Position numbers and translations under genes: made by a program. A stretch of 64,000 nucleotides of DNA, taken from contig NZ_JAGSYI010000003.1 in assembly GCF_025685625.1 (NCBI RefSeq), forward strand, positions 620,001 to 684,000, in the 5' to 3' direction. Within the stretch, counting starts at the first letter, position 1; each line of letters opens with the position of its first letter. The notes below the pieces were generated by a model. The model saw only the letters and a list, made by a program, of their open reading frames with translations. It made no database searches and had not been told where the DNA came from. Origin of the DNA: Acidicapsa acidisoli. GTDB lineage: Bacteria > Acidobacteriota > Terriglobia > Terriglobales > Acidobacteriaceae. Of this stretch, positions 1-64,000 are shown piece by piece.

Positions 1-1368
1 CTTTGGAACGATGCTCTGAATTCAATTCAGATTGAAGGCGCTTCTGACGTGGACCAGAGAATCTTTACGACTGCTCTTTACCATGTGATGATCGACCCGC
101 GTGATATCTCTGATCTGAGTGGAGAGTATGTCGCTGCCGACAGTACAGTTCACAAGAGTGTCGGTTACACGCCAAGGACGATCTTTAGCGGTTGGGATGT
201 CTTTCGAGGGGCATTTCCCCTTCTGACACTGACGAACGCGACCCTCATCAACGATGAGATTAATTCCCTCATTGCTTTGGCCGAAACGAGCGGCAAGGGC
301 TATCTCGAACGATGGGAGATCATGAATGCATACAGTGGCTGTATGGACGGCGATCCCGCTACGTCCGTAATCCTCGATGCCTATACCAAAGGCATTCGTG
401 GTTTTGATATCGAAAAAGCATATGCCTTTTGCCGACAAACCGCAGCCGGAGAAGATGGATCCACGAACCGCCTCCACAACAGCTTCTACATGAAGCACGG
501 CTACGTTCCCGACCAAGTATCGTGGACTCTCGACAATTACTACTACGATTGGTGCGTCTCGAAGCTGGCAACGGCTCTCGGGAAAACAGAGGACGCCAAG
601 GTGTTCGGTCAACGGTCAACACAGTTCAAATCCATCTATGATCCGCAGGTCGACAGTATGCGGGCGAAAGCTGCGAACGGTGACTGGATTCCATGGAAAG
701 GAAAGACCGAATTCGGACAAGGGTGCACGGAGAGCAACCCTGGTCAGCAAACCTGGTTTGTTCCACACGATGTGCATGGGCTAATCGAACTCATGGGCGG
801 CAAAGAAGTGTTCGCCAGGAAACTGGAAGACTTTTTTGAAAAGACGCCGGATTCCTTTGGGTGGAACTCCTATTACAACCATTCGAATGAACCGGTGCAC
901 CACGTACCCTACCTATTCGTATATGCCGGAAAACCATGGCTTACCCAGAAGTGGGTACGGCGAATTCTCGCAAACGCCTATCACGATGACGTCAATGGCA
1001 TCTGCGGCAACGACGATGTGGGACAGATGTCGGCTTGGTACGTTCTGGGCGCACTCGGCTTTTACCCCGTATGCCCAGGCGATGGTATCTACGTCCTCAG
1101 TAGCCCACTCTTTCCAAAGGCTACCTTGAACCTTGACAAGCACTACTACAAAGGGGCGAAGTTTACGATCATAGCTCGTAACCATTCCTCCAAAAACAGT
1201 TATATCCAAAGTGCAAGATTGAATGGGAAGCCATTAAGCCGAGCGTGGATTCGCCATAGTGAAATTGCGGCTGGTGGGCAGCTTGAGTATGTGATGTCAT
1301 CTGAGCCCAACCTGAGTTGGGGTACTTCAGACCAAGACTTGCCGCCTCCATCATCCCACTCCGCATGA
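1..1368 (+). CDS. GH92 family alpha-mannosidase, C-terminal part (5' end outside window)
   Basis: The reading frame is open to base 1, so the gene begins upstream and the GTG at 49 is internal; 455 residues are visible. Glycoside hydrolase family 92 enzymes are calcium-dependent exo-alpha-mannosidases that trim mannose from glycans, usually in the periplasm or outside the cell. The family signatures are present: a WDVFRGAFPLLTL stretch near 190-230, NEPVHHVPYLF near 886-918 (its Glu is the family's catalytic acid) and GNDDVGQMSAWYV near 1006 (its Asp residues belong to the catalytic-base region). The protein ends normally with a beta-sandwich-like tail. The fragment appears functional. Whether it carries a signal peptide cannot be seen. 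It sits beside sugar-acid genes, which fits plant or fungal polysaccharide turnover. Confidence 0.93.
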   Translation, partial: LWNDALNSIQIEGASDVDQRIFTTALYHVMIDPRDISDLSGEYVAADSTVHKSVGYTPRTIFSGWDVFRGAFPLLTLTNATLINDEINSLIALAETSGKGYLERWEIMNAYSGCMDGDPATSVILDAYTKGIRGFDIEKAYAFCRQTAAGEDGSTNRLHNSFYMKHGYVPDQVSWTLDNYYYDWCVSKLATALGKTEDAKVFGQRSTQFKSIYDPQVDSMRAKAANGDWIPWKGKTEFGQGCTESNPGQQTWFVPHDVHGLIELMGGKEVFARKLEDFFEKTPDSFGWNSYYNHSNEPVHHVPYLFVYAGKPWLTQKWVRRILANAYHDDVNGICGNDDVGQMSAWYVLGALGFYPVCPGDGIYVLSSPLFPKATLNLDKHYYKGAKFTIIARNHSSKNSYIQSARLNGKPLSRAWIRHSEIAAGGQLEYVMSSEPNLSWGTSDQDLPPPSSHSA

Positions 1369-1879
1369 ACTCCTATAACGGCGCCATGTTGCGAGTTAAA
1401 CTGACAGGTGATCGTACGCCTTACAATCAATTTCTCAATTTCACCCAGAGTCCCAGACTCGAAAGTCAGAGTTAGAGCGAAAACCCGGAGATAGAAGTCG
1501 GGATGTGATCTCCAGAGCAGAACAGTGGGCCGCAGCAGTCAGCGCCAGGATGCATCTTACTTTGTCGCTCCAGTCCTTTCGCCCAGCATTGGTTGGAGTT
1601 GTGCCGTTGGTAGTGTAGTAGATCGCCGCTCCGGAGGTTGCGCGGCAAGTTTCACGGATTGCGCGGCTGTGTAGGTGCTGCTACTGGCGATAAGGTGGTG
1701 TGGCTGCTGGATGCTGACACTCGTGCCTGGCTATGCCCTAAAGGAATTCTGGACGTCGTATCTGGATTGGTCGTGCTGACAATGATGCTGACCATGGCAC
1801 GCGGTCGGTCGGCATAGCTCTAGCCGTTGGCTCGGTCCAGAGTTGCTTGCCGTTCTGAGGATCGGTGGGTAAGTCGCCG
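1369..1879. other. Intergenic stretch without an intact gene
   Basis: About 500 bases follow the mannosidase stop codon. No frame gives a convincing protein. The right part (about 1730-1880) may be further decayed sequence belonging to the phosphatase relic that follows, since a frame around 1750 reads DVVSG, reminiscent of the DVSGKG motif of SpoIIE phosphatases. No RNA gene or terminator was recognised. Confidence 0.5.
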
Positions 1880-2065
1880 ATTTGAAACTTACAGGGACCA
1901 TCTGGCTCTGCGCATTCGTCCCGATGGCGAAGTCACACTCGCTAACTCCGGGCATCCCATCCCCCATCTCAACGGCGAACCCCTGGAAATGGAAGGCGCG
2001 TTGCCTCTGGGCATCGTCGAAGGCGCTGAGCCATCTCTGATGCACTTCCGTGTGAAGGACGGCGC
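1880..2065 (+). pseudogene. Relic of a SpoIIE/PP2C-type serine phosphatase (RsbU-like)
   Basis: A stretch of about 60 codons reads LALRIRPDGEVTLANSGHP, then LNGEPLEMEGALPLGIVEGAEPS and MHFRVKDG split over the following codons. This is the characteristic C-terminal half of SpoIIE/RsbU-type PP2C phosphatases (ALRI..DG...ANAGH...LNG...ELEGLPLG). Upstream the similarity breaks into other frames with stop codons, and downstream it is cut exactly where the oppositely oriented dehydrogenase gene begins, so the C-terminus is missing as well. No start or ribosome-binding site is present. In the intact family these enzymes act in partner-switching stress signalling; here no function is expected. Confidence 0.6.
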
Positions 2066-2935
2066 TTATTTGGCGCGCAATGGTTCGATCACGGCTGCCA
2101 TGTCCTCTTCGGCGAAACCCTTTTCGATAGCAGATTGAAAGAGACCTCTTGCGACCTCTGCCGTCTTCAAATCGACGTCACAGTTTGTTGCTTCGGCGTG
2201 GGCGTAAGCTAGGTCCTTCGTCATTAACCTGAGCAGAAAATTCACCGCATAATCGTGGTTGACCATTCGTTCTGAAATGGCGCTGAACAGAGGGCTTCCC
2301 GGTGCTCCTGATTTCAGCACGGAAAGTGCCTGCTCCCTGTTGAGCCCGCTGCGCTCAATCCAAGTCAGACCCTCTGCCAAAGACGCGACCTGGACGCCAC
2401 ACAGAAAGTTATTGATTAGCTTCATCTTGGCGCCACTCCCAACAGGACCGAGAAGAACGATCTGCTTGCTCATGGACTGCAGGACTGGTGTCGCGGCCTC
2501 AAGGGCTTTTTCACTGCCGCCCACCAGGAAAGTGAGTTGGCCAGCTTCGGCCTGCATGCGGCTACCCGTCACTGGGGCATCGAGCAATTCCGCTCCACGC
2601 TTCGCTGCAAGCCCAGCGAGTTCGGCTATCCATGCAGGACTCACGGTGCTCGACTCAATTAGAATCGCGCCGTGCGATGAGCCCTCGAGCGCTCCGTATT
2701 TGCCCGTCCATACTTCACGGGACGCGGCATCATCGGCCAACATTCCGATAACGATCGATGCCCCCTTCGCAGCTTCAGCAGGCGTCGAAGCCAATCGTGC
2801 TCCGGCACTCACGAGCGCGTGTGCCTTGGCCGCGGTGCGGTTATACACAGCTAACGAGAATCCACCTTTAAGCAGGTTCGAGGCCATACCTGCGCCCATC
2901 GTACCCAACCCGAGAATCGCTATATGATCTGCCAC
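2066..2935 (-). CDS. NAD(P)-dependent beta-hydroxyacid dehydrogenase (3-hydroxyisobutyrate/tartronate semialdehyde reductase type)
   Basis: 289 residues, the normal length for this family. The dinucleotide-binding GLGTMG lies at residues 9-14, the substrate-binding DAPVTGS at 119-125 and the catalytic lysine motif GSGAKMKLINN ends with Lys172 and Asn175/176. GTG start, preceded by a good Shine-Dalgarno (GGGAGAG, 6 bases away). Last gene of a four-gene minus-strand operon (MFS carrier, dehydratase, GguC-like protein, this gene), 26 bases after the preceding stop. In such operons enzymes of this family reduce a semialdehyde released from a sugar acid (GarR/GlxR role) or oxidise a hydroxyacid. 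The exact substrate cannot be read from sequence. Cytoplasmic. Confidence 0.88.
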   Translation of the reverse strand: MADHIAILGLGTMGAGMASNLLKGGFSLAVYNRTAAKAHALVSAGARLASTPAEAAKGASIVIGMLADDAASREVWTGKYGALEGSSHGAILIESSTVSPAWIAELAGLAAKRGAELLDAPVTGSRMQAEAGQLTFLVGGSEKALEAATPVLQSMSKQIVLLGPVGSGAKMKLINNFLCGVQVASLAEGLTWIERSGLNREQALSVLKSGAPGSPLFSAISERMVNHDYAVNFLLRLMTKDLAYAHAEATNCDVDLKTAEVARGLFQSAIEKGFAEEDMAAVIEPLRAK

Positions 2936-2961
2936 AGAATGCTCTCCCTTATGATTTCGAA

Positions 2962-3999
2962 TCAGGCAAGTGAGCTTGCCTGCACAAGTCTGTAGGTGTC
3001 TTTTGACTCCGTCCGGAGCGGGTTGCGCAATGCCCTTCCGAAGCCGTCGAAGTGAATTTCCATCCAGTCGCCATCCCGCAGCGTAATGCCGTCGCCAAAG
3101 CTCAACGAGTGTGCTCCGAAGAAATGCACATGTACGTCGCCTGGCTGGCGATGTCCTTCGAACTTGAAGTGGTGATGTTCCAGATTCGCGAGACTATGGC
3201 ACATATTTGCCTCGCCCGTTTCTATTTCCTTGGACCAGATAGTCTCTGCACCTCGCTTGATCTGCACTGAACCTTCAACTACTTCAAAATCTGCGCCAAT
3301 CACGAGTTCCGGACCAATGCTGCAAATGCGGAGCTTGGAGCCGGCGAGGTTGAGATAATTGCGCTTTTCGAATTGATGGTCGGAGAATTCATTGCCAATG
3401 GTCATCCCGATCCGATAGGGCATTCCGTTTCCGCCGATGATGTAGATCCCTGCGATTTCTGCTTCTTCGCCGCCGTCCTCCGCATAAGCTGGGACTGTCA
3501 AGGGCTCGAATGGTCCGCGCAGCATCGCGCCGTTGCCCTTATAGAACCATTCTGGCGCAATCCCGATTTCTCCTGGCGCAGGGCGTCCGCGTTCGACACC
3601 CCACTGAAACATTCGCATGCTGTCTGTTACAGCAGCAGAAGGTTTTTCAGCAATTTCCGCGTCTCTTCCGGTGTTGGCAAGATGCATGGCTTGCCGATCT
3701 TTTGCACTTCCCAGATGGGTCAGACCAGTCCCGGCGATTGTGAGCCGCGAGGGCTGCTCTGGCACATCGATGGGAGCTAGCAGGCGCCACTCGGAAGTCC
3801 CCGTGTAGACTGCGTCGTAGTCCAACGTTTCTCCCTGCGCGAGCGCAAGCGCAAGGTCGCTGAGCCTCTCGCCACTTTGCAGGCAGCTTTGCGCTAGCTG
3901 GTAGATACTTCGCACGTCATTGAGGCAGCGGAGATAAGGCTCGTCAACCATAGCAACCCTGCGTGACAAGCCGTTGTCAATCTGAACCAGGTGAACCAT
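2962..3999 (-). CDS. AraD1/GguC family protein (fumarylacetoacetate hydrolase-like)
   Basis: 345 residues. The sequence has the character of the AraD1/GguC group, proteins related to fumarylacetoacetate hydrolase that are found in pentose and sugar-acid operons: an N-terminal LVQIDNGLSRRVAMVDE segment, the central TGTSEWRLLAPIDVPEQPSR and TGLTHLGSA, and a C-terminal FFGAHSLSFGDGITLRDGD segment. ATG start with GAGGAT upstream; 14 bases after the dehydratase stop. Proposed role by family and context: handling of the 2-keto-3-deoxy acid produced by the neighbouring dehydratase (cleavage or further dehydration). No member of this exact context is known to me biochemically, so the reaction is inference. 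Confidence 0.8.
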   Translation of the reverse strand: MVHLVQIDNGLSRRVAMVDEPYLRCLNDVRSIYQLAQSCLQSGERLSDLALALAQGETLDYDAVYTGTSEWRLLAPIDVPEQPSRLTIAGTGLTHLGSAKDRQAMHLANTGRDAEIAEKPSAAVTDSMRMFQWGVERGRPAPGEIGIAPEWFYKGNGAMLRGPFEPLTVPAYAEDGGEEAEIAGIYIIGGNGMPYRIGMTIGNEFSDHQFEKRNYLNLAGSKLRICSIGPELVIGADFEVVEGSVQIKRGAETIWSKEIETGEANMCHSLANLEHHHFKFEGHRQPGDVHVHFFGAHSLSFGDGITLRDGDWMEIHFDGFGRALRNPLRTESKDTYRLVQASSLA

Positions 4000-4013
4000 G
4001 AAGTGGGTATCCT

Positions 4014-5186
4014 CTACTCGATGATTGTGAAGCGCTTCAGCGATTCTTCATTGACTGTCAGTCCGAGGCCTGGAGTATTTTCGTCGAGATCGATATAGCC
4101 ATCGGTGGGAACCGGCTCGCCATCGAAAATGTACCAGAACAATTCATTGCCCACTTCGACATCAACCTTGGGAAAGAACTCTGCCATGGGCGAATTCAGG
4201 CTTGCCATAACGACATGGTAATTATGCATCTGGCCCGCATGGGGGATCACGGGGATCTGATACGCCTCTGCTAGCGCCGCAATCTTGCGTGCCTGACTGA
4301 TGCCTCCTACTCGATTGGTGTCGAATTGAATATAGTCGAGTGCATTCGCTTCCAGCAGATCGCGAAATCCAAAGATCGTGAACTCATGCTCTCCCCCTGC
4401 GATGGGAACGCGCCGGTATGCCTTCAACTCCTTGTAGCCGCGTGTGTCATCTGGAATCACCGGCTCCTCGAGCCAGCGCAGATGGAACGGCTCAAGCAGT
4501 GGCAACATGCGTTTGGCATAGTCGAGCGTCCATCCCATGTAGGCGTCTGCCATTACATCGATGCCATCGCCCACCACTTCGCGGACGGTCTGCACCAGCG
4601 CCACGTTATGCTGCATGCCTTCCGCACCATCCACGGGCCCCCATCCAAAACGCAGCTTCATGGCCTTGTATCCCTGATCCTTATAGCGCTGCGCTTCCAG
4701 TCGCAATTCTTCAAGTGGCATGCTATAAAGACGGCTTGCATAGACCGGGATTCGCTTCTTCGTTCGTCCCCCGAGCAAGCGGTATACCGGCTGCTTCGCA
4801 GATTTACCCAGGAGATCCCACAGCGCGATGTCGACCGCACTGATCGCCGTCATGCCAACGCCTTTACGCCCGAAGGCCATTGTCCGCCGATACATCTGCT
4901 GCCACAAATATTCGATGTCCCACGGGTCCGCTCCCAGGAGCAGCGGCTTGAGATAGGTATCGATGCAGGTCTTGGTCACCAGTGGCGATAGAGCCGCATT
5001 GCCCAGGCCAACCAAGCCGGCATCCGTGAAGATTTCAACCAGTACCCACCCGTGAAATGCAAAGTTTCCCATAGACGCTTCGCGGAACATAATCAGGTCC
5101 ATCGGATTGGTGCAGAAGTGAGGAGGCAGCGGTGTTGTCTCACCTTCCCACTGAACGACACGCGTGCGCACTTCGGTGATCTTCAT
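4014..5186 (-). CDS. Mandelate racemase/muconate lactonizing enzyme family sugar-acid dehydratase (L-rhamnonate dehydratase-like)
   Basis: 390 residues, enolase superfamily. An N-terminal capping domain (1-125) precedes the barrel. Metal ligands are readable as Asp204 (MADAYMGW), Glu230 (RWLEEP) and Glu256 (AGGEHE), and the catalytic His316 sits in IPHAGQ. The FGWGPVDG segment near 170-177 recalls the L-rhamnonate dehydratase subgroup. Such enzymes abstract a proton alpha to the carboxylate and release 2-keto-3-deoxy sugar acids. The start codon overlaps the stop of the MFS gene by four bases (ATGA), so the two are translationally coupled. The substrate could equally be another 6-deoxy or pentonic acid. 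Confidence 0.87.
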   Translation of the reverse strand: MKITEVRTRVVQWEGETTPLPPHFCTNPMDLIMFREASMGNFAFHGWVLVEIFTDAGLVGLGNAALSPLVTKTCIDTYLKPLLLGADPWDIEYLWQQMYRRTMAFGRKGVGMTAISAVDIALWDLLGKSAKQPVYRLLGGRTKKRIPVYASRLYSMPLEELRLEAQRYKDQGYKAMKLRFGWGPVDGAEGMQHNVALVQTVREVVGDGIDVMADAYMGWTLDYAKRMLPLLEPFHLRWLEEPVIPDDTRGYKELKAYRRVPIAGGEHEFTIFGFRDLLEANALDYIQFDTNRVGGISQARKIAALAEAYQIPVIPHAGQMHNYHVVMASLNSPMAEFFPKVDVEVGNELFWYIFDGEPVPTDGYIDLDENTPGLGLTVNEESLKRFTIIE

Positions 5187-6484
5187 ATCGGGTTTACCTT
5201 TGTCAGGATGTCTGGGGTCTTAAGCGGTTGTATTCTGCCCCCCAGGAGCAGAATTGCCACGAAGCCGATAAGATGAAAGCTCCCTACGATGAGAAACAGC
5301 GTCTCATATCCAAATCCATGGCCGAGCAGAAATCCAGCGACTACGCCGAAGACAGCGCCCCCAATGGCTCCGCCAAATCCCACCAGCCCAGACACGGTTC
5401 CCACAGCAGAGAGAGGAAAGATATCGGCGGGTAGAGTCATGATGAGCCCTGACCACGACTGCTGGCAGAAGAATGCGATGCTGAACAACATCAGTGCCCA
5501 CCCAACCTGCACACGCGGTACCAGCATCACTATGGGCATGAAAAGCGCGCTGAGACCGAGAACAAACTTCCTTGAGAAATCCAGTGACCGGCCACGACTC
5601 AGAATTGCGCTCGACAGCCATCCGCCGAGAAAGCTGCCGATGCCTGAGGCTGCATAAGGAATCCAAGCATAGTAGCTCACCTGCTTCACGTCGAAGCCAC
5701 GAATATCGTAGAGATACTTGGGCAGCCAGAACAGATAGAAGTACCAAGCCGAGTCGCTCATGAACTTGGCGAAGACGAGCACCTGAACCCTGCGCATACC
5801 CGCAATTTCGAGGAATGACAACTCCCGCGCGACCATGCGCGCATCAAGAGTTGCGATCGAGACTTCGTTGTGCCCGCGGTAGCTGATGTACCACCACACC
5901 ACCCACGTAAGCCCCACAGCACCAGCTGCAAAGAATACCGTCCTCCATCCACTCGTTAGAAGCACTATGCCTATCAACGGAGGCGCAAGTACGGACCCCA
6001 CTGCCGTGCCGGCGTTGATGATTCCCATCGCTGTCGAACGCCGCTCCAGTGGAACCCACTCGGCTACTACCCTGGTCGCTGCAGGAAAGGCTCCGCCTTC
6101 GCCCATTCCAAGGAGGCAGCGCGCCACCAGCAGGAAGCCGAAGCTCGTCGCCAAGCCGTGGAGAGCACATGCGGCAGACCACCAAAGCATGATCAGCAGA
6201 AATCCACGCCGCGTACCTATCCCATCCAGCAAGCGACCGCCTGCCGCGTACAGCAGGGCGTAGGGGATCAGAAATGCGAACTGCAGCCATGAGAATTGCT
6301 GGTTGCTCAGCGGTATGGTTCGTTCGATTGCCGAGATGGCCACAGGCAGCGTCTGCCGGTCGAAGTAGCTGATGGCAATCGCCGCAGTCACCAACGCGAC
6401 AAAATACCACTTCACTTCCATCGGTCTGGAAAGACCAGAGCCAAGCAATTTCGTTCGATACGATTCACTCAAGAGGGTCGCCAC
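5183..6484 (-). CDS. MFS transporter, anion:cation symporter (sugar-acid uptake) type
   Basis: 433 residues with about twelve hydrophobic segments. The sequence EVKWYFVALVTAAIAISYFDRQ after residue 21 (split here as EVKWYF and ISYFDRQ for orientation) is the normal N-terminus of hexuronate/tartrate-type carriers, and GMGEGGAFPAATRVVAEW near 125-145 is the family's signature loop. The open frame allows a GTG start at 6484, but an ATG at 6421 matches family length better; neither has a strong ribosome-binding site. First gene of the sugar-acid operon, overlapping the dehydratase by four bases. The likely role is proton-coupled uptake of the operon's sugar acid across the inner membrane. A GH39 relic ends just four bases upstream, so the operon's promoter may lie within decayed sequence. 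Confidence 0.87.
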   Translation of the reverse strand: MATLLSESYRTKLLGSGLSRPMEVKWYFVALVTAAIAISYFDRQTLPVAISAIERTIPLSNQQFSWLQFAFLIPYALLYAAGGRLLDGIGTRRGFLLIMLWWSAACALHGLATSFGFLLVARCLLGMGEGGAFPAATRVVAEWVPLERRSTAMGIINAGTAVGSVLAPPLIGIVLLTSGWRTVFFAAGAVGLTWVVWWYISYRGHNEVSIATLDARMVARELSFLEIAGMRRVQVLVFAKFMSDSAWYFYLFWLPKYLYDIRGFDVKQVSYYAWIPYAASGIGSFLGGWLSSAILSRGRSLDFSRKFVLGLSALFMPIVMLVPRVQVGWALMLFSIAFFCQQSWSGLIMTLPADIFPLSAVGTVSGLVGFGGAIGGAVFGVVAGFLLGHGFGYETLFLIVGSFHLIGFVAILLLGGRIQPLKTPDILTKVNPI

Positions 6485-6488
6485 CAGG

Positions 6489-6898
6489 TCACCACGTCAA
6501 CCGCATCAGAGATGTTGCCTGCCGTGGAAAGTTCGTGCCGATCGTTACTTTGCCTTCGTGTACTTCAAGCCATTCGGGCGAATTTAGCAGCTCCAGTTGC
6601 CCTGCCTCTTTTAGCCTTGCGTACTGCTCGGTATTCGGCGATTGCGGAGAGCCCATCGCCTTCCACACGCTATACGAATTGCTGTGTGTGTCATCAATCC
6701 TATAATGCTCAAGCAGAACCTTCTTGCCTTCGGCGGGAATGCCCGCGATTGTCACTTGTACCTCTGCGCCGGCCGCGGGAAGGTCGCCATGATGGTAACC
6801 AAAAGCAGGACCGCTGCCTGCTGCTCTGCCCTGGTTGCGATGGCGTCTATGTCTGGGGTCTGTTTCACGCCTGCGTTGAGTATGTTATCGAGTGACAC
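6489..6898 (-). pseudogene. Frameshifted C-terminal relic of a GH39 beta-xylosidase
   Basis: Two overlapping frames together spell the C-terminus of a family 39 glycoside hydrolase. From 6898 one frame reads VSLDNILNAGVKQTPDIDA and IATRAEQQAAVLL; after a frameshift near 6795-6805 the other frame continues FGYHHGDLPAAGAEVQVTI and then LLEHYRIDDTHSNSY, AMGSPQSPNTEQYARL and a final LPRQ-type segment (NFPRQATSLMRLTW). These correspond to the YHDDDLP beta-sandwich and the EHYRIDD-HSNSY segment of the family. Only about 135 of roughly 500 residues remain, with a stop codon just upstream. It lies in line with, and directly upstream of, the MFS gene. Non-functional remnant of a xylan-degrading enzyme. 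Confidence 0.75.
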
Positions 6899-7098
6899 CT
6901 ACCCAGTGCTGCTTGTCGACACGTGGTTTCCAGACATGGGAACGCCAGAGGGCTACAGGCCAGGTCGACGCAGCCGGCCACTTAACCACCGAATGGAGCC
7001 GTATCGACGGAGCGGTTACCCCCGACGGCAATCACATTAACTGGGACAACCAAAGCTATTGGAGCCGTGCGAAGATCTACGAGTTCTCTAGAAACTAG
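6892..7098 (+). other. Possible decayed reading frame with protein-like composition
   Basis: In this frame the last 45 codons (from about 6964) read VDAAGHLTTEWSRIDGAV and then TPDGNHINWDNQSYWSR, which looks like real beta-rich protein and not random translation. The preceding part looks random, and no ribosome-binding site or convincing start is present. I do not recognise the family. It may be the tail of a lost secreted or carbohydrate-binding protein in the same degraded zone as the GH39 relic. The remaining bases to the tRNA (7099-7364) show only a widely spaced 9-base inverted repeat (7212-7220 and 7272-7280). Confidence 0.25.
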
Positions 7099-7364
7099 AC
7101 TCTCGCCAGCCGTCTCTCCTGCTGCATGATCACCAAGTTATCTACCTACAACACGATCTTTTCTGATATTTCGGCTTATCGTCAGTTGTGCCGAAAAAGC
7201 CCAAATGGCACTGCATTCAAGAGATGGGCTCCGGCGAACCGGATCTCAGAGATAGACAAAAGCGTAAGTTGTTGAATGCATTGCCGCACCGATAGGGCTC
7301 AAACGTATGAGCGGTTCGTGCCTTCTTCTTGGCCCAGATTTTCGAGCTATATGCTTGATTTATT

Positions 7365-7440
7365 TGGTGGAGCTGAGCGGGATCGAACCGCTGGCCTCCT
7401 CGTTGCGAACGAGGCGCTCTCCCAGCTGAGCTACAGCCCC
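7365..7440 (-). tRNA. tRNA-Ala (anticodon CGC)
   Basis: A 76-base cloverleaf on the minus strand including an encoded CCA (7365-7367). The acceptor stem GGGGCTG pairs with CAGCTCC and contains the G3:U70 wobble pair that specifies alanine. D-stem GCTC/GAGC, anticodon stem CCTCG/CGAGG around loop TTCGCAA giving anticodon CGC, and a T-arm with TTCGATC are all intact. It decodes GCG codons. Confidence 0.97.
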
Positions 7441-7582
7441 ACAAGAGAGGAACAACTCTCCGATTCTATCAAGAAGCTTCGGAAACGCAAAGCAGCCAGC
7501 CCAGTCATGCAGCTCGGCGATTTCCCTGTCACCTTTTCTGTTTCTTCTGCAGCGCCCACGGCATCGAATGCACGGAGCCAGC

Positions 7583-8149
7583 ATGGGGCACAAATTCGCA
7601 CAGACCATTTTTAGTTCCGCTGCCAAGGCACTCCAGAAGCGCTACGGCTCGCGCGCGGCTTACGAACGCATCGCGCAATCTGGCGTGAGCCACGACAGCC
7701 TTTCCGCCAATGAAATAGACTTCATCCGCGAGCGCGATTCCTTCTACATGGCCTCCGTTACGGCGGATGGATGGCCCTATATCCAGCATCGCGGCGGACC
7801 CGCAGGCTTTCTAAAAGTACTGGGCCCCAAGGCTCTGGCCTTTGCCGACTTTTCCGGCAATCGACAGTACATTTCCGCCGGCAATCTCACGGAGAATGAC
7901 CGGGTCTCACTCTTCCTAATGGACTACCCGCACCGGACCCGGCTCAAGATCCTTGGCCACGCTCATCTGATTGAGCCAGGCTCCGAACCCGAGCTCGACC
8001 AGTTGGTCGCCGAGCCCGATTACGATGCAGAAGTCGAGCGGATTTTCCGCATCGAACTAATTGCCTACGACTGGAACTGCCCCCAGCACATAACGCCTAG
8101 ATTCACCCTCGAAGAGATTGCCTTGGCCATGCCGAAATCTTCGCGCTGA
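7583..8149 (+). CDS. Pyridoxamine 5'-phosphate oxidase-family (FMN-binding split barrel) protein
   Basis: 188 residues from the ATG at 7583, which has GGAG seven bases upstream; an in-frame ATG at 7568 gives five more residues. The barrel signature runs through IDFIRERDSFYMASVTADG, WPYIQHRGGPAGFLKVLG, FADFSGNRQYISAGNLTEN and DRVSLFLMDYPHRTRLKI, as in the PPOX-class proteins that bind FMN, F420 or haem. The C-terminus carries AYDWNCPQHITPRF, a feature common in this subgroup. Probable cytoplasmic flavin-dependent oxidoreductase. Substrate unknown; it should not be called the vitamin B6 enzyme PdxH. Stands alone, convergent with rho. Confidence 0.82.
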   Translation: MGHKFAQTIFSSAAKALQKRYGSRAAYERIAQSGVSHDSLSANEIDFIRERDSFYMASVTADGWPYIQHRGGPAGFLKVLGPKALAFADFSGNRQYISAGNLTENDRVSLFLMDYPHRTRLKILGHAHLIEPGSEPELDQLVAEPDYDAEVERIFRIELIAYDWNCPQHITPRFTLEEIALAMPKSSR

Positions 8150-8194
8150 ACTCGTCCTTGCGCCGCACGGTCACGCCCCATCCGCAAACAAGAA

Positions 8195-8223
8195 GAGCCG
8201 GAGAAGCATCGCTCCTCCGGCTC
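8195..8223 (-). terminator. Intrinsic terminator-like hairpin downstream of rho
   Basis: A 9-base-pair stem (GAGCCGGAG at 8195-8203 with CTCCGGCTC at 8215-8223) with an 11-base loop lies between the convergent PPOX-family and rho genes. Read on the minus strand it is followed by TTCTTGTTTG, a moderately T-rich run, so it most plausibly ends the rho transcript. Confidence 0.65.
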
Positions 8224-8246
8224 CCCGGGTCTTTCTGGGCCTTGCC

Positions 8247-9497
<1,251 letters not shown>

Positions 9498-9610
9498 GGA
9501 TTCCTGCTAGGACACCTACGCATAGGCGGATCGAAGGGGGAGTTGGACTGGAGGGTGCTCCGGAGTAAAACCAGGCGGGTTTGGTGGTGCAGGTGGTGCA
9601 GGCCGCGCGC

Positions 9611-9835
9611 TTACGCTGCGCGGCGCTGCTCTACCGGCTGGACATCGGACTCTGCAACAGATGCCGTACCAGGATTGGCGGTGCGAAATCGATATAAGAC
9701 TTCATTCGTCGTGTCCTGCAGGCGGCTGTTGGGCTTGTGCAGCTTACGGGTTGCCTTGCTCGCCAGTTGGCACAACTGGTAGCGGTTGGACACGTGAGTA
9801 AGTGCCCCAAAAATCAGTTCCGAGCGCATATGCAT
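9611..9835 (-). CDS. rpoZ: Omega-like RNA polymerase subunit (small conserved protein upstream of rho)
   Basis: 74 residues. The core NRYQLCQLASKATRKLHK corresponds to the conserved NRF-LV--A--RARQL helix of RNA polymerase omega, followed by NEVLYRF, comparable to the region that clamps the beta-prime C-terminus. The tail after residue 58 is unconserved. Good ribosome-binding site (AAAGGAG, four bases before ATG 9835 and ten before a second ATG). A location just upstream of rho fits a transcription-machinery gene. The similarity is short, so this is a probable and not a certain assignment; the alternative is an uncharacterised small acidobacterial protein. Confidence 0.6.
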   Translation of the reverse strand: MHMRSELIFGALTHVSNRYQLCQLASKATRKLHKPNSRLQDTTNEVLYRFRTANPGTASVAESDVQPVEQRRAA

Positions 9836-10426
9836 CGTTCTCCTTTGTGGTGATCACTGCCCGGTTCTCCCGGTGCAGAGGAAGGCCGTTAAGCGGCGCT
9901 ATCCTAATTTTGTTACTGCCGACTATTAGACGCAGAAAGCAGGGGTTAAGTTCTAAAATCTTCCCTGGGCTTGCGGCCAGGTTTTCGAGGCTGTAAAAAA
10001 CGTCATTCCTCGCGATTCTCTTCAAAGCTAAGGCCAAACTCTGGGGCGAAACTGCACAATCCAGAACACATCAAACACAAACACCACACACACTTCCAGT
10101 GCACCAATTACCTCTGGTGAACCGCACAACAGAATGACGCGGAAGTCAAGGCGAAACAGAGCGTAGCCGAAATGTATACGCGAGATCAGCCTTGTTGGGT
10201 AGCAATAATGAATTTATACCCAAGGTGAGTTCTGGTCAACCCTTATTTATAGCACGTTTTGCGGCGTTTCCAAAACGGTAATGGCGAAATCAATAATTCC
10301 TGGCCAATTTCCGTTTCGGAACACAGTCGATTCCCAAGGGGACTGCTCGGATCTGCCAGCGCGCACAAACTCAGCTCCTGTTATGCATGTCGCCATATTT
10401 TTGCGGGAGATGCGCTTGATTCGGAT
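9836..10426. other. 590-base intergenic region, no gene recognised
   Basis: Lies between the omega-like gene (leader side, left) and the 3' end of the first small membrane protein gene (right). It must contain the promoter of the omega-like gene, but I cannot single out a convincing -35/-10 pair. An imperfect inverted repeat, TTGGGTA (10195-10201) and TACCCAA (10217-10223), could end the transcript arriving from the right. Frames crossing this region have no recognisable protein character. Confidence 0.5.
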
Positions 10427-10681
10427 CTAGTCCAAATTGGCGCGGTGCTCGCGGCGCGCGATTCTGTAGACCGTCGGACCTGGATCCATGCAAATGGGAA
10501 CTCCGTTCTCGTCCCAGCTCGAAAGCCGCCGACCTGCTTCCCGCACTTTCGGAGTCCTGCACCACAATTCGTCCAATCGAAAGAGAATGGCAATTAAGGC
10601 CACCACCATTGGGATGGCTACCAGGAATGCATCTGCATTGGATTCAAGTGCTAACACGAAGCGGTCCATCCCTCTGAGCAT
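10427..10681 (-). CDS. Small single-span membrane protein, copy 1 of a tandem pair
   Basis: 84 residues at most, with an alternative ATG at residue 5 (MDRFVLAL). One hydrophobic helix (about 20-37, AFLVAIPMVVALIAILF) is followed by a charged tail with RLDELW and GRRLSSWDENGVPICMDPG. It is clearly homologous to the next gene upstream: both share SNADAFLVAIPMV-like and RLDE-x-(F/W) elements and the motif (S)xWDxNGxPIC-DP. Function unknown. The C-terminal motif ends with one cysteine and resembles a membrane anchor plus a short cytoplasmic or periplasmic peptide. The last 18 residues diverge from copy 2. Confidence 0.7.
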   Translation of the reverse strand: MLRGMDRFVLALESNADAFLVAIPMVVALIAILFRLDELWCRTPKVREAGRRLSSWDENGVPICMDPGPTVYRIARREHRANLD

Positions 10682-10878
10682 GGATGCACTATGGTTCCGT
10701 GCTCAGAAACGCTCATCGGACAGATCTTTTAGAAACTCTAAGTTACTGGAGTAATTTGAGACGACTTAGACGGCTATCGGCGTCGGGATTTCGATATAAC
10801 TCAAATGTGAATAACTCCCTGATCACTTTCCTGATCAATGGAGCGCCAGGGCCTCGGGGTGGCCTATGTCCTTTTCGG

Positions 10879-11133
10879 CTATCCGTCTTTTCGCTGAATC
10901 TCGGGATTCTTGCCGTCCGGATCGGTGCAGATGGGGCGTCCGTTCTTGTCCCAGCCGGACATCTGACGGCGGTTCTCCACCGGCTTTTTCGGTTTTCCGA
11001 AGATCTCGTCGAGCCGGAAAAACCCTGCGAATAGAATCCCAACCATGGGAATTGCGACCAACAAGGCATCGGTATTTGACTGCAGAATGGGCATACGGAT
11101 TTCGTCCTTCCCGGCGTACGAATCGCTTTGCAA
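10879..11133 (-). CDS. Small single-span membrane protein, copy 2 of a tandem pair
   Basis: 84 residues; an internal ATG at residue 14 (MPILQSNTDALLVAIPMV) would align better with copy 1 and has GGAAGGA some 12 bases upstream. Organisation as in copy 1: a hydrophobic span ALLVAIPMVGILFAGFF, then RLDEIFGKPKKPVENRRQ and MSGWDKNGRPICTDPDGK. I do not know a named family, though the WDKNGRPICTDPDGK-type tail looks strongly conserved between the two. The pair lies head to tail on the minus strand about 200 bases apart, without other genes between them. Confidence 0.75.
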   Translation of the reverse strand: MQSDSYAGKDEIRMPILQSNTDALLVAIPMVGILFAGFFRLDEIFGKPKKPVENRRQMSGWDKNGRPICTDPDGKNPEIQRKDG

Positions 11134-11566
11134 AATCCAAAGCCTGATTACTTTCAGGGAGCTTATGAACGGAATCCTGCATCGCGGAACTTACCAGGCG
11201 CTTCCGTCCTACCCTCTGACCCACATAATTCGCTTTTCATGAAGCCTTTTCCATACAACGCCGAAGTGATTACCGCTAACACCTAGGTAACCATATTTTC
11301 TGGCTTTCTGTCGGAGAAATACCAGCAAAGTCCCGCCATAATTTTCAGCTATCTCTGCATAAACCTATTGAAATCAAAGAGCCAAAGAATTAGCTGAATC
11401 ATTATCCGGCGTTGTACGCAGTTGTAGGCATCTGTCAGGGTGGCATCGAATCAACCACTTTCCCTGCGATTGAGAGACAGCGGAGTCCCATTTCGGGCCG
11501 CGCCGGAGAGTCGCGCTGAAGATTCGAGAGACGATAGGCGGGCCCGCTGCCTCGGCCGCAGTCTGG
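11134..11566. other. 430-base intergenic region, no gene recognised
   Basis: Separates the 3' end of comM from the tandem small-protein genes; all run on the minus strand, so a promoter for the small proteins is expected here. AT-rich segments occur around 11330-11400. No RNA gene, repeat or strong hairpin was found by eye. Confidence 0.4.
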
Positions 11567-13126
11567 CTATGCCCAGTAACTCCGATCCAGCGTCCGATAT
11601 TGGATAGCCTCCGCCAGGTGCCGCACGGTCAGACCTTCTGTACCTTCGAGGTCGGCAATGGTGCGCGCCACCTTCAGAATTCGATCGTGCGCCCGCGCGC
11701 TCAGGCCCTGCTGCTGCATCGCCCGTTCGAGCAATCGCTCCGCATCGGCGGGTAGGTCACAGAAAGCCCGAATCTGCCGAGTCCCCATCTGCGCATTGGC
11801 AAAGATCCGCTCTCCCGCCTTTTCAAAGCGATTCCGTTGCCTCTCCCGGGCCTGCATGACCCGATCGCGAATCTGCGTCGAACCCTCCGCCGCCGCGCCA
11901 CCTCGAAGCTCCTTGTACTGCACCGCCGGCACTTCGATATGGATATCGATTCGATCGAGCAACGGACCGGAGACCTTGGCAACGTAGCGCTGGATCATCG
12001 GCGGCGTGCAGTGACACTCGCGCGATTTGTCGTTAAAGTAACCGCACGGGCAGGGATTCATCGCAGCAGCCAGCATGAAACGCGCCGGAAACGTCAGGGA
12101 CATAGCTGCCCGCGCTATCGTAACCGTGTGATCTTCCAGCGGCTGCCGCATCACTTCCAGCACATTGCGCGGAAATTCAGGCAGCTCGTCCAGGAAGAGC
12201 AACCCATTGTGCGCCAACGAAACCTCGCCCGGCCGTGGAATCACTCCTCCGCCAATCAGTCCGGCATCGGAAATTGTATGATGCGGCGCGCGAAATGGCC
12301 TTTGCGCCACCAACCCCTGCGCGGCGTCGAGCACGCCAGCCACGGAGTGGATCTTGGTCGTCTCCAGCGCTTCGTCAAAGGTCAGCGGAGCCAGAATCGA
12401 CGGCAGCCGTTTGGCCAGCATCGTCTTGCCCGACCCCGGCGGCCCGATCATCAGAATGTTATGGCCACCCGCCGCTGCAACTTCCAACGCGCGCTTGGCC
12501 GTCTGCTGGCCGCGCACATCCGAAAAGTCTGCCGCGTAGTGATGTAACTCACCCAGAAGTTGCTCTGTCGCCACACGGAACGGTGCGCGCTGCACTTCGC
12601 CCAGCAGCGTCGTGTTCAGAAGCTCTATCACGTCGCCCAGCGAAGCCACGGGAAAGACATTCACACCCTCGACCACGGCCGCTTCCGGCGCATTTACTGC
12701 GGGCAGTATGAGGTTGGCAATCCCCCGCGCTCGCGCCAGCACTGCAATCGAAAGAATGCCGGGGACAGGCCTCAGTCCACCATCCAGTCCCAACTCGCCG
12801 ACCATCAGGAACTTCGTCAGATCCTTGGTCTGCAATGCGCCATAGGCATTCAGAATGCCGACGGCGATGGGCAGGTCGAAGCCCGCGCCCTCTTTCTTGA
12901 TGTCCGCGGGCGCCAGATTGATGGTGATATGAGTGGGCGGAATCAGATAACCGGAGTTCTTCATCGCCGCGCGCACGCGGTCGCGACTCTCCCGCACCGC
13001 GGCATCCGGCAGGCCCACTGTATGAAACTTGTCTTCCTCGGCAACGGTTCCGCTGAGGTCTACCTCTACGTCGATGAGGTTTGCATCTATGCCGTAAACG
13101 GCTGCACTGAGTACTTTCGCAAGCAT
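11567..13126 (-). CDS. comM: YifB/ComM family Mg-chelatase-like AAA+ ATPase
   Basis: 519 residues. An N-terminal Lon-substrate/S5-like domain (1-170) contains the signature [18 protein letters not shown] and [20 protein letters not shown]. The AAA+ core has Walker A GPPGSGKT at 218-225 and Walker [11 protein letters not shown], followed by the cysteine cluster [18 protein letters not shown] typical of the family, and a C-terminal helical lid. ComM is a hexameric helicase that promotes branch migration during integration of transformed DNA. dprA, another natural-transformation gene, is present 30 kb away. Monocistronic here. Confidence 0.95.
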
Positions 13127-13270
13127 GAGTAAGTGACTGCGAGTGTAGCATCCGGGTATTGCAAGTCCATAACTTGTTGATATGGCGCCGATTGATTCAC
13201 GAATATAGCTTCACTATTATCGATTTTCCCGGGAACATAGTTTCGCGTGAGTTCAATTCCGGGCCCAGGC

Positions 13271-14989
13271 CTAAGTCGCCATCGTCACGGCTTCAAATTG
13301 CGAGACCTGGTTTCGACCTGCCCGCTTGGCTCGGTATAGCGCCATGTCCGCTCGTCGCAGCAGCAGATCAGAGGTCTCGCCGTCATTGGGGTAAAGCGCT
13401 ACGCCGATTGAAATCGAAAACTCGCTGTAGACTTCTCGGTCCAATGGCAGGCGCACATTTGCAACAGACCGGCGAATGCTCTCCGCTCGTTCCAGGGCAA
13501 TGGCCGGCGTCACATCGGGTAGTATGATCGTGAACTCTTCGCCGCCATATCGGCATGCGATATCTTCGGCGCGAATATTGGCGCGAAAGATCTCTGCAAC
13601 AGCTTTCAGCACCGTGTCTCCGGCAGCGTGACCAAAGGTGTCATTGAACTTCTTGAAGTGGTCGAGATCCAGCATGAAAACCGCCAGCGTCTGCTTGCGC
13701 CGGGCTGCCCGGGAAAGCTCCCGCTCCAGCGAAATCTGCATGAAGTGCCGGTTGAACAGTCCGGTCAGCGAATCCCGTATGGACTGATTCTCGAGCTTCG
13801 TTCGCAGATTCAGTGTCGCTATTGCCATGCCGGTAAGCTGAACAAGCTGGCGCAACCCGTCCGTGCGCAGATTGACCGCCTTCAGCACGGCCTCGGAGGC
13901 GCATTGCACATACAACATGCCAAGCGTGTTCCCGTGAGCCACAATCGGCTTGCAGAGATAGCGATCTGGCGCTTCGCTAGAAAAGTGTGTGCAGTGAATC
14001 TCCGAAACCCCTGGCTGCCTCCAGCGAGGCTGGCCTGAACGCAGCCCGCAGCAGGAATCCGGCGGATGGAAATCCTCGACCGCACTCTCGCCCGAACTTC
14101 CCTGCCAGCTCGACACCACCTCCACAAGCTGCCGCGAGTTGTTGATCATGCAAAGCGACCCGCTGGTTCCCAATAGCAGCCGGGAGAAGCTGTTTGCCGC
14201 CGACTCGTAGACCTGATGCACTTCCACGCACAATTGCAGTTCATCCCGCGCGGAGGTTAACAGCTCGGACTCATGGGCACGATCCTCCAGTTCATTGACG
14301 GTGCGCGCCAGGCGTTCGTTGGTCAAGGCCGTCTGCTTGCTGATCGTTTGCCGGCGCACAGCGTCGCGCAGCAGCAAGCCAAACAGCACCACCAGAGAAA
14401 TCAAGGAGACGCCGACAAATGCAACCTCTGCGCTGATCGAAGTAAAGGAGCTTTGCTGAGACCCCTTGCTCCGCTCCTGCAACAGAGACTGCTCGTGGTC
14501 CGTCATCAATCCGATTGCCTGCTGGTTCTGCTGCAGTTGGATCGCCGACAGCTCCGACTTCACGGTGAAGTTGTTGAGGGCCTGCTCGAAGTACTGGGCG
14601 TTGGAGACCAGGATTTGCAGGTTGCGCGTCTGGTAGTCGCTGTCGGCAACCAGCACCTTCAGATGAACCAACGTGGTTTCCAGCTGGTTTGCGCTCGCCC
14701 GGGCACGTGTCAACTGCTCCTCATTGCCGGTCAGAGTGTACAGTCTGCTTCTGTATTCGATCCGTTCCGTCAGCAGCGAGACCCGTTGCAGCGAGGCAAG
14801 CACCTCCTGGGTATGCTGTACCCACTCACCGGACGAGATCAGGCTGCGCGTATTTCCATAGACCAGGGCCCCAGCCATTACGGTGAAGCAGACGGCTCCG
14901 ATTGCCGCCGCAATCAGGAGCGCGACAGCCGAGTTTGGGCCGACCTGCCGTTCAATTCGACGGCTCAAGGTGGAGATTATGCGCAACAT
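13271..14989 (-). CDS. Membrane-bound diguanylate cyclase (CHASE3-like, GAF, GGDEF)
   Basis: 572 residues. Transmembrane helix near 20-45, a helical periplasmic domain of CHASE3 type (about 50-185; note the conserved RSRLYTLTGNEEQLTRA), a second helix near 187-210, a GAF-like domain about 250-400 with several cysteines (DSCCGLR), and a GGDEF domain from DSLTGLFNRHFM to the end. The active-site GGEEF is at 482-486 and an intact product-inhibition site RAED at 473-476, five residues upstream, so the enzyme should make c-di-GMP and be feedback-inhibited. Divergent from a second GGDEF gene across a 447-base region. Confidence 0.93.
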   Translation of the reverse strand: MLRIISTLSRRIERQVGPNSAVALLIAAAIGAVCFTVMAGALVYGNTRSLISSGEWVQHTQEVLASLQRVSLLTERIEYRSRLYTLTGNEEQLTRARASANQLETTLVHLKVLVADSDYQTRNLQILVSNAQYFEQALNNFTVKSELSAIQLQQNQQAIGLMTDHEQSLLQERSKGSQQSSFTSISAEVAFVGVSLISLVVLFGLLLRDAVRRQTISKQTALTNERLARTVNELEDRAHESELLTSARDELQLCVEVHQVYESAANSFSRLLLGTSGSLCMINNSRQLVEVVSSWQGSSGESAVEDFHPPDSCCGLRSGQPRWRQPGVSEIHCTHFSSEAPDRYLCKPIVAHGNTLGMLYVQCASEAVLKAVNLRTDGLRQLVQLTGMAIATLNLRTKLENQSIRDSLTGLFNRHFMQISLERELSRAARRKQTLAVFMLDLDHFKKFNDTFGHAAGDTVLKAVAEIFRANIRAEDIACRYGGEEFTIILPDVTPAIALERAESIRRSVANVRLPLDREVYSEFSISIGVALYPNDGETSDLLLRRADMALYRAKRAGRNQVSQFEAVTMAT

Positions 14990-15436
14990 GCCATCCCCGG
15001 AAGGTAACCTTTAAATAGTAACTTAGGTGCTCATTCGCCCCGACGTAATTTGTCGAGAAATCCCTTTTCCGTACCTCAAAATCTCAGATTCTTCACAAAA
15101 TGCGCCGAAAAGCTGCCATGACCTGCCGTCTTCGATCCGGAACGCACCCAACGTCTCCGCGAGAGGGCGGTAGTCCCTGGAGCGGCGCGCTTCCAACCTT
15201 TCGGCCACGTTCCGCAGGTTGAATCATTTGACCAATGACGTTTCACTATTTCGGCGTCTAAGAAAATTCAATCTTCTTTTTTCTCGCGAGTAAGAATTCG
15301 GGGAACGGTCGCGGAGGCTCTCTGTATAAAGGAAAATTCGTGATAGGTTACTTCTAGCGGTATCTTCAGGGATATTTTTGCGCTATTCAAATTCCGCTCA
15401 TACTATTCCTGCGTCAAGATTAACCGGGCTAATGAG
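14990..15436. other. Divergent control region between two GGDEF genes
   Basis: 447 bases with no convincing gene; a 61-codon frame at 15023-15208 on the minus strand lacks protein character and a ribosome-binding site. The region is richer in A and T towards the right. It must hold promoters for both cyclase genes; one candidate for the right-hand gene is listed separately. Confidence 0.55.
15378..15406 (+). promoter_or_regulatory. Candidate sigma-70-type promoter of the GAF-GGDEF gene
   Basis: TTGCGC (15378-15383) and TACTAT (15401-15406) are separated by exactly 17 bases, placing a start site near 15413, about 24 bases before the GTG start codon. The match is moderate. Confidence 0.4.
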
Positions 15437-16540
15437 GTGTCAACGAACGTGACTATCTCCACGCGTTCGATCGAGCAGCTTGTCGAAGTAGTGCAAAAGC
15501 TGTCTCTCGCACAGGATATGCAGCAGATTACCACCCTTGTACGCACGTCGGCCCGCCAACTGAACCGGGCCGACGGCGCCTCGGTGGTTCTTCGCGACGG
15601 TGACGAGTGCGTATATGTCGATGAGGACGCAATCGGACCTCTCTGGAAGGGTCAGCGCTTTCCAGTTAGCTCCTGCATTAGCGGCTGGGTTATGAACAAC
15701 CGCGAACCAGTTGCGATTCGAGATATCTACAAGGATCCACGCATTCCCGCCGAGAGTTACCGGCCCACGTTTGTCCGAAGCCTGGCGATGGTCCCCATCG
15801 GAGCGCAAAACCCCGTCGGAGCAATCGGCAATTACTGGGCATCGCCGCACACAACGACACCGGAGCAAATCAAGCTGCTGCAGGCGCTCGCCGAATCGGC
15901 CGCGGCGGCGATGGAAAATCTCCGCGTTCGTCAGGAGTTGCAGGAGAGTGTCCGCCAGCGGACCGCGGAGCTCGAAGCCGCAAATCTGGAGTTACACGCC
16001 GAATCCGTCCTCCGCAAACGCATGGAAGCCGAAATCCATCGGCTTTCGCTTACGGACGACCTGACCGAATTCAATAACCGCCGAGGCTTCCTATTCCACG
16101 CTGAACAGTTGCGCAGGCTTGTACATCGCTTCAATACCCATGGATGGCTCATCTACATCGACCTGGACGATTTGAAACAGGTCAATGAGACGCTCGGTCA
16201 TGAGGCGGGCGACCGTCACATCCTAGACGCAGCCAAGGTCTTGCGCGAAAGCTTCCGCGACGCGGACGTCGTAGGCCGCATCGGCGGCGATGAATTTGCG
16301 GTCTTCGCGACGGGTTCAACGACTCCGGCAGCTGAGATCGAGGAACGGATCGCCGCCAATATCGATCATCACAACCGTTGCTTTCCCAGCCAGCCGCCTC
16401 TCTCGATGAGCATCGGCATCGTCCGTTGCGACGCGCAATCCGCCTATTCTCTCGAAGATATGATCCATCAGGCGGACGCAGCCATGTACATCGAAAAGCG
16501 CCGCAAGCGCCACCGCCAGCGCGAAGCCCTGGGCAAGTAA
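15437..16540 (+). CDS. Cytoplasmic diguanylate cyclase (GAF-GGDEF)
   Basis: 367 residues, GTG start. An N-terminal GAF domain (about 10-165; DGDECVYVDEDAIGPLWKGQ and the PVSSCISGWVMNNREPV segment typical of phytochrome-like GAF modules) is linked by a coiled coil (170-205) to a GGDEF domain. The active site GGDEF is at 283-287 and the inhibitory RDAD at 274-277, both intact. No membrane segment. Predicted to make c-di-GMP in response to a small ligand or redox cue sensed by the GAF domain. Its C-terminal end is lysine/arginine-rich. Divergent from the membrane-bound cyclase. Confidence 0.93.
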   Translation: MSTNVTISTRSIEQLVEVVQKLSLAQDMQQITTLVRTSARQLNRADGASVVLRDGDECVYVDEDAIGPLWKGQRFPVSSCISGWVMNNREPVAIRDIYKDPRIPAESYRPTFVRSLAMVPIGAQNPVGAIGNYWASPHTTTPEQIKLLQALAESAAAAMENLRVRQELQESVRQRTAELEAANLELHAESVLRKRMEAEIHRLSLTDDLTEFNNRRGFLFHAEQLRRLVHRFNTHGWLIYIDLDDLKQVNETLGHEAGDRHILDAAKVLRESFRDADVVGRIGGDEFAVFATGSTTPAAEIEERIAANIDHHNRCFPSQPPLSMSIGIVRCDAQSAYSLEDMIHQADAAMYIEKRRKRHRQREALGK

Positions 16541-16639
16541 ACCTGGTGAGCCGAGTCGGCCACGAATCCAGCTACGAATCCGTCCGACGCCCTTCATCCG
16601 ATACAATCGACAGGGCAAGAGAAGCGAGCCAGCTCGACT

Positions 16640-18058
16640 ATGACCAGCCTTTTCGATCTCTACAAAATCGGAGTCGGGCCTTCCAGTTCTCACACCATGG
16701 GGCCGATGACGGCGGCCTTCCGATTTGCGGACGATCTGGCTGGAGCAGGCCGTTTGGCAAGCATCCACCGCCTGCAGGTCGATCTATACGGCTCTCTAGC
16801 TCTCACCGGCATCGGCCACGCTACCGACCGCGCAATCCTTCTCGGCCTGAGCGGCAATTTCCCCGCAGGCATCAATCCCGAAGATATCGAACCAATCATC
16901 CGGCAAGTCCGCACGACTCATCGGCTCACTCTGGCTGGTAAGCACGCAGCTGATTTTCATGAAGACTCCGACTTACTGTTCCATCGCGACCAGATGTTTC
17001 CGCCCGGCGCAACCACACAGCATCCCAACGGAATGCGATTCACCGCCTTCGACCAAACTGGGACGGTGATCGAATGCCGCACCTGGTTCTCCATTGGCGG
17101 AGGCTTCATCGTCGAAGATGGCCAGGAGACGACGACCGCGGCTCTGCTCAGAAATCCGGTGCCGTATCCCTTTCGCAGTGCCGCTGAGCTGCTCGATCGT
17201 TCCCACACCCACTCGCTTTCCATCGCGGAAATCATGCTGGCGAATGAAGTGGCGATCCTCCCCGATCAGGATGGCGCTCCTATCCTGGCGCAAGAGCGCA
17301 TCCGGCAGCGAATCCTTTCCATATGGCACGCCATGCAGGATTGCGTCGCTCGCGGCATCGCGACGGAAGGAATTCTTCCCGGCGGCCTCAACGTCCGCCG
17401 CCGCGCGCATCGCCTGGCGGAGCGGCTTCGCGAACGGCAACAGGAGCAACGGCCTTCAGACCCGCTTGCGCCGCTCGACTGGGTCACGGTTTACGCCATG
17501 GCGGTCAATGAAGAGAACGCCGCTGGCTGCCGCGTCGTCACCGCGCCGACCAACGGCGCGGCAGGCGTAGTACCGGCTGTCGCACACTACTACAACAACT
17601 TCATTCCCGGCGCGAATGAAGAAGGCATCCTGCGTTTCTTTCTCACTTCGGCCGCCATCGGCATCTTATATAAAGAAAATGCCTCGATCAGCGGAGCGGA
17701 GGTTGGCTGCCAGGGAGAAGTCGGCGTCGCCTGCTCGATGGCTGCCGGCGGTCTCGCAGCCGCGCTGGGCGGCACGGCTGGACAAATTGAGCATGCCGCG
17801 GAGATCGCCATGGAACACAACCTCGGCATGACCTGCGACCCCATCGGCGGACTTGTCCAGATTCCCTGCATCGAGCGCAACGCCATGGGCGCAGTCAAAG
17901 CCGTTCACGCCACCCGCATCGCGATGCAGGAGCCGGAAGAACACAAAGTCTCGCTCGATCAGGTCATCCGCACGATGTACCTCACCGGCCTCGACATGCA
18001 ATCCCGCTACAAGGAAACGTCTCTCGCAGGTCTTGCGCTCAACATTATCGAGTGTTAG
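16640..18058 (+). CDS. sdaA: L-serine ammonia-lyase (serine deaminase), single-chain
   Basis: 472 residues, close to E. coli SdaA (454) and fused as one chain, not the split alpha/beta form. N-terminal beta-domain signature [16 protein letters not shown] at residues 11-26. The C-terminal alpha domain carries the cysteines that hold the 4Fe-4S cluster, in [31 protein letters not shown] and [19 protein letters not shown]. Converts serine to pyruvate and ammonia using the Fe-S cluster and not PLP. ATG start 100 bases after the GGDEF gene, probably with its own promoter. Confidence 0.96.
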
Positions 18059-18147
18059 TGAATCAAGCGTTAGTTGTACTAGCAACCGTTGCCAATACCC
18101 CGAACATTGGATAGTCACACCGCTGCGAATTCTCGTAAGCTGTTTCC

Positions 18148-19263
18148 ATGCCAGAATCCGAGCAAACAGACGGCCAGCTCCACGAGCCAAATCTCCAGGA
18201 AGCAGATATCCAAGAACCAGAATTGGCCGCTGCCGTCGATTCGCTTGAGCCTTCAACCCAGCCTGAAATTCAAACCGCGTTGCTGACGGAGCCGGAGCCT
18301 ATTCAAGAGGCGGATAAGCCGCGCGGCATTGCTCCCATCTGGCATACCGTTGTGCTCATTCTCGCAATTCTCGCTTTCTCGATCTGGGGAGCAATCCGTC
18401 CGGACACACCGAGCATCAATCCCCTCGCGCCTGTTCAACACTCAGATCGTACCGCTCATGCAACCAACTCCGACGGCCCAGACCAGGTACGCGTTATCCG
18501 CTACGCTCTGACCGGCATACTCGAACTGATTGTTGTCGCCTGGGTTGCATTCGGACTGCGTCTGCGCAAGATTCCATTCCGCTCCCTCTTCGGCGCGTGG
18601 CCCAGCGGATTGAATGACTTCACCAAGGAAGCCGCTATCGCGGCAGCCTTCTGGGTCTGCTCCATGATTGTGCTCGGATCGGTCGCCTTCACGTGGAACT
18701 TCGTCGAAACCCGGATCGACGATCATCACGCCGCAGCCAAGGCCAGCAATCAGCAGTATTCGCAGTCACCGCCGCAGGCCAGGCCTCAGACCCAGTCTCA
18801 GTCCAGTTCGCAGGGCAACGCAAAAAGCAAGCCCGGCACAGCTCCTGCAAACCAACCGTCCATCCGAAAGGACCAGGCAGATTCGATTCGCCAGCTCATG
18901 GAACTCGCGCCGGCCAACGGATTCGAGATCGCCGCATGGGGCCTGCTATGCCTGATTGTCGGTTTCTCGGAAGAGCTGATCTTTCGCGGCTATCTTCAGT
19001 CGCAGGGCATCGCTCTGCTACACCGCGTCCCTCTGAGCCTTGTGCTGACGGCGCTCGTCTTCGGCGCAGCCCATGGATATGAGGGCGTGCGCGGCATCGT
19101 GATCATCGCCGTCTACGGCATGCTCTTCGGCGGCATCACACTGCTGCGAAGAAATCTCTTTCCCGGAATGCTCGCGCACAGTTGGCACGACTTCGCCACC
19201 GGCATAGCTCTTTCCATTCTGCGCTCCACGCACTTTCTCGATCATCTTCCGCTTTCAAAATGA
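18148..19263 (+). CDS. CPBP family intramembrane metalloprotease (Rce1/CAAX type)
   Basis: 371 residues. A polar, acidic N-terminal tail (1-60) and several membrane helices frame a Gln/Ser-rich linker (about 195-235). The conserved glutamate pair EELIFRGYLQ starts near residue 275, followed by FGAAHGYEG and HSWHDF, which supply the metal- and catalysis-associated histidines of the family. Such membrane proteases process prenylated proteins in eukaryotes; bacterial members act on peptides or regulate membrane signalling, and often the substrate is unknown. ATG start 89 bases after sdaA. Confidence 0.9.
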   Translation: MPESEQTDGQLHEPNLQEADIQEPELAAAVDSLEPSTQPEIQTALLTEPEPIQEADKPRGIAPIWHTVVLILAILAFSIWGAIRPDTPSINPLAPVQHSDRTAHATNSDGPDQVRVIRYALTGILELIVVAWVAFGLRLRKIPFRSLFGAWPSGLNDFTKEAAIAAAFWVCSMIVLGSVAFTWNFVETRIDDHHAAAKASNQQYSQSPPQARPQTQSQSSSQGNAKSKPGTAPANQPSIRKDQADSIRQLMELAPANGFEIAAWGLLCLIVGFSEELIFRGYLQSQGIALLHRVPLSLVLTALVFGAAHGYEGVRGIVIIAVYGMLFGGITLLRRNLFPGMLAHSWHDFATGIALSILRSTHFLDHLPLSK

Positions 19264-19379
19264 CGCTGCTCTTCCGAAGCGCACAAGAATTCTCCGCTTG
19301 CCAACACTGCCTCCGACTCAATACCGTGTGTTGACTTCAGATTCCTGTCTAAGACACAACACAAACCACGGAGGCCCGC

Positions 19380-19742
19380 ATGTGGAGCTATGACAGCGCA
19401 AACGGAAATCTCAGCCAGGACGGCGCTTTCGTCGGTACCGGCTACTCCGGCTTCGGCAACGGAGTCAATAATCCTGCCGAAGAAATGGACGCCGACATCG
19501 GACCGGTCCCGCGCGGTAACTACACCATCGAACCATTCTTCGATGACCCCGGCGGCAAAGGCCCCATCGTGGCGCATCTCGAACCCGCACCGGAGAACAC
19601 GATGTTTGGCCGCACAGGATTCATGATCCACGGTGACAACGCCGCGATGAACCACACCGCAAGCCACGGCTGCATCATCCTTGCTCGCGACATTCGTCAA
19701 CAGATTTCCGACTCGGGCGACACCGCGCTCGAAGTCGTGTAG
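19380..19742 (+). CDS. Tlde1-like (DUF2778) L,D-transpeptidase-fold protein
   Basis: 120 residues. Reads MWSYDSANGNLSQDG, GTGYSGFGNGVNNPAEE, IGPVPRGNYTI, GRTGFMIHGDNAA and HTASHGCIILARDIRQQI in order, the pattern of the Tlde1 domain, with the catalytic pair His84 (IHGD) and Cys98 (SHGCI). Characterised members are type VI secretion effectors that cut or exchange D-amino acids in peptidoglycan tetrapeptides. This copy has no signal peptide and no neighbouring type VI, immunity or Rhs gene. ATG start seven bases after CGGAGG. Could be a solitary toxin, a wall-editing enzyme exported another way, or a domesticated copy. Confidence 0.8.
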   Translation: MWSYDSANGNLSQDGAFVGTGYSGFGNGVNNPAEEMDADIGPVPRGNYTIEPFFDDPGGKGPIVAHLEPAPENTMFGRTGFMIHGDNAAMNHTASHGCIILARDIRQQISDSGDTALEVV

Positions 19743-20078
19743 GTAACGTGCAAGAGGTGCACGCGGATAAATGGTCGATCAAACAATCGATCAGCGACCG
19801 ATCCAATCTTGGAAATTACTTCCCCTCGAAGGTCATCGAAACGGAACTAATGGCGTCAAAAAATAAGATTGCGAATTTTTCTCTTGACACGCATCGAGCA
19901 TGAATCTATATCTTCATCCATTGCAGCAGATGTTCCAGAGCTGCAATCTAAATATTCTCCAGGGAGAATAGTCAACCAACCTCAGGCAAGCATCACAAAA
20001 AAGGCAACGAAGAAGGGGACGCAAACAGCGTCCCCTTCTTCGTCTCTGCGGCATCCCGCCGTTGATAATAATCTCAGT
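19743..20078. other. Intergenic region upstream of rsmE
   Basis: 336 bases. An in-frame extension of rsmE to 19869 is open but lacks family similarity and crosses a perfect hairpin (20007-20043), so I treat it as non-coding. Direct and inverted copies of CGATC/GATCG occur around 19775-19805. No RNA gene was recognised. Confidence 0.5.
20007..20043. repeat. Perfect 16-base-pair hairpin upstream of rsmE
   Basis: ACGAAGAAGGGGACGC (20007-20022) is the exact reverse complement of 20028-20043, with loop AAACA. On the minus strand it is followed by a CCTTTTTTG run (20002-19996), the layout of an intrinsic terminator, although no minus-strand gene reads into it. On the plus strand no T-run follows. 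Confidence 0.8.
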
Positions 20079-20807
20079 ATGACTCGACGCCGCTGGATCG
20101 CCGACACCTTTACCGACAGCACCGCAAGTCTCCTCGGTGCACAGGCTGAACATCTTGCACGCGTCCTGCGAGCACAGCCCGGAATGAATGCCGACGTTGT
20201 GGCCGGTGCACGCGTTTATCACGCGACCATCGCAAGCGTAGCCAGCGAAGAAGTAGTCTTCGCGCTTCTGGAAGAGATCCCTGCCGAATCAGCTCTGCCC
20301 ATCACTCTGTTGCTCTCGATCTTCAAATTCGACCGCATGGAATGGGCCATTGAGAAAGCCACGGAGCTCGGCGTAGGCAGCATCGTTCCCGTGATCGCCC
20401 GTCGAACAGAGAAACATCTCGCACAAGCCGCCGATAAGCGCGTCGAACGCTGGCGTCGATTGGCGCAGGAAGCAGCGAAACAATCCCGACGTGCCGACAT
20501 TCCCGCTATTGCAGAACCCATCGCACTCGCAGCACGCCTCGCGCAGACATCGAGCGCGCAACAAATCCTCTTAGCCGAAGATGAGCAAAACAACACACTT
20601 CGCCGGCGCATCGAAACCGCACTGGCATCTGCGGAATCAGAGCTGCCTGACTTTGAATTGGCCATTGGACCCGAAGGCGGCTGGACTCCCGAAGAACTCA
20701 CGCTCTTCGCCAAACACAACTGGCAATCCGCATCTCTCGGCCCAAGAATTCTGCGCGCCGAAACCGCCGCGATCACAGCCCTCGCCATCACATCCGCTCT
20801 GCTTTAA
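20079..20807 (+). CDS. rsmE: 16S rRNA (uracil1498-N3)-methyltransferase RsmE
   Basis: 242 residues from the ATG at 20079 (MTRRRWIADTFTD), which is the family length. N-terminal PUA-like domain with the HLARVLRAQPGM segment; C-terminal SPOUT knot domain with KFDRMEWAIEKATELGVG, RWRRLAQEAAKQSRR, LAIGPEGGWTPEEL and LGPRILRAETAAITAL, the SAM-binding knot. Methylates U1498 of 16S rRNA in the assembled small subunit. An upstream open extension to 19869 is excluded because it lacks similarity and spans a hairpin. Confidence 0.95.
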   Translation: MTRRRWIADTFTDSTASLLGAQAEHLARVLRAQPGMNADVVAGARVYHATIASVASEEVVFALLEEIPAESALPITLLLSIFKFDRMEWAIEKATELGVGSIVPVIARRTEKHLAQAADKRVERWRRLAQEAAKQSRRADIPAIAEPIALAARLAQTSSAQQILLAEDEQNNTLRRRIETALASAESELPDFELAIGPEGGWTPEELTLFAKHNWQSASLGPRILRAETAAITALAITSALL

Positions 20808-20867
20808 CAAAGTAGAGGCAACGAGGTTGGCGAATCATCACTGCTCTCCGATCCCTGTTCCCTGTCT

Positions 20868-21788
20868 CTACCCCCGCTCCACCTGGTAGTGAAACGGCGC
20901 TCCGGCTTCCGCAGCCATGGAACGCACCGTCTGCAAAAACGCGGTGGCGGCATAGGACAGCTTCATATTCCTTCTATACACCAATCGCAGCAGCCGCCGA
21001 AATTCCAGCTCATCGACCGGAACAGCAACCAGATCACCCGTCTCAAGTTCGCGGGCTACAGTCAGTCGCGGCACCAGCGCAACTCCGTTGCCCATGGCGA
21101 CAAATCGCTTGATCGCCTCAATGGAAGGCAACTCGATCCGCATGTGCAATGGCGTGCGGTGACGTTCAAACGCTTCAATCACTTTCCGCCTCAACGGGGA
21201 GGGCACGTTGTGTGCCACAAAGGTCTCCTCGCCGAGATCGGTAATCGAAACCCGCTTTGCACGAGCCAGTGCATGATTTGGATTCACCACAAACGCCAGC
21301 GTATCTGCGTATACGGCCACGGATCGATACTGCTCCGTATCCGGCTTGAACGAGATGACGCCTAACTCGAAGATCCGGAGATTCAGTTCCTCCGGAATCC
21401 GGCTCGCGAGCGAGCGATGCACCGTTACATCGATCTTCGGATGCAGCTTGCGAAAGGCATCGAGCACCGGCAGCAGATACAGACACGTATATTCATTCGC
21501 AGCAAGCTGCAACCGCCCGCGCTCCAGTGACTTCAGTTCCTCCATCGCAGACGAGGCCTCGCGCCGCAGCGCCAGCAATCGCGTCGCGTACTCGCGCAGC
21601 AACTCGCCCGCAGCGGTCAGCGAACCATCCCGCGCCGCGCGGTCCAGCAGCACCTCGCCAACCGACTCCTCCAGCTTGCGAATGACCTGGCTGATGGCCG
21701 GCTGCGTCCGATGCAGCCGCACCGCCGCGCGCGAAAAGCTGCGCTCCTCCGCAACCGCCAGAAACGTCTCCAACTGATGCAATTCCAA
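20868..21788 (-). CDS. LysR-type transcriptional regulator, divergent from the leu/ilv block
   Basis: 306 residues from a TTG at 21788 that gives the canonical start (M)ELHQLETFLAVAEE; a frame to a further TTG at 21836 is open but would add 16 unmatched residues. Winged helix-turn-helix in 1-65 (SFSRAAVRLHRTQPAISQVI) and a two-lobed effector-binding domain from about 90. GGGGG lies nine bases before the TTG. Transcribed away from leuA over a 125-base gap that contains a T-N11-A palindrome. The usual logic of this family suggests that it regulates leuA and the following genes, perhaps with an intermediate of leucine synthesis as effector. Confidence 0.9.
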   Translation of the reverse strand: MELHQLETFLAVAEERSFSRAAVRLHRTQPAISQVIRKLEESVGEVLLDRAARDGSLTAAGELLREYATRLLALRREASSAMEELKSLERGRLQLAANEYTCLYLLPVLDAFRKLHPKIDVTVHRSLASRIPEELNLRIFELGVISFKPDTEQYRSVAVYADTLAFVVNPNHALARAKRVSITDLGEETFVAHNVPSPLRRKVIEAFERHRTPLHMRIELPSIEAIKRFVAMGNGVALVPRLTVARELETGDLVAVPVDELEFRRLLRLVYRRNMKLSYAATAFLQTVRSMAAEAGAPFHYQVERG

Positions 21789-21842
21789 TATTTTGGCCCC
21801 CAATGGCGTGCATAAGGAATTGTAATCGAATACCAAACAAGA

Positions 21843-21857
21843 ATAACTTTGCGTTAT
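21843..21857. promoter_or_regulatory. LysR-type operator candidate (T-N11-A palindrome)
   Basis: ATAAC-TTTGC-GTTAT is a 5-base-armed palindrome in the gap between the divergent LysR and leuA genes and fits the T-N11-A consensus exactly. It lies 57 bases before the leuA start codon. Confidence 0.6.
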
Positions 21858-21913
21858 ACAACCCTGATCGGCGAAACTGTCTCAGTCAGAAAAGTTTTGC
21901 CCACAGGATTCTC

Positions 21914-23116
21914 ATGCCGACTGATACCAACCATGTTCTGATCTTCGATACCACCCTTCGCGACGGCGAGCAGTCCCCAGGCTGCAGCATGACCACCCAG
22001 GAAAAGCTCTCGATGGCCCACGCCCTCGAAGACCTCGGCGTCGATATCCTCGAAGCCGGCTTCGCGATGGCCTCGGAAGGCGACTTCGCCGCCATCGCCA
22101 CCATCACGCAGGCCATCCGCGCGCCGCGCATCACTTCTCTGGCCCGGGCCAAGCGCGAAGACATCGAGATGGCCGCGCGCTCGTTGGAACACGCCGACCG
22201 CGCCCGCATCCATGTCTTCCTCGCTTCGAGCGACCTGCATCTCGAATTCAAGCTCAAGATGAGCCGCGAACAGGCCCTCGCGCAGGCGGCCGAGTCCGTG
22301 CGCCAGGCGCGCAGCCTCTGCGACGACGTCGAGTTCTCACCCGAAGACGCCACCCGCTCCGACCGCGACTACCTCGTCGAAATGGTGCGCGTCGCAATTG
22401 AAGCCGGCGCCACCACCATCAACATGCCCGACACCGTCGGCTACAGCACGCCAGAGGAATACGGCCAGATGTTCCGCGAGGTCCGCGAGCGCATTCCCGC
22501 TATTGACGCCCAGGGCATCATCCTTTCCTCGCATTGCCACGATGATCTCGGCCTCGCGGTCGCCAACTCACTCGCCGCAGTAGCCGCCGGAGCACGCCAG
22601 GTGGAGTGCACCATCAACGGCGTAGGAGAACGCGCTGGCAACGCAGCCCTCGAAGAGGTTGCCGCCGCTCTCTACGTGCGCGCCGATCACTACGGCATCA
22701 CCACTGCAATCAAGCTCGACAAGCTCTACCCCACCAGCCAGACCCTCGGCCAGCTCATCACCTTCGGGCCCTCCCCCAACAAGGCCATCGTCGGAGCCAA
22801 CGCCTTTGCGCACGAATCAGGCATCCATCAGCACGGCATGTTGGCCAACCCGCTCTGCTACGAAATCATGACGCCAGCCTCCGTCGGCGCAGCCACCACG
22901 ACGCTGGTCCTCGGCAAGCACTCAGGCCGCGCCGCTTTGCGTAATCGTCTCGAACAACTCGGCTTCACCATTTCGCGCGAAGAACTGCAGCAGACCTATT
23001 ACCGCTTCGTAGCCCTCGCCGACCGCAAGAAAAATATCTACGACCAGGACCTGATTGGCCTGTTGCCGCAGCAGATTCGCGACCGCCGCCCAATATCCTA
23101 CGCCGAAGTCGACTAA
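21914..23116 (+). CDS. leuA: 2-isopropylmalate synthase lacking the regulatory domain
   Basis: 400 residues from ATG 21914 ([20 protein letters not shown]). The TIM-barrel catalytic domain is complete: [13 protein letters not shown], the NMPDTVGY and [15 protein letters not shown] metal-binding segments, the [19 protein letters not shown] motif and the [15 protein letters not shown] of the following subdomain. The chain then ends after RPISYAEVD, whereas standard LeuA (about 510 residues or more) continues into a leucine-binding C-terminal domain. leuB begins 24 bases later, so the domain is truly absent. Condenses 2-ketoisovalerate with acetyl-CoA; expected to be leucine-insensitive. A homocitrate or methylmalate role is less likely given leuB, leuC and leuD next door. 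Confidence 0.9.
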
Positions 23117-23140
23117 CTTAGCTCAACAGAGAAGGAACGC

Positions 23141-24238
23141 ATGAAACTGAAATTATTGGTCGTAGCCGGAGACGGCATCGGCCCGGAAGTCGCCAACGAA
23201 GCAGTCTCCGTACTTCGCCTCGTCGCCAACGCCAGCGGTCATGAACTGAAAATCGAAGAGAAGCGCATCGGCGGCATAGCCATCGACACCGACGGCACTC
23301 CGCTCCCGGAAGACACTCTGAACGCCGCTCTTGCCTCCGACGCCGTCTTCCTCGGCGCAGTCGGGGGCAACAAGTGGAATGCCCTGCCGCCCAATACGCG
23401 CCCCGAAGCCGGCCTGTTGCAGCTTCGTGCCGCGCTCGGTGGCTTCGCGAACCTGCGGCCTGCGTTCGCCATTAAAGAACTCGCTGTCAACAGCCCCCTG
23501 CGCACCGAAGTCATCGAAGGCGCCGACATCCTCTTCGTCCGCGAATTGCTCGGTGGTCTCTACTTCGGCCAGCCCCGCGAATGGAACAAGATTTCCGGCG
23601 AGGCATGGAACACCATGCGATACACCAACGAAGAAGTTGTGCGCGTCGCCCGCATCGCTTTCCAGCTCGCCCAAAAGCGCGGCAAGAAAGTCACCTCCGT
23701 CGATAAAGCGAACGTGCTCGAAGTGTCGCAGCTCTGGCGCGCCGTCGTCACCGAGGTTGCAACAGAATTTCCGGACGTGACGCTTGAACACCAACTCGTA
23801 GACTCCATGGCCATGCTTCTAATGACCAGCCCGCGCAACTACGACGTCGTCCTCACCGAAAACCTTTTCGGCGACATCCTTTCGGATGAATCCGCCGTCA
23901 TCACCGGCTCGCTCGGCATGTTGCCCTCAGCCACGATCGGCGGCGCGGTCAATCTCTACGAGCCGATTCACGGCTCCGCGCCCGATATCGCAGGCAAAGG
24001 CCTCGCCAATCCGCTCGGCGCAATCCTCACCGGAGCGCTGGTCCTTCGTCACTCCGCGGGCCTTGAAGCAGAAGCGGTAGCCATCGAGACCGCGGTGCGC
24101 AAGGTTCTCGAAGCTGGCTTCCGCACAGCGGACCTGGCTCGCGGAAATACTTCAGACTTCAAAGTTCTTTCGACCACCGAGATGGGCAAGCAAGTCCGCG
24201 AAACCGTCAGTACATTGCTCTCCGCACCAGTCAACTAA
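23141..24238 (+). CDS. leuB: 3-isopropylmalate dehydrogenase
   Basis: 365 residues, normal length. [11 protein letters not shown] at the N-terminus, [16 protein letters not shown] (substrate loop), [17 protein letters not shown] and [27 protein letters not shown] with the magnesium-binding aspartates, and [14 protein letters not shown] for NAD binding. Oxidatively decarboxylates 3-isopropylmalate in leucine synthesis. ATG with GAAGGA seven bases upstream, 24 bases after leuA: same operon. Confidence 0.97.
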
Positions 24239-24260
24239 AAGCTCCACGAGTGAGTGAAGG

Positions 24261-24315
24261 GTACGGGCTTTAGCCCGTACATCAGCAAGCAAATCAGGAA
24301 GGGGCTTTAGCCCCT
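24261..24315. repeat. Two adjacent short palindromes between leuB and leuC
   Basis: GTACGGGCTTTAGCCCGTAC (24261-24280) and AGGGGCTTTAGCCCCT (24300-24315) are perfect palindromes with the same core GGGCTTTAGCCC, spaced 19 bases apart. They resemble REP-type mobile palindromes. Inside an operon they could shield the upstream mRNA from decay or reduce read-through. Confidence 0.85.
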
Positions 24316-24331
24316 GAGGGTCATCTAAGTT

Positions 24332-25774
<1,443 letters not shown>

Positions 25775-25775
25775 C

Positions 25776-26402
25776 ATGGAACCCTTCAAGACCATCACAT
25801 CGCTCGCCGCTCCACTCGATCGCGTCAACGTCGACACCGACCAGATTATCCCCAAGCAGTTTCTCAAGCGCATCGAGCGCTCCGGCTACGGCGAATTCCT
25901 CTTCTTCGACTGGCGCAGAATTCAGGAAGGCCCTAACGCCGGCGAACCCGACTCAGCCTTCCCGCTGAACAACTCAAAGTACAAGGGCGCAAAGATCCTC
26001 GTTGCGGGTAAAAACTTCGGCTGCGGCTCCAGCCGCGAACACGCCGCCTGGGCGCTCAGCGACTTCGGCTTCCGCGCCGTCATCGCCCCCAGCTTCGCCG
26101 ACATCTTTTTCTCGAACGCAGGCAAGAACGGCATCGTCCTCATCCGGCTTAGCGAAGAACAGGTCGCATTGCTTCTGAACCGTGCAGCAACCACGCCAAA
26201 CTATCAGCTAACCGTCTCACTCGAAGCCCAGACCGTCACCGACGCCGAAGGCTTCCACGCCACTTTCGAAATCGATCCCTTCCGCAAATACTGCCTGACC
26301 GAAGGCCTCGACGACATCGGCCTCACCCTGCGCCACGCCGCCGCCCTCGATGCCTTCGAAGCCCAACACGACGAAGCCAACTGGCTCAAACCTCGAGCGT
26401 AG
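25776..26402 (+). CDS. leuD: 3-isopropylmalate dehydratase small subunit
   Basis: 208 residues from ATG 25776, one base after the leuC stop, which implies translational coupling. The swivel domain signature VNVDTDQIIPKQFLKRI, the GKNFGCGSSREHAAWAL loop and APSFADIFFSNAGKNGI are intact. Pairs with LeuC to form the isomerase. Longer in-frame starts inside leuC are possible but lack family similarity. Confidence 0.97.
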   Translation: MEPFKTITSLAAPLDRVNVDTDQIIPKQFLKRIERSGYGEFLFFDWRRIQEGPNAGEPDSAFPLNNSKYKGAKILVAGKNFGCGSSREHAAWALSDFGFRAVIAPSFADIFFSNAGKNGIVLIRLSEEQVALLLNRAATTPNYQLTVSLEAQTVTDAEGFHATFEIDPFRKYCLTEGLDDIGLTLRHAAALDAFEAQHDEANWLKPRA

Positions 26403-26432
26403 TACCCAACCTATAAGGATTAAAGAGTACAC

Positions 26433-28109
26433 ATGACCGTTGAAGGTAAGCGCCAGAGCATCCCGTTGACCGAAGGCCCAAATCGCGCCGCCGCACGCAG
26501 CTATCTGCGCGGCGTCGGATTCAGCAAAGAGGACCTGCACAAGCCCATTATCGGCGTCGCCAACACCTGGACTGAAATCGGCACATGCAACATGCATCTG
26601 CGCGATATCGCTGAAGCCGTCAAGCAAGGCATCCGCGAAGCCGGCGGCACTCCGATGGAGTTCAACACCATCACCATCTCCGACGGCATCACCATGGGCA
26701 CGCAGGGCATGAAGGCCTCGCTGGTCTCCCGCGAAGTCATCGCCGACTCCGTCGAGCTCGTCGCGCGCGGCAACCTCTTCGATGGCATCGTCGGCATCGG
26801 CGGCTGCGACAAGAACATGCCTGCCATCATCATGGCGCTCTGCCGTCTCAACATACCCGGCCTCATGCTCTATGGCGGGTCGATTGCTCCGGGCAAGCTC
26901 AACGGCAACGACATCACTATCTTGAATGTTTTCGAAGCCATCGGCTCGCACGCACGTGGAGCCATCGACGACGCTGGCCTCGAAGCCGTCGAAGCGGCCG
27001 CGTGTCCCGGAGCCGGAGCCTGCGGCGGCCAGTTCACTGCCAATACCATGGCCATGGCTGCTGAGATCCTCGGCATCTCGCCGATCTATCTCTCTGGAGT
27101 TCCCGCGACCTCGCCCGACAAGCACGAAGCCTCGCGCCAGGCCGGCCACATCCTCATGGATGCCGTCCGCGCCAACCGTCGCCCCTCCGACATCATTACC
27201 CGCGCATCGATCGAGAATGCCATCGCCTCGGTCGCAGCCTCGGGCGGATCGACCAACGGCGTCCTGCACTTACTCGCAATCGCACGTGAGATGAACATTC
27301 CTCTCACTATCGACGACTTCGACCGCATCAGCGATAAGACGCCTTTCATCTGCGACCTTTCTCCCGCAGGGAAATACGTCGCCTCGGATTACCAGGCCGC
27401 GGGCGGATCGCGTCTTCTCGCTCAGCGCATGATCAAGGCTGGTCTCGCAGATGGCTCTGTGCTTACGATCAGCGGCAAGACTCTCGCCGAAGAAGCAGCC
27501 CAGGCAGTCGAGACTCCCGGACAGCCCGTCATCAAGACCTTCGAAGCGCCGATCAAGGAACATGGCGGTCTGGTCATCCTCAAGGGCAACCTGTCGCCCG
27601 AGGGCTCTGTGATGAAGATCGCCGCAGCGGATCGCGTCGAACATCGCGGTCCGGCCCGCGTCTTTGACTCCGAAGACGATTGCTTCGCTGCCGTGCAGGC
27701 GCAGAAGATCAACCCCGGCGACGTGCTAGTCATCCGCTATGAAGGCCCCAAAGGCGGCCCCGGTATGCGCGAAATGCTCCAGGTCACCGCAGCCGTCAGC
27801 TCCAACGCGGCTCTCAGCGCCACCGTAGCTCTTATGACCGACGGCCGTTTCAGCGGCGCCACTCGTGGATTTACAGTCGGCCACGTCGCACCGGAGGCGC
27901 AGGTCGGCGGCCCCATCGCACTCATCCGCGAAGGCGACATCATCCACTTCGACATTCCCAACCGCAAGCTCACGTTGGAAGTCAGCGAAGACGAGCTCGC
28001 AAAACGCAAAACACAATGGAAGGCCCCCGATCTGCGCTTCAAGACTGGCGTCTTCGCGAAGTATGTTGACCGCGTGAAGTCCGCGTCAGAAGGCGCAATC
28101 ACCATCTAG
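26433..28109 (+). CDS. ilvD: Dihydroxy-acid dehydratase
   Basis: 558 residues. Cluster cysteines occur in TWTEIGTCNMHL, GIGGCDKNMPAI and GACGGQFTANTM, and the C-terminal TDGRFSGATRGFTVGHV motif is conserved. Converts 2,3-dihydroxy-isovalerate and -methylvalerate to the 2-keto acids for valine/leucine and isoleucine. ATG 26433 with AAGGAT upstream, 30 bases after leuD. Part of the same transcription unit by spacing. Confidence 0.97.
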   Translation: MTVEGKRQSIPLTEGPNRAAARSYLRGVGFSKEDLHKPIIGVANTWTEIGTCNMHLRDIAEAVKQGIREAGGTPMEFNTITISDGITMGTQGMKASLVSREVIADSVELVARGNLFDGIVGIGGCDKNMPAIIMALCRLNIPGLMLYGGSIAPGKLNGNDITILNVFEAIGSHARGAIDDAGLEAVEAAACPGAGACGGQFTANTMAMAAEILGISPIYLSGVPATSPDKHEASRQAGHILMDAVRANRRPSDIITRASIENAIASVAASGGSTNGVLHLLAIAREMNIPLTIDDFDRISDKTPFICDLSPAGKYVASDYQAAGGSRLLAQRMIKAGLADGSVLTISGKTLAEEAAQAVETPGQPVIKTFEAPIKEHGGLVILKGNLSPEGSVMKIAAADRVEHRGPARVFDSEDDCFAAVQAQKINPGDVLVIRYEGPKGGPGMREMLQVTAAVSSNAALSATVALMTDGRFSGATRGFTVGHVAPEAQVGGPIALIREGDIIHFDIPNRKLTLEVSEDELAKRKTQWKAPDLRFKTGVFAKYVDRVKSASEGAITI

Positions 28110-28115
28110 GAAGGC

Positions 28116-28472
28116 ATGCACATGGGACTCTTCGACAAATTGCTCGGCCGGAGGCAGCAGGACAATTCGCAGGAAGCAGTCCTTATTCATTTCGATCTGG
28201 GGTCCAAGTCGAACGGTCATCATCTCGGGTTCGACGACATGGTGGACCTCGAAGAAAAATTGATTGCAGTCATTGAACGCCATCATGTGGGCGAGCTGGA
28301 TGGAAACGAAATTGGAGAGACGGACGGAACCATCTTTACTTACGGACCCGACGCAAACCGTCTGTTCACAGTGGTTGAACCGGTCCTTCGAGGCCACCCT
28401 CTAAGCAGAGGAGCCCGAGTTGTCATTCGCAAAGGCGGCCCAGGTTCACCGCAGACCGAAGTTCGTTTGTAA
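28116..28472 (+). CDS. Conserved small protein of unknown function within the leu/ilv operon
   Basis: 118 residues (MHM or the second Met two codons later). The stretch AVLIHFDLGSKSNGHHLGFD is followed by LEEKLIAVIERHHVGELDGN, EIGETDGTIFTYGPDANRLF and VVEPVLRGHPLSRGARVVIR, the last three with a strong alternation suggesting a small alpha/beta (ferredoxin-like) fold. A GELDGNEIG-type motif plus YGPDA is reminiscent of small stand-alone proteins found across soil bacteria that have no assigned function. It begins six bases after ilvD and ends 55 bases before ilvB, so it is cotranscribed with branched-chain amino acid enzymes. A regulatory or metabolite-binding role is conceivable but unsupported. 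Confidence 0.8.
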   Translation: MHMGLFDKLLGRRQQDNSQEAVLIHFDLGSKSNGHHLGFDDMVDLEEKLIAVIERHHVGELDGNEIGETDGTIFTYGPDANRLFTVVEPVLRGHPLSRGARVVIRKGGPGSPQTEVRL

Positions 28473-28527
28473 ACACAATGGATAGCAAGAACGAGTCGCA
28501 ATCAAGACTAAGGAAGGGAAATCTTCC

Positions 28528-30285
28528 ATGAGCAATCACGACGAGAAAGAGAACAACGCGCACCTCACAACCCCGACCCGCCTGACTGGCTCAGAGATCG
28601 TCTGGGCCACGCTGGTCGGCGAGGGCGTCACGGAAGTCTTCGGCTACCCTGGCGGAGCGATCCTGCCCATCTATGACGCGTTGCGCAAGTTCCCCATCCA
28701 CCACATCCTCGTGCGCCACGAGCAGGGCGCGGCGCACATGGCGGACGGCTACGCGCGCGCCAGCGGCAAGGTCGGCGTGGCCATGGCCACCAGTGGCCCC
28801 GGCGCGACCAACCTGGTTACCGGCATCGCCACCGCCATGATGGATTCCATCCCCATGGTCTGCATCACTGGCCAGGTTCCGAGCAAGGTCCTCGGCACCG
28901 ATGCCTTTCAGGAAATCGACATCACCGGCATCACACTGCCCATCACCAAGCATAATTTCCTCATCACGCGCACTCAGGACATCGCGCCAGCAATCCGCCA
29001 GGCCTTCCAGATCGCAAAATCCGGACGCCCCGGCCCGGTCCTGGTCGATATCACCAAAGACGCGCAGCAATCCGCCGCGATCTTCGACTTCGCCGCGGCT
29101 AAACCTGCGCCCTACGAGCCACACCCGATGCTCTCGGTGATGGGCACACACCTGCGCGAAGCCGCCGACCTCATCCGCACCGCCAAGCGCCCCGTCATCC
29201 TCGCCGGTCACGGCATCCTGCAATCGAACGCAGGCGAACAGATCCGCACTCTGGCCGAGCGCATGCAAATCCCCGTCGGAACGACCCTCCTTGGCCTTGG
29301 ATCATTCCCTGCCTCGCATCCCCTCAATATGGGCATGATGGGCATGCACGGCGAGTCCTGGGTCAACCACGCCATTCAGGAAGCCGACCTGCTCATCGCC
29401 TGCGGGATGCGCTTCGACGACCGCGTCATCGGCACGCCCTCGACGTATTCCCCCAACTCAAAGAAGATTCACATCGAGATCGACCCTGCCGAGATCAACA
29501 AAAACATCAAAGCCGACGTAGCGCTCGTTGGCGATCTGCGCAACGTTCTCGAACAACTGCTCCCGCTGCTCCCAGGCCGGGACGGCTCGGCGTGGCTCAA
29601 CACCATCGCCGCAAGCAAAGGCACCGCCGCCGTCCGCGACATCAAGAACCTGCCGGACAGCGGGCACCTATACGCAGCCCACGTCATGCACGACCTCTGG
29701 CGCATCACCGAAGGCCGCGCCATCGTCTCGACCGACGTAGGCCAGCACCAGATGTGGGAAGCGCAGTACTATCGCCATGACTACCCGCGCACCCTCATCA
29801 CCTCCGGCGGCCTGGGAACCATGGGCTTCGCGCTCCCATCCGGAATCGGCGCCAAAGTCGCGTGCCCGGACAAGGAAGTCTGGGTGATCGCGGGCGACGG
29901 CGGCTTCCAGATGACAGCAGCCGAGCTTGCCACCATCGTCCAGGAAAAGCTCAATGTCAACATCGCCATCATCAACAACGGCTACCTCGGCATGGTCCGC
30001 CAGTGGCAGGAGTTCTTCTACGAGAAGAACTACGAGTCCACCCCGCTCGTCAGCCCCGACTTCGTCAAGCTCGCCGACGCGCACGGCATACCAGGCCTGG
30101 CCGTTCGCACTCGGGCCGAACTCGAATCCGCAGTACAGACCGCGCGCAGCCACAACGGAGCGTTCCTGCTGAACTTCCTCGTCGAACAGGAAGACTCCGT
30201 CTACCCGATGATTCCCGCGGGTTCAGCCCTGCACGAAATGATCCGGCGACCAGACAATCCGCTGGTCGAGAAACCGCAGGACTAA
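28528..30285 (+). CDS. ilvB: Acetolactate synthase, large catalytic subunit
   Basis: 585 residues. Three thiamine-diphosphate enzyme domains: N-terminal with the catalytic Glu in VRHEQGAAHMADGYARASG, a central FAD-binding domain (200-340), and a C-terminal domain with GDGGFQMTAAELAT and NNGYLGMVRQWQEFFY binding the cofactor and magnesium. Makes acetolactate or acetohydroxybutyrate. ATG start with AAGGAAGG about 12 bases upstream. The regulatory subunit gene ilvN follows after 92 bases. Confidence 0.97.
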   Translation: MSNHDEKENNAHLTTPTRLTGSEIVWATLVGEGVTEVFGYPGGAILPIYDALRKFPIHHILVRHEQGAAHMADGYARASGKVGVAMATSGPGATNLVTGIATAMMDSIPMVCITGQVPSKVLGTDAFQEIDITGITLPITKHNFLITRTQDIAPAIRQAFQIAKSGRPGPVLVDITKDAQQSAAIFDFAAAKPAPYEPHPMLSVMGTHLREAADLIRTAKRPVILAGHGILQSNAGEQIRTLAERMQIPVGTTLLGLGSFPASHPLNMGMMGMHGESWVNHAIQEADLLIACGMRFDDRVIGTPSTYSPNSKKIHIEIDPAEINKNIKADVALVGDLRNVLEQLLPLLPGRDGSAWLNTIAASKGTAAVRDIKNLPDSGHLYAAHVMHDLWRITEGRAIVSTDVGQHQMWEAQYYRHDYPRTLITSGGLGTMGFALPSGIGAKVACPDKEVWVIAGDGGFQMTAAELATIVQEKLNVNIAIINNGYLGMVRQWQEFFYEKNYESTPLVSPDFVKLADAHGIPGLAVRTRAELESAVQTARSHNGAFLLNFLVEQEDSVYPMIPAGSALHEMIRRPDNPLVEKPQD

Positions 30286-30290
30286 TAGCG

Positions 30291-30355
30291 AGTGTGAAGT
30301 GTGCAGTGTGGAGTGTGAGAAGCAAAAACACACTTCGTACTTCACACTTCACACT
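30291..30355. repeat. 13-base inverted repeat between ilvB and ilvN
   Basis: AGTGTGAAGTGTG (30291-30303) and its exact complement CACACTTCACACT (30343-30355) flank a 39-base spacer that itself contains further GTGTG/CACAC runs. The low-complexity purine/pyrimidine strands could form a long hairpin in the ilvBN mRNA just before the ilvN start. Confidence 0.8.
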
Positions 30356-30377
30356 TGCCTTTCCCCGAAAGGCCATT

Positions 30378-30965
30378 ATGCTGCACACATTCGTAGCCTA
30401 TGTCGAAGACAAACCCGGCGTACTCACTCGGGTCGCCTCGCTCTTCCGCCGGCTTAACATCAACATCATCTCGCTCGCGGTCGGTCACAGCGAACGCCCC
30501 GGCATCTCGCGTATGACCATCGTTTGCGATGCGCCCGATCAGGCCGCAGACCGCATTCGCGCCAGTCTCTATAAGCTGGATGACGTCGTCGACGTCGATG
30601 ACATCGCCAAGGCGCCTAACGTCACCCGCGAACTTGCGCTCATCAAGGTGGCCGCAAACGCACACAACCGGTCCCACATCTTTGAGCTTGCTGAAGTCTT
30701 CCGCGCCCGCATCGTCGATCTGGCTCCGGAATCGCTGATGATCGAGATCACCGGCGTCGAAAGCAAGATCGAAGGCCTCATCCAGGTGCTTAACGAAACC
30801 GAAGACCGTGTCCTCGAAGTCTGCCGCAGCGGTAAAATGACCATGCGCCGCGGCAAGCACTCCACCGGAGTCCTCCGCGCCATGGGCGCTGGCGAACCCG
30901 ACATCCCCAAACCCGGCAATCTGCCGCTCGAAAACGGCCCGGACAACTTCGCCGACAACATCTAA
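30378..30965 (+). CDS. ilvN: Acetolactate synthase, small regulatory subunit
   Basis: 195 residues from ATG 30378 (MLHTFVAYVEDKPGVLTRVASL). N-terminal ACT domain (1-75) with EDKPGVLTRVASLFRRLN and the SLAVGHSERPGISRMTIV strand; C-terminal ALS-small domain with ALIKVAANAHNRSHIFELAE. Confers valine feedback inhibition and raises IlvB activity. The tail after residue 165 (GAGEPDIPKPGNLPLENG) is longer and less conserved than in E. coli IlvH. Confidence 0.96.
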   Translation: MLHTFVAYVEDKPGVLTRVASLFRRLNINIISLAVGHSERPGISRMTIVCDAPDQAADRIRASLYKLDDVVDVDDIAKAPNVTRELALIKVAANAHNRSHIFELAEVFRARIVDLAPESLMIEITGVESKIEGLIQVLNETEDRVLEVCRSGKMTMRRGKHSTGVLRAMGAGEPDIPKPGNLPLENGPDNFADNI

Positions 30966-30973
30966 ACCAGTGC

Positions 30974-31008
30974 GGGTGCCCCACATCTCGCTTTTGAGAT
31001 GTGGGATC
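30974..31008. repeat. 35-base hairpin repeat, copy A (between ilvN and ilvC)
   Basis: GGGTGCC followed by a 10-base-pair stem CCCACATCTC (30980-30989)/GAGATGTGGG (30996-31005), loop GCTTTT, ending GGATC. A second copy at 47504-47538 differs at three positions, two of which form one stem pair (C:G here, G:C there), so the hairpin is preserved. Placed within the operon. Confidence 0.85.
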
Positions 31009-31059
31009 GGAACAAGCCTGCTAACTTGCTAACTCGCCAATGCCGCAAAGCGGCGCTAA

Positions 31060-32109
<1,050 letters not shown>

Positions 32110-32131
32110 TCAACACGTCGCCCATCCGGAC

Positions 32132-32171
32132 CCCATCCTCACCGGCTACTCTGTTTTCCGGTAAGGATGGG
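32132..32171 (+). terminator. Hairpin after ilvC, probable end of the leu/ilv transcript
   Basis: CCCATCCT (32132-32139) pairs with AGGATGGG (32164-32171), and an inner ACCGG (32141-32145) pairs with CCGGT (32158-32162), giving a 13-pair stem with one mismatch. No strong T-run follows (GTTTGCC), so termination may be partly Rho-dependent. Confidence 0.55.
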
Positions 32172-32231
32172 TTTGCCGACATCCTTCCTTCAAAGGACAA
32201 ACGAACGAATCCTATGGCAATCAGCGATGCA

Positions 32232-32266
32232 TTGACGAACCAACCGATATTAGCTAACATAAGCTA
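32232..32266 (+). promoter_or_regulatory. Promoter and overlapping inverted repeat of the Phd/PIN module
   Basis: TTGACG (32232-32237) and TAACAT (32255-32260) are 17 bases apart. An inverted repeat TAGCT-AACATA-AGCTA (32251-32266) covers the -10 element, the expected position for autorepression by the antitoxin. Start codon at 32280. Confidence 0.6.
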
Positions 32267-32279
32267 GCAGGTTTCCGCC

Positions 32280-32528
32280 ATGCACTCAGCCACCATCTTC
32301 GAAGCCAAAACGAATCTATCTGAGCTGATTCAGCGCGCCCAACAAGGTGAAGAGATTGTCATCACCTCCGGCCGCGAACACAAGCCAGTTGCGCGGTTGG
32401 TTGCTGTCGATCCCAAACCGGCGAAGCAGCGAATTGGTTTTCTAAAAGGACAAGGTGGAATCGGCCCGGAGTTCTTCGAACCCCTGCCGGAGGATGAGCT
32501 CCGGCTTTGGAACGGCGAAGGCGAATGA
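32280..32528 (+). CDS. Phd/YefM-family antitoxin
   Basis: 82 residues. ATIFEAKTNLSELIQRAQQG and EEIVITSGREHKPVARLVAV are the canonical DNA-binding and dimerisation half of Phd/YefM antitoxins; the acidic tail (PLPEDELRLWNGEGE) would bind the toxin. The stop codon overlaps the toxin start by ATGA. Represses its own promoter in known systems; a suitable inverted repeat lies over the -10 element. Confidence 0.9.
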   Translation: MHSATIFEAKTNLSELIQRAQQGEEIVITSGREHKPVARLVAVDPKPAKQRIGFLKGQGGIGPEFFEPLPEDELRLWNGEGE

Positions 32529-32911
32529 GATTCCTGCTTGACACTCATACCTTGATTTGGGCCGTCTACAATCAGGACTCGCTCTCAACGCATGTGCGTC
32601 AAACCTTGGAGCTTTCAGACCACGAAATGATCGTATCTGCAGCCTCCGCCTGGGAGATCGCAACAAAGCATCGGCTTGGCAAATTACCCACGGCCAGAAT
32701 CCTGGCAGAAGATTTCGTGTCTGTCGTCACGCAGTCCGGTTATACCCTCCTTGCAATTTCGCCGGAACATGCGCTTCGTGCTGGACGCCTCCCGGGTAAC
32801 CATAAAGACCCATTCGATCGTATGTTGGCCGCTCAAGCAATCCACGAAGACCTCACTCTGCTGAGCAACGATGCTGATCTCGACACATTCGGCGTCCGGC
32901 GCGAGTGGTGA
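32525..32911 (+). CDS. PIN-domain ribonuclease toxin (VapC-like)
   Basis: 128 residues from ATG 32525, overlapping the antitoxin stop. PIN acidic residues are readable as Asp6 (LLDTHTLIWA), Glu in SAWEIATKHRLGKL, Asp in KDPFDRMLAAQA and the final LLSNDADL. Such toxins cleave tRNA or rRNA when freed from the antitoxin. The AWEIA plus HKDPFDR pattern is that of the PIN group normally paired with Phd-type antitoxins. Confidence 0.92.
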   Translation: MRFLLDTHTLIWAVYNQDSLSTHVRQTLELSDHEMIVSAASAWEIATKHRLGKLPTARILAEDFVSVVTQSGYTLLAISPEHALRAGRLPGNHKDPFDRMLAAQAIHEDLTLLSNDADLDTFGVRREW

Positions 32912-33074
32912 TCAGGCCCTCAACTTAGGTCTAAATCAAATCCTTGGCGAAAGCCGCTCCCATCTCGGGAACCCCAGCATCCAATTCTTCGTAATCCACA
33001 CATCGCACCACCTGCCGAAACCCGCCATTCAATTCATCCGATAAACTGAGGATTGTGCAGAAAGGGCCGACGCA

Positions 33075-34544
33075 ATGCAGACCGTGATTCCCCCGTCCAT
33101 GATTCCGGAAACGCCCACACCTCTGGGCGAAGTCATGGCGGCCATCGATCGCATTCCCCCGCTGCAAGGCCTGCCCGCCGATCAACGCGAGTGGCTGGCG
33201 CGACGCGGGCAAGAGGTCCGGGCCAAGGCCGGCGATGTCCTCTTTGAAGAGGGTGATCCCGCTGAGCAGATGATGCTGATCCTCAAAGGCGAACTCCATG
33301 TCCGCCGCACGCGCAACGGAGCGATGGCGCTCTTTATCGGCCGCAGTGGCCAGATGACCGGAGTCCTGCCTTTCTCCCGCATGACCAGCTATGGCGGCCA
33401 GGGCTTTGCGGCCTCGGACGTGTGGGCGATCATCTACCACAAATCCATGTTTCCGGAGATACTCGAGGTCATTCCCTCGTTCGGCCAGCGGGTTGTTTCG
33501 ACCCTCCTCGACCGCGTCCGGGAAGTCACCCGCATCGAACAGCAAAGCGAGAAGCTTACCGCGCTGGGCAAACTGGCTGGCAATCTCGCCCACGAGCTGA
33601 ACAATCCATCCTCCGCTGCGCAGCGGGCCGCCGGCGGCATCCTCACTGAACTGCACTCCATCGGCGACGGGCGCTATCGGCTCGTCGCTCTATGCCTCAC
33701 CCCTGAGCAGGTTCTGGCCGTGCAGAATTGGGAACGCGACGTGCGCGCACGCTCGCAGGCCGCGCTCCTTGCCGATCAGGTCGAGGTAGCCGCGCTCGAA
33801 GATGAAATCAGAGGGTGGATCGACCGTCACAGCAGCCGCGAGGCCTGGCCGGTGGCTCCCGACCTCGCCGAACTCGGCGTCGCAGCGGCCGACCTTGACC
33901 CGCTTCTCGGCTTTCTCGATCCAAACGCAATTCAGGTCGTCCTAGAGCAGTTCGCCTCCACCCTGCGCGCCGAGCACTACGCCCAGGCCATGCTGAGTTC
34001 GACCAGCCGCATCTTCGACCTCATCAGCGCCATCAAGACGTATTCCTACATGGATCGCGCCCCGATTCTCGAGGTGGACGTACCTGCCGGGCTCGACGCT
34101 ACGCTGCAAATGCTCCAGTCGCGCATGGGGAAGATCAATGTCATACGCGAGTACGAGCCGGAGCTGCCCACCATCAGCGCCTACGGCAGCGAACTGAACC
34201 AGGTGTGGACGATCCTGATCGAGAACGCCATCGACGCCCTCGCAAAAATCGACCGCAGCAAGAACCCCGAGAAAAAGGGTTGCCTTCGCGTCGTCTGCAA
34301 GCTTGAGGGTGACATGATTCTGGTGGAAGTCTGGAACGACGGTCCCGACATTCCCAAGGAGTTGCAGGACCGTATCTTCGAGCCATTCTTCACCACCAAG
34401 CCGCCCGGTCAGGGCCTGGGACTGGGGCTCGACAACGCGACACGCATCGTGCGCAAGCATCGCGGGCATCTGGGCGTGCGTTCCGAAGACGGCGCAACCT
34501 GCTTCCGGGTGCGCCTTCCGCTCAATCAGCTGCAAGCCTATTAA
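33075..34544 (+). CDS. Histidine kinase with N-terminal cyclic-nucleotide-binding-like domain
   Basis: 489 residues, no membrane segment. Residues about 25-150 form a cNMP-binding-like barrel (DVLFEEGDPAEQMMLILKGE, LPFSRMTSYGGQGFAASDVW). A coiled segment leads to a phosphoacceptor helix GKLAGNLAHELNNPSSAAQR with His173, then a variable helical insert (about 190-330), an ATPase domain with N-box TILIENAIDAL and G-boxes VEVWNDGPDIP and GQGLGLGLDNATRIV. The cap lacks the classical PRAAT phosphate cassette, so the ligand may not be cAMP. No response regulator gene is adjacent. Similar orphan kinases often sit next to FAD-dependent or thioredoxin-like genes elsewhere; none is seen here. Confidence 0.9.
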   Translation: MQTVIPPSMIPETPTPLGEVMAAIDRIPPLQGLPADQREWLARRGQEVRAKAGDVLFEEGDPAEQMMLILKGELHVRRTRNGAMALFIGRSGQMTGVLPFSRMTSYGGQGFAASDVWAIIYHKSMFPEILEVIPSFGQRVVSTLLDRVREVTRIEQQSEKLTALGKLAGNLAHELNNPSSAAQRAAGGILTELHSIGDGRYRLVALCLTPEQVLAVQNWERDVRARSQAALLADQVEVAALEDEIRGWIDRHSSREAWPVAPDLAELGVAAADLDPLLGFLDPNAIQVVLEQFASTLRAEHYAQAMLSSTSRIFDLISAIKTYSYMDRAPILEVDVPAGLDATLQMLQSRMGKINVIREYEPELPTISAYGSELNQVWTILIENAIDALAKIDRSKNPEKKGCLRVVCKLEGDMILVEVWNDGPDIPKELQDRIFEPFFTTKPPGQGLGLGLDNATRIVRKHRGHLGVRSEDGATCFRVRLPLNQLQAY

Positions 34545-34570
34545 ACTCCCAACGTTTGCAAGCAAAAGAA

Positions 34571-34603
34571 ATCGAGACAGGTCGCTCAATCCCCTGTCCC
34601 GAT
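34571..34603. terminator. Bidirectional terminator-like hairpin between kinase and M16 protease genes
   Basis: ATCGAGACAGG (34571-34581) pairs with CCTGTCCCGAT (34593-34603) except for one A-C mismatch; 11-base loop. Located between convergent genes, with a T-run (CTTTTTTGGG) at 34621-34630 on the plus strand. Confidence 0.55.
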
Positions 34604-34631
34604 TCCATGTTTCACCGCTGCTTTTTTGGGA

Positions 34632-37484
34632 TTACTGCTTAACCAGATCCCCGCTTTCGTCCCGGATCTCAATCGGTCCCAGGTTGAGCTTTTCCAGATC
34701 CGGCTGGATCTTGGCCCGGTCGCCCACCGCAACCACAATCAGGTTCTGCGGATGGATGTAATCCTGAGCAGCCTTCGCTACCGCCTCCGGAGTCACCGCC
34801 TCAAAGGCAGACGGCAGCTTCTGAAAGTAATCGTTGGGCAGTCCATAGACAAATAGCTGCGACATCAGCGCCGATTCATTGCCGACAGTCTCAAACTCGC
34901 CCGGCAGCGAGCGCAGTGCATTGTCTTTCGCAAGCTTGAGTTCATCCGGAGTTGCAGGATCGGTATGAATCCGATTCAGCTCCGAGAAAAGCTCCCGCGC
35001 AGCTGGACCGGTAACGTCCGTTCGTACCTGAGCGCCTGAGAAGGACGGTCCTCCGCCCCGATAGAACATGAATCCCGAGAAGGCTCCGTACGTAAAGCCA
35101 TTCTTCTCACGGAGATTCATATTGATGCGGCTAGAGAACAGGCCTCCGAGAATGCTGTTCATTTCAGTCACGGCCGGGTAGTCCGGTGAGTTGCGCGGCA
35201 CGCCGAGGCCAAAGGCAATCAACGTAGTCTGCGGCGATCCCGGCTTGTCCACCAGTACGATCTTGCGCTCCGGTGCGCTCGGCGCAGGGGGAAGATGGGT
35301 CTCCGATGCGTTTCCGGTCGCGGCCCAGCCGCCGAAGTATTTGTCCGCCATACGCTTCGCTTCCGACTCCGTGAAATCGCCGGCCAGGATCAGCGCGGCG
35401 TCTTTAGGGGTGTAATGCGCGGCCCAGAACGAGGAAAGATCCGTCTGCGTCGTCGCCTTCACCGAGGCGGTTGTCCCAACTGCCCGGAAACCGTAGGGCT
35501 GTTCGCCGTAAACCGCCTTCTGTCCTACGCGAAGGGCAGAAAGCACCGGATGATCCCCTTCCTGAAGAATAGCCACCAGCCGCTGCTTGCGAATGCGCTC
35601 TACCTCCTCAGCCTTGAAGGCCGGATGCAGCGCCGCATCGGCAAGCAGTTCCATCGCGCCGCTGGTATTGTTGCTCAGCGCTCCTACGGACATCGTCGCA
35701 GAATCCATCGTCGCGTTCGACCCGAGGTTCGCACCGATCTGTGCGACATCGTTGGCCAGTTGCGTGGACGACCGCGTCGTCGTTCCCTCTGTCAACATGC
35801 GAGCCGCAAAGGCCGCGAGGCCCGGCTTATCGGTGGGATTATTCTCACCCCCGGCAAGCGTCACCAGCGAAGCGCTCATCACCGGCAGCGCGTGCTCCTC
35901 AATCAAATAGACCTTCATCCCGTTGGCAGCGGTAAACGTCTTTGGAGTCGGCAAGTGCAGCGTCGGCTCCGGCCCCGGCTTGGGAGCATCCTTGCGCCAG
36001 TTCTGCGCCGTCTCAAACTCCGGCGTATACGGCGGAACAACCTTGACGTTGGCGTCCGTATCCTCGGGGCTGCGCGGAACATCGTCCGTAACCTTCTTGC
36101 CGGAGACGCAATAGACCACTACGCGTTGATTTTTGCCAAATACTGTTTGTCCAACCTGCTTCACGCTGGCCGTGGTTACCGCTTCATACCGCGCCACATC
36201 CTTGGGAAGATAGCCCGGATCATGCAGGTACTGGTTGTAGCGATCCATCATGTCGGCCACGCCGCCAAAGCCGCCCAGCCGCTGCAATCCCTGGATCAAC
36301 CCGGAGAGCAGCTTGTTCCGCGCCCGGTTCAGTTCGGCCTGCGTCGGCCCCTCGGTACGCAGCGCCTCCACTTCCTTGTCGAATGCGGCCTCCAGATCTT
36401 CGAGCTTCACTCCGGGGCGCGCCAGAATGTCGCATTGCGCAATCGACGTCACCATCTTGGACTGGTTGTTACAGGTCACACTCTGTGCCACCTGGGTCTC
36501 GTATACCAGCTTCTGATAGAGCCGGCTGACCTTGCCACCGCCGAGAATACTGAGAAACATATCCGCATCGGCATCGCCGGGTTTATACGCTTCCGGCGTA
36601 AGCCATGCGACCGTCAACCGCGGAAGTTGCACCGTATCGGTCACTGTCACGCGGCGCTCGGTGGTGATCGGCGGAGTCTCGACCTTGATCTTTTCCACCG
36701 CTGGACCGGTCGGAATTGGCGCGAAGAACTTAGCGACCTTGTCCTTGATCGTGGCTGCGTCAAAGTCGCCCACAATCGCAATGCTCGCATTGTTCGGCGT
36801 GTAGAAGCGATGGAAGAAATCCCGCACGTCGAGCAGCCGCGCTGCCTCAACATCGGCATGCGAGCCGATAATATTGCCGTAGTAGGGATGGCCCTTGGGA
36901 AACAGCAGATGCCCCATCGCCTCGTCGGCCACGTCGTAAGGCTGGCCTTCATCCTGCCGCAACTCATTGCGGACTACGTCGCGCTGGTTGGTCAGCTTGG
37001 CGCGATCCAGCGTCTCAAGCAGAAAGCCCATGCGATCGCTCTCGAGCCAGAGAGCCAGATCGAGCTGGTTGCTCGGAACCGTCTCGAAATAGTTGGTCCG
37101 GTCGTAGTCCGTCGTTCCGTTGATGTCCGTCGCGCCTACGCCTTCCAGGTACTTGATGTGCGCCTTTTCGCCCACATGCTCCGAACCCTCGAACATCATG
37201 TGCTCAAAGAGGTGCGCAAATCCTGTGCGACCAACCTTTTCATTGACCGGGCCCACGTGATACCAGAGATCCACGGCCACCAGCGGAAGTCGATGATCTT
37301 CCCGGAGAATCACCTCAAGGCCATTCGGCAGTGTGTACTTCTCGTACTTGAGATCGGGAACCTTCAGCGGAGCGGCAGCAGGCTCAGCAGCGGCCAGAGC
37401 CTGCATGCTGAAAAACGCTGTCATGGCCAGCGCCGCAATCTGCAGCATTCCGCTGCGCCAGTGGTCAAAAGCCTTGTTCTTCAT
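34632..37484 (-). CDS. Secreted M16-family zinc metallopeptidase, two-domain
   Basis: 950 residues with a signal peptide (1-32, ending MQALAAAEP). Two M16 halves: the first carries the inverted zinc motif HLFEH at 91-95 in GRTGFAHLFEHMMFEGSEHVG and is catalytic; the second half (from about 500) has AAFAARMLTEGT at the equivalent place without the motif and forms the closed clam-shell. The RGG-x-SF segment near 845 is typical of the second half. Probably degrades peptides in the periplasm. ATG start with GGAG six bases upstream. Transcribed alone. Confidence 0.95.
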   Translation of the reverse strand: MKNKAFDHWRSGMLQIAALAMTAFFSMQALAAAEPAAAPLKVPDLKYEKYTLPNGLEVILREDHRLPLVAVDLWYHVGPVNEKVGRTGFAHLFEHMMFEGSEHVGEKAHIKYLEGVGATDINGTTDYDRTNYFETVPSNQLDLALWLESDRMGFLLETLDRAKLTNQRDVVRNELRQDEGQPYDVADEAMGHLLFPKGHPYYGNIIGSHADVEAARLLDVRDFFHRFYTPNNASIAIVGDFDAATIKDKVAKFFAPIPTGPAVEKIKVETPPITTERRVTVTDTVQLPRLTVAWLTPEAYKPGDADADMFLSILGGGKVSRLYQKLVYETQVAQSVTCNNQSKMVTSIAQCDILARPGVKLEDLEAAFDKEVEALRTEGPTQAELNRARNKLLSGLIQGLQRLGGFGGVADMMDRYNQYLHDPGYLPKDVARYEAVTTASVKQVGQTVFGKNQRVVVYCVSGKKVTDDVPRSPEDTDANVKVVPPYTPEFETAQNWRKDAPKPGPEPTLHLPTPKTFTAANGMKVYLIEEHALPVMSASLVTLAGGENNPTDKPGLAAFAARMLTEGTTTRSSTQLANDVAQIGANLGSNATMDSATMSVGALSNNTSGAMELLADAALHPAFKAEEVERIRKQRLVAILQEGDHPVLSALRVGQKAVYGEQPYGFRAVGTTASVKATTQTDLSSFWAAHYTPKDAALILAGDFTESEAKRMADKYFGGWAATGNASETHLPPAPSAPERKIVLVDKPGSPQTTLIAFGLGVPRNSPDYPAVTEMNSILGGLFSSRINMNLREKNGFTYGAFSGFMFYRGGGPSFSGAQVRTDVTGPAARELFSELNRIHTDPATPDELKLAKDNALRSLPGEFETVGNESALMSQLFVYGLPNDYFQKLPSAFEAVTPEAVAKAAQDYIHPQNLIVVAVGDRAKIQPDLEKLNLGPIEIRDESGDLVKQ

Positions 37485-37767
37485 GGAATCTCCGCAACAC
37501 GTTAATAGACAAAGTTCTCATTTACCGCATACGCAAGTTCGGCTCCCGCCGGTTCCGCCAATCTTCACCGGACACACACGCTCCGGAGCGAGTTCTGCCT
37601 GAAAAAATACGAATCCAGAGTTTTTGGATAAGGATGAGACGCCGTAGCGGAGAATCGGAAATCGAATCGAATCGCGAAAACACACTTCCGGCGACGAAAC
37701 CTGCGGATTCGGCACGTTGCCTAGACGACGCAAACTCCGCGGGAGATCTCTGATGATCCTGCGGCAG

Positions 37768-38052
37768 CTACTTCTCGACTTCCACTCCCCGCCAGAAAGC
37801 GACGTGATTCTTGATCTTGCGCGCCGCCGGCTTTGGGTCCGGATAGTACCACGCGGCGTCAGGATTCTCCTGACCGTCGCTGAAGAGAGAGTAGTAGCGC
37901 GCCTGTCCCTTCCAGGGGCAAGTCGAGGTGGTAGAACTGGGACGGAAAAACTCCCGCTTCAAAGACGACTCCGGGAAGTACACATTTCCTTCAACCGTTT
38001 CGTAGCTTTCACTTTCGGCAATGACGATGCCGTTCCATACTGCCTTGGCCAT
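37768..38052 (-). CDS. DUF427 family protein
   Basis: 94 residues from ATG 38052 (MAKAVWNGIVIAESESYETV); a longer open frame upstream crosses a hairpin and lacks similarity. Family motifs VEGNVYFPESSLKREFF, TTSTCPWKGQARYYS and the C-terminal AWYYPDPKPAARKIKNHVAF are all present. DUF427 proteins form a small cone-like beta fold with a conserved TxCPWKG pocket; their biochemical role is unknown. Confidence 0.92.
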   Translation of the reverse strand: MAKAVWNGIVIAESESYETVEGNVYFPESSLKREFFRPSSTTSTCPWKGQARYYSLFSDGQENPDAAWYYPDPKPAARKIKNHVAFWRGVEVEK

Positions 38053-38130
38053 GTTCTTAATAACGTCCAATCCTGTTTTTTGGTTCCCGAAAACCGGAGC
38101 CAGAGAGGTAGAAATCACATTGTTGGATGC

Positions 38131-38173
38131 GCCTTTGAGCCGGATCGCAAAACTTCCGATCCGGCTCAAAGGC
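38131..38173 (-). terminator. 17-base-pair hairpin between two minus-strand genes
   Basis: GCCTTTGAGCCGGATCG (38131-38147) is the exact complement of 38157-38173, loop of nine bases. It lies 17 bases after the stop codon of the small secreted protein gene on the minus strand and upstream of the DUF427 gene. No T-run follows, but the stability suggests termination or mRNA end protection. Confidence 0.7.
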
Positions 38174-38190
38174 TGAATACTCGATTGGCC

Positions 38191-38517
38191 TTAGTCGGCG
38201 AGAACCGAAACGCCGGTTACATGCACGCTCTTGGTTGCCGCATCGGAGGTTACGGAGAGGGCGACATGCTTGCCGTAGGCGTCCTTGACCGCATCTGGAT
38301 TGTCGATCGCCCAGACCTGCTTCTTGGCTTCATCCACGAAGACCGGCTTGCTGCCGCCTTCGATGCACTTCTTGGCGCAAGCCGCACCGGTTCCAGCATG
38401 CTTGGCGCCGCACATTGAATCCGAAATCCAGCCGTTGACTTTGGTTGAGTCGGCGGCAAACGCTGTAACTGAAACAAAGGACAGGAGCGAAAGCGAAATT
38501 GCTGCGATACGTTTCAT
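38191..38517 (-). CDS. Small secreted protein with conserved cysteines
   Basis: 108 residues from MKRIAAIS (ATG 38517). Signal peptide 1-22 (ending AFAAD). The mature protein begins TKVNGWISDSMCGAKHAGTG and continues AACAKKCIEGGSKPVFVDEA, followed by DNPDAVKDAYGKHVALS, a short beta-rich domain. The three cysteines and the GWISDS-CG opening suggest a small disulphide- or metal-binding periplasmic domain of a type I have seen as multiple copies in acidobacteria. Function unknown. GGAGAAAATAC precedes the start. Confidence 0.8.
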   Translation of the reverse strand: MKRIAAISLSLLSFVSVTAFAADSTKVNGWISDSMCGAKHAGTGAACAKKCIEGGSKPVFVDEAKKQVWAIDNPDAVKDAYGKHVALSVTSDAATKSVHVTGVSVLAD

Positions 38518-38641
38518 GTATTTTCTCCGCTGCAAAAACCTGTGTTGGGATTTACGTGCGATACAGATCAATCAAGAGAATGCGCCAAACCCGGCCGGTT
38601 TGGCAAGCTATTGATACATCGGGTAGTGGGTCGGTTTGAAC

Positions 38642-39268
38642 TCAGCCAGTTTGCAATTTGCCGCTGGACATGCGATCAATGTGACCCCGTAGGCCATTCA
38701 GGCGCAGAGCCAGCCCCACCATGCAGATCGCTGTAAATCCGAAATAAGAGCCAAGCCAGTCGAAGGTCTGCGCCGATGGACTCGGATCGAGTTTGATCCA
38801 GCGAAGGACGAAACCAAGAAACACTAAAGCAAAACCAACAGAGACCACTCCCGCAGCGCCAAGAAGCCCTTCATCTATGAGATGCCCCCGCAATGTTCGT
38901 GCGGTTGCGAATTCATAAAGGCCGATGCTCATTGCCATTATGACGATCACGAGCGCGATTGTTCGAAAGGTGATCGGCTTCGTTGCTCCAAGAGTGACCA
39001 GAATCCCGAGTGAGATACAGGCAAGGCCGTTCAGCACCAGAAACCAGTAATTATCTTTTCTTAAACCCCAAACGCTCGCTGCAATCGTGCAACAACCTGC
39101 TGCCAGAGCGAGCAGACCCAACAGAATCGCAGCTCTGTTGTGGATCAATGCATGCAGATTCGGGGATACATCCGGCCTCCCCATAAGAACGATCAGGACG
39201 GCAAATAGTGCATCAAGAACGCCACACAATGCCAGCAGCCACCAGCTCTTGACCAAGGATTGAGTCAT
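38642..39268 (-). CDS. HdeD/DUF308-like integral membrane protein
   Basis: 208 residues from ATG 39268, which has a perfect AGGAGG six bases upstream; an upstream extension to 39325 is not needed. Six hydrophobic segments (for example WWLLALCGVLDALFAVLIVL, AAILLGLLALAAGCCTIAA, TIALVIVIMAMSIGLYEF) in the arrangement of HdeD-like proteins, which in E. coli support acid resistance. The soil acidobacterial setting fits, but the similarity is to overall topology more than to motifs. Confidence 0.7.
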   Translation of the reverse strand: MTQSLVKSWWLLALCGVLDALFAVLIVLMGRPDVSPNLHALIHNRAAILLGLLALAAGCCTIAASVWGLRKDNYWFLVLNGLACISLGILVTLGATKPITFRTIALVIVIMAMSIGLYEFATARTLRGHLIDEGLLGAAGVVSVGFALVFLGFVLRWIKLDPSPSAQTFDWLGSYFGFTAICMVGLALRLNGLRGHIDRMSSGKLQTG

Positions 39269-39450
39269 AGCGAGCCTCCTAATCACGGCACAGCCCTTCC
39301 TGCGAAAGAACCGTGTCGGGATCATAGCACCGGAGCCTCATTTCACGTCGGCAGCCACAACGATGCTCCAGCAGAATGCCATGTTCCGGCTAAGGTCCGT
39401 TGTGAACGCTTCAAAACGGACCCACTACCATACGTCGCGTCAAAAACCGC

Positions 39451-39894
39451 TTAGCTTGCCTTGCGCGCCTCCAGCCGTGCTGCAACGTTCTTTCGCGCCA
39501 ATTCATAACGCGCCGCTGCCGGCTGGGAAATCTCGATCAGTTGCAGGGTCTTCGAGAAGTAAGTAGGCAATTTCTCGTGAATTGCCGGCAGAATGTGCGC
39601 CAGTTTGGCCAGAATGAAAAATGGCTCCGGATTGCAATCCACAAACAAATCCGCGGAAAGCGACCCGTGCAACACCAGAGAAGCAGCCATCTCCCAGTAC
39701 GTCACTACCTGCCGCAAATAGCAGCTCTTTTGCGATCCAAAGTCATTCAGAACGACAAAAAACTCCTCAGCCGTAGTCGGCCAGAACTCGCCCGTGATCC
39801 AAGCCCGCGCCTGACGCATCACTGCTTCGGTCCGCAGTTCATAGAGTTTGAGTATCAGTTCGCCATCGGCGCTGGTTGCCAATCCCTGCTGCAT
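39451..39894 (-). CDS. Conserved hypothetical cytoplasmic protein
   Basis: 147 residues, mostly helical, with GGAGG six bases before the ATG. Contains ELILKLYELRTEAVMRQARA and ITGEFWPTTAEEFFVVLNDF, then MAASLVLHGSLSADLFVDCN. No signal peptide or membrane span. The WITGEFWP-x(8)-F motif and a negatively charged central helix suggest a small all-alpha protein. I do not recognise a named family. Isolated gene between topA and the HdeD-like gene. Confidence 0.7.
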   Translation of the reverse strand: MQQGLATSADGELILKLYELRTEAVMRQARAWITGEFWPTTAEEFFVVLNDFGSQKSCYLRQVVTYWEMAASLVLHGSLSADLFVDCNPEPFFILAKLAHILPAIHEKLPTYFSKTLQLIEISQPAAARYELARKNVAARLEARKAS

Positions 39895-39962
39895 GTGTTG
39901 CCTCCGCAGACCATCCTAATCGATGGCGGAGACCCGGACCGTACAACACCGTACAGCAAAGA

Positions 39963-39992
39963 CCTGAATCCGTAACAGGTAGCAGATTCAGG
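39963..39992 (-). terminator. Hairpin downstream of topA
   Basis: CCTGAATC (39963-39970) pairs with GATTCAGG (39985-39992) around a 14-base loop, 12 bases beyond the topA stop. On the minus strand it is followed by TCTTTGCTG. Weak intrinsic terminator. Confidence 0.45.
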
Positions 39993-40004
39993 CCCCATAC
40001 GATT

Positions 40005-42758
40005 TCACGAAACCGGCTGCAACTCGCGGCTTTCGCCCTTCTTTGCCATCAAGCCACCTGCGCTCTCAGCGACAGGCCCATGCGTCTCGGCAGTCGGCGG
40101 CGGAGGCGCATCCCCAATCCGCTTTGTATACTCGCAGTCGATTGCCACCGGCGCTGCAACGGCCTTCGCAGCCGCAGCTTTGGTGGACTTTTTCGCCGCA
40201 GCGCCCTTCTTGGCCGCGACGGTTTTTTTCGGAGCTGCTTCCTCCGCCGCAGACTTCAGACTGTTCGGGCAGATGAGGTAGACCCCGGACTTGAGAGTCT
40301 TCTCCAGCAGGTATGGGCTCTTGCACTTGGGGCATTTCTTGGCGACAGGCTTGTAGTTCGAAGTAAAGTCGCACTTCGGATAGTTCGTGCAACCCCAGAA
40401 CATATTTCCCCGGCGCGCCTTGCGTTCCGCCAGGTCGCCCTCGCCGCACTTAGGGCACTTCATGCCTTCGATCAGGTTCTGCTTCACGTACTTGCACTTC
40501 GGGTAGCCTGAGCAGGATACAAACTCCCCATACGCCCCATTACGCAGCACCAGTTCTTTGCCGCACAGCGGACACTCCTCGCCCGTCGGCTGCGGCGCAT
40601 TCAACTTCTGCTGCTGCTTCTGGCTCAGCTTGCGAATCGTCTTGCACGGCGGATCTTCGTTAAAGCCCGGGCACGACATGAACGGCCCGAACAGCCCGCG
40701 CCGCAGCACCATCACCCGCCCGCAGTTGTCGCAGTACTCTTCGTTCTGCTCCGCCTCCTGCGCCTCCGGAGTATTCATGTCCGGCTTGCCGGCAAGATTC
40801 TCCTTGGTAAAGGTGCAGCTGTTCTTGTCCTTCTTGTTGTAAGCGCTGCACGCAAAGAAGGTGCCGAACTTGCCCCACTTCAACACCAGCGGCGAACCGC
40901 ACAGTTCGCACTTCTCATCCGTGGTGATTTCCATCGCCTTGATGGACTCCATCTCCTTCTCGGCGACCTTCAACTCCTCTTCAAAGTGGCCATAGAACCC
41001 CTTCAAAAGGTCGGTCCACTTCTCCTTGCCCTCTTCAATGTCGTCCAACTCCAGTTCCAGCTTGGCCGTGTACGCCGTGTCAAAAATGTAAGGAAAATTC
41101 TTGACCAGCAGATCGCAAACCACCACGCCGATTTCGGTTGGATAGAACGGCCCGCGCGTCCCGCCCGGCTTGACCACGTATTCGCGGTCCTGAATCGTGT
41201 TGATAATCGAAGCATAGGTCGAAGGCCGCCCGACGCCGCGCTCTTCCAACACCTTCACCAGCGAGGCCTCGTTATAACGCGGAGGAGGCTGCGTAAAGCT
41301 CTGCTTGGTGTTCAGCTTCTCGTTTTCGAGCCGCGACACGCCATCCAGATTGGGCAGTCTCTGCGACGAACCCTCATCGTCGTCCTTCTTGTCCTCGGCA
41401 ACTTCCGCGACTTCGTAAAGCTTCAAAAATCCATCAAACCGCAACACAGAGCCGCTGGCCCGAAAATCGTACGTCTTGGAGTTCTTCACCGAAGCCGCGG
41501 CAATTTTCGCCGTGGTCACGTCATAAACCGCCGCCGTCATCTGCGAGGCCACAAACCGCCGCCAGATCAGCGTATACAGCTTCAATTGCTCATCGCTCAG
41601 GTAGCGCGCAATCGATTCCGGCGTCCGGTTCACATCCGTCGGCCGGATCGCCTCATGCGCATCCTGCGCATCTTTCTTTCCTTTGTAGGCAATCGGTGCT
41701 GCAGGCAAATACTTCGGCCCAAGCGTGGTCTTGATCCAACCCCGCGCAGCCTCAATCGACTCCGGCGAGCAGCGCGGCGAGTCGGTACGCATGTAGGTGA
41801 TCAAACCCACCGTCCCCTCAGCGCCCACTTCCACGCCTTCATACAGCCGCTGCGCCACACCCATCGTGCGCCGAACATTGAAACCCAGCTTGGTCGAAGC
41901 ATCGCGCTGCAACTGGCTCGTAATGAACGGCGACAACGGCCTGCGCTGCTGCTCCTTCGACTGCACCGACGCCAGAGTCCAGCGCGCCTTGTCGAGAGCG
42001 GCAACCACCGCATTCATCGACTTTTCGTCCGGCAGCGCGCTCCCGATAAACTGCGCCTTGCCGTCCTTGTCCACGCCATTCGCAACCCGCGCCGGCTCCC
42101 CGTCCACGCCCACGAACCGAGCCGTGAACGTCTTGCCTTTCTCGCCCTGCGGATGAACTTCCGCATCCAGCGTCCAGTACTCGACCGGCTTGAACGCGCC
42201 AATCTCCCGCTCGCGCTCCACAATCAGCCGCACGGCCACCGTCTGCACCCGGCCAGCCGAGAGTCCGCGCCGTACCTTGTCCCAGAGCAGCGGAGAAACC
42301 TGGTAGCCCACCAGCCGATCCAGCACACGACGAGTCTGCTGCGCATCCACCAGGTCCTGATCGATAGCCCGGGCATGCTGGAAGGCGTCCTGCACCGCCT
42401 TTTTCGTAATTTCGTTAAAGGTGACGCGACGGATCTTCTTGCGCTGCGCGGCGTTGACGCCAAGCTGGATCGCCAGATGGTACGCAATCGCCTCCCCTTC
42501 GCGATCCGGGTCAGGCGCCAGAAAGATGTGATCAGCCTTGAGCGCAGCCTTCTTCAGCTGATCAACCAGCTTCTCCTTGCCCGGAGAGACGATCAGCGTC
42601 GGCTCGAAGGTGCGCTTTTTCAGTTCCACGCCAATATCGTTCTTAGGCAGGTCCATGATGTGACCGATGGACGCCTGCACTTCATATTCCTTGCCAAGAT
42701 ACTTCCCGATCGTCTTCGCCTTGGCGGGAGACTCGACGATCACCAGTGATTTGCTCAT
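40005..42758 (-). CDS. topA: DNA topoisomerase I
   Basis: 917 residues from ATG 42758 (MSKSLVIVESPAKAKTIGKYL). TOPRIM domain with DPDREGEAIAYHL; active-site Tyr322 in ITYMRTDSPRCS. The C-terminus carries five cysteine motifs in tandem (starting CELCGSPLV, CDNCGRVMV, CPLCGKELV, CPKCGEGDL, CPKCKSPYL), then a Lys/Ala-rich tail (KKTVAAKKGAAAKKSTKAAA) and a short final segment. Type IA enzyme that relaxes negative supercoils. Zinc-finger count is above the three of E. coli TopA. Lies downstream of dprA on the same strand, as in many bacteria; the open frame upstream to 42890 lacks similarity. Confidence 0.97.
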   Translation of the reverse strand: MSKSLVIVESPAKAKTIGKYLGKEYEVQASIGHIMDLPKNDIGVELKKRTFEPTLIVSPGKEKLVDQLKKAALKADHIFLAPDPDREGEAIAYHLAIQLGVNAAQRKKIRRVTFNEITKKAVQDAFQHARAIDQDLVDAQQTRRVLDRLVGYQVSPLLWDKVRRGLSAGRVQTVAVRLIVEREREIGAFKPVEYWTLDAEVHPQGEKGKTFTARFVGVDGEPARVANGVDKDGKAQFIGSALPDEKSMNAVVAALDKARWTLASVQSKEQQRRPLSPFITSQLQRDASTKLGFNVRRTMGVAQRLYEGVEVGAEGTVGLITYMRTDSPRCSPESIEAARGWIKTTLGPKYLPAAPIAYKGKKDAQDAHEAIRPTDVNRTPESIARYLSDEQLKLYTLIWRRFVASQMTAAVYDVTTAKIAAASVKNSKTYDFRASGSVLRFDGFLKLYEVAEVAEDKKDDDEGSSQRLPNLDGVSRLENEKLNTKQSFTQPPPRYNEASLVKVLEERGVGRPSTYASIINTIQDREYVVKPGGTRGPFYPTEIGVVVCDLLVKNFPYIFDTAYTAKLELELDDIEEGKEKWTDLLKGFYGHFEEELKVAEKEMESIKAMEITTDEKCELCGSPLVLKWGKFGTFFACSAYNKKDKNSCTFTKENLAGKPDMNTPEAQEAEQNEEYCDNCGRVMVLRRGLFGPFMSCPGFNEDPPCKTIRKLSQKQQQKLNAPQPTGEECPLCGKELVLRNGAYGEFVSCSGYPKCKYVKQNLIEGMKCPKCGEGDLAERKARRGNMFWGCTNYPKCDFTSNYKPVAKKCPKCKSPYLLEKTLKSGVYLICPNSLKSAAEEAAPKKTVAAKKGAAAKKSTKAAAAKAVAAPVAIDCEYTKRIGDAPPPPTAETHGPVAESAGGLMAKKGESRELQPVS

Positions 42759-43034
42759 GTATTTCCCTTTACCAGGCACTAATACGGCGCCCGAACTTGC
42801 CTTGTTCAAACTCAGATCCAGCCTCAGAGTCCAATCCCTGAATTCAACCCATTGACGATTTGGACTGCTGCGCGGGTCAAACTGTTGCACCGGTTTCCCG
42901 GCAAAATAAAACCGATGTCCGGCCCCGAGGACCGAACTCAGAAAAAATGCCCTACAGAATCAGGACGCTAACACGGAATGCCCCTGTTTTGCTAATCCTG
43001 CCCTAATCGGCCTCTGGAAATGTCCGGATTGATC

Positions 43035-44222
43035 TCAGAAACTCCGGACATAATTCTTGCCCGGCATCGAGCGAATCCGCCCTGCCAACTCCAGCTCGAA
43101 TAAGGCCGTAAAAACCTCAGAGGACGTGAGTTGCGTCTCGCACAGTTCGAGAATCTCATCGATCTGAAGCGCGGCATCCTGGCGAAGCACCTCCAGCACA
43201 ATGGCTTCGTTGGCCCCGATTGCCGGGTCAGGCAGAAGAGATGCACCCGCCGCCGCTTTCGATTCAGATCCGGATTCAACCGCCCATCCTGACTCCAGCT
43301 CCAGGCGAACCTGCGACGACAATACCTCCCACACGTCCTCCCAGGTCGCCGTAAGCTGCGCGCCCTGCTTGATCAGCGTATTGGGAGTCCACGAATTCTT
43401 GCTCGTAACATTCCCCGGCACGGCAAAAACATCCCGCCCCTGATCCGCCGCGCAACGCGCCGTCACCCGCGTCCCCGAGTGCTCGCTCGCCTCCACCACC
43501 AGCACGCCAATGCTAAGCCCGGAGATGATTCGGTTGCGCCGGGGAAAATTCTGCGGCGCGGGAAATGTCCCCAGCGGCAACTCCGAGACAATGGCCCCGC
43601 CCATCGCCAGAATATCCTCGGCAAGCCGCTTGTTTTCTTTGGGATAGATCACATCCGCGCCCGTCCCCCAGACCGCTACCGTAGGCTTGCCCGCCGCCAG
43701 AGTTCCCTTGTGCGCAGCCGTGTCGATCCCCCGCGCCATGCCGCTCACAATCAGCATCCCGCGCGCAGAAAGATCCCTTGCCAGCATCTCCGCAATCCCC
43801 GTCCCATAAGGCGTCGGATGCCGCGTTCCCACAACCGCAATCGATGGCCGCGCCAGCAGACCGGCATTCCCGCGCACCCAGAGCACTGGCGGAGGATCGT
43901 AAATCTCCTTCAGCCGCTCCGGATACTGAGGGCATGCCAGAGTCACCAGCTCAACTCCCTGCTCCCGCGCACGGTTCCATTCCTGCTCGGCTCCCGCGCG
44001 GGCCTTGCCGTCAAATACATACTGCGCCGAGATAGCCGGAAATTTGAGCGCCTCAATCGCCGTCAGCGGCATCCCAAAAATCTGGCTCGGCGCCTCCAAC
44101 TGCCGCATCGCATCCAAAATACGGCGAGGTCCAAGCCCTGGCGCGAGCGCAAGAGCAAGCAGGGCAAGGCGATCTTCATCAAGGGCAGCACCCGATACGG
44201 GCACATTCGGCGCAGTCGTCAT
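43035..44222 (-). CDS. dprA: DNA-processing protein DprA
   Basis: 395 residues from ATG 44222; a GTG at 44270 would add 16 residues. Rossmann-fold signature IAVVGTRHPTPYGTGIAEML, SGMARGIDTAAHKGTLAAG, VWGTGADVIYPKEN and FPRRNRIISGLSIGVLVVEA. C-terminal winged helix (from about 330) of the DML1-like type. An N-terminal SAM-like domain (GLGPRRILDAMRQL) is present. DprA loads RecA on incoming single-stranded DNA in natural transformation. Together with comM and 276 bases upstream of topA; could be cotranscribed with it. Confidence 0.95.
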   Translation of the reverse strand: MTTAPNVPVSGAALDEDRLALLALALAPGLGPRRILDAMRQLEAPSQIFGMPLTAIEALKFPAISAQYVFDGKARAGAEQEWNRAREQGVELVTLACPQYPERLKEIYDPPPVLWVRGNAGLLARPSIAVVGTRHPTPYGTGIAEMLARDLSARGMLIVSGMARGIDTAAHKGTLAAGKPTVAVWGTGADVIYPKENKRLAEDILAMGGAIVSELPLGTFPAPQNFPRRNRIISGLSIGVLVVEASEHSGTRVTARCAADQGRDVFAVPGNVTSKNSWTPNTLIKQGAQLTATWEDVWEVLSSQVRLELESGWAVESGSESKAAAGASLLPDPAIGANEAIVLEVLRQDAALQIDEILELCETQLTSSEVFTALFELELAGRIRSMPGKNYVRSF

Positions 44223-44379
44223 GATCTGTTTTCTTCGAGCGGATCTAACTATGTCTGCAAAGGCGCTCACAGGAGCGAGCGCTTTTCAGAATTCCTAATT
44301 TCAGGGTGAACTTCGCAAACACTATCCGCCGCGCCCCGGAATGTCAATAGCTCCCGGTGGAAAACCGGGCGCAATCCCC

Positions 44380-44637
44380 CTAACTCTTCTTCGTCTTCGA
44401 AGGTTTCAGCTCCTTCCGGCTCGACTCCTCCATCTCCACACCGAACCGCTTCGCCGCAGCCTTGATTCGCTTCCACGCAGCATCGCGCTCTTCTTCCGAA
44501 ACTCCTTCCACCTGGTTAAAACGCGCAATGGCATTCCGCACATGCGCAGCATTTTCAAGCGGCTCTTTTTTCTCCTTCGGAAAGGCATATTCCTTCGCCG
44601 GAATCTCCTTGCGCTCTTTAGTGTCTAGTTTGCTCAT
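44380..44637 (-). CDS. Small DUF6582-like protein
   Basis: 85 residues from ATG 44637, preceded by GGAGGG five bases upstream. Reads MSKLDTKERKEIPAKEYAFP, then KEKKEPLENAAHVRNAIARF and EERDAAWKRIKAAAKRFGVE with a lysine-rich end. The (P)xxEFAFP...HARNAxARxxQ pattern is that of a small helical domain seen in phage-capsid-associated and stand-alone proteins. Function unknown; no phage genes nearby. Highly charged, cytoplasmic. Confidence 0.75.
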   Translation of the reverse strand: MSKLDTKERKEIPAKEYAFPKEKKEPLENAAHVRNAIARFNQVEGVSEEERDAAWKRIKAAAKRFGVEMEESSRKELKPSKTKKS

Positions 44638-44769
44638 GACGACCCTCCGAATCCGATGTTCACGTCCCGTCGAGTTATGGAGAGTGCAAAACAAGACTCC
44701 TCCTCCAATTACAGCGTCAAAAACTCCGCACGGCAGTGCCCTGGTAATCCGAATTGATACTCTGAATAG

Positions 44770-45672
44770 GTGAATAAGTTTTCCGTAGAACGCTCCGGTC
44801 CGGCCGCCGAAGCATCAAAATTACGCATCGCTGCAATCCGTTTCCTCAATCCAGCCCCGCTCATGTGGGATTTCGAGCACGAGCCGCACAAAAGCGAACT
44901 CGCCGCCAGCTACCAGCTTGAACTGATGCTCCCCTCAGCCTGCGCCGAGCGCCTCGCCCTATCTATCGACCATCCCCAGGCAGCCGACATCGGCCTCGTC
45001 CCCGTCGCGGCGCTGGCCACCACGCCCGGCCTTCGGATCATCCCCGGCTGCGTGATCGCGTCAAAGCGCAAAGTCCGCTCGATTCTTCTCGTCCGCCGCG
45101 CCAGCCAGCCGCTCGCGGAAATCAGAACCATCGCCGCAGACACCTCCTCGCGAGCATCCATCGCCTACACGCAAATCCTCTTTCGCCGCTGGTGGAACCC
45201 CGAAACCGTCTTCCTTCCCCACCGCCCCGACCTCGACCCGATGCTCGAAGCCGCCGACGCCGCCCTGCTCATCGGCGACCCCGCATTATTCGCCCTGGAA
45301 GAGCGGCAAAACCGCGAAGAACGAGACGGCGAAGAACTCGTCTACCACGACATCGCCGAAGAGTGGATCAAATTGACGGGCAAACCCTGGGTAGCCGCCG
45401 TCTGGGCTATCCGCCAAGCCTCGCTCGAAGCCAGCGGTCGCACATTGGAAGAAATCTCCGCCGACTTCACCGCCTCTCGCGACCGCGGCCTCGCCAACAT
45501 CGAAACCCTGGTAGAAGAGTGGAGCTCAAAGCTGCCAATCCCATCCAACACAATCCGCACCTATCTAACCAGCAATATTTACTACTATCTGGACACAGAG
45601 TGTCAGGCGGGCCTCAGTCGCTTCTACGAACTCGCAGCAGAAACAGGCGTCCTGCCACAATTCAGCTTCTAA
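44770..45672 (+). CDS. mqnA: Chorismate dehydratase (futalosine pathway, MqnA-type)
   Basis: 300 residues, GTG start at 44770. Solute-binding-like fold: RIAAIRFLNPAPLMWDFEHE at the N-terminus (family: I..LN..P), ADIGLVPVAALATTPGL, SRASIAYTQILFRRWWNPE and ADAALLIGDPALF. MqnA turns chorismate into 3-enolpyruvylbenzoate, the first step of the futalosine route to menaquinone. The usual family motif S-x-x-N-x-x-P is here F-L-N-P-A-P. No other mqn gene is adjacent; the family also includes relatives of unknown specificity. Confidence 0.8.
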   Translation: MNKFSVERSGPAAEASKLRIAAIRFLNPAPLMWDFEHEPHKSELAASYQLELMLPSACAERLALSIDHPQAADIGLVPVAALATTPGLRIIPGCVIASKRKVRSILLVRRASQPLAEIRTIAADTSSRASIAYTQILFRRWWNPETVFLPHRPDLDPMLEAADAALLIGDPALFALEERQNREERDGEELVYHDIAEEWIKLTGKPWVAAVWAIRQASLEASGRTLEEISADFTASRDRGLANIETLVEEWSSKLPIPSNTIRTYLTSNIYYYLDTECQAGLSRFYELAAETGVLPQFSF

Positions 45673-45702
45673 TTCTTCCCCGCGATTGCGCGTCAACGGA
45701 TA

Positions 45703-45778
45703 GTCGGATTTATACCTGTCCAAAAATCCGGACAATTAATGTCGTATATTAATACAAGACCGATTTGGTCGGATATTA
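45703..45778 (+). promoter_or_regulatory. Cluster of direct and inverted repeats upstream of the iron permease gene
   Basis: GTCGTATATTA (45741-45751) and GTCGGATATTA (45768-45778) match at ten of eleven bases, and GTCGGATTTATA (45703-45714) is related. Interleaved are two palindromes, TGTCC-N8-GGACA (45717-45734) and GACC-GATTT-GGTC (45758-45770). They lie within 90 bases of the start codon and may be operators of an iron-responsive or Rrf2-type regulator; no classical Fur box is seen. Confidence 0.45.
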
Positions 45779-45794
45779 GATTTTGAGGATCTTT

Positions 45795-46760
45795 ATGCGT
45801 CTAGAAGTGGCACCCAGGCCATTCTTTCTTAACAGATTTGCCCTGCGTGTGAGTGTTACGGCCGCTGCTCTTCTGGTTCTTATTTTGCTGATCTGGCAGG
45901 GAATCACTGCTGCCGGAAATCCTGATCCGACAAACTATCCGTCCGGTTCGCTTGCTGGGGTCCTCGACATCGCGGTTCTTGTCTTCCGTGAAGGGCTCGA
46001 ATGCATTCTCATCCTTACTGCAATCACCGCCAGCATGACGAAGTCGGGTGAACCGCATGGGTATCCGGTGGCCGCAGGCGTAGCGGTGGGAATGCTTGCC
46101 ACCTTGGCAACCTGGTTCATCGCGGTTGGCGTCGTCACAGATCTGACAAAAAGCATCAACGCACTCTACATCCAGGCAGGCACAGGTTTGCTTGCAATCA
46201 TCGTGCTGCTCGTCGTCATGAACTGGTTCTTTCACAAGATCTACTGGACAGGCTGGATCACCCATCACAACCAGAGGAAGCGCAATCTGTTGGAGAATGT
46301 CCAGAAGGGAACCGCATCGCAGAGGCAGGTGCTTCTCGGAATGGCCGCGCTCGGCTTCACATCGTTCTATCGCGAAGGAGTTGAAGTCGTCCTGTTTCTG
46401 CAAAGCTACCGTTTGAAGCTCGGCGGCGAGACTGTGCTCTACGGCGTATCGGTCGGACTTCTCTTTACCGGAATCGTGTCGGCTCTAACCTTCCTCGCGC
46501 ATCGCAAGCTACCTTATCGACGAATGCTGGTGTTGACGGGCGTCATGCTGGGCGCAGTTCTGCTGGTGATGGTGGGCGAACAAGCGCAGGAGATGCAATT
46601 AGCGCACTGGCTGCCGACCACAACCATTCCATACCTGGCAGACAAAATCCCTGCATGGACAAGTCTGTGGTTTTCAATCTTCCCCACTGTGGAGACGCTG
46701 GCCGCACAGGCTGTCGCCGCTGTGCTTGTGCTCGGCTCCTATCTCGTTGCACGCAAATAG
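45795..46760 (+). CDS. FTR1-family high-affinity iron permease
   Basis: 321 residues from ATG 45795 with GAGG six bases upstream (an in-frame TTG at 45783 is possible). Seven hydrophobic segments. Two REGLE-type iron-binding motifs, FREGLECILIL in helix 2 and FYREGVEVVLFLQS in helix 5, as in Ftr1 and EfeU. Imports iron, usually after ferroxidase action in fungi or by EfeOB-linked oxidation in bacteria; no efeO or efeB homologue lies nearby. No N-terminal signal beyond the first helix. Confidence 0.92.
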   Translation: MRLEVAPRPFFLNRFALRVSVTAAALLVLILLIWQGITAAGNPDPTNYPSGSLAGVLDIAVLVFREGLECILILTAITASMTKSGEPHGYPVAAGVAVGMLATLATWFIAVGVVTDLTKSINALYIQAGTGLLAIIVLLVVMNWFFHKIYWTGWITHHNQRKRNLLENVQKGTASQRQVLLGMAALGFTSFYREGVEVVLFLQSYRLKLGGETVLYGVSVGLLFTGIVSALTFLAHRKLPYRRMLVLTGVMLGAVLLVMVGEQAQEMQLAHWLPTTTIPYLADKIPAWTSLWFSIFPTVETLAAQAVAAVLVLGSYLVARK

Positions 46761-46813
46761 TCGAAATCAGATCGCGATGGGCGGCGTCTCGCGAGGATCC
46801 CTGGAAAAACACG

Positions 46814-46842
46814 TTGACATATAACGCGTGGCGTTATATGTT
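46814..46842 (+). promoter_or_regulatory. higBA promoter with overlapping 25-base operator palindrome
   Basis: TTGACA (46814-46819) and TATGTT (46837-46842), 17 bases apart, form a near-consensus promoter. The perfect palindrome ACATATAACGC-GTG-GCGTTATATGT (46817-46841) covers it completely. The expected start site (near 46849) is about three bases before the higB ATG at 46852. Confidence 0.8.
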
Positions 46843-46851
46843 AAACACATA

Positions 46852-47130
46852 ATGATTCAGAGCTTTAGAGACGATGATACGAGGGAACTTTTTGAATCTC
46901 GCACCAATCGGCGATGGGCGACAATCAGAACGGTAGCGTGCCGAAAGCTCGATCAGCTCCATGCAGCAATCAACCTTGAGGATTTGCGCATTCCGCCGAA
47001 CAACAGGCTGGAGGCTCTGAAGAAAGATCGTCTTGGACAGTTCAGCATCCGAATCAACGATCAATACCGTATATGCTTCCTCTGGAATGAAGATGGGGCG
47101 CACGAAGTCGAAATCACTGACTATCACTGA
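46852..47130 (+). CDS. higB: RelE/HigB-type toxin
   Basis: 92 residues from ATG 46852 (MIQSFRDDDTRELFESRTNRRW). Family motifs: RKLDQLHAAINLEDLRIPPN, RLEALKKDRLGQFSIRIND and QYRICFLWNEDGAHEVEITDYH. HigB toxins cut mRNA on translating ribosomes. Toxin-first gene order, with higA 13 bases downstream, is characteristic of the HigBA group. The mRNA should be leaderless or nearly so. Confidence 0.93.
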   Translation: MIQSFRDDDTRELFESRTNRRWATIRTVACRKLDQLHAAINLEDLRIPPNNRLEALKKDRLGQFSIRINDQYRICFLWNEDGAHEVEITDYH

Positions 47131-47143
47131 AGAGAGGGAAAGT

Positions 47144-47467
47144 ATGACCATCACCAGGCCAGCAAGCGGATGGAACTTCAGCAAACCAACAACTCACCCA
47201 GGCGAAATGCTGAGCAAGGAGTTCCTGAAGCCTCTCGGAATTACCCAGAATGCGCTTGCGGTGAAGATCAATGTTCCTGCAACCCGTATCGGTGAAATCA
47301 TTCACGGGAAACGATCTGTCACGCCGGACACAGCTCTTCGCCTGGCTCGCTTTTTTGGAAACAGCCCGGAATTCTGGCTAAGTCTTCAGCAGAGTTACGA
47401 TCTCTCTAAAGCCAAGCTTGAACTGCGCAAGAAAATCGAGGCCGAGGTACAGACCTACGTAGCCTGA
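47144..47467 (+). CDS. higA: HigA-type antitoxin (XRE family)
   Basis: 107 residues from ATG 47144, with GAGAGGG upstream. Helix-turn-helix region HPGEMLSKEFLKPLGITQNALAVKI (split LSKEFLKPLGITQNALA for orientation) followed by GEIIHGKRSVTPDTALRLAR and FFGNSPEFWLSLQQSYDL, which is the standard HigA signature. Binds HigB and represses the operon; the palindrome over the promoter is the likely operator. Confidence 0.94.
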   Translation: MTITRPASGWNFSKPTTHPGEMLSKEFLKPLGITQNALAVKINVPATRIGEIIHGKRSVTPDTALRLARFFGNSPEFWLSLQQSYDLSKAKLELRKKIEAEVQTYVA

Positions 47468-47503
47468 AACGAGTCGCGTGAGTCTCAAATCAGTAACAAC
47501 TGA

Positions 47504-47538
47504 GGGTGCCCGACATCTCGATTTTGAGATGTCGGATC
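47504..47538. repeat. 35-base hairpin repeat, copy B (between higA and fabH)
   Basis: GGGTGCC then stem CCGACATCTC (47510-47519)/GAGATGTCGG (47526-47535), loop GATTTT, ending GGATC. Differs from copy A at 30974-31008 by one compensatory stem pair and one loop base. Located between convergent genes, where it may also end transcription. Confidence 0.85.
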
Positions 47539-47566
47539 TAACTCGTGCGTAGCCCGAACCCTACCG

Positions 47567-48595
47567 CTAAATTTCCCAGCGCAGCAACGCCGCGCCGACG
47601 GTAAATCCAGCCCCAGCCGCAGCCAGCAGCACGAGATCACCCTTCTTCAGCTTGCCCTCTTCGACAGCCGTCCCCATCGCAAGCGGAATCGTCCCAGCAG
47701 AAGTATTGCCGTACTTCTCAATATTGATAATCACCCGCGAAGGGTCCATGCCCAGTCGGTCTGCTGTCGCCGTAATAATCCGCTTGTTCGCCTGATGGGG
47801 AATGAAACAACCCAGATCCTTGCCTTCGACGCCATTGCGCTCCAGCACGCGCGTGGTCGCATCCGCCATCTTGCGCACGGCAAATTTGTAGACCGTCTGC
47901 CCATCCTGATGAATGAAGTGCATCCCGCTGGCTACCGTCTCCGCAGATGCCGGATGAAGGCTACCGCCGCCCGCCAGATTCAGCGCCGGACCACCAGACC
48001 CATCAATCTCATGCACAAAGTCGATCAGCCCGACTTCGCCTTCTTCCGCGGGCTCGATCAGCACCGCGCCCGCGCCATCGCCAAAGAGAATGCAGGTTGT
48101 CCGGTCCTTGTAATTCACGATCGTCGAGTTCGCATCCGCGCCGATCACCATTACCTTCTTGTGCGCGCCGCTCTCCACCAGCTTCGCGCCCGCCTGCAAG
48201 GCAAACACAAACCCCGAGCAGCCGGCAGAGACATCGAATCCCCACGCACCCTTCGCGCCGATCTTGTCCTGCACGAGGCAGGCCGTCGAGGGAAACATCA
48301 TGTCCGGCGTAACCGTGCCAACAATGATCGCTTCCACATCCGTCGCCGGAATCCCGCGAGCCGCGAGGCAGCGCCGCGCCGCCTCGGCCGCCATATCGCT
48401 AGTTCCCTGTCCCTTGTCCAGAATGTGGCGCTCTTTAATACCCGTGCGCTCGGTAATCCACTGGTCGTTGGTCTCGACCATCTTTTCGAGATCGGCATTG
48501 GTCAGAATTTTTGGGGGAACGTAAGTGCCGAGTGCGCTGATTTTGACTCGTGTGCAATGCGGGCCGCGGAAGACCTGACTCGAATCTGGGGTCAA
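47567..48595 (-). CDS. fabH: Beta-ketoacyl-ACP synthase III
   Basis: 342 residues counted from a TTG at 48595 (GGAG seven bases upstream). Homology itself begins at [20 protein letters not shown] near 48550. Active-site Cys in [14 protein letters not shown], His in [13 protein letters not shown] and Asn in [14 protein letters not shown] form the FabH triad. Starts fatty-acid synthesis by condensing acetyl-CoA or a branched acyl-CoA with malonyl-ACP; branched-chain primers would come from the keto acids of the leu/ilv pathway. A longer frame to 48736 would run into the SRP RNA gene, which argues for the short form. Confidence 0.93.
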
Positions 48596-48705
48596 ACTAA
48601 ACTCTCCTTCAGGCCGTCCCTCCGCCCCGATAACCGGAAGCGAGGCGAATCCGGGCGTGCCTGATTTCGGTGCACCAAAGGTACCGGTGTCAGAAAAGCG
48701 ACACC

Positions 48706-48807
48706 AAAAAAGTACCGGGTGACCTACTGCGCCCACACTGGCCCGTTACCGTTGCTTCCTTCCGGACCTGGCGGGGTTGGCGGGGTTGTGTCGCGTAGGA
48801 CCCGGCA
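48706..48807 (-). ncRNA. ffs: Bacterial small signal recognition particle RNA (4.5S)
   Basis: About 100 bases on the minus strand. The apical loop contains CAGGTCCGGAAGGAAGCA, the universally conserved SRP domain IV core. The ends GCCGGGT and ACCCGGT pair to close the hairpin, and the 3' end runs into TTTTTT (48706-48711), an intrinsic terminator. On the upstream side TATCAT lies seven bases before the presumed 5' end. Binds Ffh to target nascent membrane proteins. Confidence 0.93.
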
Positions 48808-48974
48808 CTAACTGATGATACCATCCGGCGGCGGCCTTCGAAGACTCCGGCCTCGCCCATCGGCCCGGAACATGAACCGCGATTCCCCCTCCGAATTTCC
48901 TGAATCTCCCCGATGCAACTACCCACCGGAACCATTACAATCGCTGCGCTCGAAAATTCGCCAAGGATAATCAC

Positions 48975-50174
48975 ATGAAGCAATTTGGATGGATTCTCAT
49001 ACTGCTCATGGCGGCAACGTCCGCATGGTCCGCCGGCAGCAAAAAGATCAGCGTTCAGGAACTCAAAGACCTGCTCACCAGCCTGCAGGCTGCCAAAAAG
49101 AGCGACGAAGACGTGGCCCTACAGCTCAAACAGGTCGAGCTGACCGAAGAGCTGACCTTCAGCACCATGAACAGCCTCTCGGACCAGCTTCCCGGCCCAC
49201 TCTCCACCGAGCAGATGTATGTGCTTGAGGCACGCAGCTCCGTCCTGCCGCCGCCAGCCTCCGATCTGCCTACCGCGCCCGCGCCCGATGCCGCCGCGCA
49301 GCAGGCAATGCTCGCCAAAGCCGCGGACTTCGCCACCAAGACCTATCCGCAACTGCCGCATCTCACAGCAACCAAGCTGACCGGCCGCTTTCAGGACGGA
49401 GTCGAGGCCATCCACACCACCTCCGGAATGCACAGCCACGTGGACGACAACTCCGACCCGCTCTGGGAGCAAACCCGCCTCTACGTCCGCCTGTTAGGCA
49501 CGCATACCGACACCATCGAGAGCGAGAACGGCGTCGAAAAGATCCCCGCTGCCAAGGAAAAAGCACAATGGGGACCGAACGGCCAGGTAGCCTCGGTAGG
49601 ACCGGCGCTGACGCTGAACACCGTCGTCCAGGAAGCCTCAGCCAACGGCAGTCCTAAGTTCCTTCGCTGGGAGAAGATCAACGATAAGCAGGTCGCCGTC
49701 TACTCCTTCGCCATCGACAAGAAGAAGACACACTTCGGCGTGAACTATTGCTGCTTCCCCGACACGGATACCGCAGGCGTACTGAATTTCTCCAAGAACG
49801 GCGGTCAAACCGCAGGCGGCGGATCATCCGCCAAAGGCAACCTTCAAACCGTCAGCGACTGGAAGAACTTCAAAGCCAACGTGGGCTATCACGGCGAGAT
49901 ATTCATCGATCCGGATTCCGGGATCGTCGTGCGCACCATCACGGAGGCAGACTTCAAACCGACAGACTTCGTCCACTCCGAAAAAATCCGCACCGATTAC
50001 ACGTCCATGCCAGTCGGAGACAAGAGCCTCGTCGTCCCGGTACGCACCTTCGCCATTGCAGAAGTCGTCCCCAACGGCGACTCCTTCGCAGCCCACTACT
50101 CCGTCCGCCACCAGATGGTTACTCAGGACTACAAGGACTATCAGTTAGCCGGCGCAACGACGGCGCAGAAGTAA
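48975..50174 (+). CDS. Secreted protein of unknown function, tandem paralogue 1
   Basis: 399 residues. Signal peptide 1-20 (MKQFGWILILLMAATSAWSA). A short helical segment (25-65) follows, then a Pro/Ala-rich linker (95-110) and a globular domain with TYPQLPHLTATKLTGRFQDG, DPLWEQTRLYVRLLGTHT, FLRWEKINDKQVAVYSFAID, FGVNYCCFPDTDTAG and GYHGEIFIDPDSGIVVRTI. The last part looks like a VirK-type or outer-membrane lipoprotein-carrier-like beta fold, so a lipid or lipoprotein role is possible, but no family is recognised. The next gene is a near-copy. SD AAGGATAATC precedes the ATG. Confidence 0.85.
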   Translation: MKQFGWILILLMAATSAWSAGSKKISVQELKDLLTSLQAAKKSDEDVALQLKQVELTEELTFSTMNSLSDQLPGPLSTEQMYVLEARSSVLPPPASDLPTAPAPDAAAQQAMLAKAADFATKTYPQLPHLTATKLTGRFQDGVEAIHTTSGMHSHVDDNSDPLWEQTRLYVRLLGTHTDTIESENGVEKIPAAKEKAQWGPNGQVASVGPALTLNTVVQEASANGSPKFLRWEKINDKQVAVYSFAIDKKKTHFGVNYCCFPDTDTAGVLNFSKNGGQTAGGGSSAKGNLQTVSDWKNFKANVGYHGEIFIDPDSGIVVRTITEADFKPTDFVHSEKIRTDYTSMPVGDKSLVVPVRTFAIAEVVPNGDSFAAHYSVRHQMVTQDYKDYQLAGATTAQK

Positions 50175-50364
50175 CTCGGAGATCTGACCGGTTCATAACT
50201 CTCCATGAGCCGGTCAGGCGCCGAAAAGGATAGTTTCATCCATAACTCTGAGAGAAACCAGGAACGATACGAAGATTTAGCAAAGACACAATTCAGCAAC
50301 AGCTACAAATATTTTTCCCGAACCAGTACAATCGCTCATCTCTAAATTTCAGAAGGATACCCTC

Positions 50365-51564
50365 TTGAATCGTTTTCGGTGGATTCTAGTGTTGCTGGCG
50401 ATGGCAGCGCCAGCCTGGTCTGCAAGCAATAAGAAGATCAGCGTGCAGGATCTGAACGACCTCCTCACCAGCCTTCAGGACGCCAAGAAGAGCGACGAGG
50501 ACGTAGCTGCGCAGCTCAAGCAGGTCGAACTCACCGAAGAGCTGACCAGCACCACTATGAACACCTTCACCGACAGAATCCCCGGCCCGCTTTCCACCGA
50601 ACAGCTCTATGTCCTCGAGGCTCGCAGCGCAGCCCTGCCTCCACCGGCCTCCGATCTGCCCGCCGCGCCTGCGCCCGATGCCGCCGCGCAACAGGCGATG
50701 CTCGCCAAAGCCGCCGAATTCGCCACTAAAACCTACCCGCAACTTCCGCATCTCACAGCGACGAAGCTGACAGGCCGCTTTCAGGACGGCGTAGAAGCCA
50801 TTCACACCTACACCGGGGCCAACCACAATCTTTCCCAGAGTGACGACCCCCTTTGGGAGCAAACCCGCCTCTATGTCCGCCTGCTGGGAACGCATACCGA
50901 GACAATCGAGAGCGAAAACGGCATCGAGAAGATCCCCGCCACCAAGGAGAAACCCCAATGGGGACCGAACGGCCAGGTAGCCTCCCTCGGACCGGCCCTG
51001 ACGCTGAACACCGTCGTCCAGGAAGCCATGGCCAACGGCAGTCCTAAGTTTCTTCGCTGGGAGAAGGTCAACGGCAACCAGACCGCCGTCTTTTCCTTCG
51101 CCATCGACAAGAAAAAGACCCACTTCGCCGTCAACTATTGCTGCTTCCCCAACACCGATACCGCCGGCCTAATCAACTACGGGTCTGGCGCCGGCTCCAG
51201 CCCGTCTACAGGCGGAGGCGCCACCGGCAGCAACTTCCAATCCGTAAGCGACTGGAAGCCCTTCAAAGCAAACGTGGGCTATCACGGCGAAATCTTCCTC
51301 GACCCGGATTCAGGAACCGTTGTCCGCACGATCACCATGGCGAGCTTCAAACCATCCGATTTCGTCCACTCCGAAACCATCCGCACCGACTTCGCACCAA
51401 GGCCCGTCGGCGACAAAACCCTGATCGTCCCGGTGAGGAGCTTTACGATCTCCGAAGTCGTCCCCAACGGCGACTCTTTCGCCGCCCACTACTCCGTCCG
51501 CCACCAGATGGTCACCCAGGATTACAAAGACTATCAATTAGCTGGAGCAACGGCGCAGAAGTAA
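50365..51564 (+). CDS. Secreted protein of unknown function, tandem paralogue 2
   Basis: 399 residues, TTG start at 50365 with AGAAGGA ahead. Same architecture as the previous gene: signal peptide (1-20), SKKIS/NKKISVQ-DL motif, Ala/Pro linker, DPLWEQTRLYVRLLGTHT and GYHGEIFLDPDSGTVVRTI blocks kept almost unchanged; the Gly/Ser-rich loop after NYCCFP is the main difference (GSGAGSSPSTGGGATGS). Equal length, head-to-tail order and 190-base spacing point to a duplication retained for dosage or specialisation. Function unknown. Confidence 0.85.
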   Translation: MNRFRWILVLLAMAAPAWSASNKKISVQDLNDLLTSLQDAKKSDEDVAAQLKQVELTEELTSTTMNTFTDRIPGPLSTEQLYVLEARSAALPPPASDLPAAPAPDAAAQQAMLAKAAEFATKTYPQLPHLTATKLTGRFQDGVEAIHTYTGANHNLSQSDDPLWEQTRLYVRLLGTHTETIESENGIEKIPATKEKPQWGPNGQVASLGPALTLNTVVQEAMANGSPKFLRWEKVNGNQTAVFSFAIDKKKTHFAVNYCCFPNTDTAGLINYGSGAGSSPSTGGGATGSNFQSVSDWKPFKANVGYHGEIFLDPDSGTVVRTITMASFKPSDFVHSETIRTDFAPRPVGDKTLIVPVRSFTISEVVPNGDSFAAHYSVRHQMVTQDYKDYQLAGATAQK

Positions 51565-51671
51565 TTCGCGAAGAAAATACCTCATAGTGGCGGCCAAATA
51601 GTTTGGGCCGCTACCATGAGCAGTCAGGCGCGAAACTATCGTCGAAATCAATACCCCGGTACAATGAAAGA

Positions 51672-53183
51672 GTGAGCAAACTTTCCACTCCCACGGAGGC
51701 GAAACTCGCCCCAACCGTGGGCTTTATTTCGTTGGGCTGTCCCAAAAATCTTGTCGACTCCGAAGTGATGATGGGGCTGCTGGACCGCGCCGGCGCGCGC
51801 TTGACAAGCCATCCCGAAGACGCCGAGATTCTGGTCGTAAACACCTGTTCCTTCATCGATTCCGCCAAGCAGGAGTCCGTCAACACCATCCTCGAAATGG
51901 TGCAGCACAAGACCGCCGGAACCGCGAAGCGCCTCATTGTCGCCGGATGCCTAGTCGAGCGCTACCGCAACGAAATCCAGAAAAACATCCCGGAAGTCGA
52001 CGCGGTCGTCGGCACCGGCGAATTGGAAGCGATTCTCGCCGCCGCTGGCCTGAACCCAATTCCCGCTCCAGCCAGCACATCGCCCTTCAACATCCTGAGC
52101 GCCAGCGAACTAGTCGAACGAGCCCCCAGCGCCGTCCACAAGCATTCAAGGCCCGAAGGCGACCTGCGCGAAGAACAAGGCCGCTTCAGCCGCGAACACT
52201 GGGACGGAGCCATCGCCAGCCTGCCCAACTACCTCTACTCCGACGAGACGCCGCGCATCCTCACCACCCCGCGCTCGTCGGCCTACATCAAGATCGCCGA
52301 GGGCTGCGACCACCCCTGCGGCTTCTGCATCATCCCGCAGCTCCGCGGCAAGTTCCGTTCGCGTCGCATGTCGTCGGTCATCGCAGAAGCCGAAAACCTC
52401 GTCAAGCAGGGCGTCCGGGAAATCACCCTCATCGGCCAGGACACCACCTGCTACGGCGAAGACCTTGGACTGAAAGACGGTCTCGCCACGCTTCTCGAAG
52501 CCTTAGCCCAAATCGAAGGCCTCAAGTGGTTGCGCTTCCTATACGCCTATCCCAACAAGGTCACGACGAAGCTGCTCGAAACCATCGCCCGCCACGACAA
52601 CATCGCCAAATACCTCGACGTACCGCTGCAACACGCCAGCCCGGCCGTCCTCAAGCGCATGAAGCGCGGCGGCAGCGGCGAAATCTTCCTCAAAATGATC
52701 GAGAAAGCCCGCCGCATCGTTCCCGATCTCGTCCTGCGCACCACGTTCATCGTCGGCTTCCCCGGCGAAACCGACGAAGACTTCCAGCAACTCGAAGACT
52801 TCGTCCGCGAAGCCAAAATCGACTGGCTCGGCGCATTCCCGTACTCCGACGAAGAAGGCTCACCCGCCTTTGAACTCGACGCCAAAGTTCCCAAGCGCAC
52901 CATCGAGTCCCGCCGCAAGCGCCTCATGAAGCTCCAGCAGAAGATCAGCGCCGAACGCCAGCAACAGTGGATCGGCCGCGAATTCGACCTGCTCGTAGAA
53001 GGAGTCAGCGACGAAACCGAACTCCTCTGGCAAGGCCGCACCATGCTCCACGCCCCGGAGATCGATGGCAAAGTCCTCATCAACGACTTCGGTCTTCACG
53101 AGACGCTGGTCCCGGGCACCTTCTACCGCTGCGAAATCACCGAATCCCACCACTACGATGTAGTAGCCCGCATCGTCGAATAG
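51672..53183 (+). CDS. rimO: Ribosomal protein S12 methylthiotransferase RimO
   Basis: 503 residues from GTG 51672; a longer frame to 51603 lacks similarity. N-terminal UPF0004 domain with FISLGCPKNLVDSE, VVNTCSFIDSAKQES and VAGCLVERY cysteines for the second Fe-S cluster. Radical-SAM domain with C212-x3-C216-x2-C219 (GCDHPCGFCIIPQLRGKFRS), then C-terminal TRAM domain (from about 435). Adds the methylthio group to Asp88 of S12. An insertion of about 60 residues between the two domains (around 120-185, Pro/Ser/Glu-rich) makes it longer than the E. coli enzyme (441). Confidence 0.96.
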   Translation: MSKLSTPTEAKLAPTVGFISLGCPKNLVDSEVMMGLLDRAGARLTSHPEDAEILVVNTCSFIDSAKQESVNTILEMVQHKTAGTAKRLIVAGCLVERYRNEIQKNIPEVDAVVGTGELEAILAAAGLNPIPAPASTSPFNILSASELVERAPSAVHKHSRPEGDLREEQGRFSREHWDGAIASLPNYLYSDETPRILTTPRSSAYIKIAEGCDHPCGFCIIPQLRGKFRSRRMSSVIAEAENLVKQGVREITLIGQDTTCYGEDLGLKDGLATLLEALAQIEGLKWLRFLYAYPNKVTTKLLETIARHDNIAKYLDVPLQHASPAVLKRMKRGGSGEIFLKMIEKARRIVPDLVLRTTFIVGFPGETDEDFQQLEDFVREAKIDWLGAFPYSDEEGSPAFELDAKVPKRTIESRRKRLMKLQQKISAERQQQWIGREFDLLVEGVSDETELLWQGRTMLHAPEIDGKVLINDFGLHETLVPGTFYRCEITESHHYDVVARIVE

Positions 53184-53541
53184 GGCATCCAGTTCCACCG
53201 CCAATGGCGTGCCACAATTGTTCCACGTAGAACGATCCCCAGCGAACGGCGCGCCTTTGGCGAGGAATGTTGGAAGAGGCTAGTTTCAATCGTTTGCAGT
53301 TGCGTAATTTATAGGGCAAATGTGCCTTGTTACAGCGAACGGGGAATGTAACGGAACATGCTGCATGGCATACCCCTTATCAAGGGTTGGATTTGCAGCG
53401 CGGGCGATTGAGAGGCTTCGAGAGCGTATCGATGGCAATGAATCATGATTCGCCAGTTACGATCCGCCGTGTAATATATTAGTTTCGCCCTCACTCGACT
53501 GAACCGGCCACTCGTGCAAGTGACACCAAGGAGTTGAATAG
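53184..53541. other. 358-base intergenic region, nothing recognised
   Basis: Lies after rimO and before a small membrane protein gene. Contains AT-rich segments near 53305-53320 and 53465-53490 (GTGTAATATATTAGTTTC), the second of which could supply the -10 element of the next gene. No repeat, RNA or hairpin stood out. Confidence 0.4.
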
Positions 53542-54189
53542 TTGCTGGATCGCTTGATGGACTTGTGGCCATTCCCGCCTGGTGTCTTTGTGACGATTCT
53601 TGGCACGGAAGCCCTTATTATCACACTTATACCAGCCGATCGGATGAGAGGGAGGCTTGCGAGGCTCATCGCGGTTGTATTGTGCTTCGGCCTCGCATTC
53701 GGCGAGATCTATGCGGTAAGACGCGACAGGGCCGACGCAAGCAATCAACATGCTATCGAGATGGCCACGCTCTATGCAAAGTTTCTAGAGTTAAATAAGA
53801 ACGTCATTGCCCTGCAGAACAATACCGCGGCAACGAATGCGACCCGGTCGCTTCCGGCTGACAATCTCAAACGGCAAGCCGTCGATCTTTCCAACGAGAT
53901 CCTGTCATTCCTAATAAGCCGTGAAGCACCTCCTGGATATGGGCAAGGTGGCTATGGCGAAGGCCCTTACGGCGGAAAACCAGCTGACACAAAGGACTAC
54001 GACGCCCAGACGATGCGCTCATACTTTGACGCCTTCCAGATTCGCGTAGACCGGATGCACGATGAGTTGAAGAAGCAGGGCCTCACGGACTCCGAGTTCG
54101 ACACTGAATACTCTAATACCGTAAACACCTATTCGATTCGAACGATCGCAGAGCGCATAGGGGCATTGGCAAAGAAATTGCCGAACTAG
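53542..54189 (+). CDS. Hypothetical protein with two N-terminal membrane helices
   Basis: 215 residues, TTG start with AAGGAG eight bases upstream. Helices at about 13-32 (GVFVTILGTEALIITLIPA) and 38-56 (RLARLIAVVLCFGLAFGEI) anchor a soluble part with heptad-like helices (65-125) and a Gly/Tyr-rich patch GYGQGGYGEGPYGG (about 131-144). The C-terminal helix bundle (155-215) contains AFQIRVDRMHDELKKQG. No family recognised. Codon usage looks less GC-biased than its neighbours, so it may be acquired. Confidence 0.7.
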   Translation: MLDRLMDLWPFPPGVFVTILGTEALIITLIPADRMRGRLARLIAVVLCFGLAFGEIYAVRRDRADASNQHAIEMATLYAKFLELNKNVIALQNNTAATNATRSLPADNLKRQAVDLSNEILSFLISREAPPGYGQGGYGEGPYGGKPADTKDYDAQTMRSYFDAFQIRVDRMHDELKKQGLTDSEFDTEYSNTVNTYSIRTIAERIGALAKKLPN

Positions 54190-54262
54190 CCTACAAGGAA
54201 ATTATGACGAACGACTACAGCTCCTTGAGAAACTCATCATGCCACCTCTTAGCAGTCACAAT

Positions 54263-54355
54263 TTACTGTTCCAGGGCCGCTGCAGCCACCGGTCTGTCCT
54301 GCTGCATGGCCATCTGAACCGCCTTGGTATTCACCTGCTGCTGGTTCGACAGGAG
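54263..54355 (-). pseudogene. Short decayed frame with protein-like end
   Basis: On the minus strand codons from 54355 read LLSNQQQVNTKAVQMAMQQ and then DRPVAAAALEQ followed by a stop at 54263. The composition (Gln/Ala/Met-rich, no interruption) is protein-like, but there is no start, and upstream the sequence folds back on itself in a 21-base inverted repeat. Possibly the tail of a lost membrane or secreted protein. Confidence 0.25.
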
Positions 54356-54387
54356 CCCTCGTGTTACTCCTGTCGAACAGCAGCAGG
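54334..54387. repeat. Long imperfect inverted repeat between convergent genes
   Basis: The left arm at 54334-54355 (CCTGCTGCTGGTTCGACAGG...) and the right arm at 54367-54387 are complementary over 21 positions with a single bulged base; 11-base loop. Lies between the convergent membrane-protein and DUF4136 genes and can act as a bidirectional terminator. Confidence 0.75.
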
Positions 54388-54414
54388 CGTCGAATTAGAG
54401 ACATCTCGCCACTA

Positions 54415-54936
54415 TCAGGAGGCGGACTGTGTCGGAAACTTCTTAAACATCTTCTGCACGTCTGTATCGAGTTTCTTTGTGGTTTTTTCCGGGTTACCCA
54501 TAAGATCGCTAACCGAGGTTCCCTTCCAGATCAAATTTCTGGATTGGGTGTCCAGGATGCTTACAACCAGGGTGCCAACCTTATAGCTATCGACGGAGGA
54601 AGTCGAATCTCCCATTCCGCCACCAAAGCGTCCTCCCATGCCGGCATACATCGTGTCGTACTGCTGCTCAACTTGCACCTTCTCCACAGCCACGAGCGCA
54701 ACATCTCCACCGGTGGGCACCTGGACCCACCCTTTAGCCGACAATTGCTTATCGATAGCTTCCTTCACGCGTGCATCCCAAATCGAGTTGCTGGTGTGAA
54801 CTTCTGCCCACGAATACGTTTTGATTCTGGTGAAGTTCGTGGAATGGTTGTAATCGACCGTCACGTGATCGGCATAGGCAGGAATGATCATTGCCGCGCA
54901 CAGCGCAGGCACCGCCAACAGAGTCCGAATATTCAT
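54415..54936 (-). CDS. DUF4136 family periplasmic protein
   Basis: 173 residues with a signal peptide (1-22, cleavage near AYADH) and no lipobox cysteine, unlike many family members that are lipoproteins. Motifs HVTVDYNHSTNFTRIKTYSW and WDARVKEAIDKQLSAKGWVQ are typical, followed by DVALVAVEKVQVEQQYDTMY, a Gly/Met-rich turn (GMGGRFGGGMGDS) and GTLVVSILDTQSRNLIWKG. AAGGAG eight bases before the ATG. Function unknown; family members sit at the outer membrane. Confidence 0.88.
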   Translation of the reverse strand: MNIRTLLAVPALCAAMIIPAYADHVTVDYNHSTNFTRIKTYSWAEVHTSNSIWDARVKEAIDKQLSAKGWVQVPTGGDVALVAVEKVQVEQQYDTMYAGMGGRFGGGMGDSTSSVDSYKVGTLVVSILDTQSRNLIWKGTSVSDLMGNPEKTTKKLDTDVQKMFKKFPTQSAS

Positions 54937-55454
54937 TTCTCAATCTCCTTCGCACTTGTTAATCTCTGTCCCATCCCCAAGGGCGGCACGAGACTTCCTT
55001 CGTTCGCGCTGACGAACAGCGTTGTATTCAGACTAGAAACAAACACGGAGAGACAAAACGCGAAACTGAGCAGGCAGCCGATAGCTCGTTCGGGTATGTC
55101 CGGCTTTTGGGGACAGGGAAGCCTGCCTGATTTTGCGGGCGCCCTTGCAATCAATTTCCCTTCACTCAGGCACAATGAAAGGAAATAGTTCAGCACCGGC
55201 ACCCGGAATGCACCCAATCAGACACATTCAAGTGCACAAAAACGCCCCAAAAACGCACTTTTTCGCACTCAAAAATCCGCACAAAGCATTTTGTTTCTAT
55301 AACTTGAACAAGATTTCGGCATACCCTACCCCCTGCCATGAATTTCGCCCCTTGTCGGCCCCAAAATATGGCGATCAACGCTTCATCTGGATATATCGCC
55401 GCGACACTGCGAGAATAGTCAGGAACAGTCGCAAATCCACGAAGTGACAAGCTG
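54937..55454. other. 518-base intergenic region, no gene recognised
   Basis: Divergent region between the DUF4136 gene and yacG, so it must carry promoters in both directions. It holds a stretch of repeated CGCAC/CCGCAC units among A-runs (55245-55290). Open frames here have no protein character and no ribosome-binding site. Confidence 0.45.
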
Positions 55455-55676
55455 ATGCCCAACGCGCCCAAAGCCTCGAAGCCCAAAATCAAATCGCTCC
55501 ACTGCCCATCCTGCAAAAAGCTGGTGAAGGCCACCGACGAAGACTTCCCCTTCTGCAGCGACCGCTGCCGTCGCATCGACCTCGGCAAATGGGCCATGGG
55601 CGTCTACAAGATCAGCTCGCCGGTTCTCGATCCTGACGTGCTCGAAGACCTCGAAGGCCAAGAACGTGACCAGTAA
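55455..55676 (+). CDS. yacG: YacG-type zinc-binding DNA gyrase inhibitor
   Basis: 73 residues. The Cys4 zinc motif is complete: LHCPSCKKLVKATDEDFPFC and SDRCRRIDLGKW, the YacG signature. E. coli YacG binds GyrB and blocks DNA binding. The C-terminal extension (about 50-73) is acidic. Overlaps the start of pgpA by eleven bases, so both are cotranscribed. Confidence 0.9.
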   Translation: MPNAPKASKPKIKSLHCPSCKKLVKATDEDFPFCSDRCRRIDLGKWAMGVYKISSPVLDPDVLEDLEGQERDQ

Positions 55677-56259
55677 AGCGCAAGCCAAACTCGACGCCAA
55701 AGCCAGCGCACTGGAAGCGGCCCGCGTGATGGCTGCGAAAGGCGGCTGGCCCGAAGGCGCGACCTGCTCCTTCCGGGCGGGGCGAAAGACGTTTTGGGCC
55801 TGGGCCGTTGCCACCTTCTTCGGCTCAGGCCTCGGCAAACCCGGCCCCGGCACCTGGGGCTCCGTAGCCGCCACGCTGATCTGGACCGCAACCGCCCTGT
55901 TTCTCCATCCCAGCCCGCAATCGCTGCTCGGCCTCACCCTGGCGGGAATTGCTCTTTCGATCACCCTCGGCGTGCCGGCCGCGACCATCGTCGCCCGCGA
56001 AAGCTGCCGCAAAGACCCCGGCTTCGTAGTCATCGACGAAGTAGCTGGCGTCTGGATCACCCTGCTCGGCGCCATCTACCACCCCGACTGGAAACACATC
56101 CTCCTGGCTCTTCTGCTCTTCCGGGTCTTTGATATCACCAAACCGTTTCCCGTCCGCCAGCTCGAAAAACTGCCCGAGGGATCGGGTATCGTCTTCGACG
56201 ACGTGGCCGCCGGGTTGTATGCTTGGGCAGTGCTGTTGTTGCTAAACCGATGGATCTAG
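55666..56259 (+). CDS. pgpA: Phosphatidylglycerophosphatase A
   Basis: 197 residues, GTG start overlapping yacG. After a 35-residue cytoplasmic lead comes the four-helix membrane domain with GSGLGKPGPGTWGSVAATL, DPGFVVIDEVAGVWITLLG and FRVFDITKPFPVRQLEKLPE, GSGIVFDDVAAGLYAWAVL: the three conserved acidic loops of PgpA. Dephosphorylates phosphatidylglycerophosphate to phosphatidylglycerol in the inner membrane. Confidence 0.95.
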   Translation: MTSKAQAKLDAKASALEAARVMAAKGGWPEGATCSFRAGRKTFWAWAVATFFGSGLGKPGPGTWGSVAATLIWTATALFLHPSPQSLLGLTLAGIALSITLGVPAATIVARESCRKDPGFVVIDEVAGVWITLLGAIYHPDWKHILLALLLFRVFDITKPFPVRQLEKLPEGSGIVFDDVAAGLYAWAVLLLLNRWI

Positions 56260-56269
56260 TTTCCTGGAT

Positions 56270-57331
56270 GTGATCTCGATGCCCAGACTCGCGAAACAAA
56301 CCCTGCTCCCTCCGATCATCGAGAACGTTTTCCCCGCGGCAGCCCTGCCCGGCGGCGACGTGGAGGTGCGCGGGAAAAATCTGGGTCCGCAGGCCATGAC
56401 CATCCCGGCAGTGCGGATCGACGGCATCTCTGCGCACGTTCTGATGAGCAGCGAAAGCCGCCTCTGCTTCCGCGTACCGGAACAGGCATCGGCCGGCCTG
56501 ATCGAAATTCGCAACCAGGACGGAGCCAGCAATACCTTCCCGGTTACCGTCGCACGCGAGCTCTCCGACGGCCTACACCCCGTGACCAGCCCGGTTGTAA
56601 GCCGCTCCGGAATGACCTTTGCGACCATCTCCGGACCGCGCGGCAAGCAGACGCCAGTTTCCATCGTTCGCGTCAGCCCCGACCGCGTCGGAACACCCTT
56701 TGTCAGCGGAATCCTCAACCCCACCGGCCTGGCCTTCGATCCCGAGGGCACGCTCTACGTCACCTCGCGCGCTGAGGGGACCGTGTACCGCATCGACGCG
56801 GGAGGCGAAGCCACTGTTTACGCCGAGGGCATGGGCGTCGCCACCGGAGCAGCCTTCGACGCGGACGGCAACTTATTTGTCGGCGACCGCAATGGGACGA
56901 TTTTCAAGATTGCTCCAGGCAACTCCGATATTGGCCGCAAAATCTTCGTCTACGCCACACTGGAGCCTAGCGTCTCCGCCTACCATCTTGCAGTTGCCTC
57001 CGATGGAACACTCTTCGTCACCGCCCCATCGCTTTCGCCCAATGACTGCATCTGGGCCATCGACCGCGACGGCAGCACCTCCGCCTGGTTCCGCGGCCTC
57101 AGCCGCCCGCAGGGACTGGCGCTCGACCGCGACGGCAATATCTATGTCACCGCATCCCTGCGCGGCCAGCGCGGACTCATCCGCATCACTCCCGGCGGTC
57201 ACGCCGAGCTCATCGTCGCCGGACACAACCTCGTCGGAGTCGCATTCTCTCCTCTCGGAACCGCGGTGCTCGCCACCAACGAAGCCGTATATGATGTCGA
57301 GTTGGGCGTGGAAGGCTTAAAGCTCTTCTGA
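56270..57331 (+). CDS. IPT/TIG and NHL beta-propeller protein
   Basis: 353 residues; GTG at 56270 or ATG at 56279. An Ig-like IPT domain (about 14-100: PIIENVFPAAALPGGDVEVRG) is followed by a six-bladed propeller with repeats such as PTGLAFDPEGTLYVTSRAEG, ATGAAFDADGNLFVGDRNG and PQGLALDRDGNIYVTASLRG. No signal peptide is visible, so it appears cytoplasmic, which is unusual for NHL/IPT proteins. Function not known; propellers of this type bind proteins or sugars or act as lactonases, but no metal site is evident. Follows pgpA by ten bases. Confidence 0.85.
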   Translation: MISMPRLAKQTLLPPIIENVFPAAALPGGDVEVRGKNLGPQAMTIPAVRIDGISAHVLMSSESRLCFRVPEQASAGLIEIRNQDGASNTFPVTVARELSDGLHPVTSPVVSRSGMTFATISGPRGKQTPVSIVRVSPDRVGTPFVSGILNPTGLAFDPEGTLYVTSRAEGTVYRIDAGGEATVYAEGMGVATGAAFDADGNLFVGDRNGTIFKIAPGNSDIGRKIFVYATLEPSVSAYHLAVASDGTLFVTAPSLSPNDCIWAIDRDGSTSAWFRGLSRPQGLALDRDGNIYVTASLRGQRGLIRITPGGHAELIVAGHNLVGVAFSPLGTAVLATNEAVYDVELGVEGLKLF

Positions 57332-57397
57332 AATAAACCCAATGCAGCGAATAGGATCGACGGAATCCAATCCCATACGGTTCAAGAGAATATAGCG

Positions 57398-58336
57398 ATG
57401 AAATTAAACTCTCTCCTGCTCGCATCCGCGTTGCTCGCCCTTTCTGTGTCGAGCATCGCCAAGGCACAGCAAAACGCAGCCCGGCCCTCCATCACCGGCA
57501 TATCTCACCTCACGCTCTTCGCTGACGACATAACAAAATCAAAAGAGTTCTACGCTTCCCTGCTTGGCTGGGACCCGATCCCGGCGAGCGGCACACAATC
57601 CGGCATTCGCTTCTACGCAAATCACGCGCAGTATGTGGAACTAGTCACTCCTGCCACACCTGGAGGGGCGAATCGCCTGGACAGCGTCGGTTTCTCAACC
57701 AGCAATGCCGAGGCGCTGCGCAAATACCTTGGAGCCAACGGCGTCGACGTGCCGAAGGCCGTCACAGTCGAGAAGAACGGCGACCGCAGCTTTCTCGTCC
57801 GCGATCCTGAAGGCAACAAAGTCTCGTTCGTGCAGGAAAGCAATCATCCTCCGCGTGCGCCGAAATCGGTCTCCGAGGAGGCGAGCAACCACATCATGCA
57901 CGCCGGTTATATGGTCCGAGACCGCGCTGCGCTCGACCATTTCTACAAAGATCTTCTCGGATTTCACCTCTACTGGCAGGGCGGAAATCCCGACACGCAA
58001 ATCAACTGGGTCATGATGCAGGTTCCGAACGGCACCGACTGGATCGAATACATGCTTCTACTGCCCGCGTCTCCTTCGCGCGCGCAGCTCGGCAGCGCCG
58101 ATCATCTAGCGCCGGGCGTGACCAGCGTCGCCGAACTGCAGGCGCGCCTTGAAAAGCGCGGCTGGAAGCCTGCCGACAACAAGAACCCGCAAGTGCTTGG
58201 AGTCGATGGGAAGATGCAACTGGATCTGCACGATCCGGACGGAACCCGCGTTGAATTCATGGAATTCAAGCCGGTCAAGGAAGCCTGCTGCTCGGCTATT
58301 ACCGGCGTCCATCCCAGTCCGACACCGGGTTGGTAG
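57398..58336 (+). CDS. Periplasmic two-domain VOC (glyoxalase/dioxygenase fold) protein
   Basis: 312 residues with a signal peptide (1-23, ending AKAQQ). Two VOC modules: ITGISHLTLFADDITKSKEF to VRDPEGNKVSFVQE (about 31-148) and IMHAGYMVRDRAALDHFYKD to LHDPDGTRVEFMEF (about 165-290). The metal-ligand pattern (His in HLTLF, Glu near EFM/SFV strand ends) is present in part. Export of a VOC protein is uncommon. Substrate unknown; fosfomycin- or glyoxalase-type activities cannot be assigned. The C-terminus is CCSAITGVHPSPTPGW, with two cysteines. Confidence 0.88.
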   Translation: MKLNSLLLASALLALSVSSIAKAQQNAARPSITGISHLTLFADDITKSKEFYASLLGWDPIPASGTQSGIRFYANHAQYVELVTPATPGGANRLDSVGFSTSNAEALRKYLGANGVDVPKAVTVEKNGDRSFLVRDPEGNKVSFVQESNHPPRAPKSVSEEASNHIMHAGYMVRDRAALDHFYKDLLGFHLYWQGGNPDTQINWVMMQVPNGTDWIEYMLLLPASPSRAQLGSADHLAPGVTSVAELQARLEKRGWKPADNKNPQVLGVDGKMQLDLHDPDGTRVEFMEFKPVKEACCSAITGVHPSPTPGW

Positions 58337-58419
58337 TCCGGACTGGTAGCCGAGGCTGGTAATTTCAAGGAGTGAGCGCTTCTTCCACGAGGAAGGAAAG
58401 CGCCAACCAAAGGTCGAGC

Positions 58420-59664
58420 ATGAAATCCGAGATCATCGCTGTCGGTTCCGAGTTGCTCACTCCCTTCCGGCAGGACACAAACTCCCTGTACCTGACAGAA
58501 AAGCTCAACGAGATCGGCGTCGGCGTGGCCTTCAAGACCATCGTCGGCGACCGCAGGCGCGACTTGGTCAGCGCGGTTCGCACCGCGCTCGGCCGCGCCG
58601 ATATTGTCGCCGTCATGGGCGGCCTCGGACCCACCGAAGACGACCTGAGCCGCGAAGCAGTGGCTGAGGCGCTGGGCGTCGGCATCCGCCGCGACGGCCA
58701 GCTTGTCGTCGCCCTGGCCGCGCGCTTTGCGAAACGCCGCATTCCGATGACCGACAACAACCTCAAGCAGGCCGACATTATTGAAGGCGCAACCGTGCTT
58801 CCCAACGCCAACGGCACCGCGCCCGGTCTGTGGCTGGACACCAGCTTCAACGGACATCGCAAGCTCGTCATGCTCGTTCCCGGCCCTCCGAAGGAGTGCA
58901 AGGCACTCTTCGCCGATCAGTGCATTCCTCGCCTGCGCGAGATTCTTCCCGTGCGCCACATCGCCAAGCGGGTGCTGAAGGCGACGATGATTCCAGAATC
59001 GACAGCGGACGCGCTGCTTGCGCCTATCTACTCGACTTACAAGGACGTCGACACTACGATCCTCGCCGGAAACGCCGAGATTCAGCTCCAGCTCTTCTGC
59101 GCCAAACCCTCGCTGGAGCTCGCCCAGCACCGCGTAGATGAACTCGCCAGCAAGCTCGAAGAGGCGCTGGAAGAGCACCTGTTTTCCTCAACCGGCGAAA
59201 CTCTCGAACAGATCGTCGTCTACTATCTCGAACTCAAGCAGGAAACTCTCGCCGTCGCCGAAAGCTGCACGGGCGGCCTTCTTTCACAGCGCATCACCAG
59301 CATCAGCGGAAGCTCCCGCTCATTTCTGGGGGGAGCGGTGGTTTACTCGAATGAACTCAAGGCCGATTTCGCAAGTGTCCCACCGCAACTCATCGCAAAC
59401 CACGGAGCGGTTAGCGCGGAGGTTGCCGAAGCCATGGCGCAAGGCATTCGGCGCCGCGTAGGCGCGAGCATGGGCGTAGGCATCACCGGCATCGCAGGCC
59501 CTGGCGGAGGCACGCCAGAAAAACCAGTAGGTCTGGTCTACGTCGCAGTCAGCTACGCCAACAAGACCGAGTCATTGGAATGCAACTTCAGCGGCGATCG
59601 CGACCGCATTCGGCTCTGGGCCAGCCAACAGGCGTTGGACATGATCCGCCGGCGGCTGATGTAA
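58420..59664 (+). CDS. cinA: CinA family protein (competence/damage-inducible; nicotinamide-nucleotide amidase)
   Basis: 414 residues from ATG 58420 (MKSEIIAVGSELLTPFRQDT). N-terminal MoCF-like domain with VMGGLGPTEDDLSREAVAE (COG1058 pyrophosphatase) and a C-terminal deamidase domain from about 255 with AVAESCTGGLLSQRITSISG, GAVVYSNELKADF and GITGIAGPGGGTPEKPVGLV. The enzyme recycles NAD-related nucleotides by deamidating NMN. Alternative in-frame start at 58372 without similarity. Third natural-transformation-associated gene of the window with comM and dprA. Confidence 0.96.
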   Translation: MKSEIIAVGSELLTPFRQDTNSLYLTEKLNEIGVGVAFKTIVGDRRRDLVSAVRTALGRADIVAVMGGLGPTEDDLSREAVAEALGVGIRRDGQLVVALAARFAKRRIPMTDNNLKQADIIEGATVLPNANGTAPGLWLDTSFNGHRKLVMLVPGPPKECKALFADQCIPRLREILPVRHIAKRVLKATMIPESTADALLAPIYSTYKDVDTTILAGNAEIQLQLFCAKPSLELAQHRVDELASKLEEALEEHLFSSTGETLEQIVVYYLELKQETLAVAESCTGGLLSQRITSISGSSRSFLGGAVVYSNELKADFASVPPQLIANHGAVSAEVAEAMAQGIRRRVGASMGVGITGIAGPGGGTPEKPVGLVYVAVSYANKTESLECNFSGDRDRIRLWASQQALDMIRRRLM

Positions 59665-59687
59665 GTTATGACCCTTGAACAGTCGTG

Positions 59688-59716
59688 TTGATCCGCGTAG
59701 CCGTTTTGGCTACACT
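59688..59716 (+). promoter_or_regulatory. Promoter and inverted repeat of the second antitoxin/PIN pair
   Basis: TTGATC (59688-59693) and TACACT (59711-59716) are separated by 17 bases. GTAGCC-GTTTT-GGCTAC (59697-59713) is a 6-base-armed palindrome within the spacer and the first bases of the -10 element, a likely autorepression site. The antitoxin ATG is at 59734. Confidence 0.6.
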
Positions 59717-59733
59717 TATCTGAGAGGTGACCG

Positions 59734-60024
59734 ATGCGTCACATTTCACTCCGAGAATTCCGCACGCGCGGTGCAAAGGCACTCCAGGATGTTCCTCCCG
59801 GAGAAACCGCGCTGCTCGTCGGTCAAAATGGCCCTGCCTTTTTCCTGGTTCCGGTACTTGGCGACGTCGTTCAAGAGGATCGAGACCTGCGCAGGGCCAT
59901 GGCGAAGGCAAGTCTTCGAGAAGGCTGGCTAGCCGCCAGCTTGGCTGGTGACATAAGTGACGAGGAAATTGATCAGGAGATCAGCGAGGTCCGCGCCTCC
60001 CGACGCCTTCGCGACGCCGGATGA
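59734..60024 (+). CDS. Antitoxin of the prevent-host-death type
   Basis: 96 residues. RHISLREFRTRGAKALQDVP and GETALLVGQNGPAFFLVPVL form a compact swapped-hairpin-like DNA-binding domain similar to Phd/YefM. The C-terminal helices (60-96: REGWLAASLAGDISDEEIDQ) would wrap the toxin. GAGAGG precedes the ATG by seven bases. The stop overlaps the toxin start (ATGA). Confidence 0.82.
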   Translation: MRHISLREFRTRGAKALQDVPPGETALLVGQNGPAFFLVPVLGDVVQEDRDLRRAMAKASLREGWLAASLAGDISDEEIDQEISEVRASRRLRDAG

Positions 60025-60440
60025 GACTCGTCGTATTGGATGCCAATGTGATTATCTCTGCTGGCATCAAGCCAGATGGAGCACCAGCGACGATCCTCAT
60101 GGATTGGGTGCTGGAAGGACTCGTGCAGTTGGTCGTCAGCCCGCAAGTCGCAGCAGAGTACCGCGAGGTTGTCCAGCGTCCTAAGTTCCGCCGTTATGGC
60201 TTTCCTCCCCGTTGGTTGGAGTCTCTGATCGAGGAAAGCCTGCAACTTGCCGACACTGAGCCATTATTTCCAACTTGCCCGGACCGTGCAGATGCGCCAT
60301 TTCTTGCGCTGGCCCACTCCTCTGGAGCGTGGCTGGTAACCGGCAACCTGAAACACTTCCCTGAGACGGCTAGAAATGGAGTCACCGTGCTCTCACCAGC
60401 CGATTATCTGGCTCATATATCGGGCGAGTTCCAGCCCTAA
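60021..60440 (+). CDS. PIN-domain toxin (COG1569-type)
   Basis: 139 residues from ATG 60021, overlapping the antitoxin by four bases. Acidic PIN residues: Asp7 (VVLDANVIISAGI), Glu in SPQVAAEYREVVQRPKF, and Asp in CPDRADAPFLALAHSSGA, with the final VTGNLKHFP. COG1569-type PIN proteins are ribonucleases paired with small antitoxins. Different subgroup from the PIN toxin at 32525. Confidence 0.9.
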   Translation: MRLVVLDANVIISAGIKPDGAPATILMDWVLEGLVQLVVSPQVAAEYREVVQRPKFRRYGFPPRWLESLIEESLQLADTEPLFPTCPDRADAPFLALAHSSGAWLVTGNLKHFPETARNGVTVLSPADYLAHISGEFQP

Positions 60441-60450
60441 CTTGAAATTC

Positions 60451-61536
60451 CTAGTTCCGGGCAACGGCCCGGTGCAAGCTAGTTACGATTTGAATTGCCA
60501 GAGTATTCTCGTTGCTATAGGGGCCCTCGCTGTAATGTTCAAGTTCGTAGCCGATTTTGATTAGCTGGAGTCTGTCGGGACGGAAGCCCGCCGTGGCCTC
60601 GATACTCTGGACTTTCCCCGATGCGTTCGCGCTCGTGTAGCCGACGCGGGTAGCAAGGTACCATCGCGGATTCAGTACCCGCTTTACCTCCGCGTAGCCG
60701 GCCTGCTCGCGGAAAGTCGGAATCGCCGTATAGGGCAGTACGAATTTCTGCAGCTCTCCCTGTACATTCCAGTGGCCGCGTGCCCATTGGATGTCCAGAC
60801 CCAGGGCGTGGGCTGGAAGCGAACTCGGGTTCTCCTCTCCAGGAAAAAAATACTTGGATTTTCGATCCAGATACGGACCGCGAAACGCCGAGACGCCGAC
60901 CCGCAATCCCTGCCGGATCGTGTATCCGCCGCCACCGGCCCAATTGCCATATTGGTCGCGCGCAAACAGGCTTCGGGGATTCACCGGCGACGAGTTGACG
61001 AACTGCGCTCTTCCGTCCCACTTGCCGCGCGTCGCGTCTATTTGGGCACCGGCAAGACCGAGAATGGATACCGGTGCTGAGTAATAGCCATATTCGATCG
61101 GCAAATCGATGAGGGCGTTGTCTGCATCGTCATAGCGAAGGGGAAAGGAACCGAAGGCTGTTGAAAGCTGCCCCGCGCGAATCAGGACCGATCCCTTATT
61201 CGATATCCGCGAATAGTTGAGAGTGGCCTGAAGAAGGTTGCCTTTCGCTCCATAACCGTTGGCAGAAAAGCTTCCAAAGAAATATTGGCTTGAATAGAGT
61301 TGCCACGCTCCGGTAGCAGTCCAGTGGTCGTTTATCTTCCACGTGGGATAGAAGACAGAGCGGAAACCTGCGTCTCCGGACGACCCGGATCTGGGTGTTT
61401 CTGTGGATATGCTCGAAACTGCGGCCTGCCCGCTGAGAGTGGCGCGGAGATCGAAGCCGGAATTGGCTTCCTGCGCGGCTATGAACTGAGGACACAGCAC
61501 CGCGGAGAGCAGACACAAAGCGAGAGCCTTTATCAT
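60451..61536 (-). CDS. Outer-membrane beta-barrel (porin-like) protein
   Basis: 361 residues with a signal peptide (1-21, ending FIAAQ). The mature part shows alternating hydrophobic/polar beta-strands with many aromatic residues (DHWTATGAWQLYSSQYFFGS, GGGYTIRQGLRVGVSAFRG, HWNVQGELQKFVLPYTAIP) and ends TLAIQIVTSLHRAVARN, without a classical C-terminal Phe. Predicted barrel of about 16 strands. Overlaps the HD-GYP gene stop/start by four bases (ATGA), so it is translated with it. Ligand unknown; carbohydrate- or phosphate-selective porins have a similar layout. Confidence 0.8.
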   Translation of the reverse strand: MIKALALCLLSAVLCPQFIAAQEANSGFDLRATLSGQAAVSSISTETPRSGSSGDAGFRSVFYPTWKINDHWTATGAWQLYSSQYFFGSFSANGYGAKGNLLQATLNYSRISNKGSVLIRAGQLSTAFGSFPLRYDDADNALIDLPIEYGYYSAPVSILGLAGAQIDATRGKWDGRAQFVNSSPVNPRSLFARDQYGNWAGGGGYTIRQGLRVGVSAFRGPYLDRKSKYFFPGEENPSSLPAHALGLDIQWARGHWNVQGELQKFVLPYTAIPTFREQAGYAEVKRVLNPRWYLATRVGYTSANASGKVQSIEATAGFRPDRLQLIKIGYELEHYSEGPYSNENTLAIQIVTSLHRAVARN

Positions 61537-63203
61537 CCAGCCTCCACTGCTTCAAGTTCCCTCACCCGGCTAGGTTCTTCCGACACAACCGGTTCAGCAA
61601 TGAGAACTTGGCGCGGCAGATTCACGAACAGCTCTACAATCCTGGGATCGAATTGCGTTCCCGAGTTCTCGCGAAGAATCTGGACGGCTCGCTCGTGGGT
61701 CAATCCTCGCCTATATGACCGATCGGTCGTCATTGCGTCATAAGCATCCGATATGTGAATGATGCGTGCGTCGATTGGCGTTTCTTCGCCCGATTGCCCT
61801 TTCGGGTATCCTGAGCCATCCCAGTTCTCGTGATGCAGCTCTACGGCCTCGAGGACGGGCGCGAGGCCCTGCACGCCTTCAAGAATCCGGCGGCCAATCA
61901 CGGGGTGTTCCTTGACCATGGCCCACTCCTCGTCTGTGAGTCGGCCAGGCTTCTGGAGAACGCTGTCGGGGACCCCAATTTTGCCGATGTCGTGGAGGGA
62001 CGCGCCGACCCGAATCCGTTCCACTTGCTCAGCATCAAGACCCAGCGCAACCGCTGTTGCACATGCGAGCTGGCTGACCCGATTGCTATGACCGGAGGTA
62101 TACCGATCGCGTGCATCGAGCGCGTGCGCGAGGGAACCGACAAACTCCGCGTACGCTCCTTCCAGGCTTTCCCGTGCTTTCCGAACGGACACGGCGGCCC
62201 GGTTGTAGCTTCTGGCGAGCTCCCGGATTTCCACCGTCGACGAAAGATCGCTCTCGAACTCCGGGAGCACGCCGGTCCGCTCCGCGTTGCGGAGATGAGC
62301 TACCACGGCTGCGATGGGTTTCACGATGGAACGTGACGAAAAGACACTGCATAGGAAAGCAACCAGCACGGACCCCCCCGCCACGGTGAGGAACAGGCTG
62401 TGCAGTCTGGACGCAACGGGAGCTGTCGCCGCATCTACGTTTTCGAGACTTTCCAGTAGATAGCCGCCGCCGAAGGACTGCATCGGAAGGGCAATCCAGT
62501 TGACTCCCTTCAATCGGACGTCGCATTCGGATTGGCCCGAACATCGGCCGAGGGCCGCGTCGACCTCGCTGAGTGAGACACCGGGGATGTTGGACTTGAT
62601 CACCGTCCTGTCATGGATCAGCACGGCGGGAGTCGTGAGTTCCGCGAAGTTGAAATACTCACCCACTGAAAGGGAGCCTAGATTTTCTTCCTCTTGATCA
62701 ATCGGAACCGATGCAACCCTAAAGGTGCGGCCACCAATGAAAAGGAGCCCTTTTTTACCAGGTTCGAGAGTGGCTAGATCCATCGGGACGAGTTGGCTGT
62801 TCCCGCCAGGCTCTTCTGCGGACTGGCGGATGACGCCCGCGAGCGGCACGCCATTGGGCCCGGAAACAATCAGAAAATCGAAGCCCATATGTTCGCCGAG
62901 CTCTCGCAGTTGATCCTGCACAGTTCTTTCCGCCGCCTCGCTGCCGGATTCGGACCGGAGCAGTTGCATTCCGGCCTTAAGTGCGGCGTTTTCCCCTGCA
63001 ACATTGAGAAAGCGGCTGTCTTGAAGATCACCTTTCGTGTGAATGCGGGCAATCGCCAACTGGTTTTCACGCAGAGTTGTGCGCAGGCCCTCGCGCACAG
63101 TCGATTGCACGAACTGTTGGATCATCCAGAAGCCGCCAGACAAGAGGACTGCGAAAGGGACAAAGCAGATAAGGAAGACTCGAGTTCGGAAGCGCATAGT
63201 CAC
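61533..63203 (-). CDS. Transmembrane HD-GYP c-di-GMP phosphodiesterase with periplasmic sensor and HAMP
   Basis: 556 residues. Helix 1 (7-31), a periplasmic domain (about 32-265, Cache-like; contains two cysteines, SGQSEC, at 221-227), helix 2 (266-290), HAMP (290-342) and HD-GYP (about 350-530). The HD-GYP metal and catalytic residues are intact: His372 (GHSNRV), His404-Asp405 (LHDIGKIG), HHENWDGSGYP at 457-467 and SDAYDAMTTDRSYR. Expected to hydrolyse c-di-GMP under control of an envelope signal. ATG start overlaps the preceding gene's region closely (41 bases after the cupredoxin stop). Confidence 0.94.
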   Translation of the reverse strand: MTMRFRTRVFLICFVPFAVLLSGGFWMIQQFVQSTVREGLRTTLRENQLAIARIHTKGDLQDSRFLNVAGENAALKAGMQLLRSESGSEAAERTVQDQLRELGEHMGFDFLIVSGPNGVPLAGVIRQSAEEPGGNSQLVPMDLATLEPGKKGLLFIGGRTFRVASVPIDQEEENLGSLSVGEYFNFAELTTPAVLIHDRTVIKSNIPGVSLSEVDAALGRCSGQSECDVRLKGVNWIALPMQSFGGGYLLESLENVDAATAPVASRLHSLFLTVAGGSVLVAFLCSVFSSRSIVKPIAAVVAHLRNAERTGVLPEFESDLSSTVEIRELARSYNRAAVSVRKARESLEGAYAEFVGSLAHALDARDRYTSGHSNRVSQLACATAVALGLDAEQVERIRVGASLHDIGKIGVPDSVLQKPGRLTDEEWAMVKEHPVIGRRILEGVQGLAPVLEAVELHHENWDGSGYPKGQSGEETPIDARIIHISDAYDAMTTDRSYRRGLTHERAVQILRENSGTQFDPRIVELFVNLPRQVLIAEPVVSEEPSRVRELEAVEAG

Positions 63204-63244
63204 CTGATTCCCGCGAAGTTCACGGCGAATTCCGTCACAGCTCT

Positions 63245-63937
63245 TTACTCCGGGTCTTTGTCGATCGGAATAAAAAAATCAGCGACGGAGTCGCGCCCTG
63301 TTTCCACCTCAATCGATTTTCGGAAGTAGCCGGCAGTCCTGTGCCACGCAACAATGGTGTATTTGCCAGGCGGCACATCCGGTATTCGATACTGCCCTGC
63401 TCGATCCGCCCGCGCATACCACCGGTTTGGAGTCACGATGATGGTGGCTTCCATATTTGGGTGCAGATGACAGTAGACGTCTACAACACCAGGCTTCGGA
63501 AAAACCACGTTGCGCGTTTCACCCTTGCTGTAACTTCCAAGATCGAAGGTTTTCGGCTTAGAAAGCGAGAAGATATTGTGAAAGATAGGATCCATGTTGG
63601 GGAACGAAACAGTTGAACCTACCGGGACAACAAGGAGATCGGGCGAGAATTGACGGTCGAGTTGCTGGATCGGAAGCGTAGCCGGATGGGAGGAATTCGC
63701 TTCTGCGGAACCCGGCCCTTCAAGATAGATCACAACGTGTGACCGTTCATATTCCAGGGGATCTTCCCCGGCGTCTTCACCGAGCTTCACGGCGGTCCCC
63801 CGCTGATAAATGGAAACAGTGGCGGTGACACGCCTGTTGGTCAGCCTCTTCTTGACCAGAATCGTACCCGTGATGTTCTGCGCTCCTGCCCCGACAGCGA
63901 GGACAACGAATGCGATAAGTACGCGCAGGCTATTCAT
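63245..63937 (-). CDS. Secreted cupredoxin-domain protein with C-terminal carboxypeptidase-regulatory-like domain
   Basis: 230 residues with a signal peptide (1-19, ending GAGAQ). A plastocyanin-like domain (about 95-170) shows VVPVGSTVSFPNMDPIFHNI, GSYSKGETRNVVFPKPG and GVVDVYCHLHPNMEATIIV: ligands His120, Cys156, His159 and Met162 in the amicyanin-like spacing Cys-x2-His-x2-Met, so a type 1 copper site is probable. A final beta-domain (180-225: AGQYRIPDVPPGKYTIVAWH) is of the carboxypeptidase-regulatory type. First gene of a three-gene operon with an HD-GYP protein and a barrel; likely the periplasmic copper/redox partner. Confidence 0.88.
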   Translation of the reverse strand: MNSLRVLIAFVVLAVGAGAQNITGTILVKKRLTNRRVTATVSIYQRGTAVKLGEDAGEDPLEYERSHVVIYLEGPGSAEANSSHPATLPIQQLDRQFSPDLLVVPVGSTVSFPNMDPIFHNIFSLSKPKTFDLGSYSKGETRNVVFPKPGVVDVYCHLHPNMEATIIVTPNRWYARADRAGQYRIPDVPPGKYTIVAWHRTAGYFRKSIEVETGRDSVADFFIPIDKDPE

Positions 63938-64000
63938 GAGAGTTAACAGAACACCGCGAGAGTGGCGATTTGCTTTTTCAAGTTCAGTGCCCTTCCGGCG

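Follow-up and report, generated by a model that had tools for sequence, protein, structure and literature searches.

Dispersed GGGTGC-headed hairpins of Acidicapsa acidisoli as probable REP-type mobile palindromes of RAYT-family transposases

Two similar hairpins in the window (the whole 64,000-nucleotide stretch of Acidicapsa acidisoli DNA analysed here) are in all probability (roughly 0.87) solitary, non-autonomous REP-type mobile palindromes, spread by RAYT-family transposases that would recognise them as single strands with GGGTGC as guide; that the dispersed hairpins of this genome were spread by a RAYT transposase is almost certain. Direct support comes from the copies themselves, the covariation of their stems, their association and coevolution with RAYT genes, and their insertion relative to related genomes. 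Recognition of single-stranded DNA, the guide role of GGGTGC, and cleavage and joining are what we infer by analogy with E. coli TnpA-REP. The mobile unit would be a hairpin of about 33-36 nt with the GGGTGC head directly 5' of its foot, and it would be bound as folded single-stranded DNA by Y1 (HUH) transposases of the RAYT family whose genes lie elsewhere in the genome, or by relatives of these since lost. Such an enzyme would read the head as a guide, tell subfamilies apart by the stem, and paste single units next to GGGTGY, mostly between genes. We propose that the stem arms stay complementary because a copy unable to fold would go unrecognised.

The two window copies and their family in the genome

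Both 35-base hairpins lie where the sequence-only reading had placed them (30974-31008 and 47504-47538) and have 32 of 35 bases in common. As it had also claimed, one stem pair is changed on both sides, from C:G in copy 1 (30982:31003) to G:C in copy 2 (47512:47533), and the third difference is a loop base (C at 30991, A at 47521). With up to three mismatches allowed, the 35-base pattern occurred twice in the window and in none of 100 dinucleotide shuffles. As single strands both copies fold to a hairpin of 10-11 bp (-18.6 kcal/mol for copy 1 and -18.2 kcal/mol for copy 2, with z of -4.2 and -5.05 respectively and 0/200 shuffles equally good). The gene contexts given for them were right as well: copy 1 lies between ilvN, whose stop is 8 nt before it, and ilvC, 80 nt after it, and copy 2 lies between the convergent higA and fabH genes, 36 and 30 nt off. 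An antisense ORF called at copy 1 by a first gene caller was spurious, and that caller was replaced by a self-trained one. The features are:

30974-31008, plus strand: copy 1, GGGTGC-tagged hairpin of the short form with ACATCTC stem, between ilvN and ilvC
30974-30979, plus strand: GGGTGC head (tag) of copy 1, a head conserved around RAYTs of relatives
30980-30989, plus strand: 5' stem arm of copy 1, from sequence and fold
30996-31005, plus strand: 3' stem arm of copy 1, from sequence and fold
47504-47538, plus strand: copy 2 of the hairpin, in which the pair 47512:47533 is swapped to G:C, lying between the convergent genes higA and fabH
47510-47519, plus strand: 5' stem arm of copy 2, from sequence and fold
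47526-47535, plus strand: 3' stem arm of copy 2, from sequence and fold
47480-47503, plus strand: probable degenerate left flank module of copy 2, by eye, like the left flank of C2:643389
47537-47559, plus strand: probable degenerate right flank of copy 2, by eye, like the CTAATTCGTGCGNAGCACGAA tail of other copies
30378-30965, plus strand: ilvN, acetolactate synthase small subunit, upstream of copy 1
31087-32109, plus strand: ilvC, ketol-acid reductoisomerase, downstream of copy 1
47087-47467, plus strand: higA-type antitoxin gene, left of copy 2
47567-48595, minus strand: fabH, beta-ketoacyl-ACP synthase III, right of copy 2, start uncertain

The window also holds a bacterial small SRP RNA (48710-48807, minus strand) and a tRNA (7368-7440, minus strand), both Rfam matches at gathering score.

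A covariance-model search of the whole 7.1 Mb genome, which the sequence-only reading had suggested, found the element far beyond two copies. The model of the 33-nt short form gave 54 matches at E<=1 and a second model, of a longer sister form, gave 75 at E<=0.01, together 126 distinct places (about 50 short and about 73 long). The short-form model was built with pairing and so its matches lean towards paired stems; a pairing-blind anchor search of the genome gave 15 matches, of which about 10 were judged by eye to be hairpins, whereas the reversed control pattern gave 0. Counting a palindrome matched on both strands once gave 49 short-form places, 44 of which lie outside the genes called by the self-trained caller, the window being 81% coding. 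The element thus shares two features of REPs, being a short palindrome in many dispersed copies that are mainly extragenic. The head GGGTGC is common to subfamilies whose stems differ (GGTCTC; ACATCTC, as in the window copies; TGTCTC or TGTCTG; and the long ATCCTTGACGCG type), and the ACATCTC subfamily makes up 8 of the 46 short-form copies that were compared. In some copies, at L018 and several other loci, the left module is longer, with GGCGGGTGGCCCAGRTCTCAA followed by AT-rich sequence, and the tails of some are TTCGGCCAAGCC or a CGTGC-GCACG mini-hairpin, which suggests longer composite elements. The left-module motif was seen by eye upstream of the heads in several copies, and a simple pattern for it was found at only 3/104 heads in relatives, so we do not claim it as general.

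For the stem comparison 50 of the 54 short-form matches were examined, and four with other loop lengths were excluded, leaving 46 33-mers (37 distinct). Mismatches occupy 16/460 stem cells, and 56/276 loop cells depart from the majority base, with loop positions 18, 19 and 21 free to vary. In the 37 distinct rows 96.2% of 370 pair cells are paired, falling to 8.5-50.3% in slid registers, and two-sided changes are seen at 6/10 pairs, where shuffles expect 2.4 and none of 500 had as many. G:T accounts for 11 of the 27 departures from Watson-Crick pairing in the 46 33-mers, a share not clearly above the expectation from one-sided transitions on a rough estimate. By these covariation statistics, either selection acts on stem pairing or the pairing is maintained by templating. 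The proposal that the hairpin itself is selected is therefore supported genome-wide: stem mismatches are not as frequent as loop changes and the element is not absent elsewhere. Recognition of single-stranded DNA by a transposase explains this conservation as well as selection at the RNA level does.

RAYT transposases and the hairpins around them

The A. acidisoli genome has four Pfam Y1_Tnp genes and all four proteins pass NF047646, the model for REP-associated tyrosine transposases (93.5-109.9 bits, cut-off 80). Protein searches added a fifth, weak RAYT relative and a 3' RAYT remnant; no RAYT gene was found in the 64-kb window itself. The best PDB match of the 177-aa RAYT is E. coli TnpA-REP (4er8, E 6.7e-7), and the HUH and Y---NP motifs (H61, H63, Y116, N120 and P121) are invariant in 14 aligned proteins. 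The gene for this 177-aa RAYT has inward-facing GGTCTC copies on both sides, the second overlapping its 3' end, and the 171-aa RAYT has inward-facing long-form copies on both sides and an ACATCTC copy nearby. The ACATCTC stem of the window copies differs from the GGTCTC stem that flanks this genome's intact short-form RAYT; ACATCTC-stem hairpins instead flank a RAYT of another species (L078), 70% identical to it.

The 3' remnant (G000:C3:840096-840317, residues 104-177, 77% identical) has a hairpin copy at its end, as expected of a derivative with an internal deletion, and similar remnants were seen in G001 and G011. By eye, the other two RAYTs (L017 and L018) are apparently flanked by a different repeat (GGAGCAGGGGCCTTCAGGCCCCTG... 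and CGAAGGGGCTTCAGCCCCGGGCC), probably a second REP system.

Short-form matches were found in 15 of 61 genomes, all among the 37 of the family and none among the 24 outside it. Within the genus, the copy-rich genomes (at least 18 copies) coincide one for one with the genomes whose RAYT match is better than 1e-44, so that a close RAYT is present in 7/7 copy-rich genomes versus 0/8 of the others, which have 0-1 copies (Fisher p 1.6e-4, uncorrected for kinship). Across the whole 61-genome set a simple rule of copies with RAYT is broken by four genomes on each side: G019, G027, G029 and G035, outside the genus, have a close RAYT without a short-form match, and G025, G030, G036 and, within the genus, G004 have 1-5 matches with a weak RAYT or none.

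A scan with the RAYT alignment gave 80 named loci, all with acidobacterial titles (among them Acidicapsa dinghuensis, Terracidiphilus, Granulicella, Edaphobacter, Occallatibacter and many MAGs), of which 77 had 150 nt on both sides. At these 77, a scan that demands a G[GC][TC]G[CG]C head found an inward-facing hairpin upstream of 52, downstream of 52 and on both sides of 39, compared with 9, 12 and 2 for hairpins in the wrong orientation. A head-blind search found a strong inverted repeat at 61 of the 77, with GGGTGCC in 49 of those 61, and no strong flanking repeat at the other 16; mispaired flanks reached the same score in 37/376 cases and direct repeats in 15/77. At the 40 of the 80 loci with hairpins on both sides, upstream and downstream stems were more similar within a locus than between loci (0.83 vs 0.34; 0/10,000 permutations), and the similarity of hairpins followed that of RAYTs (Mantel r 0.67, 0/10,000), both tests being uncorrected for kinship. 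In these flanking hairpins of relatives the GGGTGC(C) head is constant and the stem varies with the RAYT, which is what a guide plus a recogniser of folded DNA would select. Taken with the RAYT-flanking copies and the co-occurrence, the constant head points to a REP/RAYT system with a GGGTGC tag.

A "compensatory" pair could also come about without selection, through templated correction of quasi-palindromes. The two-sided change of copy 2 might have arisen in this way, one arm being copied at replication from the mutated other, and copy 2 is indeed the only one of the 46 33-mers with G:C at this pair; perfect stems with other pairs are likewise confined to few subfamilies, the pattern expected if changes were inherited or templated. 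We nevertheless think this explanation rather unlikely, as stems are renewed across dozens of RAYT loci in step with the RAYT, and correction alone is insufficient for this without a selector.

Insertion, copies inside genes and a role in RNA

GGGTG[CT] stands directly before 7 of the 49 short-form copies, compared with 8 occurrences at all 142 other upstream positions together. Among the 126 places, neighbours within 150 nt of each other are head-to-tail in 9/9 pairs and inverted in 0/9. Four copies lie in frame inside genes, two in folC (L024:413-1873), one in era (L038:748-1875) and one in a helicase-like gene (L055:571-3000), and the fifth genic call is the copy overlapping the RAYT's own 3' end. 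GAPGLASETW, GAPHLASEMW and TQVSESRPGAP are among the peptides that the in-frame copies encode. Both folC copies lie in length-variable loops, with nothing similar in most of the orthologues of 13 relatives (that of G010 has other insertions there), and at the second folC site comparison of the DNA with relatives showed an addition of about hairpin size. The era region is variable in length in all relatives and so insertion there is less clear. Some copy sites are empty in relatives.

The first of the two window sites also varies within the genus. Between ilvN and ilvC, G004 and G011 share the downstream spacer with A. acidisoli without the hairpin, G001 has one whose immediate flanks differ, G010 has a decayed one, and the other genus members examined lack it, so that it is absent in 10/12. 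Within that spacer the motif GCTAACTCGCTAAC...GCCGCAAAGCGGCGCTAAC (window 31020-31070) also occurs in the ilvN-ilvC spacers of G004 and G011 and behind fabH in G001; it turns up repeatedly between genes in relatives and may represent a further dispersed repeat. At the 3' end of fabH, GGTGCC-headed hairpins with other stems were found in G004, G002 and G011, and by eye none was present in most genus relatives, including G001 and G010. Such hairpins are rare (0-2 per 20-kb stretch), and in 60 kb of G004 around both sites the only strong one is that at fabH. The recurrence at these sites has p of about 0.001 at 5% occupancy and 0.05 at 15%, from hand-set small counts in which G002 and G011 are not independent. 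A four-protein species tree, from which the fabH of G001 was excluded after a motif filter had missed it, is weak at its deep nodes (29-68% support). The repeated occupancy is suggestive of an insertion preference or of retention at 3' ends.

The same observations bear on whether the hairpins are RNA-level elements, protecting mRNA, pausing polymerase or setting ilvBN:ilvC expression, perhaps having arrived as REPs and been co-opted. The position of copy 1 just past the ilvN stop within an operon, that of copy 2 between convergent 3' ends, the hairpins of relatives at both sites where such hairpins are otherwise rare, and fold stabilities of z -4 to -5 would all suit such a role. However, most relatives of the same genus have no hairpin at either site, the recurrence test is weak in that its p depends on the assumed occupancy, and the G:T departures are no clear sign of selection on RNA. 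A search for a U-tract terminator at the ilv copy was negative, and neither hairpin had an Rfam match at gathering score, the SRP RNA and tRNA being the only such matches in the window, and hence a known Rfam RNA was rejected. We therefore consider an RNA-level role unlikely. The sequence-only reading had offered both an RNA-level element and a small mobile palindrome, and it is the latter that stands and can now be named, as a REP-type element of a RAYT. At the 3' ends of genes the hairpins may later have acquired a role in RNA; if ilv or fabH/higA mRNA is affected at all, we regard this as secondary to mobility. A compensatory stem change in a dispersed hairpin should not be taken as proof of RNA function.

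MITEs of a different (DDE) transposase family would also be short, palindromic and dispersed, but here hairpins of matching sequence point inward on either side of Y1/HUH RAYT genes and follow the similarity of the RAYTs. On this association, with GGGTGY adjacency as the insertion-site feature surveyed, we rejected such MITEs as very improbable. Also very improbable are ordinary intrinsic terminators alike by chance, for although the hairpins lie near gene ends they have no T-run found after the stem (by search for copy 1, by eye for copy 2), carry the GGGTGC head in near-identical sequence at about 50 places, and occur inside coding genes.

Comparison with known REP-type systems

The closest likeness of the RAYT-spread hairpins is to the GTAG REPs and REPtrons with their RAYTs (TnpA-REP). 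The available parts of PMC3733652, PMC6006769 and PMC8266576 describe, as here, a conserved 5' head, dozens of mostly intergenic copies, many of them close to the 3' end of a gene, a transposase gene flanked by copies in inverted orientation, RAYTs specific to their repeats and some genic copies; REPs inside genes were reported before in the accessible text of PMC3733652. Unlike GTAG REPs, the hairpins here have GGGTGC rather than a GT[AG]G tetranucleotide at the foot (the four foot bases are GTGC), which makes this a REP-like variant and not a canonical GTAG REP, and neighbouring copies are head-to-tail (9/9 within 150 nt).

The transposases differ too. W94, Q95, E100, H101 and R104 of E. coli TnpA-REP are discussed with the guide sequence in the available portions of PMC6006769 and PMC8266576. 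Aligned to TnpA-REP, the RAYTs here have W, mostly Q, D, F and mostly an aromatic residue at these positions (W94 in 14/14, Q95 in 11/14 and R104 in 1/14 aligned proteins), and so depart from the W94/Q95/R104 pattern of the GTAG-associated subclasses. The named loci were found by peptide patterns, one of which contains YDFN, so the uniform D100/F101 among the 77 is partly built in; R104 lies outside the pattern and is present in 1/77. The different tag and the different contact residues would fit together, as a correlation between sequences.

REPINs are likewise non-autonomous and RAYT-linked with compensatory changes, according to the accessible part of PMC3116915, in which 93% of REPIN doublets are inverted. 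The inverted doublet unit that defines REPINs was not seen here, where the window copies are single hairpins and the 126 places include no inverted pair within 150 nt. Rickettsia palindromic elements resemble these hairpins in having palindromic copies in frame inside protein genes, but RPE-4 and RPE-6 have a CGTC tag and the CGTC repeats lack a transposase association, as far as the available text of PMC3733652 describes them, whereas the RAYT association here is clear.

Also close are the acidobacterial TIRYTs and TIRtrons described in 2013: in Terriglobus, Koribacter, Acidobacterium and Granulicella, Y1 transposases lie between terminal inverted repeats (TIRs), and one of the TIR families of Koribacter recurs within its genome (PMC3733652). 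The GGGTGC hairpin/RAYT system very likely overlaps with these, although, compared by text motif only, GGGGCACC does not fit the motif GGGGWSAS that is given for part of the TIRs (PMC3733652). The GGGTGC head was not found in the available parts of the REP/RAYT literature, nor of that on Acidobacteria or Terriglobus (where only PMC3733652 and PMC6006769 came up), and none of the matches listed for the literal GGGTGCCCCA and TGGGGCACCC concerned bacterial repeats.

A tentative further suggestion, to which we give slightly less than even weight, is that the Acidobacteriaceae have a separate REP/RAYT system, with a GGGTGC(C) guide, H101F and loss of R104, a single unit of about 36 nt placed beside GGGTGY (so that copies would stack head-to-tail), in-frame landing in essential genes, free replacement of stems, and repeated retention of copies at the 3' ends of the same genes, a hint that they were co-opted as mRNA ends. 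In the available literature on how RAYTs choose target and substrate the guide was tested only for GTAG, and a test set for the guide code would be provided by this large natural clade of RAYTs, in which the head is another one, stems coevolve with RAYTs and GGGTGY is a candidate target. REP/RAYT systems and acidobacterial TIR-flanked Y1 transposases are thus already known, and it is in its GGGTGC head that the present system differs from the tags described so far in the parts of that literature available.

Follow-up and report, generated by a model that had tools for sequence, protein, structure and literature searches.

A type-1 copper protein encoded with a dCache sensor of exchangeable output: a candidate copper or redox signalling module in Acidobacteriota and beyond

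Our surveys show statistically that a family of membrane sensors is nearly always encoded beside one cupredoxin subfamily, with its outputs freely exchanged. Across the phylum Acidobacteriota and outside it, the copper protein and the sensor recur as a pair whose outputs are interchangeable, which suggests a widespread and as yet undescribed route by which copper or redox signals enter the cell. The locus analysed lies in a window of 64,000 nucleotides from Acidicapsa acidisoli, and carries the genes for a cupredoxin (gene 1), a sensor with an HD-GYP domain (gene 2) and a β-barrel (gene 3) (Table 1).

Their open reading frame coordinates give intergenic distances of +41 from cupredoxin to sensor and −4 from sensor to barrel, in agreement with the three same-strand genes, 41-base gap and four-base overlap of the preliminary description. 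They constitute one transcription-sized unit that is inherited together. With 22 GGDEF and 2 HD-GYP domains encoded in its genome, the organism has c-di-GMP signalling. A defence-system reading of the locus was discarded, its only matches being spurious Cas3-HD ones.

Table 1. Features of the three-gene locus (nucleotide positions in the window; residues in the protein named).
Feature	Position	Strand	Remarks
Gene 1, predicted secreted type-1 cupredoxin	63245-63937	minus	ORF, 230 aa
Signal peptide of cupredoxin	residues about 1-19	minus	
Copper ligand His120 (predicted)	63578-63580	minus	invariant in 23/23 relatives and 101/101 complete sequences
Ligand loop Cys156-x2-His159-x2-Met162 (CHLHPNM)	63452-63472	minus	invariant in 23/23 and 101/101
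Carboxypeptidase-regulatory-like (transthyretin-like) domain, cupredoxin C-terminus	residues about 163-221	minus	
Gene 2, predicted transmembrane HD-GYP protein	61533-63203	minus	ORF, 556 aa, GTG start
Predicted periplasmic dCache-fold sensor domain	62409-63110	minus	residues 32-265; Cys221 and Cys227 inside
HD-GYP domain	61590-62159	minus	residues 349-538; metal and GYP residues complete
Gene 3, predicted outer-membrane β-barrel	60451-61536	minus	ORF, 361 aa

The gene 1 product is confirmed as a predicted type-1 copper protein. A sequence-profile search with it recovers CuNIR, amicyanin, plastocyanin, nitrosocyanin and pseudoazurin, and its His/Cys/His/Met type-1 ligand set (H120, C156, H159 and M162) is complete. 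The four ligands are kept in 23 of the 23 closest relatives and, across the wider family, in all 101 sequences that are complete, at identities down to 20%. The profile matches and the invariant ligands thus bear out the cupredoxin first recognised by these residues, and the check for ligand loss among orthologues found retention throughout.

The Betaproteobacteria members of the family carry the automatic-annotation name ‘methylamine utilization protein’. A role in methylamine utilisation was rejected for the present cupredoxin, which reaches 19.8 bits with the amicyanin equivalog TIGR02657 against a cut-off of 110.2. No methylamine dehydrogenase genes were seen.

The gene 2 protein is ordered as a transmembrane helix, a periplasmic dCache domain, another transmembrane helix, a weak HAMP, a coiled coil and HD-GYP, with two hydrophobic peaks at 10–28 and 270–288. 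In the predicted model, the sensor domain is a long N-terminal helix followed by two PAS-like modules, flanked by the two transmembrane helices. Residues 32–265 superpose on DctB (Z 11.7, rmsd 4.4, 195 aligned) and the domain on Tlp3 (Z about 10), and by the modelled fold they are assigned as a dCache-type sensor. Pfam dCache_3 (PF14827) has no match in this protein; it matches the paralogous sensor of the same genome below the cut-off and 28 of the 51 sensors that model A2 finds. The sensor sequence profile yielded nothing useful against the PDB.

The HD-GYP domain matches PF13487 with E=2.4e-42, and its model (residues 345–540) fits the HD-GYP structure 4mcw with Z 21.8 and rmsd 2.6 over 193 aligned residues. 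The metal and GYP residues H372, H404-D405, H433, H457-H458-E459, G465-Y466-P467 and D486 are all present and invariant among 21 homologues. From these residues the enzyme should lower c-di-GMP as a predicted phosphodiesterase. As to the transmembrane enzyme proposed in the preliminary description, the sensor domain and the intact HD-GYP residues hold, but the HAMP is marginal only, scoring 20.8 bits against a curated cut-off of 25.

The gene 3 protein has a signal peptide and 16 predicted strands in a model of mean pLDDT 71. Its nearest Foldseek neighbours are OmpF/OmpC-type porins (E about 1e-11, TM about 0.6), and its sequence profile gave nothing useful against the PDB. With moderate confidence, the outer-membrane barrel proposed for it is predicted to be 16-stranded and porin-like.

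Co-occurrence was examined from both sides. When the 23 closest relatives were collected by the cupredoxin alone and their neighbourhoods then inspected, the same sensor adjoined the cupredoxin in all 23, and the barrel was found in every one whose contig extends that far. The order cupredoxin-sensor-barrel is kept in 23/23 loci, mostly with 4-base overlaps. The association exceeds chance: no other family is shared by more than five of 25 loci, besides the three genes and the frames overlying them.

Among 60 Acidobacteriota loci picked on cupredoxin score alone, 56 have a sensor of the same type nearby, 53 of them on the same strand, and 52 have a barrel of either of two families. The four loci without a sensor are L076, which ends at a contig edge, L096, where a histidine kinase missed by the model occupies the usual sensor place, and L077 and L083, which have the cupredoxin and barrel only. 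A lower-scoring cupredoxin subfamily is sensor-linked in 0 of 15 cases, so the linkage belongs to one subfamily.

In the reverse direction, the A. acidisoli genome holds exactly two sensors and two cupredoxins, which are paired. All 12 sensors in 36 genomes lie within 4 kb of a cupredoxin, each with a chance expectation of about 0.5%, and a cupredoxin stands beside 56 of the 59 checkable sensors in 396 genomes, the three exceptions (in G293:C12, G006 and G191:C50) having none in the flanks examined. The cupredoxin and sensor distances correlate with r=0.86, uncorrected for organism phylogeny, and shuffled pairs give 0.00. Co-occurrence outside this genome, on which the preliminary description had made its conserved but uncharacterised module depend, is thus well attested. 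The open-access literature yielded no description of the module, whether by cupredoxin with c-di-GMP, histidine kinase or HD-GYP, by DUF3034 or by the ‘methylamine utilization’ name.

The sole apparent fusion, at locus L105, is a 536-aa frame that joins the cupredoxin end to the sensor middle. Since neither the membrane helix nor the first half of the sensor is in it, a deletion or an assembly join is likelier, and we rejected it as a natural fusion proving contact.

The outputs fused to the sensor are HD-GYP, histidine kinase, Ser/Thr kinase and GGDEF-EAL. Hence, the c-di-GMP-lowering module first envisaged stands for the HD-GYP here but not for the output in general, as histidine kinases are the commonest partners of the pair. 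As the outputs are exchangeable, the constant part is the cupredoxin, the dCache sensor and the barrel.

Outside Acidobacteriota, where the wide survey covered plasmid records, the pair occurs in Pseudomonadota: Caballeronia has the cupredoxin with a dCache_3-GGDEF-EAL protein, and Comamonas and Novosphingobium have cupredoxin and EAL-protein pairs. No sensor accompanies the Sinorhizobium and Phyllobacterium homologues (27–31%), whose neighbours are SCO and metallophosphoesterase genes; these rhizobial relatives are therefore outside the module. Some related cupredoxins reside in sensor-less electron-transfer operons with Rieske/cytochrome b or CCP_MauG.

That the cupredoxin and the sensor are functionally coupled is very probable. 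With somewhat better than even confidence, we favour reading the locus as one of a large family of transmembrane signalling modules, in which the cupredoxin serves as a dedicated co-receptor in the periplasm and conveys its copper or redox state to the dCache domain, with the porin-like barrel as the third component. That this state is itself the signal is likewise somewhat probable, and our confidence in the barrel's role is lower than in either the coupling or the signal. We infer the identity of the signal, the direct contact between cupredoxin and sensor, and the direction of the effect.

In such a mechanism, the barrel would let in copper or another reactant, such as a redox-active compound, and the copper loading or the Cu(I)/Cu(II) state of the cupredoxin would change, one state binding the dCache domain. 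The binding would shift the signalling helix of TM2, HAMP-like segment and coiled coil and alter the HD-GYP activity, so that c-di-GMP would rise or fall with the periplasmic copper or redox state.

The nearest folds of the sensor (DctB, Tlp3 and PctA) bind small molecules; its ligand may accordingly be small too, with the cupredoxin no more than a processor of it. On this view, the porin would bring in an organic ligand for the dCache domain. The cupredoxin would assist by electron transfer or oxidation, producing or degrading that ligand, and the copper state would be no signal. The amino or organic acids bound by dCache folds of known ligand, the porin-like barrel almost always nearby and the related cupredoxins in the redox operons all suit this, but no catalytic enzyme is conserved alongside, and the pair is kept with four output types and in two phyla, as one would expect of a co-receptor more than of an accessory serving a single metabolite. 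We regard it as unlikely, though the most serious of the alternatives.

Less probable still is copper homeostasis, in which the sensor would detect free copper by itself, the barrel would be a porin for copper and the cupredoxin a store or chaperone dispensable for signalling. Every copper ligand is invariant and a membrane kinase sensing periplasmic copper, CusS, is known (PMC3817396). However, among 105 neighbour proteins copper ATPase families are absent from the 25 commonest families and only five match CusB/HlyD-type or MacB/FtsX, and a copper-resistance context was rejected as neither a recurrent copper ATPase nor any other conserved neighbour is present. Moreover, the sensor's cysteines, Cys221 and Cys227, are invariant only within its close subfamily; most sensors of the wider family are without them. 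The sensor thus has no conserved copper site built on cysteines, and a general role of the two in copper or disulfide switching was rejected. An operon of convenience, in which unrelated periplasm and envelope genes are co-expressed with no joint mechanism, is strongly disfavoured and hardly credible against the two larger reverse searches, the swapped outputs and the lack of any other conserved neighbour.

The co-receptor reading extends to a signalling class, widespread in at least two phyla and undescribed, in which a type-1 copper protein serves a dCache domain with interchangeable outputs, the state reported being perhaps the electron flow at the outer membrane; we give this generalisation an even chance. 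Cupredoxins are electron carriers in textbooks, and a subfamily tied one-to-one to a family of sensors would turn the copper site into a signalling input. If this is true, many genes misnamed ‘methylamine utilization protein’ would gain a function, and the c-di-GMP and kinase networks of the abundant, little-studied soil Acidobacteriota a candidate input.

Among the known systems, amicyanin shares the type-1 ligand pattern H...C-x2-H-x2-M, but the present cupredoxin has an extra C-terminal domain. LuxP-LuxQ likewise combines a periplasmic partner with a Cache-like receptor, whereas LuxP binds a sugar-like autoinducer and the only output known is a histidine kinase. CusS too ties periplasmic sensing to a membrane signalling protein, but it binds copper itself (PMC3817396) and is without a cupredoxin partner.

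The tripartite YfiBNR of Pseudomonas aeruginosa sets c-di-GMP from the outer membrane, periplasm and inner membrane (PMC4655355, PMC4887326), which the present module also spans. The three gene products match none of the YfiR, YfiB lipoprotein and YfiN cyclase families, and the enzyme here is HD-GYP. In the polyamine receptor of Vibrio cholerae, periplasmic NspS acts via the transmembrane MbaA, which controls c-di-GMP (PMC8967002). NspS is a polyamine periplasmic binding protein and the MbaA output is GGDEF-EAL, whereas a cupredoxin and HD-GYP take these places here. To our knowledge, the NspS-MbaA unit is without an outer-membrane barrel. The common plan of a periplasmic partner and a transmembrane receptor controlling c-di-GMP makes NspS-MbaA a precedent for the present module.

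The three genes of the module share one strand, with a 41-base gap between genes 1 and 2 and a 4-base overlap between genes 2 and 3. Gene 1 encodes a secreted cupredoxin that carries a carboxypeptidase-regulatory-like domain at its C-terminus. In Pfam, this domain is its sole match with none to a cupredoxin, and an amicyanin model scores it far under the cut-off. When 17 relatives were combined into a profile and run against the PDB, the hits included copper nitrite reductase, amicyanin, plastocyanin and nitrosocyanin. In the model of the gene 2 protein, residues 32–265 form a dCache fold (DctB, Z 11.7, rmsd 4.4, 195 aligned) and residues 345–540 an HD-GYP domain (4mcw, Z 21.8, rmsd 2.6, 193 aligned). 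The gene 3 product is predicted with moderate confidence as a 16-strand barrel closest to OmpF/OmpC-type porins.

The window genome contains 22 GGDEF and 2 HD-GYP domains, so a network is available for the gene 2 enzyme to act in. A DUF885 gene lies about 250 bases upstream of the trio on the same strand, outside the window. Downstream, and convergent with gene 3, are a small gene and one resembling PIN-domain toxins (TIGR00305).

Features of the window and of survey loci (L numbers) in other genomes or plasmid records
Feature	Location	Strand	Basis
Gene 1, secreted cupredoxin	window 63245-63937	minus	ORF
Gene 2, two-TM protein with HD-GYP	window 61533-63203	minus	ORF
Gene 3, predicted barrel	window 60451-61536	minus	ORF
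Small gene and PIN-type toxin gene	window 59734-60440		
Respiratory operon	L166:3737-9951		
Respiratory operon	L168:4063-9695		
Sensor-free cupredoxin and neighbors	L160:4791-7759		
Small Cupredoxin_1/COX2-like gene	L004:3012-3371		
Secreted ~350-aa protein	L004:1675-2730		
Small Cupredoxin_1/COX2-like gene	L103:4264-4617		
Secreted ~350-aa protein	L103:4830-5864		
Cupredoxin joined to half sensor	L105:6227-7837		

A scan of species genomes that used only the cupredoxin as query found 23 loci, every one of them in Acidobacteriota. The sensor gene is directly downstream in all 23, bearing out the co-occurrence outside the window genome that the preliminary description had proposed to check. The barrel comes next wherever the contig is long enough, and the intergenic distances are −14 to +43 bases, mostly −4. 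Frames overlying the three genes excepted, no further neighbor family is common to more than 5 loci. Two loci (L024 and L026) have a histidine kinase output, yet retain the sensor part with Cys221 and Cys227.

More widely, 275 of 396 Acidobacteriota genomes have a cupredoxin of the window type. We picked 60 loci by cupredoxin score alone, a sample enriched for the subfamily nearest the window protein, and then inspected their surroundings using our own ORF selection. The sensor model (residues 1–300, output domain excluded) matches a nearby gene in 56 of the 60, nearly always full-length, although it was built from cupredoxin-linked sensors and may favor that subfamily. The outputs, at 51 of these 56 loci, include histidine kinase (37), HD-GYP (9) and Ser/Thr kinase (4). 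The cupredoxin and sensor distances correlate with r = 0.86, uncorrected for shared descent.

Of the 60 loci, 29 have a relative of the window barrel. At 23 others, a second conserved family of ~500 aa lies between kinase and cupredoxin; its C-terminal aromatic residue, as in outer-membrane proteins, suggests another barrel. Counting this putative one, either family is found at 52 loci, and short contigs account for four of the other eight (L064, L074, L076, L099). The window genome itself has a second copy of the kinase kind, comprising a response regulator, kinase, 545-aa barrel and cupredoxin.

Some loci show further variation. The Ser/Thr protein kinases beside the cupredoxin (L121, L122, L139, L147) have HAMP, and three of the four match dCache_3. 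In L004 and L103, the kinase-type module has a small gene of Cupredoxin_1/COX2-like type nearby, as well as a gene for a further secreted protein. A single frame at L105 joins the cupredoxin to the second half of an HD-GYP sensor, probably by deletion or assembly join.

The linkage holds also from the sensor side. In the 7.1-Mb window genome, the sensor model matches twice, and each match neighbors one of the two cupredoxins encoded there. Across 36 genomes, all 12 sensor genes have a cupredoxin at most 4 kb away, where about 0.5% per sensor is expected by area. Among the 396 genomes, 53 of 62 sensors (matches over at least 140 positions) are near a listed cupredoxin. The flanks of the other nine revealed a cupredoxin in three, a contig end in three and no cupredoxin in three, making 56 of 59 with the contig-end cases left out. 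This survey from the sensor side also yielded one GGDEF-EAL output beside a cupredoxin (L138). Twenty lower-scoring cupredoxins were examined as a control, and the 15 that score below 100 bits all lack a nearby sensor. The link is therefore specific to a single cupredoxin subfamily paired with a single sensor family, a pattern difficult to account for unless the two share a function.

The preliminary description had held that ligand loss in orthologues would speak against it, and none is seen: H120, C156, H159 and M162 are retained in all 101 site-covering sequences among 103 family members, whose identity to the window cupredoxin drops to 20%. Positions near the ligands (e.g. 155, 157, 160 and 161) vary, so the predicted copper ligands are under their own selection.

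Outside Acidobacteriota, plasmid records of Caballeronia and Comamonas (Betaproteobacteria) and Novosphingobium (Alphaproteobacteria) place a same-family cupredoxin immediately ahead of a gene whose annotation is EAL-domain protein. Two such Caballeronia proteins scanned have the architecture dCache_3, HAMP, GGDEF, EAL. The Caballeronia and Novosphingobium loci also carry a truncated haemoglobin and DUF3034, by our reading of its sequence a putative barrel; both genes adjoin the cupredoxin and EAL-protein genes on Pseudomonadota plasmids (L058, L059, L127, L128). More distant rhizobial relatives have SCO and metallophosphoesterase as neighbors and no sensor.

Sensor-free cupredoxins occur in redox operons. 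A respiratory operon at L166, with a related sensor-free cupredoxin, and at L168 combines the same-family cupredoxin with a secreted CxxCH-containing protein, FAD/4Fe-4S oxidoreductase, Rieske protein and cytochrome b, possibly to carry electrons to the outer membrane. At L160, another is flanked by a di-haem CCP/MauG peroxidase on one side and a lactonase-type propeller protein on the other. These contexts suggest that the signaling form derived from an electron-transfer protein, and tip the balance slightly toward redox, rather than copper, as the signal.

Beyond the observed gene linkage, domain content, ligand conservation and free output exchange, the cupredoxin may serve as a periplasmic co-receptor, whose copper load or Cu(I)/Cu(II) state would be passed to the dCache domain. 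The barrel would be the entry for the relevant metal or reactant. Two known systems demonstrate that a logic of this kind is workable. In NspS-MbaA, a periplasmic binding protein controls a transmembrane c-di-GMP receptor (PMC8967002), as the periplasmic partner would here, and YfiBNR resembles the module in its tripartite make-up (PMC4655355, PMC4887326).
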